DNA of 64,000 bases from Planctomycetota bacterium. Lineage in GTDB: Bacteria; Planctomycetota; Phycisphaerae; Phycisphaerales; SM1A02. The translations under genes and the position numbers were made by a program. The notes below the pieces were generated by a model. The model made no database searches. It was not told the DNA's origin and was given only the letters and a program-made list of their open reading frames with translations. Location: NCBI GenBank assembly GCA_022560875.1, contig JADFSH010000004.1, forward strand, positions 1 through 64,000, written 5' to 3'. Of the stretch, positions 1-64,000 are shown one piece after another (positions within the stretch are counted from its first letter, which is position 1; each line of letters starts with the position of its first letter).

Positions 1-680
1 GCGCCGCCGCCGCGGAACTGACATTGCAAACACTCGCGGAATGCGCCCGGAAGGCCGGAGACGGGAACAGAATCCTGCGCGATGTAATCATCGAGGGTAT
101 TGAGCAAGCCAATACCAGGGTATCTGAACTCGGGATCGGTGCCGCCACCACCCTCGCGGCGGTCGAAATCGAAGGCTCAACCGTCCGTCCATACCATGTG
201 GGTGATTCGATGATCCTCATTGTCGGTCAACGGGGAAAAATCCTCCATCAGACCGTCCCGCATTCCCCCGTGGGCTATGCGGTTGAAGCGGGTCTGCTGG
301 ACGAAAAAGAGGCGATTCATCACACGGATCGGCATGTGGTGTCAAATATCGTCGGCTCGCCGAATATGCGTATCGAGGTGGGGTCGGTAGTTCATCTCAA
401 GCAGCACGATACGGTGCTGCTGGCCAGCGATGGGATCTTCGATAATCTTCATGTGGCGGAAATCGTGGAATTGATCCGCAAAGGCCCTTTGTCACATGTC
501 GATACCGAACTGGCCATCGCCACCCGCTCCCGAATGAACGGGGAGGAAGCCCATCATCCCTGCAAGCCTGATGACACAACGTATCTTCTCTTCCGTCTCG
601 GCTCAGCTGATGAACCTGCCCGAAGTCGGGGCGATAATATTTCTTCGACAATTGCCACTCCCACGATGACCTCCACTTAG
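1..680 (+). CDS. PP2C-family serine/threonine phosphatase, C-terminal part
   Basis: The reading frame is open to the left edge, so the gene begins before this window; the TTG at 24 is not a convincing start. The visible part carries PP2C metal-binding motifs in order: GDSMILIV, then ASDGIFDNL, then PDDTTYLLF near the end. These Asp residues bind the two metal ions of the phosphatase. The family removes phosphate from Ser/Thr in cytosolic proteins. The C-terminal 25 residues or so are a polar tail with no visible domain. A protein kinase gene begins 16 bp downstream on the same strand, so the two probably form an opposing kinase/phosphatase pair. Family assignment is firm; the substrate is unknown. 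Confidence 0.88.
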   Translation, partial: AAAAELTLQTLAECARKAGDGNRILRDVIIEGIEQANTRVSELGIGAATTLAAVEIEGSTVRPYHVGDSMILIVGQRGKILHQTVPHSPVGYAVEAGLLDEKEAIHHTDRHVVSNIVGSPNMRIEVGSVVHLKQHDTVLLASDGIFDNLHVAEIVELIRKGPLSHVDTELAIATRSRMNGEEAHHPCKPDDTTYLLFRLGSADEPARSRGDNISSTIATPTMTST

Positions 681-696
681 GTACGATTCATGTCAG

Positions 697-1434
697 ATGG
701 CAATTGTTCAGAAAAACCACATCGTGGCCTTCGACCTGAAACCCGGACGGGTCATCGGTGGCAAATACGCCATCGAATCAAAGCTTGGCGAGGGCTGGGA
801 GGGCGAGGTCTATCAGGTGGTGGAGAAGAAGACCGGGATCCGCCGAGCCGCCAAGCTATTTTACCCCCATCGAAATGACCGTGATCGCGCGATGATGTTC
901 TACGCCCGGAAGCTCGATCGACTCCGCGACTGCCAAATCGTCATCCAGTATTTTAACTCTGAAACCATCCGCCACCGGGGAGTGCCCATCACCTGCCTTA
1001 TCAGCGAACTGGTGGATGGCGAACTGCTGACCGACTTTGTCGCCCGCCAGCGGGGCAAACGTCTCATGCCCTTCGAGGCCCTGCATCTCATTCACACGCT
1101 TGCGCGAGGGCTTGAAGACATCCACCGGGTGAAGGAGTATCACGGAGACCTGCACTCGGACAATGTACTTGTAAGGCGACGAGGCATCCTGTTTGAAATC
1201 AAGCTGGTGGATTTCTACCACTGGGGAGCGGCCACGGCGGCGCACTTCCGCGATGATGTGGCCGATCTCGTGCGCCTGCTCTACGATGCGGTGGGGGGGA
1301 AAAAGCATTACGCCTCCCAGCCGCCCGAGATCAAGGCGATCTGCCGAGGCCTGCGCCGCGATCTGATCGCACGCTCGTTTCCCACCGCCAGACACCTACG
1401 CGAATATCTCGAATCGTTCACTTGGAAGAACTAA
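697..1434 (+). CDS. Small Ser/Thr protein kinase-like protein
   Basis: A 245-residue protein made of little more than one protein-kinase fold. The glycine loop is GEGWEGEVY (about residues 31-39), the ATP-contacting lysine is probably K53 in AAKLF, and the catalytic loop is HGDLHSDN (149-156) with D151 as base. The metal-binding motif reads DFY (D172) instead of DFG, and HRD is replaced by HGD, as in lipopolysaccharide- or small-molecule-type kinases and some bacterial kinases. There is no membrane segment or sensor domain. The gene follows a PP2C phosphatase by 16 bp, suggesting co-transcription and antagonistic action on a shared target. The key residues are present, so activity is likely but not certain. 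Confidence 0.82.
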   Translation: MAIVQKNHIVAFDLKPGRVIGGKYAIESKLGEGWEGEVYQVVEKKTGIRRAAKLFYPHRNDRDRAMMFYARKLDRLRDCQIVIQYFNSETIRHRGVPITCLISELVDGELLTDFVARQRGKRLMPFEALHLIHTLARGLEDIHRVKEYHGDLHSDNVLVRRRGILFEIKLVDFYHWGAATAAHFRDDVADLVRLLYDAVGGKKHYASQPPEIKAICRGLRRDLIARSFPTARHLREYLESFTWKN

Positions 1435-2366
1435 ACGACGCTGGTTGATCGCAACCGCGGTGGATGATAGCCATCCGTGCGCCAGAGCAGCGCCATTCTG
1501 CTGATTGCCTTCGGTGACAGCGTCAGACACATCGCGCCCCGTGCGATCGTGCGCCCCGAGAGCATCCCCGCATACAAGAACGCGATGAAGTACGTCATTC
1601 CCATATAGGTCAACGTCGGGCCGATGACAGTCATGGATGCGGCAAATGGTGACCGGGGCGGAATTGCGCTCCACACGAACACCATCGCCAGGCACATTGC
1701 GATGTACACCAGCACCGTGAGAGGCAAGGCCATGATCAATTGCTTTCGCCTGATGTTGAGCATCAACAGCGACCATGCCGCCCCGAAGACGAAAGGGGAC
1801 ATGCCAATCAATAACCACGGCCAGAGCTGCGCCCAATCCAGCATGCCGCTCAGTCCTCCGGCATCGGCAAGCAGAGCCTGTGGATCCTGTTGCGCCCACC
1901 AGATGCCGAAACGATCAATCAGTTCCTCGTCCTCGTAATTGATGACGACTTTGAGGGGCGCGGCAGGGGTGGCCTGGATCACATTGACGTCGGTTTCGTA
2001 GATGCCGCCGATGTCCTCTGGTTGGTATTGCTCGTACAGCTTTTGAATGTGCGCCCCGAGCGGGCGGCGGGCGTCGAAGATCAGCCCCTGGGTGAGGCCG
2101 AACATCGCCGCGGATCCTCCCAGCCACAAGGCCGCCATCAACAGCATCCACCCCGCCAACGCGATGCCCGTCCAGCGCTGGGCAGCGCGGGAGAGCTTTC
2201 TTGTTTCCTGAATGTGCGCGACCTGGCCACACGATATGCACCGCGCGATCAGCATGTCGTAATGTGCTTCACGCAGGATCGGCACCCCGATGAGGTTCGC
2301 TCCGCAGGTGAGGCAGAACCGATCGCCTTGAATGAACTCAACCGGCATTGCCTGGGCCCTGCTCAT
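1431..2366 (-). CDS. Zinc-ribbon membrane protein, third gene of a coupled trio
   Basis: A 311-residue protein of unknown function. The N-terminus carries a zinc ribbon: a CLTC pair and, about 22 residues later, a CISC pair, with REAHYDML just before the second pair. About four hydrophobic segments follow, two after the ribbon and two nearer the C-terminus, with a soluble stretch after the first. The ATG at 2366 was chosen because it overlaps the stop of the upstream gene as ATGA and begins just before the ribbon; the longer frame to 2564 only shadows that gene. The last bases overlap the convergent kinase end. The two upstream genes have the same architecture, so this is a paralogous set. 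No function can be assigned from sequence alone. Confidence 0.75.
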   Translation of the reverse strand: MSRAQAMPVEFIQGDRFCLTCGANLIGVPILREAHYDMLIARCISCGQVAHIQETRKLSRAAQRWTGIALAGWMLLMAALWLGGSAAMFGLTQGLIFDARRPLGAHIQKLYEQYQPEDIGGIYETDVNVIQATPAAPLKVVINYEDEELIDRFGIWWAQQDPQALLADAGGLSGMLDWAQLWPWLLIGMSPFVFGAAWSLLMLNIRRKQLIMALPLTVLVYIAMCLAMVFVWSAIPPRSPFAASMTVIGPTLTYMGMTYFIAFLYAGMLSGRTIARGAMCLTLSPKAISRMALLWRTDGYHPPRLRSTSVV

Positions 2367-3319
2367 AATCGGGTCTCCAGCGTCAGGGGCGGCGTCAGTC
2401 CATCGGCCAGCCACAAGACGCTCAGCGGTCGGCGCAGGCCCGGCGGGAGCAGCACGCGGACAAGCCTTCGGGCGATCGATCGTCCAAACATCAGCATGAA
2501 CGTGAACAGCCCCCAACAGATCAGCAGTACCGTCGCCATGAGCGGCATACCAAGTTGTATCCACGCGATTTCATCGAAGCTGTTGATCGATTGCTGAGCA
2601 ATCTGCCACCACGCCGTGCCGAACAACCCCCCCGCTATTAGTAATAGTCCGATCGACGCGCCCAGCATCGTCAGGCGACGACGGTGGAGAAGGGCCACTG
2701 ACCAGAAAATTCCCATTACACCTGCCGCAAAAATCGGAAACGTGTACAGCAACAGCTCGGGGCGGGCGAGCATCTTCTTCGCGCCGCCCAGTTCGGCGAG
2801 CATGGTGGAAGGGGGGTGCAATTTCATCCACTCATCAAAGCCGTCCGGATTCCTCCAGCGACTCGTAATGCTGACATCCGGGTATGCCGCCTTGTGCCAC
2901 GTCTCCCAGTGACTGCGTAACTCATCTTGAAAGTGATAGACGGTCTCCCCGGTGAAACCCCCGCTCATACCGAATGTCATGCCGAGCCCCCCCGCCGCGA
3001 ATGCGAGCAGGAGAATGATCCACACTCCACTGAGAAAGATCGCCCAGCGGTTCGCCCACCGCCCGAGCTGGGGGTACTCCTGGAGCGAAGCCATCGTCGC
3101 GCACTCGGGACAGCGCACCACGAGCAGGTTGTAATGCCCCTCGCGGAGAACAGGCTGGCCGATGAGGTTGTAATGGCAGGTGGTGCAGAGCCGGTCGCCA
3201 TACATCACGCTTACCCTCTCCTCACCCCGGGAGTGGGGGGGGGATTGCTTCGCGACCGGGGGCATTGTTTCTTTCGGCGATCCGGGGCTTGCCGCCTGCG
3301 TTATCTGGTAATCGTTCAT
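2363..3319 (-). CDS. Zinc-ribbon membrane protein, second gene of a coupled trio
   Basis: A 318-residue protein with a polar N-terminal stretch of about 40 residues. A zinc ribbon follows (CTTC, then CPEC about 22 residues on, preceded by REGHYNLL), then about four membrane segments separated by a loop rich in Trp and charged residues. The ribbon core is clearly related to that of the downstream protein: both have NLIG, V/I-LRE, HY and C-x2-C in the same order. The ATG at 3319 shares one base with the TGA of the upstream gene (TGATG), which argues for translational coupling and against the longer frame to 3493. Function unknown. Confidence 0.75.
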   Translation of the reverse strand: MNDYQITQAASPGSPKETMPPVAKQSPPHSRGEERVSVMYGDRLCTTCHYNLIGQPVLREGHYNLLVVRCPECATMASLQEYPQLGRWANRWAIFLSGVWIILLLAFAAGGLGMTFGMSGGFTGETVYHFQDELRSHWETWHKAAYPDVSITSRWRNPDGFDEWMKLHPPSTMLAELGGAKKMLARPELLLYTFPIFAAGVMGIFWSVALLHRRRLTMLGASIGLLLIAGGLFGTAWWQIAQQSINSFDEIAWIQLGMPLMATVLLICWGLFTFMLMFGRSIARRLVRVLLPPGLRRPLSVLWLADGLTPPLTLETRL

Positions 3320-4011
3320 CAGGCACTTCTCCTGAGTCGGCGCCGTTTCAACATCCAACGCCGTTGGCGACAGCGGGCGAAGGCGAACAGCTTCACGCCG
3401 AGACGCCCGGGGGGAATCCCGGCAAGTGTGAACATCAGCAGCAGCGCGAAGATCCCCGACCATGGCAGGACGTACTGGGTCAGTCCGAGCCACGCCCCGG
3501 CTCCGAACGCCCCAAAGCCGATCTGCTCATATTGTTGTCCGGTCACGTCATCGAACATGCCCACCCCCAGGCCGATCACCAGCAGCCCCGTGACGATGAC
3601 CGACGCCCACCCGAAAAGTGCGAAGCGAAGCTTCACATGCCGAAAGGCGAATGTCAGCCATGCCCCGGTGAACAGCGGCAGCACTCCCAGCAGCATCGCC
3701 AGGCCAAAGTAATACTCCCGCGAGGGAAACGCGCGGCCGAGACGGAACTCGCCCCGCTCCAGCGAAATGATCGCCAGGATCGTGAGAGTTATGAGCGCAA
3801 GTGCAACGACCGCCTGCAGCCCCAGCGCCCCAAAGGACAAGCCGGATCGCTTGATCGCCTGCCATTGCTTCATCGCGGGGGACGGGCGTCTGACCGCGAC
3901 GGCATGACACCGGGGGCAAGACACCAGGGGCAGGCCGTAATGAGGATCGAGCTGCACACGCACCCGCGCCAGCCCCTGGCCGCATTCGAGACAGATGTGG
4001 GCGATGCCCAT
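3319..4011 (-). CDS. Zinc-ribbon membrane protein, first gene of a coupled trio
   Basis: A 230-residue protein beginning almost directly with a zinc ribbon (CLEC near residue 8, CPRC near residue 32, with PHYGLPLVS between). Four predicted membrane segments follow, and the C-terminus is strongly basic and Arg-rich. It heads a three-gene run read leftward, each gene touching the next by ATGA or TGATG overlap. The tandem arrangement and shared ribbon-plus-four-helix plan suggest duplication followed by divergence and perhaps a hetero-oligomeric complex. No enzyme motif is visible. Upstream lies a divergent gamma-glutamyltransferase with about 140 bp between the start codons, which must hold both promoters. 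Confidence 0.75.
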   Translation of the reverse strand: MGIAHICLECGQGLARVRVQLDPHYGLPLVSCPRCHAVAVRRPSPAMKQWQAIKRSGLSFGALGLQAVVALALITLTILAIISLERGEFRLGRAFPSREYYFGLAMLLGVLPLFTGAWLTFAFRHVKLRFALFGWASVIVTGLLVIGLGVGMFDDVTGQQYEQIGFGAFGAGAWLGLTQYVLPWSGIFALLLMFTLAGIPPGRLGVKLFAFARCRQRRWMLKRRRLRRSA

Positions 4012-4153
4012 GGAATCCTTGCTCCTGAGTCAATATCACAACCATCGGTCAGATTCGACCGAGCGTATTTTTATTGGGAAAACGAACCAGTTGATTCCCG
4101 GTTCATATACGATGAGTGCGACGTCCGCTCACTAACTCACCAGGAACCCGATC

Positions 4154-5818
4154 ATGCTGAACTCCCGACCTGGATTGTTGGCCGCCTCCCTCATGACATG
4201 CCTGCACCTGACCGCTGTTCCCGGTCCGGCTCAGGTACCGGCCCACGGAAATCGCGGCATGGTGTCCTCGGCCCACCCCATCGCCACCGAAGCGGGACTG
4301 GAGATCCTGAAGGCGGGAGGCAACGCCTTCGATGCCTCCATCGCCATTGCAACCACCCTCAACGTCGTCCAACCCATGATGAGCGGAATAGGTGGCTACG
4401 GCACAATCATCACCTATCACGCTGCGACGAAATCAGCGCAGTTCCTCAATTGCAGCGCGCACATTCCTTTCGGCGTCGATTCCGACGCCTATCGCGCCCC
4501 CACGCCGAACTACCTGGAGAATCAGCGTGGGGCCAAGGCCGTTTCCACACCCGGCAACGTCCCGGCCTGGGAAGAGATGAGCCGTCGTTACGGCTCGTTG
4601 GACTGGGCCGATCTCTTTGCCCCCGCTATTACCGTCGCAGATGATGGCTTCGTCATCGGCGAGCGCACCTCAATGCTCATCTCGATTGGATGGGAGAACT
4701 TTCCAGAACATGCCAAGGTTTTTTATGGACATGACGATGCCCCGCTCAACCCCGGCGAACGTCTGGTGCAGACCGATCTCGCCAACTCCCTGCGTATGAT
4801 CGCCAAGGGAGGCGGTCGGGCCATGCGAGATGGCAGTCTGGCCATGGCGATCGATCAGGCGATGCGGAATGCGGATGGCTTTCTCAGGTTGGATGATCTC
4901 AAACGAGCGAAAGGTGAATGGTGGGATCCGATTTCCATTGACTATCGCGGGTTTGAAGTCATCACCGCCTCGCCTCCCGCGACGGCGTTTCCCTCGCTGA
5001 TCCGCCTGGGAATGATGAGTCAATTCGACTCCCGAAAACTTGGCCATAACAGCGCCGCGTACCTGCATCGCTTCGCGGAAGTGACCAAGCACGCCTTCTG
5101 GTGCCGCTTGCGTTATGCGGGCGATCCGGACTTCACTCCGCCGCCATTGGAGAAACTGTTATCGAAAGATTACTGGGCTAAACAGGTGGCGAAGATCGAT
5201 CTTGATCGGGCGACGACATTCGTGCCTCCGGGCGAAAATGTTTCCAGGGGCGACATGCACACCACGCATTTCGTTGTCGCCGATGAGATGGGCAATGTTG
5301 TCAGTGCAACCCAGACGCTCGGCAATCTGTTCGGCAGCCGCATCATGCCTGAAGGAACCGGGATCTGGCTGAATAATTCACTTCGGTATTGCACCTTCGA
5401 GCCGGCGGGCAATCCCATGGACGCTCACGCGGGTCATCACAAGCTTTCCGGCGATTGTCCCACGCTGATTATGAAAGACGGCAGACCCTGGGTTGCGATC
5501 GGCACCCCGGGTGGCCATACGATCGGCCAGACCGTGCCGCAGATGGTGATGAACATCATTGACTTCGGCATGAACGTGCAGGAAGCGATCAGCGCCCCGC
5601 GGGTGAGCTTTTTCGAGCCGAACGGCCTGGCGGTGGAAGAGGGCGTGAATGAGTCGGTACGCAGCGCTCTGGCGGCCATGGGGCATCAACTCGAGATCGT
5701 CCGCGGCCTGGGTAACGCCCACGGCCTTGCGATCGAGTACGACGACAAGGGCAACCCCGTCCGCTTCACCGGTGCCGCCGACCCGCGGGGAAAAGGGGTA
5801 GCGAAGGGGTTTGATTGA
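4154..5818 (+). CDS. ggt: Gamma-glutamyltransferase (gamma-glutamyltranspeptidase)
   Basis: A 554-residue Ntn-hydrolase that cleaves gamma-glutamyl bonds, for example in glutathione, usually in the periplasm. The N-terminus looks like a signal peptide (hydrophobic stretch, about residues 7-30). Family hallmarks follow: GGNAFDASIA, a PMMSGIGGYG loop, and the self-processing site HTTHFVVAD, whose first Thr (residue 370) should become the nucleophile of the small subunit. GTPGGHTIGQ forms the later glycine-rich region. Length is normal for the unprocessed precursor. The gene stands alone, divergent from the zinc-ribbon trio. Some family members act on other amides or are acylases, so the exact substrate is open. 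Confidence 0.93.
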   Translation: MLNSRPGLLAASLMTCLHLTAVPGPAQVPAHGNRGMVSSAHPIATEAGLEILKAGGNAFDASIAIATTLNVVQPMMSGIGGYGTIITYHAATKSAQFLNCSAHIPFGVDSDAYRAPTPNYLENQRGAKAVSTPGNVPAWEEMSRRYGSLDWADLFAPAITVADDGFVIGERTSMLISIGWENFPEHAKVFYGHDDAPLNPGERLVQTDLANSLRMIAKGGGRAMRDGSLAMAIDQAMRNADGFLRLDDLKRAKGEWWDPISIDYRGFEVITASPPATAFPSLIRLGMMSQFDSRKLGHNSAAYLHRFAEVTKHAFWCRLRYAGDPDFTPPPLEKLLSKDYWAKQVAKIDLDRATTFVPPGENVSRGDMHTTHFVVADEMGNVVSATQTLGNLFGSRIMPEGTGIWLNNSLRYCTFEPAGNPMDAHAGHHKLSGDCPTLIMKDGRPWVAIGTPGGHTIGQTVPQMVMNIIDFGMNVQEAISAPRVSFFEPNGLAVEEGVNESVRSALAAMGHQLEIVRGLGNAHGLAIEYDDKGNPVRFTGAADPRGKGVAKGFD

Positions 5819-5851
5819 ATTCTCATTCCGAAGGGTGCTACGGACAGTACT

Positions 5852-7483
5852 CTACAACTCCACTACTTCCATATCCGATTCCACAGCTTCGCCGCCGGTC
5901 GGGTAGTGGATGTCGGTGAGGAATTCGCCCATGCCGTGGGTTTCAGCCATTTCCTGGTGCACGGACTTCGCATTATACACGCGTGGCGTTTCGCCCACCT
6001 TCCGGGCCATCAGATCCAGGGCTATCTGCGCTTCGCTCTTGCCGTAATCGATCGGATCGATCGCACGTTCGAAAGCCTGCAGGCGATTATTGACATTCTC
6101 AAACGTTCCCGCCTTCTCGATCCACGTCGCCCCCGGAATCAGGACATCCGCGCTCGCGGCAAGCTTCGTAGGCAGCGTATCAATCACAACCGTAAATTTG
6201 CCGGTGCAGGCACTGACCAGATCCGGCGTCACCCAATCACTGGGGTAATTGCCTGTGATAAGCAGGGTATTGAAGTTGCCGATCTGCTCAAGGAATGATT
6301 CAAAGTCCAGCACCTTGCCAAACCCGGCCAGCACCCGCTTCACCCCCCGCGCATTGGGAGCTTTTTCCGCATACATCGTGAAACCGCCGGGGAAAGTCTT
6401 GTCCTGGCCATCATGCGGCACCGGCCCGACCGCCAGCATCGTGTCGGGTTCATGCTCCAGAATCATCTTCGCCAGCAGGTATGCATCCTCACAGCTCAGC
6501 ATGGGGCTGAGCAGTGCGGCGATTCCCCGAGCCTGGGAAAATCCTTCGACAGCCTTTTCGTACGCCGCGTCGTAGGCGACGGGGGCTTCGATCATGTCAT
6601 AGGGATCTTCGCCCCGCAACGCGGGTAAGCGCAGACGATTCTCATCGTGAACGAACTTCCAGCCGTAGCGCACCTCATCTGTGATCCACCATTTGTTCAC
6701 GTCAAGATTCGTTCGTGGCTTGAGGCGATAGACCTGCCCGTTGTTGTGTTCGACGGAAATGTTGTCGCCGGAGCAGGTGATGCCGTCGATGGAGGGGGTT
6801 TTGTGGAGGAACCATACCCGCTGCTGAAAGAGAAAATCCTTGTCCAACAGCGCCCCTACCGGGCAGATGTCAATCACGTTCGCACTGAGTTCGTTGTCCA
6901 GCGCGATCCCCGGGAAGACATCGATCTGCTCCGTTGCCCCGCGCCCCACGACGATCAGTTCATTGGTCCCCGTCACTTCGCGGGTGAAGCGCACACATCG
7001 CGTACACATGATGCAGCGATCGGAATACAGCAGCACGTGCGGACCCACATCTTTTTTCGGCTGTTTGATCTTCTGCTCGGCAAAGCGGGCCTGCCCCCGG
7101 CCGAACTGATAGGAGTAATCCTGCAGATGACACTCCCCCGCCTGATCGCACACCGGGCAATCCACGGGGTGGTTGATAAGCAGGTATTCCATGACCGCCT
7201 TCTGGTTGAGGATCGACTTGGGCGAGTTGGTGTAGACCACTTGGCCATCGCCCGCGGGGGTCTGGCAGGTGGGGAGCAGCTTGGGGATCGGTTCCAGCTT
7301 GTCGTCGTTGCGGGGGTTGGGAGCCCAGACCTCGGCAAGGCAGATTCGACAGTTGGCGACGATCGAAAGCCCGTCGTGGTAACAGTAATGGGGGATCTCG
7401 ATCCCATTATCCAGGGCGACTTGAAGGATCACCTTGCCCTTCTCGAATTCGATTTCCCGGCCGTTGATGGTAATGGTGGGCAT
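5852..7483 (-). CDS. nuoG: NuoG-like iron-sulfur subunit of NADH dehydrogenase / hydrogenase type
   Basis: A 543-residue protein with the N-terminal module of complex I subunit G. A 2Fe-2S ferredoxin domain comes first (Cys near residues 34, 45, 48 and 73), then the HPVDCPVCDQAGEC motif for the His/Cys-ligated cluster, then CIMCTRC with a distal CPVGAL for a 4Fe-4S cluster. A shortened molybdopterin-oxidoreductase-like domain follows. It is shorter than many NuoG proteins (about 700-900 residues). In the family it passes electrons from NADH along an iron-sulfur chain. No other nuo or hox genes lie beside it, which is unusual; partners must be encoded elsewhere. A hydrogenase- or formate-dehydrogenase-linked role is possible. 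Confidence 0.85.
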   Translation of the reverse strand: MPTITINGREIEFEKGKVILQVALDNGIEIPHYCYHDGLSIVANCRICLAEVWAPNPRNDDKLEPIPKLLPTCQTPAGDGQVVYTNSPKSILNQKAVMEYLLINHPVDCPVCDQAGECHLQDYSYQFGRGQARFAEQKIKQPKKDVGPHVLLYSDRCIMCTRCVRFTREVTGTNELIVVGRGATEQIDVFPGIALDNELSANVIDICPVGALLDKDFLFQQRVWFLHKTPSIDGITCSGDNISVEHNNGQVYRLKPRTNLDVNKWWITDEVRYGWKFVHDENRLRLPALRGEDPYDMIEAPVAYDAAYEKAVEGFSQARGIAALLSPMLSCEDAYLLAKMILEHEPDTMLAVGPVPHDGQDKTFPGGFTMYAEKAPNARGVKRVLAGFGKVLDFESFLEQIGNFNTLLITGNYPSDWVTPDLVSACTGKFTVVIDTLPTKLAASADVLIPGATWIEKAGTFENVNNRLQAFERAIDPIDYGKSEAQIALDLMARKVGETPRVYNAKSVHQEMAETHGMGEFLTDIHYPTGGEAVESDMEVVEL

Positions 7484-7619
7484 GAGGGGAATGCTCGCAA
7501 AGCCAGAGAGGGGTGATCAATCCGTCGCCTGAAATGGCGAAAACGGGATTGGAGAGTGTGAATCCTAGCAGGAAGTGGCGATCGTGGCAGTGAGAGTACG
7601 CACCGATCTTGCCTGGTAT

Positions 7620-10600
7620 TCAACCCACCGGCACCGCGATGTCCGCGGATAGAAACAAGATGATCGCGGAAACCGCTTCGACTTCGATCCCAATCCGCCG
7701 GGCGGCGGGGTGGCGATAGGATTCGAGTTGATCGCGATATCGCTCAGCTTCGCTCACCGCTTGTTCCCGGTCGATCCGATCGGTCTTGTAGTCAATCACC
7801 GTCGCCCTTTGTGGCTTTCCCGATGCATCCAGCTCGGCGACCAGTCGATCAATGCGACCCTGCTGGACCCGGCCCTCAATTATCCGGGCAAAGGGAAGCT
7901 CGCGCCAGATCTTCAGACGATCCGGATCGCGATCACCCCGACTCAGGAGGTCACGCACTCCCGGCCTCTTGATCATGGCCATGAATTCCTCCATACAGGT
8001 GAGCAACCAGGGTTCAGCCCGATGCGGCGCAAGGCGTCGGGCGATTTCAAGCAACATCGTCTCGTCCGGCTTCCAGTCCTCGATCCATTCGATCTGCTCG
8101 AAGAGACCGTGGATCACGGTGCCGCGGTCCGACGCTTCATCGTCTCGGAGCCGGAGTTGTTCCGCCAGCGGGGTCGATTCCGTATGCATGGAGGCGGGGG
8201 GGGCGACCATGCCGAAGCGCGGCGTGCGCTCCCCCGACGCCAGTTCGATACGATCAATTTGTCGCGGGCTTTCTACTGTTGCCACTGGCTCTGAATGGGC
8301 ATCGAGCCATGATTCATCACCGCAGGCATACACAATCCGGTCCGGTTCCAATGGCCCTTGAGCCAGTGTGCAACGCAGAAGCGAGGCAATTGTTTTGGGA
8401 AGCGTCTTCTCATTGTCCTTGGGCGGATCGATGATCATGTACAGCCCCTGTCTGGCCCGCGTCATCGCCACGTAAAGTACGCACAATGACTCACGGACGG
8501 TGCGATTGCGCTCCTGCTCGAACATGGGCTCCAACTCGGGAACCAACGTGCGAATCTCTTTTTTCATATAGCGGCAGATGCAGGAAATGCCCTCGGTGAT
8601 GCCCGATCGTTCAAAGACGACCTCCGGCGAGTTGGACCCGGTGAGCTTCGATTCCAGTTCCGGCAGCACCACCATGTCGAACTCGAGCCCCTTGGACTGG
8701 TGAACGGTCATCACCTGTACGGGTGCAGGACGGGACTGGGCCATGTTGGTGGCCTCCACGAGACGCACGAAATCCCCCGGCCGCAAGCTCTGCGTGTCCT
8801 CGTGACGCTCGGCCAGCTCGACGAGCTGTAATGCACGGCGAAGCTCCTCGACATTGCATGATGGCGCGATCGCTCTCACCCATTCGCTGATGGTTTGAGC
8901 GCAACCTTTTTCCAGCAGAGTGCGACGGACCTTTCGGGCCAGTGCTTCCCGTCGGGCGATCGCCTTGGGATCGGCGAGCCTCGTATCAATATTGAACACC
9001 TTCACCAGCGGGCTGAACGCTACGTTGAACGCGGCAATGGTGTCGCCGGGATGATCCGCCAAGTGCAGCAGATCAAGGATCGCGTTCACCGGGGCCGCAT
9101 CGGTAAGCGGCCCGCCCCCCCGGCCACTGGCAGGTATCTCCAGCTTGTTCAGTTCAAACAGCAGGTTGGCGACCGCCGCATTGGTGCGGGTGAGGATCGC
9201 GATCGAGCGGGACGGAGCCTGAAGGTGGAGGCTCGCGACAAGTTCTGCGGTGTGTTTGAGACGCAGGGCTCCCTGCCAGGATGTCTCCCTCGCTCTCGGG
9301 GCGATACGCAACTCAGCGTAGCCGTTGAAATCCTTCGCCGTTTCGTGCGTCGAGAACCATTGCTCCCACTGCTCGGCAACTTCGGGGCGGTCGATCAGCG
9401 CCGCGTTGCCCTGGAGCGAAGTGAACACGCGATTGAGAGTATCCATGATGACAGGCGCGGAGCGATAGCTCGTGGAAAGCCGTTCCAGTTTCAGTGATTG
9501 CTCATCCACGCCCCCGCCGATGAGATCAGGCATGTTCAGGAGAATTTCCGGGGCGGCCTCCCGCCAGCCATAGATTGATTGCTTCACGTCCCCCACGCAG
9601 AAGAAGGAGTGCTCGGGTGGTTCGTTGCCGACGATCTCTTCGATAAAGGGGGAGAGCGACCGCCACTGGGCTACGGAGGTGTCCTGAAATTCGTCGAGCA
9701 GCAGGTGGCGAATGCTTGCGTCCAGCCGGTAGCAGATGTCATCGAGCGAGCCGACACGTTCTGCTTCGATCATCGCCGCGGTCAGGTCCGCGAAGGTCAT
9801 CACCCGCCGCCGATGCTTGAGACGTGCGTACTTGTCGTGAAACAACTCCAACAGGTCGCGGGTGGCCAGAGTCTGCTTACGCACCCGCCCGACCAGCACG
9901 CCGATGGCATGCTTCACCAGCGGTTCATACGCTTGCACGAGGACCGAGGGGAGTTTGACCCGACTGAATGTTTCTTTCTCCGCCACGACCGCCCCGGCGA
10001 TGCCCTTGGCGATGAATTGGCCCCATTCCCGGGTGGCAATTCGCTCCAGGTCTGCAGCGTGCGCCTTGATGATGCTTTTATTGTCCGGAAGCGGACAATC
10101 CTGCAAAGAAACAATGGCCTCGACCAGCTTCGGCATTGAAAGCGTTTCATAATCCGGAATCTGCTCCCACGCTTCCGGGGCCGCGTCACGATACAACTCG
10201 TAGAGCTTCGACACCACGGTATCGATTGCGGCGAGAGCCGATCGCTCCGACGAACCCTGAGTCAGCAGACGCAGAAGATCAATTAGTTTCTGGGGATTCC
10301 GCTCATCCAGCATCTGCTCGATGGCCCGAGCCCTGAACTGCGCATCCTCCGGCTCGTCGATCATGCGGCTGGAAGACGGCAGGCCCAGCTCCAACGCAAA
10401 CGCCCCCACCACTGATGCGAAAAAACCATCAAGCGTGCGGATGTTCATCCGATGTACGTTTCGCGCCAGAGAAGCCAGCAGCTGAAGTGTCTGATCGCGG
10501 CTCAGGGCATCGAGCCCGATATATGAGCCAAGCTCGACTCGTTTCTCTTCATCATCAGCCGCTTCCGCCAGCCGAAGTAGGATTCGATTGCGAATCTCAC

Positions 10601-10766
10601 CCGCCGCAAGACGGGTGAAGGTGCTGGAGAGGATGGAGCCAATCTCCGCGCCGGAGGCTATGAGCGCGAGATAGCGATTCGTGAGTTGGAAGGTCTTGCC
10701 CGCGCCCGCAGAGGCGAGGATGCGTTTGTGCGCGAGCAATTCAGCTTGCCTGGCGAGCCCGGTCAT
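7620..10766 (-). CDS. addA: AddA-type UvrD-family helicase with RecB-like nuclease domain
   Basis: A 1048-residue superfamily 1 helicase-nuclease for double-strand-break processing. Walker A is SAGAGKT (K24). LLLDEFQDTS is the Walker B/UvrD signature, GDVKQSIYGWR is motif III/IV, and MTVHQSKGLEFD is motif V. The C-terminal PD-(D/E)XK nuclease carries the VIDYKTDR core near residue 990. Its start overlaps the stop of the upstream AddB-like gene by ATGA, so the two subunits are translationally coupled, as expected for a heterodimer. By family knowledge AddAB resects ends and loads RecA. Confidence in the family is high; AddA rather than RecB is chosen because of the AddB-like partner. Confidence 0.92.
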   Translation of the reverse strand: MTGLARQAELLAHKRILASAGAGKTFQLTNRYLALIASGAEIGSILSSTFTRLAAGEIRNRILLRLAEAADDEEKRVELGSYIGLDALSRDQTLQLLASLARNVHRMNIRTLDGFFASVVGAFALELGLPSSSRMIDEPEDAQFRARAIEQMLDERNPQKLIDLLRLLTQGSSERSALAAIDTVVSKLYELYRDAAPEAWEQIPDYETLSMPKLVEAIVSLQDCPLPDNKSIIKAHAADLERIATREWGQFIAKGIAGAVVAEKETFSRVKLPSVLVQAYEPLVKHAIGVLVGRVRKQTLATRDLLELFHDKYARLKHRRRVMTFADLTAAMIEAERVGSLDDICYRLDASIRHLLLDEFQDTSVAQWRSLSPFIEEIVGNEPPEHSFFCVGDVKQSIYGWREAAPEILLNMPDLIGGGVDEQSLKLERLSTSYRSAPVIMDTLNRVFTSLQGNAALIDRPEVAEQWEQWFSTHETAKDFNGYAELRIAPRARETSWQGALRLKHTAELVASLHLQAPSRSIAILTRTNAAVANLLFELNKLEIPASGRGGGPLTDAAPVNAILDLLHLADHPGDTIAAFNVAFSPLVKVFNIDTRLADPKAIARREALARKVRRTLLEKGCAQTISEWVRAIAPSCNVEELRRALQLVELAERHEDTQSLRPGDFVRLVEATNMAQSRPAPVQVMTVHQSKGLEFDMVVLPELESKLTGSNSPEVVFERSGITEGISCICRYMKKEIRTLVPELEPMFEQERNRTVRESLCVLYVAMTRARQGLYMIIDPPKDNEKTLPKTIASLLRCTLAQGPLEPDRIVYACGDESWLDAHSEPVATVESPRQIDRIELASGERTPRFGMVAPPASMHTESTPLAEQLRLRDDEASDRGTVIHGLFEQIEWIEDWKPDETMLLEIARRLAPHRAEPWLLTCMEEFMAMIKRPGVRDLLSRGDRDPDRLKIWRELPFARIIEGRVQQGRIDRLVAELDASGKPQRATVIDYKTDRIDREQAVSEAERYRDQLESYRHPAARRIGIEVEAVSAIILFLSADIAVPVG

Positions 10767-13621
10767 GCGTCGTCTCCCGAAGTGATTGCCTCTTGCAGCT
10801 CCATGCTGCTGAAGGTCGTGCTCTGACAGATGCGGGCAAACTGGTCGTAGGAGTGCTTCAGATCCTCGGTGGGCTCGAACTTGCGATCGCGGATGTCGCG
10901 CACGACCTGACGCGCCGTTTCGAGGGCGTGCTCGATCTGGGGGGCGGTCCAGGTGGCGGCGCTGATTTTTACCCCGTCTGCCTGTTTGGGCAGGATGAAG
11001 TAGGCCAATTCCACGTCGCCGGTGATGCCATGCTGCTGGGCGAGGAAACGGTACAGCGGAAGCTGAAGATCCTTCCAGACGATCTCATCAAGATTCTCGG
11101 GTACGCGCTCCAACCCGAGGTGGACCTTGTGTGGCGAACTCCCCGACTCGCCGGTCTTGTAGTCGAAGATCCGCCAGTTTCCGGTCTGCTCGTGAACGTC
11201 GATGCGGTCGATCTTTCCCACGATCCGTATGGGGGATTGGCCGGGGATCTCCAGCTCGTTGGCGTCGGTGAATTTCAGCTCACATTTGTGGATCGTCCAT
11301 CCCTCACTTCGCAGCCGGGCCTGGCAGCGGGCGAAGCCCATCAGACGTTGCTGCATGCGAGCCAGTTGCACCCGCACCGGGGCGATGGGAGAAGTACCGT
11401 AGTGATCTTTGGCGATAGTCTCCAGAGCAGTCATCAGGTAGGACTCGATCTCACGCTCATCATCCGAATCACGCACTGCGGTGTCATTGCCGAACTTTTC
11501 CAGCACGTCGTGGGCCAGCGAACCGAAACGCATGGGATCCAGCTCCTGCCCGGTGTCCGTCAGCGTTTTCAGCTTCAGCAATCGCGACAGTGCGTAACGG
11601 TACGGGCATTCGAGATACTGCTTGAAATCCGTCACGCTCATCTTTTCCGGCAGCTCCAGATCCTGCGACAGTTGAGGTACGACGAAGCCCGACATCGCAC
11701 CAGGCTCCGGGCAACCCACCGGTAAAGAGACGGCGACAGTCTCCACCTCGGTGCAGAACACCTCGATCCGAGTCCGCACCGTCTCCGGATCACACGCCAG
11801 CAGCAGCCGACTGGGAACGAGCGGCTCGCCCCGCTCGGCGCGACGACCGGCGATCAGCGTCACGCGGGACCGACTGCTCAGAATCGCCTGCAACAGATAC
11901 GCATCGCGAGCGTATCGTCGCGCGTTGCTCATCAAACCCAGTCCAGATCGCAGCGAATCGGGCAGAAACGCATCACCCTGCACGGCATGGGGAATGTCGC
12001 CATCGTTCACCCCCGTGATGATGAGCGCCGGAGCCAGATCCAGATGGAGCTCAAGCCATCCGAGCATTTCGATCTGCTCGGCTTTCAATTCCCCCGCCAG
12101 CATGAGATTCACCGCCTCCAGAAGCAGGTATTCGATCGCGACCGAGGCGCTGACGATGGGTTGGAGATCGACAGGAGCAGCGTACAGCGAATCGAGCAGA
12201 TCGCGCAAGGCCAGACACGCTTCTGCGGATTTGGATTCTGATGCGGATGATTTCGCATCAAGTTCGCCATACACCTCGCGCAGCACGTCGAGGATTGGCT
12301 CGGCCCAAGCGCCCAGATGGCGGGGCGGTCCCGACAGGGGTGAAAGAACATCACTCGCCGCGTCGTGGATGGCTTTCAGATCGCGTCGGGTCTCATCCTC
12401 GCCGAGCCACGCCCCGGTCAGTTCCTGGTGAAGATGCTCGGTGAAATAGCGATCCAGCAGCGAAAGCCAGCTCGTAATGCCGCGTTCGGCCTTGGAGTCG
12501 GCTTGTTCAAACGAACGCAACAGTCGCCGCTCGAAATCCGGATGGCGTAGCAGGGAGGCAAAATGAGCGAACCGCGGCACGTTGACCCAATCCGAAATCG
12601 CCTGGAGCAAACGACACGGCGCGGTCTGCGCCAGGTCCGTTCCGGTGGCGGCATGAAGCGAAAGTCCCGCCCATTGAGCATCGCGCTGAAGCTGTTTCAC
12701 CAATTTCTCGTTTCCGAGCCCGATGGCGATTTCTGTCGATGCATATTGCCCGCCATAGCTCGCGATCGTCCTCAGCGTTTCCTGGGATTGATCACTCGGT
12801 CGGTCACAAATGACAAGGTTGCGCTCGTCAATCTCGATGATCGCATCCACCCAGGATTCGCAGACCAGACACCCCAGATCATCAAAGTGATCTCTCAGCG
12901 TTTCCGGCGCGTGAATCATCGAGGTCGTGCAATCCGCAAGCGGTTCGATGACGGCCCGCTGGAAGGTATTGAGTTCAGTGACCGCGACAAGCACAATTTT
13001 GTTCGGCGTTTTTTCTAGATCGATGCCACGACTCAGGGCGCACTCGCGGGCAATGTGGGAATCGGTCAGGTGATGCACTTCAAGCACATCAAGATATTTT
13101 ACATGCAGACTCTCCAATGCCCGCCAGCGTTTCACCTCGGCGAACATCGTCTCCACCCCCTCGGCGTGCGTCGCAACATCGCCAAACGAGAGCCGCCGGC
13201 CCGCCAACTCATCCTGCAGACCCGTGATCGTGATCGCCAGATCGCGCCAGAACAACACCTCATCCGTCTCGGGTGGACTTCCCACAAGCGATGCAAGACT
13301 TTCCCCTTCCGCCCGGTGCAACGTTTCGATCCAGGCCATCTGCCGCTCGGTGGAAGAGGCCACACGATCGGCGATCGGCAATAACACCTCCGCGATGTTG
13401 CCGGGGGTTACGATCCTGGGGGGTAACAGCAGCCAATTCCGCGTGGTGCATTGCGCGGCAAGCAAATGCAGCAACGCCCGACCGGCCCGCTTGCCGGGCG
13501 TAACCAGCAGCGTCTCCTGCAGATCGCATACGTCACCAGTCGCTTCATGCTGGTTGATCAACCGGTCCGCCACCTCGGGCAGACAGGGATTCGACCACTC
13601 AAGCCAAAGACGACAAACCAT
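10763..13621 (-). CDS. addB: AddB-like PD-(D/E)XK nuclease/helicase-like subunit
   Basis: A 952-residue partner of the downstream AddA. The N-terminus has a degenerate P-loop-like TPGKRAGRALL instead of a full Walker A, normal for this inactive helicase fold. The C-terminal nuclease begins at TDFKQYLECPYRY and has GKIDRIDV and IFDYKTGESG as the catalytic core. Known AddB proteins hold a 4Fe-4S cluster with one Cys before and three after the nuclease core; here the first is present (ECPYRY) but the tail shows only one (ARIC), so the cluster seems absent. The ATG at 13621 was chosen because GAGG lies 10 bases upstream; the frame extends six codons further. Confidence 0.85.
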   Translation of the reverse strand: MVCRLWLEWSNPCLPEVADRLINQHEATGDVCDLQETLLVTPGKRAGRALLHLLAAQCTTRNWLLLPPRIVTPGNIAEVLLPIADRVASSTERQMAWIETLHRAEGESLASLVGSPPETDEVLFWRDLAITITGLQDELAGRRLSFGDVATHAEGVETMFAEVKRWRALESLHVKYLDVLEVHHLTDSHIARECALSRGIDLEKTPNKIVLVAVTELNTFQRAVIEPLADCTTSMIHAPETLRDHFDDLGCLVCESWVDAIIEIDERNLVICDRPSDQSQETLRTIASYGGQYASTEIAIGLGNEKLVKQLQRDAQWAGLSLHAATGTDLAQTAPCRLLQAISDWVNVPRFAHFASLLRHPDFERRLLRSFEQADSKAERGITSWLSLLDRYFTEHLHQELTGAWLGEDETRRDLKAIHDAASDVLSPLSGPPRHLGAWAEPILDVLREVYGELDAKSSASESKSAEACLALRDLLDSLYAAPVDLQPIVSASVAIEYLLLEAVNLMLAGELKAEQIEMLGWLELHLDLAPALIITGVNDGDIPHAVQGDAFLPDSLRSGLGLMSNARRYARDAYLLQAILSSRSRVTLIAGRRAERGEPLVPSRLLLACDPETVRTRIEVFCTEVETVAVSLPVGCPEPGAMSGFVVPQLSQDLELPEKMSVTDFKQYLECPYRYALSRLLKLKTLTDTGQELDPMRFGSLAHDVLEKFGNDTAVRDSDDEREIESYLMTALETIAKDHYGTSPIAPVRVQLARMQQRLMGFARCQARLRSEGWTIHKCELKFTDANELEIPGQSPIRIVGKIDRIDVHEQTGNWRIFDYKTGESGSSPHKVHLGLERVPENLDEIVWKDLQLPLYRFLAQQHGITGDVELAYFILPKQADGVKISAATWTAPQIEHALETARQVVRDIRDRKFEPTEDLKHSYDQFARICQSTTFSSMELQEAITSGDDA

Positions 13622-13706
13622 GGTGAACAATCCTCGCAAACGTATGCTCTATCGAGAGAGACAACTTGGTAGAGAGCCGGGGGTGACCAGGTATGACGCA
13701 AGAGGG

Positions 13707-13735
13707 CAATTAGTTTTCGACTATGGACGTGTCAA
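13707..13735 (-). promoter_or_regulatory. Candidate promoter for addB-addA
   Basis: On the minus strand a perfect -35 hexamer TTGACA (13735-13730) is followed after 17 bases by TAATTG (13712-13707), a weak -10. Transcription would begin near 13700, giving a leader of about 80 bases before addB. Spacing is ideal but the -10 is poor. Confidence 0.4.
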
Positions 13736-13828
13736 TTTTAGTGAATCTTGTTGTGTCGGCGACATCCTGAAGTAAGCTGGATAGATCTGCATTCGTAGTG
13801 AAGACTTACATATCTCTAATTAGACAGG

Positions 13829-13867
13829 ACTGGGCAGTCGTGGGGACGTGCCCAGTCTTGTTTTTTC
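13829..13867 (+). terminator. Rho-independent terminator on the plus strand
   Basis: GACTGGGCA (13829-13837) pairs perfectly with TGCCCAGTC (13850-13858), followed by TTGTTTTTT. The T-run lies on the plus side, yet both neighbouring genes are on the minus strand, so no annotated gene uses it in this orientation. It could end a small plus-strand RNA begun upstream. Confidence 0.7.
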
Positions 13868-13893
13868 GGTGGACTGGGAACCGTCATTCTCGA

Positions 13894-14592
13894 TTAGGGC
13901 TGAATAGCCGCCAGAGTCTTTGCCGTGAGAATGACTGAGCCGTTTTCGAGTTCAAGATTGGTCAATCGTACGCGTCTTGAGTCGGCGAGGTCGAGAACGG
14001 GATCGATATGCTCATCGCCACGCAGCATCCGTAAAAACAAAAATGCGACCGGATCGTCAATCTCGGCGCTTGATGCATATTCGTCAATCAATCCGGCTAT
14101 TCTTTCCACTGGCTTGCCGGGGATGTTCAAACGGCCCAGCGAGAACCTGTTCACGGTCACCAGCAACTCCCCTCCCTCAAACCGGGGCATCATGCGGGTG
14201 ACTATGATCTTGGACGGCCCCAACGACTCGACCGCCACCGCGAGGCTGATGCCATCAGGCTCGAACCTGATCTGCGGCATGTCCAGATCTTCCGGCCAGA
14301 TCAGGTTCTCCTTGTGGGCAATCCAATCCTGGAGCTTCGTGGCCAGCCAGGCGTTGAGTTGATTCTCGCGTACCCGGAGCTTCCAAGGCTCAGGATCAGG
14401 GCGAATCTTCTGGAATTCCTCGAGCAGACGAAATTCAACCCGGTCCGCCAGTTCGAGTACCTTCTCGTCGGTCGGATTGGGAGGCTCATACCAATGCGGC
14501 GTCATACGAGTCAGCCCCCACAGCGCCGCGATCCCTACCAGAACAAGTACACACAACACTGCCAGCAGGCGTTTGACGCGGACCTTGACCAT
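13894..14592 (-). CDS. Membrane-anchored protein of unknown function
   Basis: A 232-residue protein with one N-terminal membrane segment (about residues 9-26, rich in Leu, Val and Ala) after a basic MVKVRVKR start, which predicts an inside N-terminus with the bulk outside the membrane. The rest is soluble, with many Pro and charged residues early and beta-rich stretches later. A central RENQLNAWLATKL region recalls the small anchored proteins found beside envelope genes in planctomycetes, but I recognise no family. It lies upstream of addB-addA with about 270 bp between, so it is probably a separate unit. No catalytic motif is visible. Confidence 0.6.
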   Translation of the reverse strand: MVKVRVKRLLAVLCVLVLVGIAALWGLTRMTPHWYEPPNPTDEKVLELADRVEFRLLEEFQKIRPDPEPWKLRVRENQLNAWLATKLQDWIAHKENLIWPEDLDMPQIRFEPDGISLAVAVESLGPSKIIVTRMMPRFEGGELLVTVNRFSLGRLNIPGKPVERIAGLIDEYASSAEIDDPVAFLFLRMLRGDEHIDPVLDLADSRRVRLTNLELENGSVILTAKTLAAIQP

Positions 14593-14758
14593 AATAGTCG
14601 TAGTTTACGACAAATAGCCGCCACCATCGTCGTGAATCCTGGTTTTGCGACAGGCTGTTCGTGGATATTGGCAGATGGGTCTAAGATGAGCGGCGTGATG
14701 ATCGACGACCATCATCCCGGACTCACTGTGCCCGCTGACAATTTTTCCCATGTGCCAC

Positions 14759-15250
14759 ATGCCGAATGCCTCCCCTGCACCCATAGAACCGCTTGGTCGC
14801 GAAGCTTTTCTGACGATCATCGAGGAGCACTCGAACTTCTGGGATGATGATCTGACCTACCAGCTTCATCACCCGATGTTCATTGAGGAGTTCGGCGACA
14901 CCGCCTTTGCCATTCGCGATGGTGACGAGATCGTTGCCTATCTCCTGGGCTTTTATTCCCAAACCAGTCCGACGGCATACATACACATGGTCGCGGTTCG
15001 CAAGGGTCATCGCGGCATGGGCCACGCCCGCCGGCTCTACGAGCATTTCATCGATGCCGCCCGAAAAAAAGCCTGCTCCATCCTCAAGGCCACCGCATCA
15101 CCTTTCAACGAAAAATCAATCCGCTTCCATCAGGCCCTGGGCATGACCATGCGCGGCGAGGACTTCTCCGAAGGCGTGCCGGGAGTAAAGGTTGTCAAGG
15201 ACTACTTACGCAGAGGTAAACACCGAGTAGTGTTTGAGAAGTCACTGTAA
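14759..15250 (+). CDS. GNAT-family N-acetyltransferase
   Basis: About 163 residues with the GNAT fold. Early strands end in YLLGFY, then IHMVAVRKGHRGMGHARRLY supplies the acetyl-CoA pyrophosphate-binding loop (R/Q-x2-G-x-G/A type, here RKGHRGMGHA). FNEKSIRFHQALGM is the typical C-terminal strand-helix where the partner loop closes. The enzyme should transfer an acetyl group from acetyl-CoA to an amine; the substrate is unknown. The start at 14759 is preferred over 14750 but not decided by a clear ribosome-binding site. It is a single-gene unit, divergent from the anchored protein to its left. Confidence 0.85.
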   Translation: MPNASPAPIEPLGREAFLTIIEEHSNFWDDDLTYQLHHPMFIEEFGDTAFAIRDGDEIVAYLLGFYSQTSPTAYIHMVAVRKGHRGMGHARRLYEHFIDAARKKACSILKATASPFNEKSIRFHQALGMTMRGEDFSEGVPGVKVVKDYLRRGKHRVVFEKSL

Positions 15251-15343
15251 TAGAAGCCGTTTGGTAGGCGAATGGATTTCCCATCGGCTATAAAAAGGAC
15301 ATTGAAAAAACACGGCAACGCTTCGACTCGACTGCGCAGCATT

Positions 15344-15807
15344 TCACTTATATGAAGGTGCTTTCACCGTCCCTGTTTTATTCTTCTTCTTTTTCTCAGC
15401 CTTGCTTCCCGTCGTTATCGTACCATACCCCGATTCAAGCACTACACTGACGTTTTTTTGATATCCGCCGCCTCGACCGGAAATTGCATCGACGATAAGC
15501 CCGACGCCGCCGCCCAGAATAATGTTGCCGGCAAGCGCCATGTTTAGAGTGTTCTTGAGTTCGTAGTTGACAGTCTTGTAACCCGATTTCGTGAATGTAA
15601 TGAGTTTGTCACCACCTTTACGAGGCACCGGTAGCACTATTGGTGTGTCTCCCATAGCGATGCCGTCAATAGCAACTCGTGCCCATCCGGAGTAGTATTG
15701 AACGTCACCATCTGATTGTCATCATTCAGGAATGTCGCGCACCCGGTCTGGGCCATGGCCGTCAAAAACAGGATTGCATATACGGCACAGTTCAGTTTCA
15801 GCTTCAT
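15344..15807 (-). pseudogene. PEGA-domain lipoprotein split by a one-base frameshift
   Basis: Two overlapping frames together make one protein. The first, from the ATG at 15807 (GGAAAGG upstream), encodes a lipoprotein signal ending in TGCATF, then VTFNTTPDG. The second continues with ARVAIDGIAMGDTP, a Gly-rich hydrophobic stretch (GNIILGGGVGLIV) and a Lys-rich tail. Joined at the GGG run at 15682-15684, they give the usual PEGA/lipoprotein order (STPDGA-x-V-x-IDG-x4-TP). One extra G would restore a single frame of about 154 residues. Whether this is a real mutation or a sequencing error in a homopolymer cannot be told here. The family sits in the envelope and has no known enzymatic role. Confidence 0.75.
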
Positions 15808-17615
<1,808 letters not shown>

Positions 17616-17649
17616 GATCCTCGCCCGGCAGTTAGACACGCAATCACGC

Positions 17650-17687
17650 ATGCAAAGGCTCCGCATTCATCTGCGGATCCTTTGCAT
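17650..17687. terminator. Long hairpin between convergent genes
   Basis: A 16-bp stem with one mismatch (17650-17665 against 17672-17687) around a six-base loop, just after atpD and before the convergent DUF900 gene end. There is no proper T-run on either side, so termination in both directions is likely but not certain. Confidence 0.6.
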
Positions 17688-17756
17688 TTCACGATACTCT
17701 TCGACTAGCCGTATGATCTGTCTATCCCGACCCCGCACGCCGTCCCTTATGAACGA

Positions 17757-18863
17757 TCACCGAAACCGGTAGATGTTGGCGTCGGAGTGATACTTCAAAT
17801 TGGTCTCGGAGCGCTTACCCCGGAAGGCATGGCGGAAGAAGCGGGCGACTTTCTTGTTCCGGGTCGGACCCCCGATAAAATACGTATGGGCTTTGCCGAC
17901 TTGATCGACCTCCGTAAAATCCACATAGATGGGACGTTGCGCGTCGAGTTTGCGCAGGTAGTGTCCCAGGCGGGCGTGCTGGGCGTCACCCAGTTTCAGC
18001 CTCGAGGCACCCAAAGCGTAGTCGTCCTCGTTGATGGTGATAAACACGCGTCCCCTGCAATTGATCATATCCACCCACTTAGCGTGGCCTTCATTATTCG
18101 TGTCTGCCGCGGCGAGTATGACATTGTCGAACACCGGGGCCCGGCTTTGAAAGATGTCTGAGAGCAACGCGTGCTTGAACAGGTAGTTGCCCATGCTGTG
18201 AAACAGCGCGCTGACGCAATACGGGCATTCATCCTCCGCGGTCTGGGCGATGAACGCGTCGCGTTCCACAGGATTGTCGGGGAACTTCCGGTCGGCCTCC
18301 CGGGTTATTTTCGCCATCAATTTCAGGTTGGCCTGCTTGACGAATGTGTGGAGCTTGTCAATGGTGCGGTCCAGCGCACCAACTGACAGCCGTGCAGTGA
18401 CCTTGTCGCGCCGGTAGTTAAGCGTGCCGCTGATCGCCCCGCCCCCGAGGGCGGGCCAGCTGAAGGCGATCACTTCCATCCGGTACTTGGTGCCCAGGGC
18501 ATGGGCTTGGTCTAGTACGTCCTTCATATCGTTGTTGAAGCCATGCACGTACAGCAGGATGTGGCGTCGATCCTTGGGGATCGACCGCTGCAATCGTGCC
18601 GCGACATAGTCGCTGGCGTAGTAGGGGATCGACGGGTCGGCGGGATCCTTGGGATCCTTGAGCCCGACCTCGCGCTTGAGGCGGACGGCGAGCTTGTCGT
18701 CGTCGGTCAATTCGTCGGGCAGAATGTACACTTTCCAATCGCGACCTTCCTTGATCGCCTCCACGATGCGCAGCTCGTTGGCCCCCTCGGGATTGGGCTT
18801 GCCGCCGAACTTGTTGAGCCCCCGCTTGCGGTCGTTGATCTCCCGATTGGTGACGATGAACAT
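17757..18863 (-). CDS. DUF900-type alpha/beta hydrolase
   Basis: A 368-residue protein with the DUF900 alpha/beta-hydrolase core: ILLYVHGFNND (oxyanion-hole region), VIAFSWPALG, and a nucleophile elbow reading ALFHSMGNYL (G/H-x-S-x-G-like), then ILAAADTNN with the acidic residue. It has no signal peptide, so it may be cytosolic or exported by another route. The ATG at 18863 is fixed by AAGGAG seven bases upstream; the frame extends 11 codons further. The N-terminal 85 residues lie before the hydrolase fold and contain GRDWKVYIL. It is the last gene of a leftward operon with a 51-residue protein and two lipoproteins. The natural substrate is unknown. Confidence 0.8.
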   Translation of the reverse strand: MFIVTNREINDRKRGLNKFGGKPNPEGANELRIVEAIKEGRDWKVYILPDELTDDDKLAVRLKREVGLKDPKDPADPSIPYYASDYVAARLQRSIPKDRRHILLYVHGFNNDMKDVLDQAHALGTKYRMEVIAFSWPALGGGAISGTLNYRRDKVTARLSVGALDRTIDKLHTFVKQANLKLMAKITREADRKFPDNPVERDAFIAQTAEDECPYCVSALFHSMGNYLFKHALLSDIFQSRAPVFDNVILAAADTNNEGHAKWVDMINCRGRVFITINEDDYALGASRLKLGDAQHARLGHYLRKLDAQRPIYVDFTEVDQVGKAHTYFIGGPTRNKKVARFFRHAFRGKRSETNLKYHSDANIYRFR

Positions 18864-18914
18864 AATCAAACTCCTTTCCAAGTCACGTTCGGCCAAGAAG
18901 AACGGATCTTCATC

Positions 18915-19070
18915 TTATGTCGCTACAGTGACAATCCACTCGGATTTGTCGTCTGCCAGCTTGATTACGCGAATGTCCCAATCACGACCGCGAATACCTC
19001 TGATCAACACGTTGTTGCGCTTGATATTGGTGTTCGCGTCAGCCGGGATATCGATTACTTTGTCTTCCAT
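18915..19070 (-). CDS. Small 51-residue protein in the lipoprotein/DUF900 operon
   Basis: A complete small gene of 51 codons plus stop. The ATG at 19070 is preceded by AAGGTG five bases upstream, a good ribosome-binding site. The protein is acidic to neutral, without a signal peptide or membrane segment: it starts MEDKVIDIPAD and ends with SEWIVTVAT. A GRDWDIRVI stretch resembles GRDWKVYIL near the N-terminus of the hydrolase encoded 51 bp downstream. The gene sits 30 bp after a lipoprotein gene on the same strand, so all four genes are probably one transcript. I do not recognise a family. It may be a partner, chaperone or inhibitor of the hydrolase, which is inference from position only. Confidence 0.6.
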   Translation of the reverse strand: MEDKVIDIPADANTNIKRNNVLIRGIRGRDWDIRVIKLADDKSEWIVTVAT

Positions 19071-19100
19071 GGCAACACCTTAAGACTTGAACATGCTGTT

Positions 19101-20057
19101 CTAATTCTTTGGATTCAAGAGACTGGTCACTGCGGCATCAACTGCGGGGCTTCGACCCATACGTGATAGAAAATCCGATCGAATGGCTCGGATCATTGTC
19201 AAGTTGGAAAGATAATCGCCTTTTTCCGCACTTAATATGTTTGTGGCGATTGCATTGCCACTGCCATCGACCCCTCTACGCTTCGTTATAATCCCCTCTT
19301 TGACTTTCTCGAGGATGGTGATCGAATCATCGAGTGCCTTGCGATACGCCTGAAAACGCTCATAGCCATTGTTTTGCATCAGCGAAACCGCATTGGTGCC
19401 TTCGGAGATCACATCGTCACCGGAGATCCGTATTGGTCCGGAATAGAATGGAAGGCTTGCTGGAATATCAAAGAAGGCAGTCATGCTGTCGAGCCTGGCC
19501 ACCAAGGAAGCAGCATCGACATCGCCTGCATCAGCTTTGGCCTTGAGCAGTTCGTACAGATCATCGATGAGGAACCAGGCATCCTCCTGAAAAGCACCTT
19601 GCAGGTCGCGACTGAGTTCCACGATCTTCCGCACTTCAGTGGCGATCTCCACGTTATTGGTGAGTACGGCTGCCATTGCAGGGTGCCGAGCCAGTATTTC
19701 TGCGGCATCACCTGATGCGAACCATTGGGCTCCCTGCAATCCCGGACTCGTCACGCCTGTGCCGCTCCTGATTTCACCTGCGATTTTGGCAAATACCGAA
19801 TGCGGCTTTGGCCTGATCGTGAATTTCTTTGATCCATCGTCGTTCGTCCCCGCATCCTCCATCACCGGGTCCATCAACCCTTCCGCCCGCTTGTAACCGA
19901 TGATGAACTTCGCCGGGGCCGCCGAGTTCGGCTCGAAGGCGATCTCTATCCCCAGTGTCGTGCCGGTGAAGAACACCATGGAGCGATTCGCATTATCGCA
20001 TCCCGATAAGAACAACAGGCTGATACTGAGCATTCCGAATTTGAGAATTCTCTTCAT
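19101..20057 (-). CDS. Predicted lipoprotein of unknown function
   Basis: A 318-residue protein with a clear lipoprotein signal: MKRILKFG, a hydrophobic core, then LFLSGC with the lipidated Cys at residue 20. The mature part is soluble and mostly helical, with a hydrophobic patch near the middle and a helical C-terminal half rich in Lys, Glu and Asp. It should be tethered to a membrane on the outer face. Its start overlaps the stop of the upstream lipoprotein by ATGA, and a small gene and a DUF900 hydrolase follow. No known domain was recognised. The coupling of two lipoproteins suggests a two-part envelope complex. Confidence 0.7.
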   Translation of the reverse strand: MKRILKFGMLSISLLFLSGCDNANRSMVFFTGTTLGIEIAFEPNSAAPAKFIIGYKRAEGLMDPVMEDAGTNDDGSKKFTIRPKPHSVFAKIAGEIRSGTGVTSPGLQGAQWFASGDAAEILARHPAMAAVLTNNVEIATEVRKIVELSRDLQGAFQEDAWFLIDDLYELLKAKADAGDVDAASLVARLDSMTAFFDIPASLPFYSGPIRISGDDVISEGTNAVSLMQNNGYERFQAYRKALDDSITILEKVKEGIITKRRGVDGSGNAIATNILSAEKGDYLSNLTMIRAIRSDFLSRMGRSPAVDAAVTSLLNPKN

Positions 20058-20461
20058 CGTTGCACTTCCTTTCTCTTCTCCTGTACTCTCAGCAACTCAT
20101 GATCATGTTGGTCATTGATTTCACGTGCCCAGGCTTCCGCCTCAGCGCCGACGGCGAATTCGGCATTCGACATTAGCAGTCGGAAATCTGCCGTATCCGG
20201 CTCGCTCGCCTCCACAATGCTGTAGTCGGCGTAACCCACAATCAGCCGACCCCGCATGGCCAGAATCCCCACCCCTTCAACATCAATCACTTCATAATCG
20301 GAGTGTTCCGGGTATGTAAAATCGCGAAACCACCCAAGGCCGAGATACCCCTCACCCGCGACAACCGGGCGGTACCCCGCGCAACCAACCAAAGCCCAAG
20401 CCCACAGCGCAGAGCCGGTTAGTGCAACCGCCACTCGATTCGAGCCAGAGCACTTCGACAT
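20054..20461 (-). CDS. Predicted small lipoprotein heading the DUF900 operon
   Basis: A 135-residue protein with a lipoprotein signal ending in ALVGC. The mature region starts AGYRPVVAGEG and ends in a charged helix rich in Glu, Arg and Lys. The ATG at 20461 is fixed by GGAGG seven to eight bases upstream; the frame continues 15 codons further without such a site. A YADYSIVEA stretch and a GILAMRGRLIVG stretch look beta-rich, as in small envelope proteins. It overlaps the next lipoprotein by ATGA. Function unknown; the operon context is the only clue. Confidence 0.65.
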   Translation of the reverse strand: MSKCSGSNRVAVALTGSALWAWALVGCAGYRPVVAGEGYLGLGWFRDFTYPEHSDYEVIDVEGVGILAMRGRLIVGYADYSIVEASEPDTADFRLLMSNAEFAVGAEAEAWAREINDQHDHELLRVQEKRKEVQR

Positions 20462-21243
20462 GATTCCCTCCTCCACAATGCCGTGAAGCAATCGAGTCAC
20501 TGTCATAACGGATCCGGATCACACCACACATACATATGAACCGCGTAACACCGCCTTCGGTGTTCATGGATCAGTCTGAAATCTTCGGTTATTCATCCGT
20601 GCCCGCTGGTTCCCAGAAAAGATCCCCTGTGCCTCGAAAGAGATCTCGAAAAAGGTGGAGCCGCGAGCGCGAGCCTTCCTTGTCAGGAACGAATCTAAAA
20701 CCAAAGCTGAAGCACGTCAATCGTTTTTTTCTCACTTTCGCGACATGACAAGTAACGATGACATCTTCCCGCAACCGCATATCATGCAATTACAATCAAC
20801 AATATTTATCTAAGTTTCTGTCCACGCTGGGGTAACAGTAATCACTCATGTTAGCTAGCACCAAAGCAGGTGTGATTTTCATACAATTTCTGGTCGATGC
20901 ATCTTCCGCTCGTTCGACGCCATTTTCATGCCGAACATCAATGCGTCATTCATCAATCAGAATCTGTAGCAACTGCCCTCACCGCCGCCCCTCGTCGACA
21001 CATCCGTAACACTCCTCCGCCCTTTGCCGGTCCCACTCCAGTCGCACACAATCATCCCCAGGAACTCAGTCAAAAGATGCTGACCGTCTCAAAAAAGGGG
21101 GGTTCACCCCTTTGACCACTTCTGGACCATTCTGGTCCCACCAGCTCGGTTCAAATCAGATATCCTGTTGCCCTTCCCCGACGGGTCGCCATACCGCCCG
21201 GCGGGGTCCGCTCTGCACTATATTCATCTGTAAAGGACATCCC
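20462..21243. other. Long intergenic region
   Basis: About 780 bp between a divergent pair. The few frames here (such as 20536-20748 and 20897-21115) are short, have no good start signals and have unlikely composition. It contains a small hairpin near 20546-20565 and an AAAGGGG/CCCCTTT inverted repeat near 21094-21113. Neither has a clear role. Confidence 0.5.
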
Positions 21244-21936
21244 ATGAATTACCCGGCAGCCGCGGCCTGCGGCTTCACCCTCCTGACCGCTATCTTCGCC
21301 ACCACAACCGTCGTCCCCCAGGATTACACTGCCCTTCCTCCTGACCCCCAACTTATGGAGCAGAAGCTAAAGGAAAACCCGGTGACGCTTACCAAGGCCA
21401 TCGAAGCGGCAAAGAAAAAGACCGGCGGCGTCATAAAATCCGCATCCTTCGATTTCGAGACCAATCCCCCGTCCATCAAGGTCATCGCTTACGCCATGGG
21501 CAAGGCGTACTCGGTGATTGTCGATTCCGGGACCGGTGAAGTTCGCGAAACCAAATCTTTGCCGCGCTTCCCCGGCTATCCGGTCTCGGGCATTCCCATC
21601 ACCACCAAAAGTGGTCTGAAATACTACGACATAGTCGTCGGCACGGGCAAGAAGCCCGCCGGGCCAACTTCTACGGTGCGGGTTCATTACACCGGCTGGC
21701 TGACTGATAGCAAAAAATTTGACAGCTCGGTCGATCGCGGAGAGCCGATCAATTTCCCGCTCAACCGCGTTATCGCCGGCTGGACAGAGGGCGTGGGCTC
21801 CATGAAAGTCGGCGGCAAACGCAAGCTCATCATCCCATTCGACCTCGCCTACGGCGAACGAGGCCGCCCGGGCTCTATTCCTCCGCGAGCAACGCTCATC
21901 TTCGACATCGAGTTGATAGACGTCATCGGCGAATAA
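21244..21936 (+). CDS. Secreted FKBP-type peptidyl-prolyl isomerase
   Basis: A 230-residue protein with a signal peptide ([16 protein letters not shown] and on) and a PepSY-like middle ([20 protein letters not shown], then [10 protein letters not shown]). A C-terminal FKBP domain follows (about residues 125-230): [54 protein letters not shown] and YGERG. These include the usual active-site aromatic residues. It should speed up proline isomerisation of exported proteins. The ATG at 21244 is fixed by AAAGGA a few bases upstream; the frame to 21112 adds an unrelated stretch. An M3 peptidase lipoprotein gene follows 37 bp later, so folding and degradation may be co-expressed. Confidence 0.92.
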
Positions 21937-21973
21937 CCACAACCCAATTCTCACGAGGCAAGGAGTCTCGACC

Positions 21974-24058
21974 ATGAACATCAGATCCCACATCCTACGA
22001 TCACTGCTGCCCAGCGTGATGGGTGCAATCCTCTTTGCCGGGTGCACACGCACCTCAGAGTCGCAAACGATACCCGAGGTCAGTCACGCTCCCACGTCGG
22101 TTCAGGACGATTCGTCCGTCGCCGCGGCATTGCAACGCGCGGATGAATCCATTCAAGCCATCGTCGATATCCCCGATGACCAGCGTACGTTCGACAACAC
22201 AATCGGCGCGATCGACGACATGCTGGCCAATCTCGGACTGGCCGTGGAGATGCCCATGTTCATGGCGTATGTCTCCACCGATGCCACGGAACGGGAAGCG
22301 GGACAGAAGGCCGAGGAGGATGTCAACAATTGGTACATCGATCTGGGCAAGCGGGTAGATCTCTATCAGGCGGTAAAGGCGTACGCCTCGACCACGCCGT
22401 CGCTCGAAGGCGAGCAGAAACGCCTGCTGGAGCACACCCTGCGTGACTACCGTCGCGCGGGTATGGAACTGTCTGAGGACAGACGCGAAGAACTCACTGC
22501 GATTGAAAAAGAGATCAACCGCCTCAGCATCGAGTTCGAGAAGAATATTCGCGAGGATGCCACCCGTATCCCACTGACCCGGAAGGAACTGGCGGGCATG
22601 GACGATGCGTATCTCGCCACCCTGCCCCAATCCGGCGATCTGTACCTGCTGGGCATGTCGTATCCAGAATTTCTTCCCGTCATGGAGCTATGCACCGACG
22701 AGACCACCCGCCAGAAGGCTTGGCTCGCCTACAAGCGTCGGAGTGGACAGAAGAACGTCGAGGTGTTGGAGAGCATCATCAAGCTCCGCGCGGAGGCTGC
22801 GAACCTGCTCGGCTACGCGCATCCGGCAGATTTCGAGACCGAAATCAAGATGGCGAAAAACGCCGAGACGGTGTTGAACTTTTACAAGGAACTTCGTCCT
22901 CTCGTGCGCAAGAAAGCTCTCCTTGATCTTGAGGAGTTCACCGCCATCAAACGATCCCATACCGGAGATTCAAACGCGAAGTTCTACCCTTGGGATTTCG
23001 ACTTCTATAAGAATCGTCTGCTCAAGGAAAAGTATGCTGTCGATTCGGAAAAGGTCCGCGAGTATTTCGCAGTTGATCATGTGATCGACGGATTGTTCAG
23101 CATCACCCAGTCGCTCTATGGCCTTAGCTATCGGGAGATCACCGATGAAGCCACCGCCCGCGACATGCCTCTCTGGCATGAAGACGTCAAGCTCTTTGAA
23201 GTGACCGATACGAGACGGGGAGAGGTGCTCGGCCAGTTCTATATCGACCTGCATCCGCGGCCCAACAAGTACGGACACGCGGCCCAATGGGGGTTGTATG
23301 ACCACAAGGTCTGGTCCGACGGCCACGTGACGAAACCTGTTGCCGCCCTCGTGTGCAACTTCACCAAGCCCACGAAGGACAAGCCCGCGCTCATGAGCCA
23401 TGATGAGGTGCAGACGTTCTTCCATGAATTCGGCCATTGCCTGCATACGCTTCTCAGCGATGCGACGTACGACCAGCTCTCCGGCACCGCGGTCGAGCGG
23501 GACTTTGTCGAAGCCCCCTCGCAGATGTTCGAGAACTGGGTCTGGGATGCCGACGTGCTGAAGACCTTCGCCCGACACTATAAGACCGGTGAAATCTTTC
23601 CCGATGAATTACTCGATGGCATGCTCAAGGCGCGGTACCTCGGCTCGGGCATGCTCGCGGAAAGGCAGTTTTTCTACGGCAACTTCGACATGCGTTGTCA
23701 TCTCGATCCCACCGGAACGACCGACACCACCCAACTCGCCCACGATCTCTGGGATCCTGAAAAAGAGAATGTCGAACTGTATGACCCGGTCCCGGAAACG
23801 TTTTTCCAGGCCGCGTTCGGACACATGACCGGCTACCAGGCGGGGTACTACGGCTACCAGTGGTCGCTCGTCTATGCCTGCGACATGTTCCAGCGCTTCA
23901 AGGAAATGGGTATGCTCAACCCCGAAGCGGGGATGTACTATCGCGACAAGATCATCAGTCGCGGCGGGACGCAGGACGGGCTGGACCTCATCAAGGACTA
24001 CCTTGGGCGCGAGCCGGACATGAGTGCCTACCTGCGCAACCTCGGACTGGAGCCGTAA
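21974..24058 (+). CDS. M3-family metallopeptidase lipoprotein (oligopeptidase type)
   Basis: A 694-residue zinc peptidase of the M3 family with a lipoprotein signal ending in LFAGC (about residue 23), so it is probably anchored in the cell envelope instead of cytosolic like typical oligopeptidase A. The zinc motif is HEFGH (H484, E485, H488), and the third ligand should be the Glu in EAPSQMFENW. The C-terminal part carries the family FGHMTGYQAGYYGYQWS region. It should cleave short peptides. A strong terminator follows at 24081. It follows the FKBP gene in the same direction. A second M3 gene, of a different subfamily and without a signal, lies at 37509. Confidence 0.9.
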   Translation: MNIRSHILRSLLPSVMGAILFAGCTRTSESQTIPEVSHAPTSVQDDSSVAAALQRADESIQAIVDIPDDQRTFDNTIGAIDDMLANLGLAVEMPMFMAYVSTDATEREAGQKAEEDVNNWYIDLGKRVDLYQAVKAYASTTPSLEGEQKRLLEHTLRDYRRAGMELSEDRREELTAIEKEINRLSIEFEKNIREDATRIPLTRKELAGMDDAYLATLPQSGDLYLLGMSYPEFLPVMELCTDETTRQKAWLAYKRRSGQKNVEVLESIIKLRAEAANLLGYAHPADFETEIKMAKNAETVLNFYKELRPLVRKKALLDLEEFTAIKRSHTGDSNAKFYPWDFDFYKNRLLKEKYAVDSEKVREYFAVDHVIDGLFSITQSLYGLSYREITDEATARDMPLWHEDVKLFEVTDTRRGEVLGQFYIDLHPRPNKYGHAAQWGLYDHKVWSDGHVTKPVAALVCNFTKPTKDKPALMSHDEVQTFFHEFGHCLHTLLSDATYDQLSGTAVERDFVEAPSQMFENWVWDADVLKTFARHYKTGEIFPDELLDGMLKARYLGSGMLAERQFFYGNFDMRCHLDPTGTTDTTQLAHDLWDPEKENVELYDPVPETFFQAAFGHMTGYQAGYYGYQWSLVYACDMFQRFKEMGMLNPEAGMYYRDKIISRGGTQDGLDLIKDYLGREPDMSAYLRNLGLEP

Positions 24059-24080
24059 GGCGGTATGAAGAATTCGTGTG

Positions 24081-24112
24081 GCAGGGGCAAACTCGTTTGC
24101 CCCTGCTTTTTT
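24081..24112 (+). terminator. Rho-independent terminator after the M3 peptidase gene
   Basis: Perfect 11-bp stem (24081-24091 with 24096-24106), CTCG loop, then TTTTTT. It ends the FKBP/M3 peptidase transcript. Confidence 0.9.
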
Positions 24113-24157
24113 GGTCTCCTGCCATCTGGAATCGACACCTCGGTTTTCCCAATAATC

Positions 24158-24382
24158 ATGGTGATGAAAGATTCGGATTTCAATTTCGCCATGCCTCTTC
24201 AACGTTCACGACACAACTACATGATCGGCGGCGTGTGCGGCGGGCTCGCCCACTGGCTCGGTTGGGATCCGTCCCTGGTGCGTTTGCTCTACGTACTGGC
24301 CTCAATTTTCTCCGCCGCATTCCCGGGCATCCTGGTGTACATCATCCTCTGGATTCTCATGCCGCAGTCGATGTATGATTGA
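24158..24382 (+). CDS. PspC-domain small membrane protein
   Basis: About 74 residues. The PspC core is NYMIGGVCGGLAHWLGWDPSLVRLLYV, followed by one long hydrophobic helix pair region (ASIFSAAFPGILVYIILWIL) that should span the membrane. PspC proteins act at the inner membrane in envelope-stress sensing or holding phage-shock partners. The gene lies after the strong terminator at 24081-24112, so the start must be to its right; 24158 is used but 24164 and 24191 are also possible. No other psp genes are near. Confidence 0.8.
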   Translation: MVMKDSDFNFAMPLQRSRHNYMIGGVCGGLAHWLGWDPSLVRLLYVLASIFSAAFPGILVYIILWILMPQSMYD

Positions 24383-24440
24383 CCGCTCATCGGTTCTTCC
24401 GCTCCCTTATACCGATGCCAACCACCGTTGAAATCGCTGG

Positions 24441-25778
24441 TTATGTGGTGGCGATACGCCAATCCGTTGCGTTATCCGGATCGCGCTCGACAGGGCGGTA
24501 GAGCGTGTCGCGCTCGACGGGCCTGAAGCCCGCATCGCGGATGGCTTTCTGCAAGTCCCACACGCCGGTTTCCTGGTGGGTGGGATCGCCATCGCTGTCG
24601 GAGATCAACTTGGTGATGTCGTACCAGACCACGGTGCCGTCGATGTCGTCGGCGCCGTTGAGGAGCATGAACTGGGCCATCTCCAGCGATTGCATGATCC
24701 AGAACGCCTTGACGTGGGGAAAGTTGTCGAGCATGAGTCGGCAGATTGCCAGCGTGCGCAGGTTCTCCAGCCCCGTCGGAGCGGGCAGATGCTCAAGCTC
24801 GCTCTTATCGGGGAAGAAAGGCAGGGGGGTAATCGTCTGGTAGTAGCCTGCATCGCACGTTTCGGGCATGGGCAGACGCTCATCTGGGTAGCCGGCATCT
24901 TCACCTGAGAGTACGACTGCTTCTGTCTCCATGCCTTGATGGTCTGCCGCGGCTTGCAGGGCTATGCCCTGATCCGAAGCCCACTGCTTCAGGGTGCGAT
25001 CCTGCTCCTCGCGCAGCAGCATCATATGGGTGATGCGCTCGGACCGCTGCTCGATATGACCATACAGAATCGTCGCGTTGGTGTTCAACCCCAGTTCGTG
25101 GGCCGCCTGATGAACCTCCATCCACTGCCTGGCCTTGATCTTGCCCTTATACGCCTCATCATGAACCCGATCATCGAACACTTCCGCCCCTCCCCCCGGC
25201 AGGGAGCCCAGGCCTGCATCCTTCAGGTCTTTCAAGACTGACTTGATCCCATCGTAGCCCTCCTTGCCACGCTTGGAGATACGCGCGAGGTGAACAATCT
25301 CCACGGCGGTGAAGGCCTTGATGTGCAGTCGTGGGGCGGCATCATGAATGATCCGCATCATGTCCGTGTAATAGTCAAAGCCCAGCCAGGGATGCAGCCC
25401 CCCCACAATATGAATCTCCGTGGCCCCCCCGGAAACAGCGTTCCTGGCTTCCTCGGCAATCTGCTCAAGTGAATGCTCATACGCTCCATCCTCGTCCTTC
25501 TTTCGATAGAACGCACAGAACTTGCAGCTCAGGGCGCAGATGTTGGAGTAGTTCAGATGCCGGTTGACGTTGTAGTAGGCGATATCGCCATGCATACGAC
25601 GACGGACGAGATCGGCCAGTGAGCAGACGGTCCAGATATCGGGCGTCTGGTAAAGGAGATTACCATCGGCTTCAGTGAGTCTGACGCCAGCACGCACTTT
25701 TTCATCAATGGCCTTGAGACGGGAGTCAACGCGAGGCAGGACGCCAGTCGTGACCGGATCAAGATGAAGGGTGCTCAT
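24441..25778 (-). CDS. mqnE: Aminofutalosine synthase (radical SAM)
   Basis: A 445-residue radical-SAM enzyme of the futalosine route to menaquinone, which adds the carboxyvinyl compound to adenosine to make aminofutalosine. The radical-SAM triad is CALSCKFC (C81, C85, C88). IHIVGGLHPWLGFDYY and the TNATILYGHIE region match the family. It is longer than usual (about 370-390). The extra length sits at about residues 263-310, between REEQDRT and GYYQTITPLPF, as an insertion of roughly 45 residues. The gene stands alone; other mqn genes are not in the window. Presence of mqnE implies menaquinone without the chorismate/menF route. Confidence 0.93.
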   Translation of the reverse strand: MSTLHLDPVTTGVLPRVDSRLKAIDEKVRAGVRLTEADGNLLYQTPDIWTVCSLADLVRRRMHGDIAYYNVNRHLNYSNICALSCKFCAFYRKKDEDGAYEHSLEQIAEEARNAVSGGATEIHIVGGLHPWLGFDYYTDMMRIIHDAAPRLHIKAFTAVEIVHLARISKRGKEGYDGIKSVLKDLKDAGLGSLPGGGAEVFDDRVHDEAYKGKIKARQWMEVHQAAHELGLNTNATILYGHIEQRSERITHMMLLREEQDRTLKQWASDQGIALQAAADHQGMETEAVVLSGEDAGYPDERLPMPETCDAGYYQTITPLPFFPDKSELEHLPAPTGLENLRTLAICRLMLDNFPHVKAFWIMQSLEMAQFMLLNGADDIDGTVVWYDITKLISDSDGDPTHQETGVWDLQKAIRDAGFRPVERDTLYRPVERDPDNATDWRIATT

Positions 25779-25829
25779 TGAAATGATCGATTCCTTGTGT
25801 AATCAATAGAGACGAATCATCTTAGCCGG

Positions 25830-25844
25830 TTGGAGTGTTCCTCA
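25830..25844. repeat. Left 15-bp direct repeat (candidate attachment site)
   Basis: TTGGAGTGTTCCTCA, exact copy at 28018-28032. Bases after it partly match too (G-G-G-A-C versus A-G-A-A-C). Confidence 0.6.
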
Positions 25845-25969
25845 GGGACAAATTGCATCACCATTCCCAACCCAAATACGGCCCTACGATATCGCCAGTG
25901 CGGATGAGTGAACGCGTGTTGTGGCGGGTTGCGACGTATATCGTTCCGGTTGGGTGACAAGATTGGGTG

Positions 25970-26320
25970 TCAATGGCCCGGATCACCGATAAAGAATCTT
26001 GACATCCCGCCCCCGGATCTCGGAAGATACCAGTCCAAGGATAAAGTCGGGTGATTCTCGGAAACGATGAGTCGCCCGGTTTTTATTTGCCCTCGCCCAA
26101 ATTCAAGGCCCCCATGCGAGGGCGTATCTCGGAAACCGTGAGACTTTGAGACACGCTTAGATCGAAGTTCGATAGAATGCGACCAGCAAGGGGGGATCAG
26201 CCCCTGGTACACCCAACGATCAATCGTGCCGCGCGACACGTCCATGATGTCAGCCGCCTCATCGAAGTTGATGCGGTTGTCCATGTTGATGAGTCCGGTG
26301 GTTAGGGTGTCAGGGGGCAT
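25970..26320 (-). CDS. Excisionase-like helix-turn-helix protein, probably decayed
   Basis: A frame of up to 116 residues. Near the N-terminus it shows a MerR/excisionase-type helix-turn-helix: INFDEAADIMDVSRGTIDRWV, then YQGLIPP. After this the sequence loses the pattern expected of the family and looks like read-through into unrelated DNA. It overlaps the upstream frame by 11 bases. Starts at 26320 or 26284 are both possible. Small helix-turn-helix genes of this type accompany tyrosine recombinases in integrative elements, and a recombinase remnant lies 1.3 kb to the right. Probably once a directionality factor; activity is doubtful. Confidence 0.45.
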   Translation of the reverse strand: MPPDTLTTGLINMDNRINFDEAADIMDVSRGTIDRWVYQGLIPPCWSHSIELRSKRVSKSHGFRDTPSHGGLEFGRGQIKTGRLIVSENHPTLSLDWYLPRSGGGMSRFFIGDPGH

Positions 26321-26657
26321 TGTGAGCCCCCCTTACTGTCTGAAGGGCTGCTTTGTCGTAATCTCCGGGTTGGATAAACAATGGCCATAGCAAATTGCCT
26401 TCGTGTTCTTCTCGTAGCCGCAGGTCATCTCTTACGCGGGGATCGGCCAGTCGAAAGAGAGCGTCGTGGAAGTTGAATAGGATTCTGTCGTCGGCCCACG
26501 TCTCCCTCACATGACATAGCACTGCGCAGTCGTCGGTCGGGTTCGCTTCCGGTAGTCCTGCGGTTCGTGAAAGTCGGTTGGCGACATCCACGAGCGATCG
26601 CCCACCAGAGCGAGACCTGAGCAGCGACGTCCTCGCCATCGTATGGGATTCGATCAT
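26310..26657 (-). CDS. Unknown small protein of the integrated element
   Basis: About 115 residues from the ATG at 26657; GGAGG lies 11 bases upstream, a rather wide gap, and a GTG at 26711 is also possible. The protein is hydrophilic with many Arg, Asp and Leu, including LSRTAG, a DDCAVL stretch and HALFRLADPRVRDDLRLREEH (a likely helix). No motif or membrane segment was recognised. It overlaps the helix-turn-helix frame downstream, as element genes often do. It may be real or partly decayed. Confidence 0.4.
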   Translation of the reverse strand: MIESHTMARTSLLRSRSGGRSLVDVANRLSRTAGLPEANPTDDCAVLCHVRETWADDRILFNFHDALFRLADPRVRDDLRLREEHEGNLLWPLFIQPGDYDKAALQTVRGAHNAP

Positions 26658-26780
26658 GCAGTCACGATCCTCCAACGTCTTTGGTCTGTGTCGAGCGTTT
26701 AGGCGCCCCACCTTGAGAGCTCGTGTTATACTTGCAGATTGGTTGGATGGGTCACCCCGCTTTCTTAAGGTCGATTTCCG

Positions 26781-27548
26781 ATGAATGATTCACCATCTAA
26801 GTGGACACTAGCTCAAAAACGTGAACGCCATTTTTATGAAACTCGTGCCGCTTCGCACGAGGGTCGTAACGAGGTTTATGCCGAGTTTCACGCCCCTTTC
26901 TGGAAAGCGATCCTCAACCGACTGACTGAATTGGATTTTCGTGATGACGGCTATTACGTCGACGTCGGCTGCGGGCCAAACCCAATTGTCGCGTTTGTGG
27001 AACACGGTAATCGGATCGGTGTCGATCCATTAATGCCGTTTTATCAAGAGAACTTCGTACTGCCCGAAGCGTTTCAGCCATTCGAGGGCACCATCGAAGA
27101 GTTAACTCCGATCAAGGACGGTCAAGCCGACGTTATTTTCTCGATGAACAATATCGATCATATTCAGAATCTTGACCAAGCGATTGCCACGTTGCGGCGC
27201 AAACTAAGGGATGATGGCTTCCTAGTGATCTCGGTCAATGTTGTCGGCAATCCCATCGCTAAGTTGATGGCCAAGGCGATTGATATTTATCGGGTGGTCG
27301 ATCCGACACACACCTACCATTTTCACTCACCGCAGGAAGTCAGGAACCGGCTTGCCGAGCATTTCGATCTCGTTCGTTACGAGTGCATCGAGCAGTTGTC
27401 CGAAGAAATGCAAACACGCAAGAACGAACGAGACAAACAGGTCAAGACATTGAAGGGACTGGTTCGGCAAGGTCTCAAGTTCGTGAAGAACGATCTGATT
27501 CTAAGAGAGAAACTGCATCTCTTTCTGTTCAAACCGAAATCCGGGTAG
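26781..27548 (+). CDS. SAM-dependent methyltransferase, cargo of the integrated element
   Basis: A 255-residue class I methyltransferase. YYVDVGCGPNP (motif I, binds SAM), GVDPLMPFY and DVIFSMNNIDHI follow the usual fold, with a mixed charged C-terminus. Base use is visibly richer in A and T than in the neighbours, a sign of transfer. The gene lies between the two 15-bp repeats and just before the recombinase remnant, so it is probably cargo of the element. The family includes many small-molecule and sugar methyltransferases; the substrate is not visible. No methylated-DNA motif or restriction partner is present. Confidence 0.75.
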   Translation: MNDSPSKWTLAQKRERHFYETRAASHEGRNEVYAEFHAPFWKAILNRLTELDFRDDGYYVDVGCGPNPIVAFVEHGNRIGVDPLMPFYQENFVLPEAFQPFEGTIEELTPIKDGQADVIFSMNNIDHIQNLDQAIATLRRKLRDDGFLVISVNVVGNPIAKLMAKAIDIYRVVDPTHTYHFHSPQEVRNRLAEHFDLVRYECIEQLSEEMQTRKNERDKQVKTLKGLVRQGLKFVKNDLILREKLHLFLFKPKSG

Positions 27549-27580
27549 GGCGAGTCGTCTTGGCCCTCAGGCATCTTCAG

Positions 27581-27919
27581 ATGCAATCAACGACTTGCTT
27601 TGTATTCGTTGATCTGGAACAGTTGGCCCGGACTCAGACCCGCATGATGCTGGATGGAACGATGAAGCCCGCGAGATACCTGATACCGTTCCTGTGCGAG
27701 AGTCTCCACGAGATTCAAGACCGGGCGGGCGTAGCTCGTGGTCGGATGCATGATTTCCAGGCGACGTTTTGTAGCCGACTCGCATCAGCACATATCCCGC
27801 TTCATGAGTTGCAGCGTTTATCGGGTCATGGTGATATCGCTACGCTGGCTAAGTTCTATCTGGCCCCACAAGAGGGCGCGGCGGATCGCGTGAGGGCGGC
27901 GCTGGCATCGGTCGCGTAA
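27581..27919 (+). pseudogene. C-terminal remnant of a tyrosine recombinase (integrase)
   Basis: About 112 codons at the 3' end of a longer open frame. They match the C-terminal catalytic part of phage/element integrases: VFVDLEQLA, IQDRAGVARGRMHDFQATF, then LQRLSGHGDIATLAKFYLAP with the third His and the catalytic Tyr. The usual His-x-x-Arg box (HDLR) reads HDFQ, so a catalytic Arg is lost. The N-terminal DNA-binding and first catalytic Arg regions are missing. It cannot be an active integrase. It is adjacent to a terminator at 27958 and the right direct repeat at 28018, as expected for an integrase at an element end. Confidence 0.65.
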
Positions 27920-27957
27920 TGCGGGCGGGTGACAAGCAGGTGACAACGAACGAAAGC

Positions 27958-27980
27958 AGCCCGTGCAAGCGGGCTTTTTT
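27958..27980 (+). terminator. Short Rho-independent terminator after the integrase remnant
   Basis: AGCCCG (27958-27963) pairs with CGGGCT (27970-27975) around a six-base loop, followed by a run of T. Confidence 0.75.
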
Positions 27981-28017
27981 ATTCAATGAGGCGGGTTTTA
28001 AGTGAGGGTTTGTGTAA

Positions 28018-28032
28018 TTGGAGTGTTCCTCA
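28018..28032. repeat. Right 15-bp direct repeat (candidate attachment site)
   Basis: TTGGAGTGTTCCTCA, exact copy of 25830-25844. Confidence 0.6.
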
Positions 28033-28232
28033 AGAACTACCCAGAATGATCAAACAGGCATATTTTTCATAACCCCTTTGTCTACAGATATTTCCACTTA
28101 TACGACTTGATGCGAAAACTAGGCCCGTCGATAACGTAGGAGCCGTGATTCACCGGTATCTCGGCCTGAAACGACTCGGACGAAGCCACGTTCGAGCCGC
28201 AGGGGTAGTTGACGCAATCGAAGGAGGCGGAG

Positions 28233-30380
28233 ATGCCACAGAAGAAAAAGACCACGCCAAAAGAAGGCTCCGCAGAGACGCAAACTGACCATAGCGACAG
28301 TAGCGAGATTCCGAATATCTCCCCGCCGCGTGGCTTCTCTCCCAAGGATGACAAGAAACTTCAGGATCTCACCTCGGGCATCCAGGAAAGTACTCATCAG
28401 TTTCCTTCAGAGGCGATCAAGGAAGTCCTCAACGTGCTGATGGTGGTGGAGCGACAGTTCGACAAGCTTCGTGATGAACAGCAGAAACAGGAAGCGGTGT
28501 ACGATGAACTGATTCAGAAAATTCAGGTCATCGAGAAAGCCGAGTCGAAACTCAGTAACGATCGCAAGAAGCTTGCCGCCGACCGAAAAAAAGTCGCTGA
28601 AACAGACAAGATTGCTCTGGAGATGATCGAAGAAAGTCGGCAGACCCTCCTGCAGAAACAGAAACAATTTCAGTCCGAACGCCAATCGAGTGTCAAAGAA
28701 CTCGCAAAACTGCGCAGCGAAATCGAACAGGAGTCAAAGTCGCTTCATGCCGAACGCAATAATCTGATTCAAAAAACGGAAAAGGCGGAAAACAAGGCCC
28801 ATGAGCATTCACATATAATTGAGGAACTCAACGCCGACCGTACGAAACTAGCCGCCCGAGTCGAGCAACTGCAGGATGAGGCTCAACAGGCTACGCACCG
28901 AGCCAAGAAAGCTTCCCGTGAAACTCAAGAACTTGAGTTACAGACTGTGAGTCAGCGAGAAGATGTTCAATCGCGTATCGATGAACTCCAGGGCGATCGC
29001 AATCTCCTGAACGCCCGCGTGGAGGAAATAGAGCAGGAACGCAACAATCTTCTCCGCCTGCGGGATGAGGCCGAGGCCCGAAACCAGGAACTTGAACTCC
29101 GTCTCGGCGAAATGACCGATCAGGGCGAACTCCTTCAAAATCGCCTTGATGAAATCCAAAATGAGGGTAATGGAAATGAGACGCATGCCGACTCATTGCA
29201 TGATCGCATCGCCCAACTCGAAGAGGACCTTGCCGATCGTGATCGCGTGATTGCCTCATTGCAGGAGCAAGCCAAATCAGTCTCTGGGAAGGAGATGACT
29301 GCACAATCGGCTGCTGAGGAAAGCGAAATACAGACGCTCCGGAATCGAGTGGCCGAGCTTGAAAATGAACTCGCCGCCGCGCGAAAGGCATCCTCCGGGC
29401 CGATGAATGATCCGAATGAGTCACCCCCCGCCGATCTCGAGCAGATCAAGGAGAACCTGAAGGAGGCCGCGATTCACCTGCACCGTCGCCAGGAGCGGTT
29501 GCACCGGGCTCGCCGGTTAGCACGCGAAAGCAGGCAAACGTCGACTCAGGTCAAACCTCAAGCGTTACCAGCGCAAACCCACGAGGAAGAGGCCGATCTC
29601 AAACGCTGGGTCCAAAACCAGCGTCAGCGTCTTGCTCACGATCGGACAAGGCTCAAGGACATGGAATCGCGTATGATCAAGATATGGGCTCCCCGGAACG
29701 CCGCGCTGATCGTTTCCGCCCTGGGTCTGCTCCTGACCATACTTGTCGTGGCGAGTTGGCTGACGACAAGTTATGTATTCCCCGCTCACATTTCCGCATC
29801 GGTAACGCTCAAACCCAAAACCAGCAGTCTTGATCCCCTGACCGAAGAGCAGACTGCCAGTTGGCAGCTATGGCATGCGGAACTCGTGCAGGATGACGGA
29901 TTCAAGAAGACGCTGCTCAAGCGTATGCGGGATCGCCAGATGCCAGTTGAAACCATCGATCTGGATGAGTTCTTGGAGGAAAACCTCAGCCTCGACACCG
30001 GTATGCCCGGCGAACTGACGATGACGCTCAGCGGCACAAAGAAGCTGGAAATCACGGATCTGCTCGACGTGATCACTTCAACCGTACTGACCGAATCCAG
30101 TCGCCAACTCAAAAAACGCACCGATGGCGCCATTGCCACGGCATCCAACGAGCGAAAGGAGAGCGGCATCAGTCGTTACGCCGTCATCAATCCCACCGCG
30201 ATCCAAGATCATCGCAAGTTCTGGATGGCGCCAATATTCCTCCTGTATGGCGTACTGGCGTTCGGCGTGTTCAAGTTCGCCCTCAATCAGATGACTCAGG
30301 TGAAGCGCGTAATCAATGAAGAGGTCATTGATACGGACGAAAGCGAGATCTTCAACGACGATGTCCTGACCTCTGATTGA
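28233..30380 (+). CDS. Long coiled-coil membrane protein with Wzz-like two-helix topology
   Basis: A 715-residue protein. The N-terminal 50 residues are polar and probably disordered; from about 50 to 470 it is a long coiled coil rich in Glu, Gln, Lys and Arg with heptad-like spacing. The first membrane helix lies near residues 488-512 (AALIVSALGLLLTIL) and a second near 662-683 (FWMAPIFLLYGVLAFGVF), with a soluble domain of about 150 residues between them. This layout, with residues such as ISASVTLKPKTS after the first helix and YAVINPTAIQ just before the second, resembles chain-length regulators (Wzz/GumC). The coiled coil then lies inside the cell. The ATG at 28233 is fixed by GGAGG in front. 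The family is uncertain. Confidence 0.65.
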   Translation: MPQKKKTTPKEGSAETQTDHSDSSEIPNISPPRGFSPKDDKKLQDLTSGIQESTHQFPSEAIKEVLNVLMVVERQFDKLRDEQQKQEAVYDELIQKIQVIEKAESKLSNDRKKLAADRKKVAETDKIALEMIEESRQTLLQKQKQFQSERQSSVKELAKLRSEIEQESKSLHAERNNLIQKTEKAENKAHEHSHIIEELNADRTKLAARVEQLQDEAQQATHRAKKASRETQELELQTVSQREDVQSRIDELQGDRNLLNARVEEIEQERNNLLRLRDEAEARNQELELRLGEMTDQGELLQNRLDEIQNEGNGNETHADSLHDRIAQLEEDLADRDRVIASLQEQAKSVSGKEMTAQSAAEESEIQTLRNRVAELENELAAARKASSGPMNDPNESPPADLEQIKENLKEAAIHLHRRQERLHRARRLARESRQTSTQVKPQALPAQTHEEEADLKRWVQNQRQRLAHDRTRLKDMESRMIKIWAPRNAALIVSALGLLLTILVVASWLTTSYVFPAHISASVTLKPKTSSLDPLTEEQTASWQLWHAELVQDDGFKKTLLKRMRDRQMPVETIDLDEFLEENLSLDTGMPGELTMTLSGTKKLEITDLLDVITSTVLTESSRQLKKRTDGAIATASNERKESGISRYAVINPTAIQDHRKFWMAPIFLLYGVLAFGVFKFALNQMTQVKRVINEEVIDTDESEIFNDDVLTSD

Positions 30381-30658
30381 GAGGAATAAGTCTCCGAAAG
30401 ATCAATACAGGTCTAGCGAACTGCCTGATAATAATGTCATGAGGGCGCTGAAAGTCGTTTATTCTGCCTATCTCAACTTCACTTGTTCGCGAGCCCGGTA
30501 ACTACGTAACAGTGGGGAGGATTTGCGTTTTCTTCCTCCCGATAACCCCCAACACGACATCGCCGAAGCGGCTTCAGGGGAATTGAAGTCGATGATATAT
30601 GTTCGGATGCATTCCGGAATACTCGGAGTGTGCCAGCATGATTAATGGAGGGTACGCC

Positions 30659-30958
30659 ATGCTTCGTCTCGTTCGCGATGCTCGACTAACTCCAAAAACA
30701 CAGACCACTTCATTCCCATTTCCCGCGAGATCTGACAATCACAATCCGAAACCGCACTCGCCCGTCGGCCACAAGACTCTTTCCACGTCGATCCTGTTGA
30801 GTATCGGACAGTTCCCTCCCGACCAACCTCGCATCGGTCTTTCCACCGGCGAACTGCTCAATGCCATCAATTGCATGAGCCGTCGCATGGATGATCTCGC
30901 CCGCCATCTCAACTGCTTCGGGCACTTCGATGACGACGACACGCCCCGGGCCGCGTAA
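30659..30958 (+). CDS. Small hypothetical protein
   Basis: A 99-residue frame starting at ATG 30659, with GGAGGG seven bases upstream, a good site. It begins MLRLVRDARLTPK, is rich in Pro, Ser and Thr in the first half and has a charged helical second half (LSTGELLNAINCMSRRMDDLARHLN) before a DDDD tail. There is no signal peptide or membrane segment. It is flanked by the coiled-coil protein and a convergent secreted protein. The clean ribosome-binding site favours a real gene; no family was recognised. Confidence 0.45.
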   Translation: MLRLVRDARLTPKTQTTSFPFPARSDNHNPKPHSPVGHKTLSTSILLSIGQFPPDQPRIGLSTGELLNAINCMSRRMDDLARHLNCFGHFDDDDTPRAA

Positions 30959-30984
30959 GCATCATTCCTCTCCCCTGCCATTTC

Positions 30985-31599
30985 TCAACCATCCAAAGCG
31001 GTCATACGCTTGACGGTTTTTTTCATGAGTTGGCGAATTCGCGCAGCCCGATAGTCCGGATCGTTGTTGATTGTGGCCGCGACCTCATGATCACTGGTTC
31101 CCGCGTCGGTGTCGCGCCCTGAGCTACGATGAAGCAACGGTTCGAAGGTGGCGTCAGAGAACGTCGCCTCCGACCTCACCCCCAAATTTCTCGTATCCAG
31201 ACGATTCGAATGAGACCGTTTGTCAAGCAGGCCGATTTTCTCTTGGCTTGCCGGTTGTTCAACATCACGCAGAAACGACGGTCGTCCGATATAAAAAACC
31301 GTCCCCCCGGGAATGAGCGGCACAAGCCCGTCTTCGGATGGGACATACAGTGACCGTTCGAACACCGCGTACAACCCGCCGTTGATACGCATAAACCGGT
31401 CATCCGTGCCCGAGATGCGATAGACCCGGTCGAAGTTGGCGGGTTGACGCAGATCCGCCCCGAGCACCCGCAGGCTCCGGCTCAGTGGCCCGAGATCACC
31501 CACGTTTTCTTCAACGGCTTTCAGCTCCTGCTGCCCGGAGGCGGCTTGGACCAGCAGCAAAACCACAACTGCGCTTCGTGATATCAGCATTCCCTTCAT
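30985..31599 (-). CDS. Secreted hypothetical protein
   Basis: A 204-residue protein with a signal peptide (MKGMLISRSAVVVLLLVQAASG, cleavage near residue 22). The mature part is soluble, mixed, with a beta-rich middle (LYAVFERSLYVPSEDGLVPLIPGGTVFYIG) and a basic, helical C-terminus. GAGG eight bases upstream supports the start. Nothing identifies a function. It is convergent with the small gene to the left and divergent from the MOSC gene to the right. Confidence 0.6.
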   Translation of the reverse strand: MKGMLISRSAVVVLLLVQAASGQQELKAVEENVGDLGPLSRSLRVLGADLRQPANFDRVYRISGTDDRFMRINGGLYAVFERSLYVPSEDGLVPLIPGGTVFYIGRPSFLRDVEQPASQEKIGLLDKRSHSNRLDTRNLGVRSEATFSDATFEPLLHRSSGRDTDAGTSDHEVAATINNDPDYRAARIRQLMKKTVKRMTALDG

Positions 31600-31671
31600 G
31601 CGTTTGGCCTCATCGGCGAGACGACAACCACAACTTGATCGATAACCTCGCCGGTCAGGCTATTATACTGC

Positions 31672-32148
31672 ATGATGAGCGATGTCACTCCCAGCATTCT
31701 CTCCCTGAACATTTCGCCGGGTGGGATCCCCAAGACCCCGGTCGAGATCGTCCAAGTAACGACCGAAGGCTTCGCCGGCGACAGTCACGATCACGACAAG
31801 CACAACGGTCCGTTCATGGCCCTCAGCCTGCTCGACATCGAAGACTACCAGGATCTCCAGGCCGAGGGGTATGACGTGTTTCCGGGGGCGACCGGCGAAA
31901 ATATAACCTGCCAGAACCTCTCCATCGATGAACTGCAAATCGGGGACCGGCTCCGGTTTGCGGGCGGGGTGGAAGTTGAGTTGACCAAAAAGCGCAAACC
32001 CTGCTTCGTCCTCGACGCCATCGATCCCCGGCTCAAGGAGGTCATCGTGGACCGCTGCGGATTTCTCGCCAAGGTCATCATCCCCGGTGAGCTGCGCCAA
32101 GGCGAGACGATCGAGGTAGTGGGGCGGGAATTCGGAGTTAGCAGTTAG
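31672..32148 (+). CDS. MOSC-domain protein
   Basis: A 158-residue single-domain MOSC protein. The start SLNISPGGIPK and the GFAGDSHDHDKHNG region, then GATGENIT and VELTKKRKPC with the conserved Cys, match the fold that binds molybdenum cofactor or handles its sulfur. Small MOSC proteins may carry or release sulfurated molybdenum cofactor. A MobA gene follows 25 bp downstream and a molybdoenzyme gene is convergent beyond it, so a role in molybdenum cofactor handling is likely. Two adjacent ATGs (31672, 31675) are possible starts. Confidence 0.88.
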   Translation: MMSDVTPSILSLNISPGGIPKTPVEIVQVTTEGFAGDSHDHDKHNGPFMALSLLDIEDYQDLQAEGYDVFPGATGENITCQNLSIDELQIGDRLRFAGGVEVELTKKRKPCFVLDAIDPRLKEVIVDRCGFLAKVIIPGELRQGETIEVVGREFGVSS

Positions 32149-32173
32149 GATTAAGGGGGAATGGTTATGGCTC

Positions 32174-32752
32174 ATGGCTCAGGAAAAATGGCCACATACC
32201 GGGGCAATCCTCTGCGGCGGATCGTCATCGCGTATGGGTGCGCCCAAGCATGACCTGAAACTACCCAGTGGAAGGACCATGATCCAGATCGTGGTCGATA
32301 CGGTAGAGGAGGTTTGTCAGCGCATCGTCATCCTCGGCCCGGATGCGATTCTTCCCGATCTGCCGCATGTTCATGATCTGCGAAATGACCAAGGACCGCT
32401 GGCGGGGATCGAATCGTTGCTCGCAAGCGGCCTGGATGAGCACTACCTTGTTGTGCCGTGCGATGTGCCGCTGATCACCGAGGAGCTGTTGCGAAGACTC
32501 ACGATCGAATCGGACTCGCTGGCGACGGTCTTCCGCATCGAGGGTTCGGATTCGCTCGAATCGCTCCCCCTGCGTATTTCCTCGATGGCACATAACGCAG
32601 CATCCAGCCATCTTGACGCGGGCAGTCGGGCGGTGCATCGACTGCTTAACGATATGACCAGACAGGAAGTTATACTCACGCCGTCAGAAACGAGAGCCTT
32701 ACGCAATATCAACACGCCGGAAGCATACCGTCGCCTTACCCATACCGAATGA
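32174..32752 (+). CDS. mobA: Molybdenum cofactor guanylyltransferase (MobA)
   Basis: A 192-residue nucleotidyltransferase. ILCGGSSSRMGAPKHDLKL is the GTP-binding and catalytic loop (G-G-x-S-x-R-M-G-x-x-K), and VVPCDVPLIT is the later metal-binding stretch. It should attach GMP to molybdopterin to form the bis-MGD precursor used by enzymes of the DMSO-reductase family, such as the YdeP-type enzyme encoded next door. It follows the MOSC gene, probably in one transcript. No clear Shine-Dalgarno decides between nearby starts; 32174 opens just before the conserved loop. Confidence 0.9.
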   Translation: MAQEKWPHTGAILCGGSSSRMGAPKHDLKLPSGRTMIQIVVDTVEEVCQRIVILGPDAILPDLPHVHDLRNDQGPLAGIESLLASGLDEHYLVVPCDVPLITEELLRRLTIESDSLATVFRIEGSDSLESLPLRISSMAHNAASSHLDAGSRAVHRLLNDMTRQEVILTPSETRALRNINTPEAYRRLTHTE

Positions 32753-32777
32753 GCGTATGCTCGTCTTCCCGACGCGG

Positions 32778-34961
32778 TTATTCCCCGGCCTCAACCCGCA
32801 CGACTACATTTTTAAATGCCGGTGTCTTTGATTGTTTATCGGCCACCTTGGGGATCAGGACGTTCGCCTCGGGGTAATACATCACCGCGTTGCCGGGGGG
32901 GATGTCGATGACCCTCACCAGGAAGTTTGGAATCTCACCCGTCTCGCTCGTGATCTTGGCCGGCTCATCGACCTGAAGCCCCAACGCCCGGATATCCTTT
33001 TCACTCATCATGATAACATCGCGCCGCTCCTGGCCTCGATACAGATCGTGTTCTTCGTAGACGACGGTGTTGAACTGCCCCTCACTGCGCACGGTCATGA
33101 GACGCAGTTCAAACTCACCACTCGCCTTCAACTCCGGCAGATCGATCACATGGGCTATCGCTTTTTTTGAAAACGTGGAGAATTCAGGCTCGTGGAATGT
33201 ACGCCCGGCGATGTGAAATTCCTGCTTCGTATCGTCGATCTTCCCGATTGCCTCGTAACCGGGAATGATCTGCCCAATCGCCTCGCGGATGCGGCCATGT
33301 TCGCGCATCATGTCCCAGTCGAGACTTCCCTCATCACCCAGCACCGCCTGCGCAATCGACGCGATCACTCCCACCTCGCTCCGCGGACCTTCGTAGCGCG
33401 GCACGCCGCCTTCGCTGAGACGCACGAAATTGAACATGGATTCCTGCGTCGTCATCTGGGCCTCCTCGTCGCGGGCCTGCACGGGCAGGATAATCGTCTC
33501 CTTGCCCCGGCCACGGACGTGACCCGTGTTGAGCGTGGTGCTGAGATAGACGACTTGATCGATTCGGCTCATCGCTTCGGCGGCAAAAATCGAATCCGGA
33601 TTTGAGCCGTAGAGGTTGCCCCCCAGGCACATCGCAAACTTCATTTTCTTCTTGTGCGCCTGAAGAATGCAGCCGAGGGTGTCGAGCCCCTTGGTCGTGG
33701 GAAGCTTCAGATCAAAGGCGGCCTGCAAGCGCTCGAAGATGGCATCCTTAAGCTGAGGCGTCACGCCCATCGATCCGATTCCTTGTACGTTGGAATGACC
33801 ACGCAGAGGAAGCAGCCCGCATCCCGGCCTGCCAATCATGCCCCGGGCCAGGGCGAGATTGGCGATCATCTGTACGTTTTGAACGCCATTCTCGTGATGT
33901 GTGATCCCCATCGCCCAGGCGAAGATGGTCCTGCGCGATGAGGCATACAACGCCGCCGCCTTCTTGATCGTGCCGCGCGGCACGCCGGATTTCTCGACGA
34001 TTTCGTTCCATTCCCGATCGCGGAGATGCTGGGCCAGTTCATCCCAGCCTTCAACATAGCGACGGACGAACGGCGCCTCGACCTTGCCCCGGGCCATGAT
34101 TTCCTTCAATACCCCCGCAAGAAAAGCAATATCCCCCCCGATGTGAGGCTGGACATACAGATCGGCGATCTTTGACGCCCATAACATGCTCCTGATATCC
34201 GAAGGCACCTTGAACCGAACCAGCCCGATTTCCTTCAACGGATTGATTACGATGATCTTCCCGCCCCGACGGCGCAGCTCGATGAGCGATCGCATCAGTC
34301 GGGGATGATTCGAGGCGGGATTCGCCCCGATGAGCACAATCAGATCGGCCTGATCGATGTCTTCGAGGACGATGGTTGCGGTTCCGGATCCGGTGACGCT
34401 GGTAAGCCCCACGCCGGACGCCTGATGGCAGTAGTAGGAACAGCTGTTGACGTTGTTCGTGCCGTAGATACGGGCGAAGAGCTGGAGCAGGAACCCGGCC
34501 TCGTTGGAGGAGCGACCGGAGAAATAGAAGAAGCTGTGAGCCGGCTTGGTCTTGCTTATTTTTGTGGCGATGCGCTCGATCGCTTCACCCCATTCGATTT
34601 TTTTGTAATGGCTGTCCAGCGGCCCCATATAGAGCGGCTCGGTGAGACGGCCCGCCGCTTCGAGTTGGCGGGAGGAGAATGTGGCGAGCTTTTCTAGACT
34701 GTGATCGTCGAAAAAATGTTCGGGAATCCCCCCCTGGAGATCGGCAGCCATGGCCTGGACGGATTTTTTGCAGACTTCAGGGAACTTTCCCTTCTCATTA
34801 ACCATCCCACCCTTTTGTCCGCCCATTCCCAGCGCGCACGTTTTGCAGGTGTTCTTTGACCGGAGTGCACGGTACATCCGCCGCACGCCCCCGGTGGCGC
34901 GGGCCTGTTTCAGGGTATAGATTATCGCCGGCCATCCGCCGCCAGCCTTTACCTTGCGCAT
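32778..34961 (-). CDS. FdhF/YdeP-family molybdopterin oxidoreductase
   Basis: A 727-residue enzyme of the DMSO-reductase superfamily. The N-terminus has NTCKTCALGMGG (C39, C42) and a further Cys near 64, as in YdeP-type enzymes that keep an iron-sulfur site. SYYCHQASGVGL, GANPASNHPR and NVQGIGSMG follow the usual order of cofactor-binding segments. It binds bis-MGD and lacks a signal peptide, so it is cytosolic. The ATG at 34961 has GAGG in front; the frame to 35033 adds 24 residues. MobA and MOSC genes are convergent. In E. coli YdeP is linked to acid resistance; here the substrate is unknown, and formate dehydrogenase activity is only one possibility. Confidence 0.88.
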   Translation of the reverse strand: MRKVKAGGGWPAIIYTLKQARATGGVRRMYRALRSKNTCKTCALGMGGQKGGMVNEKGKFPEVCKKSVQAMAADLQGGIPEHFFDDHSLEKLATFSSRQLEAAGRLTEPLYMGPLDSHYKKIEWGEAIERIATKISKTKPAHSFFYFSGRSSNEAGFLLQLFARIYGTNNVNSCSYYCHQASGVGLTSVTGSGTATIVLEDIDQADLIVLIGANPASNHPRLMRSLIELRRRGGKIIVINPLKEIGLVRFKVPSDIRSMLWASKIADLYVQPHIGGDIAFLAGVLKEIMARGKVEAPFVRRYVEGWDELAQHLRDREWNEIVEKSGVPRGTIKKAAALYASSRRTIFAWAMGITHHENGVQNVQMIANLALARGMIGRPGCGLLPLRGHSNVQGIGSMGVTPQLKDAIFERLQAAFDLKLPTTKGLDTLGCILQAHKKKMKFAMCLGGNLYGSNPDSIFAAEAMSRIDQVVYLSTTLNTGHVRGRGKETIILPVQARDEEAQMTTQESMFNFVRLSEGGVPRYEGPRSEVGVIASIAQAVLGDEGSLDWDMMREHGRIREAIGQIIPGYEAIGKIDDTKQEFHIAGRTFHEPEFSTFSKKAIAHVIDLPELKASGEFELRLMTVRSEGQFNTVVYEEHDLYRGQERRDVIMMSEKDIRALGLQVDEPAKITSETGEIPNFLVRVIDIPPGNAVMYYPEANVLIPKVADKQSKTPAFKNVVVRVEAGE

Positions 34962-35196
34962 GGTTCGCCTCGTTAGTATCGCGCCTATCAAACGTCTGCA
35001 CAGCATACCCCCTTCGGAGAATGACCTGCTCACAACGGATCAGATTATTCACATGAACGGAGCCGGATACCCACGTCGTGGATCAGGACGCCTTTTTCAT
35101 CAACCAGAAGTCATTACAGGATAGAGGGGAATCCCGGCAGCTTGTCAAGGGTCAGGCTATATAGTTTGTTCACCTCGACCCACCAAGGAGCGCATC

Positions 35197-35889
35197 ATGA
35201 CGCTGAAAGCATCTTCGATCACCAATCCTTGTCACCTTTCTGCCTTCAAACTAGGCCTGTTAGTCCTGGCCGGGCTTTTTCTTATGGCCATGACCCGCCA
35301 GCCCGCGCCCGTCTCGCAACTATCGCGGCTGGAGATCATTCGTGATGGCAACGTCATGGCGGTGCTCGATGCCGATGCCCAGGGCGGGATTCTTCGTCTC
35401 ATGGATCGTCAGGGGCGAAACATCCTGACCCTTGGGGCAGATGTCTCCGGCAACCCGCTCATCACCCTTCATGCCCGGAACGGAACGCGGGTGCTGGCGC
35501 TGAAAGCTTCTGAGGATGGCTTCCTGATCACGCAACAACTGGGTGATGAAGAAAGCATCCTCTTCGACACCGAGCTTGACGGTCGGGACAGCCCTGATCG
35601 TTTGAACACCATCAAGGTCATTGCCGGTCGCCTGGGACAGATGAATACCTCCATCCGCGACTTGGAGCATCAGCAACGGGATCTGGCTGATCAGATGCGC
35701 GACATCCGACCCCACGGCAGGGATTCCTCCATCGTCGAAAGAAACCGCCGGACGATTCAAGATCTGGAGCGGCAGGCCAAAAACCAGGACCGCCTGATCG
35801 AGCAGATGAAGTCAGATCTCAATCGGCGCAGGACGGATCTCTATGATCTCCGTCGTCGCATCCGCGACCTCGAGCGACGCAGACCCTGA
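35197..35889 (+). CDS. Membrane-anchored or secreted protein with a coiled-coil tail
   Basis: A 230-residue protein. An N-terminal hydrophobic segment (about 17-33, FKLGLLVLAGLFLMAM) is a signal or anchor. The middle (about 40-130) is beta-rich with repeated units such as NVMAVLDADAQGGILRLMDRQG, NILTLGADVSG and TRVLALKASEDG, suggesting a small repeat fold. From about 145 to the end it is a charged coiled coil with many Arg, Asp and Glu. The start is fixed by AAGGAG seven bases upstream. No family was recognised. A GC palindrome lies just after the stop, facing the convergent decarboxylase. Confidence 0.6.
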   Translation: MTLKASSITNPCHLSAFKLGLLVLAGLFLMAMTRQPAPVSQLSRLEIIRDGNVMAVLDADAQGGILRLMDRQGRNILTLGADVSGNPLITLHARNGTRVLALKASEDGFLITQQLGDEESILFDTELDGRDSPDRLNTIKVIAGRLGQMNTSIRDLEHQQRDLADQMRDIRPHGRDSSIVERNRRTIQDLERQAKNQDRLIEQMKSDLNRRRTDLYDLRRRIRDLERRRP

Positions 35890-35891
35890 GC

Positions 35892-35905
35892 CCCCCCCGG
35901 GGGGG
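35892..35905. terminator. GC palindrome between convergent genes
   Basis: CCCCCCCGGGGGGG between the two gene ends. It could form a hairpin but has no T-run. Confidence 0.4.
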
Positions 35906-35920
35906 ATCGGAAGTCAGTTT

Positions 35921-37360
35921 TCAGTCGTTGTATTCACACGCTTGCGCCGCTTCCCGAATCCAGGTCCAGGCCTGCCGCACATGCTCGCGTTTCGTCGCCG
36001 TCGCCCCGATCGACATCCGCAGGGTCAGCTTGTCATCGAGTTTGGTGTGAGTGAGAAACATCTTTCCCGAATGATTGAGGTGATCGAGAATGCGTTGGTT
36101 GATCGCATCGCCCTCCTTGTGACGAAAGCACACCAGCGTCAACCGATGCGGGGCCGCAATCTCGAAGTTGTCATCCGATTTCACCCAGGAAGCGAACGCC
36201 TGCGCATGAGAAATGTGCTCGCGGACATGTTGTTTCAGACCGTTGACCCCATAGTGCCGTATCACGAACCACAGCTTCAGGGCGCGAAAACGCCGGCCCA
36301 GGGGAATATGCCAGTCCCGATAGTCAAAGACCTCTCCCGATTCGCTTGCCTGGTTGCGCAGATATTCGGGCAGAATACTCAGGGTATTGATCAGGGCCGC
36401 CCGATCCGCAACATAAAAGCAATCGCAATCGAAATTCGTCAGCATCCACTTGTGCGGGTTGAAACAATAACTGTCGGCGTATTCAAGTCCGTCATGGATA
36501 TCGCGGAACTCCTCGCAGAGCGCCGCCGTACCGCTCATCGCCGCATCGACGTGCATCCAGAGATTCTCTCGCGAGCATATCTCCCCGATCGCAGTCAGGG
36601 GGTCGAACCCGTTGGATGAGGTCGTGCCCACGGTTGCGGAAACGAAAAACGGCGTCAATCCGGCGGCCCGGTCGGCAGAGATCGCTTCCTGCAGTTTCGT
36701 GGGCTTCATGGCGAAGGTTTCATCGACGTCGATAAGTCTCAAATGCTCACGCCCTATGCCGATGATTTTTATCGCCTTCTCGATGGAGGAATGCGCCTGG
36801 TTGGAGGTATACGCCGTGAGGGTTTGCGTGATGCCTTTTTCGTTGCTGGCGAAATTCGTCGCCCGTTCACGAGCGGCAAGCATCGCACAAAGTGATGAAC
36901 TCGAAGCCGTATCCTGGATCACGCCCCCGCCCTGCGAATCGGACTTGAATTTTCCGGGCAGTCCCAGCATTCCCACCAGCCAATCGAGTACGAGCGTTTC
37001 AACTTCAGTGCAGGCGGGGCTGGTGGCCCAGATCATCCCCTGCACACCAAGCCCTGCCGTCAGCAGTTCGCCGAGGATGGAGGGGGCTGAGATATTGGCG
37101 GGGAAGAACCCGAAAAAGTACGGCGACTGCCAGTGAGTAATCCCCGGCATGATGATTCTGTCAACGTCGGCCATCATCGCATCGAAGGATTCCCCCTCCT
37201 CCGGCGGTGCTTCCGGAAGTTGGGAGCGTGTCTCCCCGGGTCCGGCCTGTGACAATACAGGGAACTGCTCGACCGTTTCCATGTAGCGGGCAATCCAGTC
37301 CACGACCTCGCGGCCGTGTTTGCGAAATTCATCCGGAGTCATGTGGGGAATGTCGTTCAT
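35921..37360 (-). CDS. PLP-dependent group II (aromatic L-amino-acid type) decarboxylase
   Basis: A 479-residue pyridoxal-phosphate enzyme. NPHKWM gives the lysine that should bind PLP, HVDAAMSG contains the Asp that contacts the ring nitrogen, and VSATVGTTSSNGFDP is the conserved strand before it. Homologues act on Trp, Phe, Tyr or DOPA, releasing CO2 to give an amine; the exact amino acid cannot be read here. It is cytosolic and stands alone. Length is standard. Confidence 0.9.
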   Translation of the reverse strand: MNDIPHMTPDEFRKHGREVVDWIARYMETVEQFPVLSQAGPGETRSQLPEAPPEEGESFDAMMADVDRIIMPGITHWQSPYFFGFFPANISAPSILGELLTAGLGVQGMIWATSPACTEVETLVLDWLVGMLGLPGKFKSDSQGGGVIQDTASSSSLCAMLAARERATNFASNEKGITQTLTAYTSNQAHSSIEKAIKIIGIGREHLRLIDVDETFAMKPTKLQEAISADRAAGLTPFFVSATVGTTSSNGFDPLTAIGEICSRENLWMHVDAAMSGTAALCEEFRDIHDGLEYADSYCFNPHKWMLTNFDCDCFYVADRAALINTLSILPEYLRNQASESGEVFDYRDWHIPLGRRFRALKLWFVIRHYGVNGLKQHVREHISHAQAFASWVKSDDNFEIAAPHRLTLVCFRHKEGDAINQRILDHLNHSGKMFLTHTKLDDKLTLRMSIGATATKREHVRQAWTWIREAAQACEYND

Positions 37361-37508
37361 GGTCTTGGATCATGGTAAGCGGCATACGCTTTGAGGCAAT
37401 GACTCGCTCGCAGCCCCAAGATCGTCCCTGCCGGTAGCAAAGGAAGATACCTTCCTCAGGGGGAAGTAATGAACACACCCAACATACGCCAACAAGTCAA
37501 GGACAACG

Positions 37509-39215
37509 TCAGAGCGGCAACGCTTCAAGTTCCTTCTGCACTTCATCAATGAGTCGGCTGACGATGCCGGGGCCGAAATCAAAGGTCAACCCCGCCGCTT
37601 CGAACAGCTCGGGGAGCGGCCTCGACCCCCCCAGACGCATGGCCCGAGTGTAATGCTCGATCGCGTTTTTCTCGTCCTTTTTCGAATTCAACCACAGTTG
37701 CATAGCCCCGAGCTGGGCGATGCCGTATTCGATGTAGTAGAACGGCACTTCAAACAGATGAAGCTGACGCTGCCACATCACCGCGCGGAAATTTTCCAAT
37801 CCCTCCCAGTTGACCGCCGATCCGAATCGCTCATCAAGATCGAGCCAGCATTCAGTTCGATGCTCACGCGTATGATCGGGATTCGTATAGATCCAATGCT
37901 GAAAGGCGTCAATGGTCGCGATCCAAGGCAGTACCTTGACGATCCCTTCCAGTTGATCTCTCTTCGCCCGGGCAACCTCCACCGAATCGTAAAATTCATC
38001 AAGATAGGGATACGCCAGCATTTCCATGCTCATCGAGGCAACTTCGCAAAACTCCAGCGGTGGGTGACGGTAATGAAGCAAGGGCTCACCCTTGCACAAC
38101 ATGGAATGGAAGGCATGTCCCGCCTCGTGAACCATCGTCTCCAGATCGCGCTGCAATCCCGCGGCGTTCATGAAGATGAACTGCTTGCGTCTGCGATCAA
38201 AGCTCTCCTGATACCCTCCCGGGGCCTTGCCCTTGCGTGATTCAAGATCAAGACTTTCTCCGTCGCGGAGGGTGTCGAACATCTCTCCGAGGGCGGGATT
38301 CATGCGATGAAAGAGCTTCGAGGTTTTCTCGACGAGCTCAGCGTCATTCTCGAAGGGGCGCAGGGGTTCACGTCCCTGGACATCGACCGCGAGATCCCAC
38401 GGACGCAGGGTTTCGACGCCCAACGCTACGGCACGCTCGGCGTTGAGTTTCCGAAGGAGCGGGACGCACACTTCCTCGGCGGCGCGATGAAAATCCTCGC
38501 AGTCCGACGGCGAGTAGTCGAAACGATGCTTGACCTTGAACATATAGTCGCGGTAGTTGTCAAAGCCCGCGTTGCGCCCGATCGAATCCCGCAGCTTGAT
38601 CATCTCATCGAAAATCGCTGAGTGTCTCTCCTGGTCCTCATAGCGTCGCTCCACACTCGCCCGCCAAGCTCCCTCGCGCACTTCCCGGTCCGTCTGCTCG
38701 GCGAACTTCGCCATCTGCGGCATGGTGAATTCCTCCCCCTGAAAATTCACCATCATCGCCCCGCAGATCTCACTGTACTGCTGGCCGAGTTTCGTGTCCT
38801 CGGTTTTCAGCGGGACGTTCTCCTCGCGGAAAAGTTCCACATCCGCGGCAAGGTCTCGCAGCAGCACCTCATGGCGAGACTGATCGATCTCGCCGGTGTA
38901 TGGGCAGCTAGTGATCTTCCGGTCGATCTCAAACCCGATCTTTTCGAGCTGGGGAACCACGTTCTCGACAAAGGCGAGATAGGCGTGCTTCTTCGCCTCA
39001 TCGTCGGTATGGCAGGTCATGTTGATGTAGAGGATGGCGTGCGCCTCGCTCGCCGCGGCATCAAGCTCGCTGCGATCCAGGAGAAGCTGCTCCAGACCTG
39101 CCGCACTGGTGAGTTCCCGATCCAATAGGCTCTGGTACAGCGGTTGAAGATTCTCCCACTGCGCGGCTTCGAGTTCGGCGGGGACAAAATCAGTGATTGC
39201 GATGGATGAAGTCAT
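37509..39215 (-). CDS. M3-family oligoendopeptidase (PepF-like)
   Basis: A 568-residue cytosolic zinc peptidase. The zinc site is TMVHEAGHAFH, with the third ligand Glu expected in EFCEVASMSME. It belongs to the oligoendopeptidase-F-like branch, different from the lipoprotein M3 peptidase at 21974. It should degrade peptides of intermediate length. It has no signal peptide. Upstream is a short gap holding a lone perfect DnaA-box-like sequence, then ispE on the same strand, which may share a transcript. Confidence 0.9.
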   Translation of the reverse strand: MTSSIAITDFVPAELEAAQWENLQPLYQSLLDRELTSAAGLEQLLLDRSELDAAASEAHAILYINMTCHTDDEAKKHAYLAFVENVVPQLEKIGFEIDRKITSCPYTGEIDQSRHEVLLRDLAADVELFREENVPLKTEDTKLGQQYSEICGAMMVNFQGEEFTMPQMAKFAEQTDREVREGAWRASVERRYEDQERHSAIFDEMIKLRDSIGRNAGFDNYRDYMFKVKHRFDYSPSDCEDFHRAAEEVCVPLLRKLNAERAVALGVETLRPWDLAVDVQGREPLRPFENDAELVEKTSKLFHRMNPALGEMFDTLRDGESLDLESRKGKAPGGYQESFDRRRKQFIFMNAAGLQRDLETMVHEAGHAFHSMLCKGEPLLHYRHPPLEFCEVASMSMEMLAYPYLDEFYDSVEVARAKRDQLEGIVKVLPWIATIDAFQHWIYTNPDHTREHRTECWLDLDERFGSAVNWEGLENFRAVMWQRQLHLFEVPFYYIEYGIAQLGAMQLWLNSKKDEKNAIEHYTRAMRLGGSRPLPELFEAAGLTFDFGPGIVSRLIDEVQKELEALPL

Positions 39216-39301
39216 GATTCTGCTTTCTCAATCTGAAATAACGTGAGGGTGGGACACCATACCGCCCCGTACCCGAACCGTTGGGGCATTATCCACAGAA
39301 A

Positions 39302-40240
39302 TCACTCTTTGTCTCCGACAATTGATGACTCAGTGATCTCATGTGCCTTCACCGCCACCGCGGGGAGGTTAAGCCGCTTTTCCACGGTGCTGGCCAGGGA
39401 CTCGGCATGGAGAGGATCATCGCAGATGACAAACAAACTTGATCCACTGCCCGAGACATGGGCGGGGCGTTCGGCCAGTTCGCTGATCTGCCCGATCATC
39501 TCCTGAAGCTTCGGCGCGGCAAGAATCGCGGCCGCGGTTAAATCGTTAAAGAGTGCTTTAGAATCCGGCTGGCTTGCCCCACCCCCGGAATCCCCGGCCA
39601 GTGAATACACATCGTCGCTACGCAACACGTGATTATGACCCTCGATCAACTCATCGAACCGCTTATAGACAAGCGGTGTTTGGCAGGAGAAATCGGGGAA
39701 TGCGATCACTGCCTGCAGATCGGGTGCGGTATCGTGGTGCGTAATCTCATCCCCCATCCCCTGCACGATCGCGCTGCCGCCTCGGATGAGAAAAGGCACA
39801 TCCGATCCAAGCCCCCTCCCGATCGCGGTCAGCACTTCATTTGACATGCCCAGTTCGTACAACTCGTTCAGCCCCCGCAACATCGTCGCGGCATCGGACG
39901 ACCCGCCGCCAAGTCCCCCGCCGACGGGAATCCTTTTTTCAAGCTTCATCTGCACGGGCAGATCTTGCCCCGTTTCTTTTTGCAAGGCCAGATGCGCTCG
40001 AACCGAAAGATCCTTCGTGATCGACCAATCGATTTCTGTTCGTCGCTTCGCCGAAGGATGCCAGATGATCGCATAGCGGGAAAGGGTTCCCGGTAAAAGG
40101 CGGGTCAAGAGCAACTCGTCGCACAGGTCTACGGTCACCATCCACGAGCAGATCGGATGCATTCCATCCTCGTCGGGCGTTCCCACGGCAAGAGCCAGAT
40201 TGAGTTTCGCCGGGGCGTGATAGCAGACGGATCCGGGCAT
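39302..40240 (-). CDS. ispE: 4-diphosphocytidyl-2-C-methyl-D-erythritol kinase
   Basis: A 312-residue GHMP kinase of the non-mevalonate isoprenoid pathway. APAKLNLALAVG is the N-terminal motif, PVGGGLGGGSSDAA the ATP-binding loop, and VSGSGSSLFVI the C-terminal motif. It phosphorylates the 2-hydroxyl of CDP-methylerythritol in the cytosol. Length matches the family. The gene is followed by the M3 peptidase gene and diverges from a PilZ gene. Confidence 0.94.
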   Translation of the reverse strand: MPGSVCYHAPAKLNLALAVGTPDEDGMHPICSWMVTVDLCDELLLTRLLPGTLSRYAIIWHPSAKRRTEIDWSITKDLSVRAHLALQKETGQDLPVQMKLEKRIPVGGGLGGGSSDAATMLRGLNELYELGMSNEVLTAIGRGLGSDVPFLIRGGSAIVQGMGDEITHHDTAPDLQAVIAFPDFSCQTPLVYKRFDELIEGHNHVLRSDDVYSLAGDSGGGASQPDSKALFNDLTAAAILAAPKLQEMIGQISELAERPAHVSGSGSSLFVICDDPLHAESLASTVEKRLNLPAVAVKAHEITESSIVGDKE

Positions 40241-40409
40241 GAGTAAAGGATAGTGATCACGAGGAGGGATTGCGTTCTTTCGGCGTGTCCAAATCCGTTT
40301 ATTCGCTTCGCCGGCAAGACTTTGCGTTGACTGAATGATCCAAAGTCACGTGCATGACGAGCCGATAACACCAAAACGAAAGTCAGTTCACATTCACTGT
40401 AAGGACATT

Positions 40410-40757
40410 ATGATGATACCGAATGAACAGGAACGCCGGTCTCAGAGAAGGACGGAACTGGTACGGCCATGTCGCCTTTTTGATCCACGCACCGGCAAGT
40501 ATCTGCACGGTACGACCTGCGATCTCACCGTTGAGGGCGTTCTGATACGCATCACCCGCCCCTGCCACCTCAATCCGGGTGACACCTTTATGATCGGTAT
40601 TGCCATGAACGAGAAAACCGGCCTGCTCCGAGCCAAGGACATGTTCGAGGCGACCGTCGTACGTGCACTGGGTACGCCAAGCGGACATACACTGGTCGCT
40701 TTCCGATGTGCCAAATCGTCCATTCCGATCCAGTCGGGGCTTTCTGAAGCCGCATGA
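40410..40757 (+). CDS. PilZ-domain protein
   Basis: A 115-residue single-domain protein. QERRSQRRTELVRPCRLFD contains the basic RRxxR box and LTVEGVLIRI the second part of the PilZ c-di-GMP-binding site; the usual D/N-x-S-x-x-G is replaced by DLTVEG, so binding should be tested, not assumed. The ATG at 40410 has AAGGA five bases upstream; the frame to 40335 adds a stretch outside the domain. It has no partner domain. It could bind cyclic di-GMP and regulate a partner, or be a degenerate copy. Confidence 0.78.
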   Translation: MMIPNEQERRSQRRTELVRPCRLFDPRTGKYLHGTTCDLTVEGVLIRITRPCHLNPGDTFMIGIAMNEKTGLLRAKDMFEATVVRALGTPSGHTLVAFRCAKSSIPIQSGLSEAA

Positions 40758-40816
40758 CGACAGGGGGCATCCTGTGCGCCTAAAATGGCGACTCAGGAAC
40801 CCCGAAGGATGTCATC

Positions 40817-42034
40817 ATGCTCTGGCAGACGTCACTTGATGAGAAATATCTGCACCTGGCCGAGGAAGAGCTTTCCCACGCCATAACCGCGCAACGCAAG
40901 CGACTCGGAGACGATCTGCTCATTCTCTGTCATCACTACCAGCAGGATGACGTCATCGCACATGCCGACCTCTCCGGTGACAGCCTCAAGCTCAGCCAGC
41001 TGGCTTCAGAAGAAGCCCCCAGGCGTGGCACAAAATACATCATTTTCTGCGGCGTGCATTTCATGGCCGAGTCGGCGGAGATCCTCACCGACGATGATGT
41101 TCAGGTGATTCTGCCCGACTTGTCAGCGGGTTGCTCCATGGCGGATATGGCTGACGAGGACGACGCTCTCATGGCCTGGGAGCAGATTCATGAAGCCATG
41201 GAAGAAGACTGGCCGGGCCGGGTCATTCCCATTACCTATGTCAATTCCTCTGCCGCCATCAAGGCATTTGTGGGGGAGAATGGTGGAGCATGCTGCACCT
41301 CGAGCAATGCCCAGCAGATCTTCCGCTGGGCGCAAGCAGGCGGCACACAACCCCGGGCGGAGGGTGAGGACATCAAGATTCTCTTCCTGCCCGATCAACA
41401 CCTCGGCAGAAACACGGCTTCCAAGCTTGGGTACATCACCGAGGTTGACCAGGCCCAGGGTAAGGGCGAATCCGAAACCGCGATCTGGAATCCGAAACTC
41501 GATTCCGGAGGTCTCAGCCCGGAAACCATCCGCAAGGCCAAGGTGCTGCTCTGGGCGGGCCATTGTTCGGTTCACAAACTTTTCCGACCCGAGCATATTG
41601 ATCAGCTTCGAGAGCAATATCAGGACAATGGCGGCATCACGGTCATGGTTCATCCCGAATGTGACAAGACGGTTGTGGATAAGGCTGATCTCGACGGCTC
41701 GACTTCAGAGATCATTCAATCCATACGCGACGCCGAACCGGGAACTCACTGGGCGATCGGCACGGAGGTGCATCTTGTGAATCGCATCGCGAAAGAAGCC
41801 GCTCGACGCGATGTGCATGTCCAGATACTCAGTGACTGTCAGTGCCTGTGCACGACCATGTATCGCATCGATCAGCGGCATCTACTCTGGGTGCTCGACA
41901 ATCTCGCTGCGGGCAAGGTCGTCAATCGCATTACCGTGCCTTCCGAAATCCAAAATCTGGCCCGGCTCGCCCTGGACAGAATGCTCATGCACGTCGGTCA
42001 GCCCGTTTCAACCCCCGTTCTCGCGTTTGATTGA
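40817..42034 (+). CDS. nadA: Quinolinate synthase (NadA)
   Basis: A 405-residue 4Fe-4S enzyme that joins iminoaspartate and dihydroxyacetone phosphate to make quinolinate for NAD. ILCHHYQQDDV, DLSGDSLKLSQLA and FCGVHFMAESA (first cluster Cys) are followed by the middle Cys-rich GGACCTSSNA, MVHPECD, and a C-terminal DCQCLCTTMYR. It is of the long form. The ATG at 40817 opens before a plausible N-terminal helix; the site upstream (AAGGA) is modest. The gene stops just inside the region where an AsmA-like gene frame begins, with a short gap to the likely ATG at 42073. No nadB or nadC is near. Confidence 0.95.
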   Translation: MLWQTSLDEKYLHLAEEELSHAITAQRKRLGDDLLILCHHYQQDDVIAHADLSGDSLKLSQLASEEAPRRGTKYIIFCGVHFMAESAEILTDDDVQVILPDLSAGCSMADMADEDDALMAWEQIHEAMEEDWPGRVIPITYVNSSAAIKAFVGENGGACCTSSNAQQIFRWAQAGGTQPRAEGEDIKILFLPDQHLGRNTASKLGYITEVDQAQGKGESETAIWNPKLDSGGLSPETIRKAKVLLWAGHCSVHKLFRPEHIDQLREQYQDNGGITVMVHPECDKTVVDKADLDGSTSEIIQSIRDAEPGTHWAIGTEVHLVNRIAKEAARRDVHVQILSDCQCLCTTMYRIDQRHLLWVLDNLAAGKVVNRITVPSEIQNLARLALDRMLMHVGQPVSTPVLAFD

Positions 42035-42072
42035 CATTCAGAGCCCGACAGCTTCTTCCGAAAGAAGTCTTC

Positions 42073-45000
42073 ATGCCCACATCTCCAAGAAAAAAGAAAA
42101 TCGTTATCGGGCTTGCGACATGCGGTTCTGGATTGGCGCTGCTTCTGGCCCTGGCTCCGACGCTCATCAACTTCGGGATTGGACAAGGCGTTATCCGCGG
42201 GGCGATTGAAAAGCACATCAACGGCACCGTGGCCATGGATAATCTTCACCTGACTTGGTTCGGCCCGCAGATCATCGAGGGCTTCAGCCTGACGGATGAT
42301 CGGGGCGAACAGGTTGCGAACCTCGACCTGCAACTGGCGAGTGGACTTGGAAAGCTGATCGCAGGCGACCTGAGTAGAATCGAGCTTGATGTATCAGGAA
42401 GCATCAACCTGAACTTGTATGAGAATGGTGACACCAGCCTTTCTACTCTCATGCCGGTCGATCAGCCTGCGCCGGATCAATCCGAAACGCCCGCGCCTTT
42501 CTCATCGTTGGCGAGCTTTGACTTCATTGATGTTTCCCTCGATGGAGTCACCGTGAATCTCCACGACATCGCCGCGGATCGTACGATCACATTGAATCGT
42601 CTCTCTGGGGGACTGACGTATGACCGCGGCTCACCCCTTGCAATTACCCTCAAGGCCGACACGCAATCACGAGGGGTGTCGGGGTCGATGGAATTTACGG
42701 GAACCCTGACCGATTTTTTTGATGCCGCGGGAAGGCTGACCCCTGAGGGGGCTGGCGTGGAGTTGATAGTGCATGTTCGTTCCGTTCCCGTCCCGCTGAC
42801 TGACGGCAACGACACGCTGGAGCAACTTGATATCGTCATTCGATCTGACGATCTTGCAGTCGGGGTTGAACTAACCATCGAAGCCACCGCCGCCCTTTCC
42901 TCTCGGACACCGAGCCGTTTCGCGGGATCACTGTCCATCGACAGTCCTCTGACGGATGCCGGCCAACTGGATATCGGCCTGGACTCGCTGAGGGGAACGC
43001 TCCAAGGCACTCAAGTGCCGACTTCATTGCTGCAGCCGTTTCTCGCCGAAAGCGGCATTGTGCTAATACGCGATGTCGGTCCGGTGGTAGATATCGCCGC
43101 GGAGTTCTCTCGCAACGGTCAGAAATACATCACCGTAAAGCTCGTAGGACGTCATCTCTCGCTCGAGTTGGAAGGGGTGGCCGATGCAGAGAAACGGTCC
43201 TTCACCGGGAATCGTCTTGAACTTCGCGCCGACATACAGCCCGAATTGATCCAATCTCTGGCCGACATCCGGATTGATCGTCCCGCAACGCTTTTCGTCA
43301 ATCTCACCAGTTTCTCGATTCCTCCTCGTAAAGACGGCGAAGGCTTGCCCCTTGCCGGTCTCACCGCAGTCGGCAGCCTGCAACTGGACATCGATGAGCC
43401 GATAGCTTTGTTGGTTTCCCCCGGGGACCAACTACTTGCCCATCTTGATCTCGCTCGATTGGAATTCGATACCGACTCGCTCGGAGAGGGACTAACGATT
43501 CGTGGCGAGGCGCAGGTGAGCGGGGGGATGGTTACGTTTGAAGAGCGATTGACGAATATGTTCGATGACGAAGGCCGACTGGCCCTCTCAAACATGCTTA
43601 TCGAAGGTCGAACCGAAATCGACAACTTCCCCGGAACGGTGATCGCCTCTCTCATTTCCGATACGACGGGTCTTGCCGACCATCTGTTCGATGAACCATG
43701 TCGGGCGGTGATCACAACGTCGATCGAGGGAGGCGGGATGCGACATACGATTGCCTTCAGCACCCCCGGGCTTTCCATCAGGCTTGTGACGCTTCAGGCA
43801 CCGCAGGGATTGGTCGTGGAGGATGGGCGCATCCAGCTTGTCGTCACCCCCGAAATGGCCCGGATCATGCAGCGAGACAGCGAGCAGCCCGTGGGCCTTC
43901 TCCGCCCCGTCACCATGACCATTATTCCGAATCGACAGACGATCCCGGGGCGGGATTGGTCTGATTACGATTTTTTAAACACTCCATTATCAGGCGAACT
44001 GATCCTGGAGGATGTCGCTCTTACCGTCGATTCCGTGTTGGCAGAACCCGTCCTGATCCGCGACATGCACCTGAATTTTTCCGCGCGGCTCGGCGTGAAT
44101 TTTTCTCTCGTCACCAGCGGCTCTTGTGCCGTTTTCCGGGAGGCAAACGGGGTTCCAGTCGGCAACGCAACGATCGATCTCGAATTGGCCGGCAACAACG
44201 AAGCCCGTCGCACCACCGGTACTATCCGCTTGACAGATCTCGCAATCAACCAGATCGAAGTTCTCATGGGTCGGGACCACAACGAGTGGGCGCACTGGAT
44301 CGGTGATCGCGGGGAACTCACTATCCGCACCGAGCCGAAAGGCGCAGAGACAATTTTCAAGATCGAACCGACATTTACACGATTCGCCGGCTCGTTTCGC
44401 ATCGAGTCTGATCTGCAACGTATTCGCATCAGCGGCTCAAGCTCGAAATTCGTGGTCAGCTCAGAGATGTTCAACCGGGGCCTGGGAAGCCTGCATGGGA
44501 AGTCACCAAACCCGAGTGATGTGACCGAGATGCGGGTAACGCAGGACGTGCCGTTGATGCTCACGGTCAAATCTCTGACCCTGCCCCGGGGGATGATCGA
44601 GGGGAAAGCGTTTGATGCAGATGACTTTGATCTGAATATCACACTTTCCGGCGGCCCGATCACGCTCACCGGGGTGAACGGACTGCAGGAATCACTGAAC
44701 GATATCACCGCCTCGATCACCAGTACAAATCTCTCGAAAGTGATCGCCTTCAACGCCACCGCACGACAGATGCTTTCAAAGGGTAGGGAATACGACGGAA
44801 AGTTCGAGATTCGAGGCAGAATTCACTCACTGTATAACGCGAGCGGCTCCTTGGACCTGAACCAGGCAAAACTCGAATTGAAAGCTGATGTCTCCCATAC
44901 GCCGACCATCCTCGCCGATACGCTGTTGAACATGCATGGGCTGCTGGTGGCCGCCGTCGGACCGCAGATGAGGGCGTCGTTTGAAGCGCAAGATTTTTCC

Positions 45001-45759
45001 ACCGCCGGCGGCACACTCAAGGGACGAATCGAAACGACGCACGGCTGGCTGGATGCGTCCCTGATGGGCTCCGACGGTCTGATCCATACCGCGGTCGATA
45101 CCCCCATCACCGCTCAACTCGCCCTGACCGAGTCGCTACGACGGCGACTGCTTTACCAGATTGCCCCGGTGCTGGCCGACATCCGCACCGTTAACAAGCC
45201 CATTGACTTCACCGTATCGCACATGGACATTCCCGTGGATGGCGATGTCAGCCGGTTGAATGCTGACATTGAAATAATCGTGGGAGAGGTGGAGTTCGAC
45301 TCGGGTTCGATTTCCCTCGGCCTGCTTTCGATTTTCAATGCCTCGAATACGGAAACGCTGCCGGGCTACATCGAGCCGATCCGGGCGAATATCCGAAAGG
45401 GCATCGTGTCCTACGAAAAGTTCAACGTCCACATCGACAAGTACATACTGCCTTTTTCGGGCACCATCGATCTGAATCGCAAGTACGTTGATATGCGATC
45501 GCAGGCTCCGCTGATGGGACTGGCTCTGAGCATTAAGGAACTTCGTGATTTCGGCGATCTCGAAGTGCCCATCGTGATCCGCGGCCCGTTCGGCGATGTC
45601 AAGACTGAAATCGATCCTGAGTTCGACCTCGGCAAGCTCATCTTCGAAGCGAGCATCCAGAGAGGACTCGACGAACTGTTCAAGAATCTCGACAAGCACA
45701 AAGGTGGCGGCAACCTGCTTGATGATATCTTCGGCAACGCGCCGGGGGGCGGGAAATAA
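42073..45759 (+). CDS. Giant AsmA/TamB-like envelope protein
   Basis: A 1228-residue protein with one N-terminal membrane helix after a basic start (MPTSPRKKKIVIGL, then GSGLALLLALAPTLI). A very long beta-rich region of repeated short strands with many Thr, Ile, Leu and Gly follows, ending in a low-complexity Gly/Asp/Lys tail. This fits the AsmA/TamB/YhdP-like group, which bridge the periplasm and move lipids to the outer membrane. Such a protein suggests a double-membrane envelope. The start at 42073 opens on the basic membrane anchor; the frame continues to 42031. It follows nadA closely and is convergent with the Nif3 gene, whose stop lies 3 bp away. Confidence 0.75.
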   Translation: MPTSPRKKKIVIGLATCGSGLALLLALAPTLINFGIGQGVIRGAIEKHINGTVAMDNLHLTWFGPQIIEGFSLTDDRGEQVANLDLQLASGLGKLIAGDLSRIELDVSGSINLNLYENGDTSLSTLMPVDQPAPDQSETPAPFSSLASFDFIDVSLDGVTVNLHDIAADRTITLNRLSGGLTYDRGSPLAITLKADTQSRGVSGSMEFTGTLTDFFDAAGRLTPEGAGVELIVHVRSVPVPLTDGNDTLEQLDIVIRSDDLAVGVELTIEATAALSSRTPSRFAGSLSIDSPLTDAGQLDIGLDSLRGTLQGTQVPTSLLQPFLAESGIVLIRDVGPVVDIAAEFSRNGQKYITVKLVGRHLSLELEGVADAEKRSFTGNRLELRADIQPELIQSLADIRIDRPATLFVNLTSFSIPPRKDGEGLPLAGLTAVGSLQLDIDEPIALLVSPGDQLLAHLDLARLEFDTDSLGEGLTIRGEAQVSGGMVTFEERLTNMFDDEGRLALSNMLIEGRTEIDNFPGTVIASLISDTTGLADHLFDEPCRAVITTSIEGGGMRHTIAFSTPGLSIRLVTLQAPQGLVVEDGRIQLVVTPEMARIMQRDSEQPVGLLRPVTMTIIPNRQTIPGRDWSDYDFLNTPLSGELILEDVALTVDSVLAEPVLIRDMHLNFSARLGVNFSLVTSGSCAVFREANGVPVGNATIDLELAGNNEARRTTGTIRLTDLAINQIEVLMGRDHNEWAHWIGDRGELTIRTEPKGAETIFKIEPTFTRFAGSFRIESDLQRIRISGSSSKFVVSSEMFNRGLGSLHGKSPNPSDVTEMRVTQDVPLMLTVKSLTLPRGMIEGKAFDADDFDLNITLSGGPITLTGVNGLQESLNDITASITSTNLSKVIAFNATARQMLSKGREYDGKFEIRGRIHSLYNASGSLDLNQAKLELKADVSHTPTILADTLLNMHGLLVAAVGPQMRASFEAQDFSTAGGTLKGRIETTHGWLDASLMGSDGLIHTAVDTPITAQLALTESLRRRLLYQIAPVLADIRTVNKPIDFTVSHMDIPVDGDVSRLNADIEIIVGEVEFDSGSISLGLLSIFNASNTETLPGYIEPIRANIRKGIVSYEKFNVHIDKYILPFSGTIDLNRKYVDMRSQAPLMGLALSIKELRDFGDLEVPIVIRGPFGDVKTEIDPEFDLGKLIFEASIQRGLDELFKNLDKHKGGGNLLDDIFGNAPGGGK

Positions 45760-45762
45760 TCG

Positions 45763-46881
45763 CTAACGCATCTCGAATGGCGCCCGATCAAAGGAAGAAA
45801 TCACTACTGTCACGTCTTCCTGCGTATCGGTAATTTTTTGCTGCAACTCAGAGAGATACCCACGCTCCGTGTTCGTATGACCCGCGAGTATGATCGTGCA
45901 TCCCCTTGCCACGGCATCCAGCGCAGCGTGATGACGCATCTCTCCGGTAAAAAAGAGCTCACACCCTGATTCAATCGCCGCGTCGAGCAGTGAGCCGCCT
46001 GCTCCCGCGCAGAGGCCGATTGTTTGATAATGCGCAGGTGCTTTTCTTCCCAGGGCGACTTTCAGTTGCTCCACGCCCAAGTGGGCCTTAATTCGAGTAA
46101 TGATCTCATCCAAGGTGGCCGGGGTGTTGAGTTTCACGCGTCGGCCCTGCCCGATCAACGAATCAGGCCGGGCGGACAGTCGATAGACCTCGATTGGAGG
46201 TTCCTCGTAAGGATGGGTCTTTCGCAGCGCGTCGATGACGCCCGCCAGCATCGAATCCGAGCAGACCATTTCCAGGCGTATTTCCTCCACGTGCTCGAGT
46301 CGCCCTTTTTTGCCGGTGACAGGATTCGTATCTTCCGTGCCGAAGAACGTCCCCTTGCCCGCCATGCGAAAGGAGCATTGCTGATAGTTGCCGATCACGC
46401 CCGCCCCAGCATCACTCATCGCCTGATGGATTGTTGCAAATGCATCCGGAGGGCACATGGTGATGATCTTGTTCTTCTCCCCCGTCGGAATCTCCGCATG
46501 CGCTTCCAGGGGCATCGATTCACCTTCACCCAAGCCTGCCGCCAGCCAATCATTCACCCCCCCCGGAGCGGCATCGAGCGCGGTATGCGAGCTATAGATC
46601 GCGATCCCGGCCCGGATGGCCTCCAGCACGACCGCCTGCTTTTCGTCCGCGTCTGTCACCGCCTTCAGCGGCTCAAAGATCGGGGGGTGATAGGCGACGA
46701 TCAGATTCGTCTCGGCCCCGATCGCCTCTTCCAGCACTTCCATGGTCAGATCGATGGTGAGGAGAATCGATTCGGCCGGCCATTCACCTGAACCGACCAG
46801 TAGACCAACGTTGTCCCATGACGCCGCATACTTGAGCGGGGCGATGGATTCCAGCGCGTTGATGACGTCGTTGACTTTCAT
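45763..46881 (-). CDS. Nif3-like dinuclear metal-centre protein
   Basis: A 372-residue member of the Nif3/YbgI family. Metal-binding parts are YHPPIFEPL and SSHTALDAAPGGVNDWLA early, and FFTGEMRHHAALDA with AGHTNTER late. Between them is an insertion with a PII-like fold (about 130-240, KNKIITMCPPDAF and TVRLEM-like strands), as in longer homologues. The role is uncertain; some homologues have been proposed as GTP cyclohydrolase-like or hydrolytic enzymes. The start overlaps the stop of the upstream glycosyltransferase (ATGA), so the two are coupled. Confidence 0.9.
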   Translation of the reverse strand: MKVNDVINALESIAPLKYAASWDNVGLLVGSGEWPAESILLTIDLTMEVLEEAIGAETNLIVAYHPPIFEPLKAVTDADEKQAVVLEAIRAGIAIYSSHTALDAAPGGVNDWLAAGLGEGESMPLEAHAEIPTGEKNKIITMCPPDAFATIHQAMSDAGAGVIGNYQQCSFRMAGKGTFFGTEDTNPVTGKKGRLEHVEEIRLEMVCSDSMLAGVIDALRKTHPYEEPPIEVYRLSARPDSLIGQGRRVKLNTPATLDEIITRIKAHLGVEQLKVALGRKAPAHYQTIGLCAGAGGSLLDAAIESGCELFFTGEMRHHAALDAVARGCTIILAGHTNTERGYLSELQQKITDTQEDVTVVISSFDRAPFEMR

Positions 46882-48515
46882 GGTTGCCGGGTCACGGTAT
46901 TCAACTTTCCGCTTTTTCTCACCATCAGTTTACCGCCAATATCAAATATCAGCGCACAATAGATAGGCACATACGCCGCCCACATCAGCCAGGTTGGTGT
47001 TTTCCAATCCACGACATCACCGAGTTGGGCGTAACCCCACATGAGGGTGAACGAGGCGATCCACAACGCCGGGCTCATGGTCATGGGCGCGAGCATCAGC
47101 GCCCAGAGTACATACCACGGGTGCGAGGTCGTCGAGAACAACACCATCGCGAAGAGCACGTCGCGGCTTGCCGCCCATGTATCGAGCCGGCTGAAAAACG
47201 CCATCGCCATGACGATCGCCAGAAGGAGCAGGCAAATGATCCGGGCCATCGCCTCTTGCCGATCCTTCTTTTGCCATTCGATTTCCACATCCTTGATGGG
47301 CTGGATCTTCCTGATCGTCCACATTGTCGATTCATAGACCGATCCGAAGTGCGACCACTTCAGGGAAAACCGCGTGGAGGTCTCCTTGAGATTCTCCAGG
47401 GGTTGCAGGTCATGGGTCAGCCACAATGGCCCCGCCAGGGCAAAACAGATCACGCCTCCTGCCACCCCGCCAAGCAGCCAGGCTTTCCATGATCGACAAG
47501 AAGCGATAAGTATGAACCGCCATCCACTTCGTATCTCCGGGCCAGGGGGGGAGGCAGTTTCGATGCTTCTTTCCTTGAGCATCAGCGCCGCGACAGGCAG
47601 GAGGACCGGCTTGACCATCGTCCCCAACGCCAGCGCTCCAATCCACGCCCACATCCTGCGTGGCGTCATGCTGTATATCAAAAAGGCCGCCATCATCAAC
47701 GCCAGACCAATGGCATCCTGATGACCGGAACCGGCGATCTCCGATAGAGGCAACGGATGCCACGCATACAACGCTCCCCACCATGCCGATTTCCCCGCGC
47801 GTTTCAATAGCACAAACAACATACCGATCGCCAGCAGCTCGAATCCGACCATCACCCCCCGGAACAGCATCGCACTTGATATCGGATCCGACCAGCGCTC
47901 TCCCACCAGCTTCCCGGCTCCCGCAAACACCCACTGGCTGCCCGGCAGATAAATCGTGTGCAGTTCCGGATTGTTGATCAGGGGCAGGAGTTGGGCCTCC
48001 CCGGGCCAGCGCTCGTCAATTGACTGGCTATTCGACTCGCTCATAAGCACGCTCAATGGCCGTTCGAGAAGTGCATCCGTATGGAACCCCGCCCGCTCGG
48101 CCGGCGTATCCAGATACGGGTTGTACCCATGGGCGAGATTCCTGCCGTCGAAAATATAACGATAGATGTCATCGCTCAGGGCGGGAGTATGCGTGACAAT
48201 GACGTACCCGCGGGCCATGACCGCCAGCAGCATGATGATGGTGGCGTTACGGACGAAACCCGTTCGTCTCTCGCCATCTGCTCTGCGGGCCAACATCCAC
48301 CACATCACACTAAGGGCCACCCAGGAACAAGCAGAAGCCACCCACCAGCTTCTCAGGGATTCGAGATTACCTATGCCCGCCTCCACCAGCGGCGTGCGAT
48401 CGATATTCATTCTCGCCAGGGACAGGGCCACGAGCCCCATCGAGACCGTCGCCCAACCCACGACTATCCACGATGTCCCTTTCTGCAGCCGGCTTGGATT
48501 ATTCTGCTGATGCAT
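46878..48515 (-). CDS. Polytopic GT-C-like glycosyltransferase (DUF2029/GT87 type)
   Basis: A 545-residue integral membrane protein with about 11 or more hydrophobic helices. The N-terminal region has LSDDIYRYIFDGRNLAHGYNPY, matching the acidic loop of polyprenol-phosphate-sugar dependent mannosyltransferases. Other loops contain YLPGSQWVFAG and YAWHPLPLSEIAGSGHQDA. Such enzymes add sugars on the outer face of the membrane using lipid-linked donors. The sugar cannot be named. Its end overlaps the Nif3 gene start; start at 48515 is only weakly supported by AAGAGA. Confidence 0.78.
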   Translation of the reverse strand: MHQQNNPSRLQKGTSWIVVGWATVSMGLVALSLARMNIDRTPLVEAGIGNLESLRSWWVASACSWVALSVMWWMLARRADGERRTGFVRNATIIMLLAVMARGYVIVTHTPALSDDIYRYIFDGRNLAHGYNPYLDTPAERAGFHTDALLERPLSVLMSESNSQSIDERWPGEAQLLPLINNPELHTIYLPGSQWVFAGAGKLVGERWSDPISSAMLFRGVMVGFELLAIGMLFVLLKRAGKSAWWGALYAWHPLPLSEIAGSGHQDAIGLALMMAAFLIYSMTPRRMWAWIGALALGTMVKPVLLPVAALMLKERSIETASPPGPEIRSGWRFILIASCRSWKAWLLGGVAGGVICFALAGPLWLTHDLQPLENLKETSTRFSLKWSHFGSVYESTMWTIRKIQPIKDVEIEWQKKDRQEAMARIICLLLLAIVMAMAFFSRLDTWAASRDVLFAMVLFSTTSHPWYVLWALMLAPMTMSPALWIASFTLMWGYAQLGDVVDWKTPTWLMWAAYVPIYCALIFDIGGKLMVRKSGKLNTVTRQP

Positions 48516-48706
48516 TTCTCTTCACGAATTGTTTCCCGACAAAGGGGTTATCGGCCTAAAAACGACGAAAGCGGTATGGTAAAGAGAGTCGATAAAGCCT
48601 GCAGAGAGGCCAGAGTGGGGAATCCCCAGTCAACATTCCCGCAGGTGAATATCATAGTACGGGTGAAGGATGCATCACCCCGCTTGATATGCGTGGAGGA
48701 TCCGCA

Positions 48707-50149
48707 GTGACGAGAACCGCCAGCCGCGGCCGGGACATCGCTCAGACTTCAGAGCCAGCGACCCCCTCCGATATATCTGTGCGCAAGTTTTTCGTACTCG
48801 ATACCAACGTACTGCTGCACAATCCCAAAGCCATATTCATGTTTGCCGAGCATGAAGTCGTCATTCCCCTCTCCGTCATCGAGGAACTCGACACCTTCAA
48901 GGGCAACACCGATGACACGGGACGAAATGCCCGGCAGATCATCCGCGAACTCGACCGGCTCCGCACGAAAGGGCGTCTGTTTGAAGGAGTTCCCGTCAAT
49001 GAACTGGGCGGCACACTGCGCGTCATCACGTGCAACACCTCCCGCCCGTTCGATCTCGACCTCAACCTGGCGGACAATCGCATCCTCTCCGTCGCCCACG
49101 AGCTGAAAAGCCAGGGCAAGCACACCGTCTTCATCACCAAGGACATCAATGCCCGCGTCAAGGGAGATGCCCTGGAATTAAACGTCGAGGATTTTGATGC
49201 CGAGAAAGTCGATGCCGAATGGATCTACTCCGGTCACGATAAACTGATCGTATCGGGGGAGATCATCGATGAACTCTATCGGGAGCGTCAGTTACCCCTG
49301 TCCACCTTGCGGCCATTCCTGAAGCATGTCGATGAGAACGACAAGGAATACGAACTCGAACTGCTGGCCAATCAGTTTCTCATCCTGCAGGACCTGAACG
49401 ACGAATCGCACACGGGTCTGGGGAGAATGCTCAGCGACACCGATCACCTGATTCCCACGACCGGGCCGCGCAAGCCGGTGTTCGGCGTGATGGCGAGAAA
49501 CGTCCAGCAGACCATGGCTCTTGATCTCCTGCTCGATGACGACATCAAGCTCGTGAGCCTGCTCGGTTCGGCGGGCACGGGCAAGACCCTGCTCGCCCTT
49601 GCCGCAGGCATGCACAAGGTTTACAAGGATCAGCGCTACGAGAAGCTCCTGGTGGCGCGACCCATCATGCCGCTTGGTCGCGATATCGGATTTCTGCCCG
49701 GCGACAAGGATGAAAAGCTGCACCTCTGGATGCAGCCGATCTTCGACAACCTCGGCTACCTGCTCTCCACCCGGGGCACGCACATGGAACAGGCCGACAG
49801 CCACACCACCGAACAGCGGGTTGACTCGCTCATCGCCGAAGGCAAGCTTGTCCTGGAGCCGCTGACGTATATTCGAGGCCGCTCGATCCCGCATCAATTC
49901 ATGGTGGTGGATGAGGTCCAGAACCTCACGCCGCACGAGGTCAAGACGATCGTTTCCCGGGCCGGGGAGGGCACGAAGATCGTGCTGACGGGCGACATCG
50001 ACCAGATCGACAATCCGTACCTCGACGCCTCCTCCAACGGCCTGAGCTATCTGATCGAGCGCATGAAGGGCCACGGCCTGCACGGCCATATCACGCTCAC
50101 AAAGAGTGAACGCAGCACCCTCTCCAGCCTCGCGGCGGAGATCCTCTAA
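48707..50149 (+). CDS. PIN-PhoH protein (PhoH2 type)
   Basis: A 480-residue fusion of an N-terminal PIN ribonuclease-like domain (LDTNVLLHNP, SVIEELDTFKG, ADNRILSVAHEL, TKDINARVKG) and a C-terminal PhoH ATPase/helicase domain (GSAGTGKT P-loop, VDEVQNLTPHEVKT as Walker B, TGDIDQIDNP). The start is taken at GTG 48707, which has GGAGG (48696-48700) seven bases ahead, rather than the ATG at 48689, which has none. PhoH2 proteins unwind and cleave RNA. There is no separate antitoxin gene next to it, so it may act in RNA turnover instead of as a toxin. Confidence 0.92.
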   Translation: MTRTASRGRDIAQTSEPATPSDISVRKFFVLDTNVLLHNPKAIFMFAEHEVVIPLSVIEELDTFKGNTDDTGRNARQIIRELDRLRTKGRLFEGVPVNELGGTLRVITCNTSRPFDLDLNLADNRILSVAHELKSQGKHTVFITKDINARVKGDALELNVEDFDAEKVDAEWIYSGHDKLIVSGEIIDELYRERQLPLSTLRPFLKHVDENDKEYELELLANQFLILQDLNDESHTGLGRMLSDTDHLIPTTGPRKPVFGVMARNVQQTMALDLLLDDDIKLVSLLGSAGTGKTLLALAAGMHKVYKDQRYEKLLVARPIMPLGRDIGFLPGDKDEKLHLWMQPIFDNLGYLLSTRGTHMEQADSHTTEQRVDSLIAEGKLVLEPLTYIRGRSIPHQFMVVDEVQNLTPHEVKTIVSRAGEGTKIVLTGDIDQIDNPYLDASSNGLSYLIERMKGHGLHGHITLTKSERSTLSSLAAEIL

Positions 50150-50320
50150 AAAAGCATGGCCTGTCCGATGAGAAACGGCTGATAATCCGCTCGCCAGCCG
50201 CTGGCAGCGAAAAGTTGCCATTAACCACTGGAAACCGCCGATTCCGTCTATACTCACGTCCCGCAGGAGCTTCTCAGCACTCGTGTGGGATTATGACTTT
50301 TTTATCTGGGAGAGTGTGAC

Positions 50321-51136
50321 ATGTGGCAATCATCCAATCCGGTCTTGAGCAAGGACGACAAGTTCAGTGAATTTTACGGGGCGATGGAAGGCAAGGAGAA
50401 GTCCACTGTCATCACCCTTCAGGGGGTGGTGAATAAGACGGCAATCCTGACCTTAGTCGCCGTGATCGCTGGCACCGGGGGATACAAGTATTTTATGCTG
50501 CACCCCGACATGTTGTGGATCGGCTGCATCGCCACTTTAGTCCTCACCCTTGGCATCTACTTTGTCATCTTCGGTGACCCCCGCAAGGCGACATATCTGG
50601 CCCCGGTGTATGCCATCGTTGAAGGTGCTTTTCTTGGCGGGTTTACTGCCATCGCGGAATCGATGCTTGCCTCGCGAGGCTTGTCCGTTGCCGGGGGCGT
50701 GGCCCTGCAGGCATTCGTCATCACCATCAGTGTGCTGCTCGCCATGCTCGTGCTCTATTCAACCCGCGTCATCAAGCCCAACCGCACGTTTATGAGCATC
50801 ATGTCCGTCGCCGCGTGCGGCATCGGAATCATGTACCTGATCAGTTTCATGCTGAGCATGTTCGCCGGCATCCAATTGCCCTTCATCTCCCTCCGCAGCA
50901 CCATGGCGACCGGCATGTCAGGATATATTGGCCTCGGCCTGAACCTCTTCATCCTCGGCATCGCATCCTTCATGCTCATCTTCGATTTCAAACTCATCGA
51001 AGACAAGGTGAACGCCGGGGCACCAAGATACATGGAGTGGTTCTGCGGCTTCGCCCTGATCGTTTCGCTGGCGTGGATTTATTTTGAAGCCGTCAAGCTG
51101 GTGCTTCGTCTGTCTTCATTGTTCGGCCGCGATTGA
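50321..51136 (+). CDS. Bax inhibitor-1/YccA-family membrane protein
   Basis: A 271-residue membrane protein with seven or so helices. The family core appears as YLAPVYAIVEGAFLGGF and GIASFMLIFDFKLIED with the conserved acidic residues that can gate a leak in other members. It begins with a soluble N-terminal part of about 30 residues. GGGAGAG is upstream. Role in membrane protein quality control or ion leak is inferred from the family only. It ends with a strong terminator at 51163. Confidence 0.9.
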   Translation: MWQSSNPVLSKDDKFSEFYGAMEGKEKSTVITLQGVVNKTAILTLVAVIAGTGGYKYFMLHPDMLWIGCIATLVLTLGIYFVIFGDPRKATYLAPVYAIVEGAFLGGFTAIAESMLASRGLSVAGGVALQAFVITISVLLAMLVLYSTRVIKPNRTFMSIMSVAACGIGIMYLISFMLSMFAGIQLPFISLRSTMATGMSGYIGLGLNLFILGIASFMLIFDFKLIEDKVNAGAPRYMEWFCGFALIVSLAWIYFEAVKLVLRLSSLFGRD

Positions 51137-51162
51137 AAGAGTCACAACGCTTCAGACTCAAG

Positions 51163-51194
51163 AAGAGTCGTCCCAGTCCTGGGACGACTCTTTT
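51163..51194 (+). terminator. Rho-independent terminator after the YccA-like gene
   Basis: Perfect 13-bp stem (51163-51175 with 51180-51192), loop GTCC, with Ts at the end. It may also serve the convergent arsM. Confidence 0.9.
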
Positions 51195-51217
51195 CGTTGA
51201 GACATGAGCCAATTGTT

Positions 51218-52096
51218 TTATGACTTTCTCGCCCTGAATACTGCACTCCACACCTTGCCGCTCATCTCTGTGGCGATGGTTTTCGCCATGTCGGGGGTGA
51301 TACCGCTACCGTTAAATGAGGTGCCACAGCAGGAGCTGGCGTTTTCGGAGGAATCGCCCTTGAGTTCCGAGTTGATGAACGCTTCGAGTTGATTGCTTTC
51401 ATAGATCACGCGGTCGATGACCTCGACCTCCTCCAGCCCGGCATCATTGAGACCCTGAATATATTGCTCCTCGCTGATGGCCCCCGCCACGCAACTGCTG
51501 TAAAGCTGCGAATTCTCTCGGGCCCATTGGGGCAAATCCTCAACCACGATATCCGACACCAGCATCTGACCGCCCGGCTTGAGCACCCGGGCGATCTCCG
51601 CGAACACCTTGTCCTTCTCCGGCGAGAGATTGATCACGCAGTTGGAAATCACCCAGTCCACCGATGAATCGGCCACCGGCAGATCCTCGATGATCCCCTT
51701 GCGGACCTCGGCATTGGTCAGCCCCGATGCCGCGATGTTCTCGTTGGCCTTCGCAAGCATCTCGTCGGTCATGTCGATGCCGATCGCCCGGCCCGTCGGG
51801 CCGACCTTGCGGGCCGCAAGGAGAACGTCGATCCCCGCCCCACTACCCAGGTCGAGGACGACATCGCCTTCGGTCACGCCGGTGAAGGCGGTGGGATTGC
51901 CGCAGCCGAAAGCGTTGACCACCGCATCATCGGGGAGCGATGCCAGTTCCTCAGGGGTGTATCCCGCACTCTTGACGGCAACGCCTTTGCGTCGGTCCTC
52001 CACCGTGCCGCAGCATGAGTCGGGAGATGGGCGCGTGACCGCCGCAGCGTAGTCCTTTGAGACCTGGTCTCGTACATTTTGTTCTTTGGTGGTCAT
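51218..52096 (-). CDS. arsM: Arsenite S-adenosylmethionine methyltransferase
   Basis: A 292-residue methyltransferase that makes methylated arsenicals from As(III). SAM motif LDLGSGAGID follows an FGCGNP site; the three conserved arsenic-binding Cys are C65 (FGCGNP), C153 (ISNCVINL) and C202 (YSSCVAG). Extra Cys pairs occur at the N-terminus (DSCCG) and C-terminus (SSCCG), typical of ArsM. It overlaps arsR by ATGA, so the two are one coupled unit. It should detoxify arsenite in the cytosol, giving volatile or exported products. No efflux pump gene is next to it here. Confidence 0.95.
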   Translation of the reverse strand: MTTKEQNVRDQVSKDYAAAVTRPSPDSCCGTVEDRRKGVAVKSAGYTPEELASLPDDAVVNAFGCGNPTAFTGVTEGDVVLDLGSGAGIDVLLAARKVGPTGRAIGIDMTDEMLAKANENIAASGLTNAEVRKGIIEDLPVADSSVDWVISNCVINLSPEKDKVFAEIARVLKPGGQMLVSDIVVEDLPQWARENSQLYSSCVAGAISEEQYIQGLNDAGLEEVEVIDRVIYESNQLEAFINSELKGDSSENASSCCGTSFNGSGITPDMAKTIATEMSGKVWSAVFRARKS

Positions 52097-52554
52097 GATT
52101 TTATTCTCCTGACGGATTGTTTACGTTTCTGAGCCTGTGGGCTTTTCTGAGTTTGGTCCGGCTTGCAAAATCCGACCGCTTTATGTCCGGGGGCGGGGGG
52201 ACAGCATTGTTCGATGGAGTCGGCGATGGTGCGGAGGAGGGATGCGACTTCCTGGTAGCGAACGAAGTAGAGGACTTCCTTGCCGCGCTTTTCACTTTCG
52301 AGAATGCCCGCCTCGCGAAGTTGGGCGAGATGACGGCTGACAACGGAAAGATCGATGGGCAGACAGCAGGCGATCTCGCTGACGGTGGCAGGCCGACCAC
52401 AGACGGCCAGCCTCGCCAGCAAAGCCACCCGATTGGGATCACCCAAAGCCTTGAAAAACGAGGCCGGAATGCTGTTTTCCAGCCTATCCGAGCAGCAAGA
52501 GTCAAGAGGAACGCTTTCGGGGGAGGGGATCGGGATAGCGGCTTTCTTGCTCAT
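52093..52554 (-). CDS. arsR: ArsR-family transcriptional repressor
   Basis: A 153-residue winged-helix regulator. ATVSEIACCLPIDLSVVSRHLAQLREAGIL is the DNA-reading helix-turn-helix, followed by a KRGKEVLYFVRY wing. Cys pairs are in DSCCSD, ACCLP and QCCPP and could bind arsenite to trigger release of DNA. The ATG at 52554 is taken because a strong promoter lies directly in front of it, making the transcript practically leaderless; an ATG at 52584 would overlap the -35 hexamer. The gene is coupled to arsM by ATGA. The C-terminal tail is basic (KRKQSVRRIKS). Confidence 0.93.
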   Translation of the reverse strand: MSKKAAIPIPSPESVPLDSCCSDRLENSIPASFFKALGDPNRVALLARLAVCGRPATVSEIACCLPIDLSVVSRHLAQLREAGILESEKRGKEVLYFVRYQEVASLLRTIADSIEQCCPPAPGHKAVGFCKPDQTQKSPQAQKRKQSVRRIKS

Positions 52555-52589
52555 TTGCGTAATTATGCAATTGTATTCAGCCAAGTCAA
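52555..52589 (-). promoter_or_regulatory. arsR promoter with overlapping palindromic operator
   Basis: On the minus strand TTGACT (52589-52584) and CATAAT (52567-52562) are 16 bases apart, both five of six matches. The -10 lies inside a near-perfect 16-base palindrome TTGCGTAATTATGCAA (52555-52570, plus-strand reading). The first arsR codon starts eight bases after the -10, about where transcription should begin. A repressor bound to the palindrome would block the -10. Confidence 0.65.
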
Positions 52590-52620
52590 ATGGATTAAAG
52601 GGAAATTTCTCAAATTGGCA

Positions 52621-53514
52621 TTAGGAGGCTCCGGCGGGACTCACAGGCGAGGGATCAGTCCCGGTATGAGTTGCGTCTGAGATCGTCTTGCCGCACTCTG
52701 GACATGTACCAGATGTGTTTCCGGTAAGGTCGTAGTTGCAGGTCGGGCAGATGATTTCCGCTTTCAATCGTTTTTGCGCACAGCCTAAGGCGCGCCAGAT
52801 CCAGAACGCGCCAAAACCCCTTAGCAGCAGGCTTCCGATCTTGGTCGTCCAGAACATCCCGAAGTTATTCCCCCCCATCAGATTACGTAAGAAAAGACTC
52901 ACAACTTCCGTGTGTACCAGCCACACCAGCCACATCAGCATGCCGCACGCGGCCACTAACCAAAACTCTCTCACTCCCACCAGTCGATTGCCAAAGCGAG
53001 CGTTTGCCTTTCGCGCCAATGCGATGCTGCCCAGCACGAACAGAAATCCAACAATCCGCCTGTCGTACCCGAAAAAAATGTTCAGTTCATTTATTCGTTC
53101 AAACGCATTGCGAAGCAGTGGAAACACACCGAAAAAAGAGATGAGACCCTGGAAGAGGTTGATAATGGCCCAAAACAGCCATATCAGGAGCACGATCCGT
53201 ATGAGAAGTGCTGAAATTGTCCGTTGGGAGATCCCGGATGACTGCACGCATCGTCGTATGGCCAAGCTGAGCAGAATGACAGTCAAAAGGTCAAAGACCG
53301 AATAGAAGCTGGCAACGCCCCAGATCAAACTCCAAGCGCCGGTATTGATCGGCGACGCCAGGAACAGGGTCGTAAAGCCGATCCACACTACAAAATTCAA
53401 CCATATAAGAATAATGAACACTCGCAGCAGCCCGAGCCCCCGATGCAACCCATCGCGTTGAAGAGGCATTCCATTCTTACTGAATTCAAGTTTCTCGCTC
53501 TCCCGACCCGGCAT
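52621..53514 (-). CDS. Membrane protein with C-terminal zinc ribbon
   Basis: A 297-residue protein with about six hydrophobic helices and a C-terminal zinc ribbon: ICPTCNYDLTG, then GTCPECGKT. This tail ribbon is a mark of planctomycete-type membrane proteins. The N-terminal part is basic and short. The start at 53514 is chosen by a weak AAAGGGACGG upstream; the frame reaches 53559. Unlike the trio at 1431-4011 the ribbon is at the other end, so these are not close relatives. Function unknown. Confidence 0.7.
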   Translation of the reverse strand: MPGRESEKLEFSKNGMPLQRDGLHRGLGLLRVFIILIWLNFVVWIGFTTLFLASPINTGAWSLIWGVASFYSVFDLLTVILLSLAIRRCVQSSGISQRTISALLIRIVLLIWLFWAIINLFQGLISFFGVFPLLRNAFERINELNIFFGYDRRIVGFLFVLGSIALARKANARFGNRLVGVREFWLVAACGMLMWLVWLVHTEVVSLFLRNLMGGNNFGMFWTTKIGSLLLRGFGAFWIWRALGCAQKRLKAEIICPTCNYDLTGNTSGTCPECGKTISDATHTGTDPSPVSPAGAS

Positions 53515-53542
53515 ACACCGTCCCTTTGTCCTAAACCTAATC

Positions 53543-54742
53543 CTATTCCCTCTTCTCAATCCTCACCTGCTCCACGATCTCCAGCCCGAATGCATGCAGG
53601 CCCGGCAGGGTGCGGGGGTTGTTCGTCAATATGCGCAGCTTCATCAGTCCGAGGTCGCGCAGGATCTGGCTGCCCAGACCGAAGGCGCGGTAGTCCATGG
53701 GATGGGTGCGACCGCCAACGCCGTCGATGCGGGTGAGGTCCGGGGCATTGACGTTGTCCTGCGTGGGGCGGTTGATTTTCAATAGCCGTTCGCTCAAACC
53801 CTCGCCCACGCCTTCGGGACGCAAGTAGATCAGCGCACCGCGCCCTTCTTTCTGAATCATCCGCAATGAAGCCCGCAACACATCGCCGGTGGGATTGGAC
53901 CGCTCGTAGAAAATATCCCCCAGCAGATTGCGGCGGTGCATTCTCACCATGACCGGCTCCTCAATCTCCTTGACCCCGCCATGCACTTCCAGATCCCCCA
54001 CGCCACCAACCGTGAGAGCGAGATGAGGCAATGGGTCAATCGTGCTCTGATACGCGATGAGATTGAACGCACCCTCCGGAGTTTCGATCGGGGTTCCCCC
54101 GAACGGCTCGATACGCTTGACCAGTTCTTCCCGCGCGAGACGAAACTCAATGATCTGATCCACAGAGCACATCTTCAACTTGTGTTCGGAGCAGATTTTC
54201 TCCAACTCCGGCATACGCGCCATCTGACCATCGGGCTTGACGATCTCGATAAGCACCGCGCTGGGATTCATCCCCGCGAGCCGGGCGAGATCGACCGAAC
54301 CCTCGGTCTGGCCGGTGCGCACCAGCACTCCCCCGGTGCGAGCCCGCAGGGGGTTGATATGACCAGGGCGCACGAAGTCATCCGGGCTGCTGTCGGGATC
54401 GATGAGCAGTTCGATGGTTTTGACGCGATCGGTGGCGGAAACCCCGGTACCCACCCCGTGCCTCGGATTCCCATCAACGCTCACGGTCAGCGGCGTACCC
54501 CAGAGGCTGTTGTTGGTGGTAGCCTGGGGAGCGAGACCCAACCGATCGCAATCGGTCGCCGTCAGAGGCACGCAAAGATAGCCTCCGCCCACGCGGGTCA
54601 TAAAACTGATGATCTCGGGGGTGATTTTTTCCGCCGCACAGACGAAATCACCTTCGTTCTCGCGATTCTCGTCATCGACAAGAATGATCACACGACCGGC
54701 ACGGAGTTCATCCAGGATTTCGAGGATGGGGGAGAGGGGCAT
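53543..54742 (-). CDS. ribBA: RibBA-like protein with altered metal sites in both domains
   Basis: A 399-residue fusion resembling RibB (DHBP synthase, residues 1-205) and RibA (GTP cyclohydrolase II, 206-399). The RibB half keeps [11 protein letters not shown] and [10 protein letters not shown] (H128), but the usual GHTE motif reads GQTE: Gln145 replaces a His that binds metal in known enzymes. In the RibA half the three Cys that hold zinc (C-x10-C-x-C type) are absent; the matching stretch reads [20 protein letters not shown], and the RQEGRGIGL loop reads RPEGVGEGL. The start at 54742 excludes an unlikely upstream extension. It may be active only in part or be a paralogue. The closing strand ([21 protein letters not shown]) is well kept. 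Confidence 0.85.
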
Positions 54743-54751
54743 GGGACATAT

Positions 54752-54858
54752 CTTAGCCCCCGGTGAACACACCGGGGGGAAGGACGATCGAAGCCGAGGG
54801 TTTGATGATCCATCGCTGCGATGGCGGCGCACCCCCGGGGTACTCACCGGGGGCTAAG
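54752..54858. repeat. Nested inverted-repeat element (REP-like)
   Basis: A 15-bp perfect inverted repeat, CTTAGCCCCCGGTGA (54752-54766) and TCACCGGGGGCTAAG (54844-54858), encloses 77 bases. Inside are further hairpins: CCCCCGGTG/ACCGGGGG near the left end, CCATCG/CGATGG in the middle and CCCCCGG/CCGGGGG near the right. This resembles palindromic repeats of the REP/BIME type. It lies between the divergent starts of ribBA and the M42-like peptidase. Confidence 0.6.
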
Positions 54859-54879
54859 GGGGGACGTTACTATGCCATC

Positions 54880-56046
54880 ATGACCACGACAGCTCAACGG
54901 AAAAAGCACCTTCAATGGCTCTGTGAACTCACCGCGATTCCCACTGCCGCGGGAAAGGAAGATCGGGTGATTGCCTGGGTCAGGGCTTGGGCGAAGAAGC
55001 GGACGAACCTGAAGCTCTCTGCCGACAAGGCGGGTAACCTGATCATCCGCCCACGGGTGAAATCGAAAAATCGCGGCGTGCATCCCGTGTATATCACCGC
55101 CCATCTCGATCACCCCGCCTTCGTGGTGCACTGCATCAATAGCCCACGGAACAAGAACTCCGGTACTGTGGAACTTGAGTTTCGAGGCGGAGTGCAAAAT
55201 CCGTATTTTGACAAAGCAAAGATCATTATTTTCGACCAAGATGACAAGCCCCACCGGGCGACGATCTTCAGACTCGATTCAAAGGCCAAGCCATTCAAGA
55301 TCGCTCATGCGAGACTAAATAAAAAAACCGAAGCCATCCGCCCGGGGGATGTGGGGCGTTGGGCGTTCAGCGGCAAGGGAGCGACGCCGACAATTGATAA
55401 GGGGATTCTGCATACGCCGGCGTGTGATGACCTCGCCGCGGTCGCAGTGGCTCTGGCGACCCTCGATGTTCTTCACCGGCGAAAGAGTATGGAGCATGTC
55501 GGGGTGCTGCTCACCCGGGCCGAAGAAGTCGGGTTCATCGGGGCGATCGCGGCGTGCAAAGATCGCTCCATGCCCAGATCATCGCGACTGATCTGCCTGG
55601 AAAACTCCCGCAGCTACCCCGAATCACCCATCGGGGCGGGGCCGATCGTGCGGGTGGGCGACCGCATCAGTGTCTTCGATCCACGACTGACCAATCGCAT
55701 CAGCCTCATCATGGGCGAGTACGCAAAAAGAAATCCACGCTACAAATGGCAGCGAAAGCTCATGCCGGGCGGGGCGTGCGAGGCGACGACGTTTTCCACC
55801 TACGGCTACGAATCAACCTGTCTGTGTCTGCCCCTGGGCAACTACCACAACATGCGCGATGTCGATAGCGTCCTCGCCGGCAAGCGCCCCGCGAAGGTCG
55901 GTCCCGAATACATTTCCGTTGACGACTACCACGGCCTCATCGAAATGCTCATCATCTCCATCACCCAGCTTGACGATGGCAACGTCCCCGATATCGAGAA
56001 GATGATGGAGAAACTGATGGATGAGGTGGGATTTGTGGTGAAATGA
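54880..56046 (+). CDS. M42/M28-like aminopeptidase family protein
   Basis: A 388-residue metallopeptidase-like protein. HLDHPAF (first metal His/Asp), CDDLAA (bridging Asp), RAEEVG (Glu pair) and a C-terminal PLGNYHNM His motif match the M20/M28/M42 co-catalytic zinc set. A beta-rich insertion (about 95-160) interrupts the catalytic domain as in M42 peptidases. It has no signal. The ATG at 54880 opens just before LCELTAIPTAAGKED; the upstream frame lies in the repeat element. It should cleave N-terminal residues from peptides in the cytosol. The repeat element sits directly before it. Confidence 0.85.
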   Translation: MTTTAQRKKHLQWLCELTAIPTAAGKEDRVIAWVRAWAKKRTNLKLSADKAGNLIIRPRVKSKNRGVHPVYITAHLDHPAFVVHCINSPRNKNSGTVELEFRGGVQNPYFDKAKIIIFDQDDKPHRATIFRLDSKAKPFKIAHARLNKKTEAIRPGDVGRWAFSGKGATPTIDKGILHTPACDDLAAVAVALATLDVLHRRKSMEHVGVLLTRAEEVGFIGAIAACKDRSMPRSSRLICLENSRSYPESPIGAGPIVRVGDRISVFDPRLTNRISLIMGEYAKRNPRYKWQRKLMPGGACEATTFSTYGYESTCLCLPLGNYHNMRDVDSVLAGKRPAKVGPEYISVDDYHGLIEMLIISITQLDDGNVPDIEKMMEKLMDEVGFVVK

Positions 56047-56086
56047 TGGCACTTCATCGAAACCGGATGGTATCCATGGGCTTTTC

Positions 56087-56107
56087 GCACGGGCAAGATG
56101 CCCGTGC
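56087..56107. terminator. Hairpin between convergent genes
   Basis: GCACGGGC and GCCCGTGC (56087-56094 with 56100-56107) form a strong stem with a five-base loop. No T-run follows. The motif CACGGGCAAGATGCCCGTG recurs in planctomycete intergenic DNA, from general knowledge. Confidence 0.5.
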
Positions 56108-56135
56108 CACCTAAACTAAGAATCCAGCAATCCTG

Positions 56136-58109
56136 CTAAGCCGCGCCGACGGGGACGCCGAGCATGGCGGCGGCCTTTTCGGTAATGTCCGTATAATGCA
56201 GGCCACACTGCTTGAGGATGGCATCTTCGCTCTCGGCGGACTTGGGAATACGCTTTACGTGAAGCTGCTCGATGGTGAAGCCATCGCCCGATTCCGCGCA
56301 GGCGTCGGCCACGGCGGAACCCAGTGATGCGCCGTAATTGTCCTCCACCACCAGCACGTTGCCTGCGGCATCGTTGGCGAAATCGAGAAGCTGCTCCGCG
56401 TTGAAGGGAATCGAATACAAATCCACAAGGGCGATGTCGATCGCCATCTTGTCCAGCGATTCCAGAGCCTTGTTGCATTCGTGAACCATGTAGCCGGCCG
56501 TGACGATGAGTAGATCCCGGCCGGGGGTGAGTAGTTCCATCCCGCCCAGGTTGAACTTGGTGTTCTCATCGTAGATGAACTCGACATCCGGCCGATGGGT
56601 ACGCATATAGCAGACGCCGTGATAATCAGCCATGGCGAGCGTCAGTCCATACGCGGCATAGGCATCGGCGGGTTGAATGACGTAGCAGGCGGGGTGGCCA
56701 TAGTGATCGCGAGTGGTGGCGAAGCTGCGGAACCATGCGACATCGGGCAGGGACATCTGGCTGGGTCCGTCGGCGGCGAGGGAGATGCCGCTGTGACTGC
56801 CGATGATCTTGAGATTCGCGCCGGAATTGATGGCCATCTCGATCTGGTCGTAACCCCGGGTAACAAACTTGCTGAAGGTCGAGCAGAAGGGAACCTTGCC
56901 CGCCGCGGAAAGTCCCACCGCCACGGAAAACATGTTCTGCTCGGCGATCTTGCAGCCCACGAAGCGGTCGGCCAGCTCGGCATCGTTTGCGAACCATTCG
57001 GCAAAGGTGGAGTTGCGCACATCGCCATCGAGAGCGAATACATCTTGATTGCAGTGACCAGCCACCCGTAGAGCGAGACCGTAGGCTTTTCGGGTCGCAA
57101 GCTTGCGGGTATTGAGAAGCTGACCCATGTCATAGCGGCTCATGGCTTCGTGGAAGGTGGGGGGGTCGCTCGGGGTCGTTTTCTCAGGCCTGGTGTCCTC
57201 GGTGGGGGGATAGATCGTCAGATCAAAACCCGCCAAAGCGGAAGTCAGTCCCACGCCGGATTCCAGCAATTCCTCCTGGGCCTGAGCGAGTTTTTCTCCG
57301 GTGGCGGGTTTGCCATGCCAACCCCCACCCTGCATGGAAGGTACGCCCCAGCCCTTGATGGTTTTCGCCACCACCGCCATTGGCTCATCACCGGCGGATA
57401 GGGAGGCAAACTCGTCGAAGGCTTTTTTGATCTGTTCCGGCTCATGGCCGTCAATCAGGGTGACATGATAGCCATACGCTTCAAGCTTCTTCGTGAGGGT
57501 TTCCGGAGATTGCCCGCCGGCAACCTTGTCCGCCTGACCATATCCATTGCAGTTGAAGATGGGCAGGACATTGGCGAGCTTGTGATCGATGATGAAGTCG
57601 AGGGCTTCGGCGATCTGGCCTTCACGAGACTCTCCGTCACCAATGATGCAGAAGATCCGCTTGTCGAGTTCATCCGCACGGGCGGCGATAGCCAGGCCCG
57701 CCGCTACGGAAAGTCCCTGTCCCAGCGATCCGGTGGCGGCATCGAAAAACGGAAATCCTTCCATGGGATTTGGATGCCCATCGAGAATTGATTCGTTCTG
57801 ACGAAGTGTTTGAAGATCATCAACCGACAATGGCCTGAATTGTCCGTCGTTCCCCACTGCCCCGCCGATATCCGCCATGGCCGCATAGATAATGGGAACG
57901 GCATGGCCTTCCGAGAGGACCAGGCGATCGGAGGTGGGATATTTGGGATGATCCGGGAGCCAGCGCATGGAATGGTACATCAGCACCGTGGTGATATGCC
58001 CGAGGCTCATGGCGCTAGTGGGATGGCCGCTTCCAGCCGTGGCACACATGTCCAGACAAAGCCTATTAAGAGTAATGGTTTTTTCATGAATAGCGGCTTC
58101 AAACGACAT
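56136..58109 (-). CDS. tkt: Transketolase
   Basis: A 657-residue thiamine-diphosphate enzyme of the pentose phosphate pathway and Calvin-like sugar exchange. GSGHPTSAMSLGHI (substrate binding), GDGESREGQIAEAL with NCNGYGQ (ThDP/Mg motif GDG-x(n)-N) and the pyrimidine-domain RFVGCKIAEQNM Glu region are all present in order. The start at 58109 has AAAGGA six bases upstream; the frame begins two codons earlier. Length is normal. The gene is convergent with the peptidase and divergent from dnaN, with about 300 bp between the start codons. Confidence 0.95.
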   Translation of the reverse strand: MSFEAAIHEKTITLNRLCLDMCATAGSGHPTSAMSLGHITTVLMYHSMRWLPDHPKYPTSDRLVLSEGHAVPIIYAAMADIGGAVGNDGQFRPLSVDDLQTLRQNESILDGHPNPMEGFPFFDAATGSLGQGLSVAAGLAIAARADELDKRIFCIIGDGESREGQIAEALDFIIDHKLANVLPIFNCNGYGQADKVAGGQSPETLTKKLEAYGYHVTLIDGHEPEQIKKAFDEFASLSAGDEPMAVVAKTIKGWGVPSMQGGGWHGKPATGEKLAQAQEELLESGVGLTSALAGFDLTIYPPTEDTRPEKTTPSDPPTFHEAMSRYDMGQLLNTRKLATRKAYGLALRVAGHCNQDVFALDGDVRNSTFAEWFANDAELADRFVGCKIAEQNMFSVAVGLSAAGKVPFCSTFSKFVTRGYDQIEMAINSGANLKIIGSHSGISLAADGPSQMSLPDVAWFRSFATTRDHYGHPACYVIQPADAYAAYGLTLAMADYHGVCYMRTHRPDVEFIYDENTKFNLGGMELLTPGRDLLIVTAGYMVHECNKALESLDKMAIDIALVDLYSIPFNAEQLLDFANDAAGNVLVVEDNYGASLGSAVADACAESGDGFTIEQLHVKRIPKSAESEDAILKQCGLHYTDITEKAAAMLGVPVGAA

Positions 58110-58415
58110 CAGCATCCTTTCGTCCCAACTGGGGCGGGAATCGGGCCTTGGAAGGTCTAGTGTTTGCGGGCAATCAGGCCAGTATCGCAGTATCTCACAC
58201 CAGAATCAAATCCTGCTGCATTTTTCGGTCTTTTTACGCTTTGACCATACAACCACGCCTAACCGTCGGTATGGCGTGAATCGGTCGCGTGGACAAGACG
58301 TTGACAACCTTCACGTCATCTTAGCCCACAAACGAAAATACCGGCAAATTTCGCAGATTCAGTCGCCATTGCTACACTCTATACCCTGTATCTTTAGGAA
58401 GAGGAACTACCAGCA
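58110..58415. other. Intergenic region between tkt and dnaN
   Basis: About 306 bp that must hold promoters for both divergent genes. A weak dnaN promoter is possible (TTCGCA, 17 bases, TACACT just before 58380). GAGGAAC precedes the dnaN start. There is no cluster of DnaA boxes, so no sign of an origin. Confidence 0.5.
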
Positions 58416-59528
58416 ATGAAGGTGATTTGTGATCGTGGGGCATTGTCAGACGCACTGAATCTCGTGGGAAGTGTGGTTCCCAGTCGCAGCCCCAGCCCCG
58501 TTCTGCTCTGCGTCAAGCTGACGGCCCGGGACGACAAGCTCATCGTGGCGGCGACTGACCTGGAAGTAGGCATCCGTCTCGGCGTAGACCAAGTGGACAT
58601 ACAAGAGGAAGGCGAAGCGCTGATTCCCGCCGACAAGTTTTCCCAGATCGTTCGCGCCAGCGACGATGCCACCCTGACTCTCGAAACCGACAATCACGCA
58701 TTGAACATTCGCGGCGCCGATGCTCACTTCAAAGTTTTCGGCTACGACCCCGCAGAGGCGCCGGCAATTCGCGATTTTGAAAACACAACGGTCACGGTCG
58801 AGATCGAAAGCGGCACCCTGCAAACCATGATCTCGCGTACGCTCTTCGCCGCCGCCACCGAGCACAGTCGCTACGCGATCAACGGCGTGCTGTTCGACCG
58901 CGATGATCGCAATCTGCGGCTCATCGCCACCGATGGTCGTCGATTGGCCTTGGCCAGAGGCACCTGTCACATCGGGGAAGGTAAATCAACCACGATCATC
59001 CCCACCAAGGCTCTTTCGCTTCTCAGCAAACTGATTGACGATCCCGAGACGCCGATCTACATGGTGATCGAGGACAACCAGGTGCTGTTCAAGGTCGGAG
59101 ACGGCCCGGACTGCGCTATCCTTTCGAGCAATCTCGTCGAGGGCGCGTTCCCGCCGTTCGAGGATGTCATCCCCAAGGACCATGACAAGCGTGTGACGTT
59201 TGAATCCGGTACTCTGGCCAGCGCCATCCGCCGCGCCGCTCTGCTGACCAATGAGGAATCCAAAGGCGTGCGTCTGAGCTTTCATGACAATAAGCTCACC
59301 CTCTCCAGTCGCGCTCCGGAGATGGGAGAGGCGGAAATCCAGCTTGATCTGAAGGACTATACCGGGGAACCACTGGATATCGGTTTCAATCCTGGATTCA
59401 TCACCGACGCATTGAAAGTCGTCGGCAATAGCGAAGTCATCATCGAACTCAAAGCCGCCAACAAACCGGGGGTGTTGAAAACTGGAAACGACTTCACCTA
59501 CGTCATCATGCCGGTGAATCTGCAGTAG
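58416..59528 (+). CDS. dnaN: DNA polymerase III beta clamp
   Basis: A 370-residue sliding clamp that tethers the replicative polymerase to DNA. Three repeats of the clamp fold are visible: MKVICDRGALSDALNLVGSV, NTTVTVEIESGTLQTMISRT with YAINGVLFD and LIATDGRRLALA, and RVTFESGTLASAIRRAALL with VIMPVNLQ at the end. Length and ends are normal. It is not beside dnaA or recF, unlike in most bacteria, fitting a rearranged planctomycete-type chromosome. Confidence 0.97.
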   Translation: MKVICDRGALSDALNLVGSVVPSRSPSPVLLCVKLTARDDKLIVAATDLEVGIRLGVDQVDIQEEGEALIPADKFSQIVRASDDATLTLETDNHALNIRGADAHFKVFGYDPAEAPAIRDFENTTVTVEIESGTLQTMISRTLFAAATEHSRYAINGVLFDRDDRNLRLIATDGRRLALARGTCHIGEGKSTTIIPTKALSLLSKLIDDPETPIYMVIEDNQVLFKVGDGPDCAILSSNLVEGAFPPFEDVIPKDHDKRVTFESGTLASAIRRAALLTNEESKGVRLSFHDNKLTLSSRAPEMGEAEIQLDLKDYTGEPLDIGFNPGFITDALKVVGNSEVIIELKAANKPGVLKTGNDFTYVIMPVNLQ

Positions 59529-59560
59529 GATCGAGTCTGTGTTGAACAACAATTGGAAAA

Positions 59561-59592
59561 CCCACGAACCGCAGTTCGTGGGCTTATTTTTT
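59561..59592 (+). terminator. Rho-independent terminator after dnaN
   Basis: CCCACGAAC (59561-59569) pairs perfectly with GTTCGTGGG (59574-59582), followed by CTTA and a run of six T. Confidence 0.9.
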
Positions 59593-59607
59593 CGGTGGGA
59601 TGAGTGA

Positions 59608-60240
59608 TCAATCGGCGTACTTGACGCTGCACCCGTAAGACTTCACGTAGTCCGGACTGACCGTTTCGCCCGAGGAAATCTGGCGGACAGCATTGACCAC
59701 GTAATTGGTGGCGTCTTCCTTGCCGCCCCGAGGGTCGTCGTCAATGGCACCCTGATAGCGAAGGATGCCCTCGGCATCGATTACAAATATATGGGGCGTG
59801 GTTCTCGCACCGTACCGGTGGCCGACTTTGCCATCGCCATCGATCAGCGCCAAAGCCTTGATCTTATGCTTCTTGAGGTACTTCGCGCTGGTGGACCCGG
59901 GCATGCCCGCGGTGCTGTTGATTGCCAGATGGACGATGTCCTTGTTGAGGGCCTTACATTCCTTGGCCATCTTGGTCACCAACCCTGCCTTGCTGACCCG
60001 GCGACAGATCGGGCAGTCGGGGTTGATCCACTGCAGGATCACGATTTTTCCCTTGTAATCGCTCAGCGAGTGTGACTTGCCATTGGCATCGTCAAGTGTG
60101 AAATTCGGGGCGGCTTCGCCTACTTTGGCCTTTTCCTCGGCGCTGGCTTCGGCTCCGGGGGCGGGGGCGGCAAAAGCGACCGCGGCGCTCATCAAAGCGG
60201 CAAGGCCGATCGTGGACAGAAAACTGCATCGGTTCTTCAT
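59608..60240 (-). CDS. Secreted thioredoxin-like redoxin (AhpC/TSA type)
   Basis: A 210-residue protein with a signal peptide (MKNRCSFLSTIGLAALMSAAVAF) and a thioredoxin/peroxiredoxin-like domain. APNFTLDDANGK is the start, WINPDCPICRR has two Cys (C76, C79), and YGARTTPHIFVIDAEG holds the cis-Pro. The CPIC site suggests disulfide exchange rather than peroxide reduction. The ATG at 60240 has GGAGC eight bases ahead; the frame to 60291 adds unrelated residues. It follows the DsbD-alpha-like gene on the same strand (60 bp gap), so the two probably work together in periplasmic thiol chemistry. Confidence 0.88.
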   Translation of the reverse strand: MKNRCSFLSTIGLAALMSAAVAFAAPAPGAEASAEEKAKVGEAAPNFTLDDANGKSHSLSDYKGKIVILQWINPDCPICRRVSKAGLVTKMAKECKALNKDIVHLAINSTAGMPGSTSAKYLKKHKIKALALIDGDGKVGHRYGARTTPHIFVIDAEGILRYQGAIDDDPRGGKEDATNYVVNAVRQISSGETVSPDYVKSYGCSVKYAD

Positions 60241-60300
60241 GAAATAGAGCTCCATATTGGGGACAGCATTGTTGTTTCGTGTATTCCTCAAAATCCGCCG

Positions 60301-61170
60301 TCATGGCTTAGACAGCGATAATTCAAACATATAACTCGGATCGTCGCGATTTTTTCCCAAGCCCACCACGCCCACAAGTTTCATCTCTTCACCCAAGGCG
60401 TTGTCGGGGTTGATCTCCACCTCGACGGTAGCGATGAAAAAATCGCCTTTCAGCACGACTTTCGGATTTTCGTATGTGATCCCGGGAAGCTCGATGGGAT
60501 ACAGTGTCGCGGTTTTCGAATCCCCGGCGGAAATTCTCACCGTAAGCAATTTGCCGTCAAAGGCAACCTTCGACTCTTCCAACTGCTCCAGTGCCTGGGG
60601 AAGCCGATCTTTCGCTCGAGCGAGGATCGGATCGACCCCGATGGAAGCATGGTTTTCTTTATCGTCGGTTTCCAGGGTCAGCGAACGATTGATATTGCCC
60701 ATCAGACAAAAACTTTTGCAGACCAGATACAGAATGTCAGCCTGAAAACTCGCGGAGCCTTTTTTGAGATCCACCGGGGCAGTGATGGGTACGAAGAGCA
60801 CGGCGTTCTTTTCATAACCATAGGTCAATCCCTCCAGAGTCTCTGACGATCCGAACGCCTGGGGTCTCGTATATAAAGGCTCGCCAACGACAAATCCCTC
60901 CGGAGCAATAATGTCCACCTGGGTCGGCAAGCCGCTCGCGCCAGGACTGACCCAGTAAATATGCCAATGCGGCTCGATCTCGAAAACGATGGCGAGATGG
61001 AACGTTTGGCCGGGAGCGATCCTCGCCGTATCCGACACGAAGCTGACGGCTACCAGATCCTCCGCGGATTTCTGACGGCCTTGTGAGGGCTTGAATTGAC
61101 CGCACGCATCAGCGACGGCCCCGAGAAGAACGACCAGACCCAGCATTGCATTCGTCAGAGCATTCCGCAT
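60301..61170 (-). CDS. DsbD-alpha-like protein (periplasmic domain only)
   Basis: A 289-residue protein with a signal peptide (MRNALTN, hydrophobic core, to about residue 25). It matches the N-terminal, outside domain of DsbD/ScsB: HWHIYWVSPGASGLPTQV and YGYEKNAVLFVPI, then the CKSFCLMG pair, where DsbD has its redox Cys pair. There is no membrane-spanning DsbD core in it or beside it, so it would need an electron source elsewhere. A redoxin gene follows. The start at 61170 has only a weak ribosome-binding site; a GTG at 61182 is an alternative. Confidence 0.82.
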   Translation of the reverse strand: MRNALTNAMLGLVVLLGAVADACGQFKPSQGRQKSAEDLVAVSFVSDTARIAPGQTFHLAIVFEIEPHWHIYWVSPGASGLPTQVDIIAPEGFVVGEPLYTRPQAFGSSETLEGLTYGYEKNAVLFVPITAPVDLKKGSASFQADILYLVCKSFCLMGNINRSLTLETDDKENHASIGVDPILARAKDRLPQALEQLEESKVAFDGKLLTVRISAGDSKTATLYPIELPGITYENPKVVLKGDFFIATVEVEINPDNALGEEMKLVGVVGLGKNRDDPSYMFELSLSKP

Positions 61171-61582
61171 GGAGATTCCCACAATTCTCAGTGAACTTCA
61201 GATGAAACCTCGTGTACTGGCCAGGGTTGCGACTGAACTTTCCCGTTGATCGGAAGGCGTTGCACAGCCAGCAGCCCGGATCCATGAGATACATCTTCAT
61301 AGCCTATGTTGTCATCAATCATCACGAAAGGGTTTCTATTCAATTGAAATAGATGGTTGCGATCATGTCAAAGATGCGAGTCGGGTTACAGGGTGATTTC
61401 CCTCCAACCTGTCATCAAGTATCGGACCATTCATCGGCGATTCGACATATGTCTTTGCCCCTATTGTCGAAGTCCCGCGCGACTTGTTCCGAGCCGAATT
61501 GAGCACACTGATAGGCCGGCGAAACCATGCCGGATTCCTCCACATAGCGAGGTTCGGCCAGCCCGTCTACGATCAATTCTTC
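61171..61582. other. Intergenic region with uncertain MBL gene start
   Basis: About 410 bp between the divergent DsbD-alpha-like and MBL genes. The MBL frame is open back to a TTG at 61484, so its true start may be earlier than 61583. An imperfect palindrome (about 61336-61352, CTATT and AATAG around CAATTG) could bind a regulator. Confidence 0.45.
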
Positions 61583-62515
61583 ATGCTCGCCAATTCGCAG
61601 AACTGTACAATCCACACGCTCGACACCCTCTGGCTCGATCTGCCCCGCTATACGGCAGTCTATGTGCTGGTAGGGCCGGAGGGGCCGCTTCTCATCGAGA
61701 CGGGTGCCGGGAACACTGTCGAACACTACCTTCCCGGATTGCGTGATATCGGATTCGAGCCACGGGACATCAGACATGTCCTCGTGAGCCATATCCATCT
61801 CGATCACGCAGGGGCCGCCTGGTGGTGGGCGCAGCAAGGCGCGCAGATTCATGTTCACGAATTCGGAGCGCAGCATCTCGTGGACCCTTCCGTCCTGCTT
61901 AAGAGTGCGACCCGCATCTACCAGGACCGCATGGATTATCTTTGGGGAAACGTAGAGTCGATCGCCTCAGATCAGGTCACCTCAGTTCACGATGGCGATG
62001 TCATCGACGTCTGCGGCCTGAAGATCACCGCCATCGAGACCCCCGGCCATGCCCAACATCATCACGTCTATGCCCTGACGACCGTTGAGCATGGCAGAAT
62101 CTGCTTTACGGGCGATGTGGCGGCGATGATCATGCCCGAAGGCGACTACCTGGCCGTTCCCACTCCGCCCCCGGAATTCGATCTTGAATCATGGCTTACT
62201 TCGCTCGTGCGTTTGGAGACCATGAATTTCGATGTGATCTTTCCCACGCATTTCGGCGCCTACGCGGGCAAGCCGAACGTGCTTTTTGAACGACTGCGCA
62301 AGGTACTGTTCAAACAAGCTCAGTTCGTGCGCACTCTGATGGCTGAAGACCTGACGCGGGATGATATCTTCGAGCGTCTTGTCGATTGGCAACGCCGAGT
62401 GACCATAGAGCAAGGCACGCCGGAGAAGCTCTATGACGACTATGTCGTCGAACATCTCATGGGGATGAACGTGATGGGCATGATGCGGTATTGGAAAAAG
62501 AAGATGAGCGTGTAA
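61583..62515 (+). CDS. MBL-fold metallohydrolase
   Basis: About 310 residues with the metallo-beta-lactamase fold. The metal site HIHLDHAG carries the H-x-H-x-D-H motif, followed by ETPGHAQHHHVY with another His, FTGDVAAMI with a metal-binding Asp, and FPTHFGAYAG with the last His. This branch often acts as a hydrolase or glyoxalase II-like enzyme; the substrate is unknown. The C-terminal 80 residues are helical. The start at 61583 is a guess, since no ribosome-binding site is clear. Confidence 0.82.
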   Translation: MLANSQNCTIHTLDTLWLDLPRYTAVYVLVGPEGPLLIETGAGNTVEHYLPGLRDIGFEPRDIRHVLVSHIHLDHAGAAWWWAQQGAQIHVHEFGAQHLVDPSVLLKSATRIYQDRMDYLWGNVESIASDQVTSVHDGDVIDVCGLKITAIETPGHAQHHHVYALTTVEHGRICFTGDVAAMIMPEGDYLAVPTPPPEFDLESWLTSLVRLETMNFDVIFPTHFGAYAGKPNVLFERLRKVLFKQAQFVRTLMAEDLTRDDIFERLVDWQRRVTIEQGTPEKLYDDYVVEHLMGMNVMGMMRYWKKKMSV

Positions 62516-63538
62516 TCAGGACACACCGTCCTGATCAGCCATCATACGGATCATGTCCACACAGCGAGCCGCGTACCCCATTTCGTTGTCATACCAGGCC
62601 ACGATCTTGAAGAAGCGGCGGTTGAGTTCAATGCCCGCCGTGGCGTCGAAGATGCTGCTGTGCGGATCGCCGATGAAATCGCTGGAGACGACCGGATCCT
62701 CGGTGTAGGCCAGGACGCCGCTCATCGGACCTTCCGAAGCGGCCTTCATCGCGTCGTTGATCTCGCTCAGAGAAGTCTCCTGGGCGGTGCGGAAGGTCAG
62801 ATCGACCACCGAAACATCCGCCGTCGGAACACGAAACGCCATGCCCGTGATCTTGCCCACCAGTTCGGGAATACAGAGGCTGACTGCTTTCGCCGCGCCG
62901 GTGGAGGCGGGAATGATATTCGAATAGGCATTCCGCCCGCCTCGCATGTCCTTCTTTGAAGGACCGTCCTGCGTGGGCTGGGTGGAAGTGGCGGCATGAA
63001 CCGTGGTCATGATCCCCTCTTCAAGGCCGAAGCTGTCGTTGATCACTTTCGCGACCGGGGCCAGGCAATTGGTCGTGCAGGAAGCATTGGAGATCACCCG
63101 ATCTGATTCGGGGTCGTATTTTTCGTGATTGACTTTGTAGGTAAAGGTTGGCACCTGCTCCGGCGACTTAGTGGGAGCGGAGATAAGCACGCGCTTCGCC
63201 CCGGCGGCGAGATGCTTGCTCGCACCGTCAAACGCAGTGAACAGGCCGGTGGATTCAAGCACGTAGTCAACCCCGAGATCGCCCCAGCCCAGATTGGCCG
63301 GGTCGCGCTCGGAGAGACACTTCGTAAGGTTACCGCAAACCGAGATGCCGCCGTCAGTTGCGCTAACATCCTTGCCGAAGCGACCGTGGGTTGAATCGTA
63401 TTTGATCAGATAGGCGAGGTTGTCCGCGGGTACAAGGTCGTTGATAGCCACAATGTCGATACCACCCTGTTCGATCGCTGTTCGGAAGAAAAGCCGCCCG
63501 ATCCGTCCGAAGCCGTTGATTCCAACCTTGATTGTCAT
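62516..63538 (-). CDS. gap: Glyceraldehyde-3-phosphate dehydrogenase, type I
   Basis: A 340-residue glycolytic enzyme. [10 protein letters not shown] is the dinucleotide loop, Asp34 after VAIN favours NAD over [13 protein letters not shown] gives the catalytic Cys (C154), and the C-terminal [12 protein letters not shown] closes the active site. Length is normal. The start at 63538 has GAGGAGG nine bases ahead; the frame to 63619 is not supported. It converts glyceraldehyde 3-phosphate to 1,3-bisphosphoglycerate. It stands alone, not in a gap-pgk-tpi operon. Confidence 0.97.
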
Positions 63539-63744
63539 GGGTCTTGGCTCCTCCTCTGGTGAAAATGCAGGGTACGCGCTAAGAGAATTTGAATCAAACC
63601 TACGAACACCTACCTTCAATGAAAATCCCCTCTTGCAGTCTGCATTTCAAGCATGCCCCCGTCCGAAAGGATTACCTGGAAAGTGCTAGATAATTCGCCC
63701 AAACCACTTCGACCGTCCGGCCATCCGGAGGCTATCCTTGCGAC

Positions 63745-64000
63745 GTGTCTGAAACCATCGACCAATTTGATGCTGAAGCTGTGATCGCGGTCTTTGATCG
63801 CGGCAATGAAGCAATGCTCGATTCGCGTTATCGCGAGAAGTCCATCGTGCGTCTACCGGGCCAGGGCCGGCTTCTCGTCACCGGCGACCTGCACGACAAT
63901 ACGATTCATCTGCAAAAGATCCTCCGTCTCGCGAAGCTCGAGAACGCACCCGATCATCACGTGATCCTGCATGAACTCATCCATGGCGACAAGCTTCTCA
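63745..64000 (+). CDS. Metallophosphoesterase, N-terminal part
   Basis: The gene runs off the right edge. From a GTG at 63745 (GGAGG 13 bases ahead, rather far; a later ATG is possible) the frame reads through LLVTGDLHDNTIHLQKIL and HVILHELIHGD. The GDLHDN motif is the metal-binding core of calcineurin-like phosphoesterases. The remaining motifs lie outside the window. The substrate cannot be judged. Confidence 0.7.
   Translation, partial: MSETIDQFDAEAVIAVFDRGNEAMLDSRYREKSIVRLPGQGRLLVTGDLHDNTIHLQKILRLAKLENAPDHHVILHELIHGDKLL

Follow-up and report, generated by a model that had tools for sequence, protein, structure and literature searches.

A probable remnant of a small tyrosine-recombinase integrative element between mqnE and a coiled-coil gene in a Phycisphaerales genome

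In a planctomycete draft genome (3.66 Mb in 226 contigs, 90.7% complete), some 2.2 kb of additional DNA lies between an mqnE-type gene and a coiled-coil gene, which raises the question of whether this stretch arrived by site-specific integration and, if so, in what condition it persists. The window, meaning the whole 64-kb stretch of DNA analysed, is part of contig C60, and protein searches of genome collections returned Phycisphaerales MAGs as the relatives of its genome. The original prediction described a decayed integrative element, bounded by exact 15-bp direct repeats regarded as attachment sites and enclosing an excisionase-like frame, a compositionally deviant methyltransferase, and an integrase stub. 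The stretch is very probably the remnant of a small tyrosine-recombinase-type integrative element that was inserted site-specifically at TTGGAGTGTTCCTCA and has since decayed; its features are collected in Table 1.

Table 1. Features of the insert and its flanks, in window coordinates
Feature	Position	Strand	Basis or remark
Left flanking host gene, MqnE/MqnC-CofH radical-SAM family	24441..25778	-	Best NCBIfam match MqnE, 412 bits, under the cut-off of 434.55
Left 15-bp direct repeat, putative attL core	25830..25844	+	20-nt form (25830-25849) matches right copy at 18/20
Left-end non-coding segment common with contig C27	25861..25959	.	72% overall, 30/33 over GGTTGNNACGTATATCNTTCCGGTTGGGTGACA
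GGGTGACAAG, left copy, putative recombinase arm-type site	25952..25961	+	Within the block best conserved on C27
Truncated excisionase-type helix-turn-helix (HTH_17, TIGR01764-like)	26190..26320	-	Pfam and family searches
133-aa frame overlapping the HTH start	26310..26711	-	Possibly no gene
Class-I SAM-dependent methyltransferase (Methyltransf_11), complete, 255 aa, putative cargo gene	26781..27548	+	Pfam, low GC
Tyrosine recombinase C-terminal stub, ~119 aa	27557..27919	+	PF00589 positions 114-169 of 172
GGGTGACAAG, right copy, putative recombinase arm-type site	27927..27936	+	Followed by AGGTGACAA at 11-bp spacing, likewise putative arm-type
Intrinsic-terminator-like hairpin downstream of integrase	27958..27981	+	Homologous to the relic on contig C10
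Right 15-bp direct repeat, putative attR core	28018..28032	+	Exact match to left copy
Right flanking host gene, coiled-coil protein	28233..30380	+	Syntenic with mqnE in relatives

Insert edges and the element-free locus

The predicted repeat pair is present as two exact copies of TTGGAGTGTTCCTCA, 2188 bp apart from start to start, and the similarity extends to 20 nt in the form TTGGAGTGTTCCTCARGRAC. In a scan of the window with an exact 14-base seed and copies within 6 kb, TTGGAGTGTTCCTCA is the sole family of direct repeats reaching 15 nt. The longest substring common to the outer non-coding stretches (25779-25969 and 27920-28232) measures 15 nt, against a maximum of 14 and a mode of 7 in 1500 dinucleotide-preserving shuffles. 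The possibility that the 15-mer is common throughout the genome, raised with the original prediction, is not borne out: the 3.66-Mb assembly has the two exact copies at the locus and no others, and its six matches with one or two mismatches are close to the three obtained with a reversed control pattern. A one-mismatch match on contig C30 falls in what reads as a membrane-protein frame. The exact 15-mer occurs three times in the 399 other genomes of the order, where about 2.5 occurrences are estimated by chance. The occurrence at L239:1501-1515 (contig C48 of genome G096), considered as a possible attachment core, was judged to be chance; it lies about 200 bp upstream of an unrelated tyrosine recombinase gene and in an apparent coding frame, and a position upstream of an integrase gene is not the expected one. 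Viral contigs gave 22 single matches, none near a detectable integrase, and in the collections searched the 15-mer was not found adjoining any full-length relative of the integrase from which the stub derives.

Comparison with related genomes, as had been proposed, yields an element-free locus at the level of gene order: the coiled-coil gene lies upstream of mqnE in 26 related loci, and the insert genes are in none of them. The start-to-start gap between the two genes is 262 bp in a same-genus relative, and subtracting one 2188-bp repeat unit from the window gap of 2454 bp leaves 266 bp, within 4 bp of that relative, with the coiled-coil start codons picked by eye. The joined flanks align to the same-genus gap with a score of 90, compared with a mean of 57 and a maximum of 88 for 300 shuffles. 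In the nearest relative (MqnE 74-76% identical) the gap is too diverged and has no recognisable 15-mer, and a genome with a single 15-mer copy between otherwise alignable flanks was not found in the collections searched. Old integration, as originally proposed, is thus supported, but the names attL and attR for the two 15-mers are given provisionally because the sampled genomes contain no identical empty site. The integration site has no tRNA gene. A -10-like TAAGAT (25819-25824, minus strand) upstream of mqnE is common to the window and the same-genus relative, and the left repeat starts a short way upstream of it, so the insertion may have altered what is predicted to be the mqnE promoter.

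Illegitimate recombination could also have gained or rearranged the 2.2 kb, with an integrase fragment carried along and the 15-bp repeat arising by coincidence or as junction microhomology. Exact repeats of this length, separated by no more than a few kb, are not especially rare (by a rough estimate about 0.2 per 64-kb window), the searched collections hold no nucleotide-level empty site, and joining of this kind is seen inside the insert, where integrase homology begins at 27557, 9 bp past the methyltransferase stop, and an illegitimate joining therefore occurred within the element. However, the repeat falls right at insertion edges that synteny sets independently, with the gap lengths agreeing at 266 and 262 bp, the shuffled edges fall short of its length, and remnants of an integrase and an HTH gene lie at opposite ends of the insert, with homologous ends elsewhere in the genome. 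Together these observations make illegitimate recombination improbable as the origin of the whole insert, and site-specific integration is the preferred reading.

Truncated recombination genes and a low-GC methyltransferase

The C-terminal tyrosine recombinase stub predicted next to the right repeat is indeed there. A full-length relative of 470 aa aligns with it collinearly over residues 272-405, and no other parts of that relative were found in the element. The Arg-I region is missing and the tyrosine is kept, while the HxxR box reads HDFQ, with Arg-II changed to Gln (HDFQATF, compared with HDLRRTY/F in relatives and HAMRHTF in the solved Int of 6EMY); the catalytic arginines have therefore been lost. 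Because only about 119 C-terminal residues survive and Arg-II is Gln, the locus is a relic and not a functional element: judging by its own genes it is dead, and excision by its own integrase is impossible. Relatives of the stub were matched in 17 of 251 genomes of the order, all weakly, and the best relatives are approximately 30-47% identical over the stub. None was found in viral contigs, and phages gave eight weak matches.

Among the related integrases, the genes at L203, L204, L208, and L209 have ends that overlap tRNA-Asp, and one further gene stops 88 bp short of tRNA-Ser. Since the closest full-length relatives have their ends within a tRNA gene or shortly ahead of one, an integrase 3' end facing the attachment site fits; the orientation of the stub towards its site agrees with that of its relatives and the target differs. 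No TGACAA-type repeat pair was seen by eye downstream of the related integrases. The four tRNA-Asp cases are full-length integrases from other genera of the order, each ending inside a tRNA-Asp gene on the opposite strand (L203:11597-11671, L204:10638-10712, L208:4589-4663, and L209:4691-4765).

The helix-turn-helix frame resembles excisionases, as predicted, but has only a partial domain. It scores 27.5 bits with Pfam HTH_17 (cut-off 27), covering just profile positions 4-31 of 51, and stays below the cut-off for TIGR01764. Its open frame reaches 25970, yet family similarity stops after "...YQGLIPP," and translations of all three minus-strand frames, read by eye, contain no recognisable continuation. 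With both the integrase and the HTH gene truncated, the description of the element as decayed is borne out. Searches of Pfam, PHROGs, NCBIfam, and PADLOC assigned the 133-aa frame to no family, 250 genomes of the order contain no relative of it, and it may be no gene.

The methyltransferase does differ in base composition as had been noted: its GC content is 0.487 (48.7%), compared with a window mean of 0.569 (56.9%) and a standard deviation of 0.029 for 768-bp windows, which places it at the 0.7th percentile. Its relatives are distant, with the best at about 29-34% identity in the sampled genomes of the order and phylum, none in viral contigs or PDB sequences, and one weak match among plasmids. 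PADLOC matches of the HTH and the methyltransferase to mads_1/mads_2 are partial and weak and were dismissed. No relaxase or transfer genes were present among the four insert ORFs scanned. Apart from integrase/excisionase and weak methyltransferase matches, PHROG searches gave no convincing phage structural, packaging, or replication gene, and the element DNA matched none of 50,697 phage records. A transposon insertion with the 15-bp repeat as target-site duplication would give direct repeats around an intergenic insertion, but 15 bp is long for such a duplication, the recombinase remnant belongs to the tyrosine integrases, and this origin, hardly credible, is rejected because the insert ORFs searched gave no transposase match.

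Homologous element ends on other contigs

Both ends of the element have homologs in the same genome. The left end matches contig C27 (E 4.8e-5), and on realignment the homology runs outward through CCGGTTTGAGATTCTTCCCA, a sequence resembling the left repeat. The integrase 3' end with its terminator matches contig C10 (71% over 112 bp, E 1.4e-5), where the realigned homology stops roughly 17 bp short of the right repeat. The best-conserved C27 block (30/33) contains GGGTGACA, which is consistent with a binding site. The nested 10-bp repeat proposed near both ends is exact at both positions, and GGGTGACAAG has no further exact copies in the window; the pair alone is weak evidence, and its copies may mark arm-type binding sites.

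On the plus strand, positions 25999-26090 contain a TTGACA-type site and, approximately 45 bp further on, a hairpin resembling a terminator (-24.1 kcal/mol). The hairpin has a counterpart at C193:11105-11150 (85% over 46 bp), and the stretch with the TTGACA has one on C93; together they may represent a small RNA or a terminator module that these places have in common. A search of Rfam matched no RNA family.

Other repeated sequences were observed in this genome. A dispersed repeat with the core CCCGGAACAAGTCCCGAGAGGCTCA is found in 20 places at up to 3 mismatches, compared with none for a reversed control (loci L210-L229; examples are L134:2770-2794, L134:3357-3381, and L133:1792-1816). Upstream sequence is also common to the copies (...GTCCGTAACGCGAGCCGGTTCGTCAGT.TG), many of which follow gene ends coding ...WGACP and several of which are near contig ends. 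Two copies (587 bp start to start) enclose a 130-aa cysteine-rich frame (L134:2918-3310) beside the C10 integrase relic. Short tyrosine recombinases with frames of about 216-253 aa and DNA approximately 81-85% identical are present on contigs C193, C93, and C90 (two copies) of the same genome (G000), at or near contig ends, which suggests a multi-copy mobile family.

A minimal element mobile in trans, excised via its repeats by another integrase of the genome, would agree with two intact and identical repeats and with the other full-length integrases present. However, the ten integrase-family matches in the genome include no intact integrase of the stub's family, the only recognisable relative of the stub being a contig-end fragment on C212 (47% over 59 aa), and the 15-mer is absent elsewhere in the genome; mobility of this type is therefore very improbable.

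Proposed history and comparison with known systems

Under the preferred reading of site-specific integration followed by decay, a tyrosine recombinase would have joined a circular element to the chromosome at a site with TTGGAGTGTTCCTCA in the mqnE/coiled-coil intergenic region, leaving the TTGGAGTGTTCCTCA core at both element ends. The original layout would have had an integrase gene pointing at the right end and a divergent excisionase-type HTH gene at the left. Most of the element length would later have been lost, with the integrase cut down to its last ~119 codons without the catalytic arginines and the HTH gene deprived of its second half, and the low-GC methyltransferase, which now abuts the integrase stub, would have been captured; the order of the deletions is conjectural. 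Integration at the 15-bp core with subsequent deletion and methyltransferase capture would account for an insert that is edged by repeats, contains truncated genes, and interrupts synteny. It is conceivable, though unlikely, that the relic has been kept for a functional, domesticated methyltransferase cargo and that the insertion also exchanged the sequence preceding the predicted mqnE promoter and so changed how this menaquinone-pathway gene is expressed.

The locus is thus a mobile-element fossil that is well supported but of an ordinary kind. A literature search on the relic found nothing specific to it, and the mechanism and decay pattern of such relics are already well known. What the locus adds is a probable record of site-specific integration at an intergenic site that is not a tRNA gene, in a planctomycete order that has received little study, together with a testable attachment core.

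Like the tyrosine-recombinase integrative elements (prophages, ICE/IME, and satellites), the relic has direct-repeat cores at both ends, an integrase 3' end facing one end with an excisionase-type HTH at the other, a compositionally deviant cargo gene, and a locus that is empty in relatives. Unlike intact integrative elements, its integrase and HTH are truncated and its insert ORFs include no transfer or structural gene; its site is intergenic and not a tRNA gene. The Int protein of PDB 6EMY, which we take to be Tn1549 Int, has the C-terminal catalytic box of tyrosine recombinases in common with the stub, but the match is insignificant (E 0.08) and in the stub Gln replaces the HxxR arginine. 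The most similar full-length architecture is that of the tRNA-Asp integrases of other Phycisphaerales genera (L203, L204, L208, and L209): the stub matches the C-terminal region of these proteins at approximately 28-36% identity, and while the ends of their genes overlap tRNA-Asp, the site of the relic is without a tRNA.
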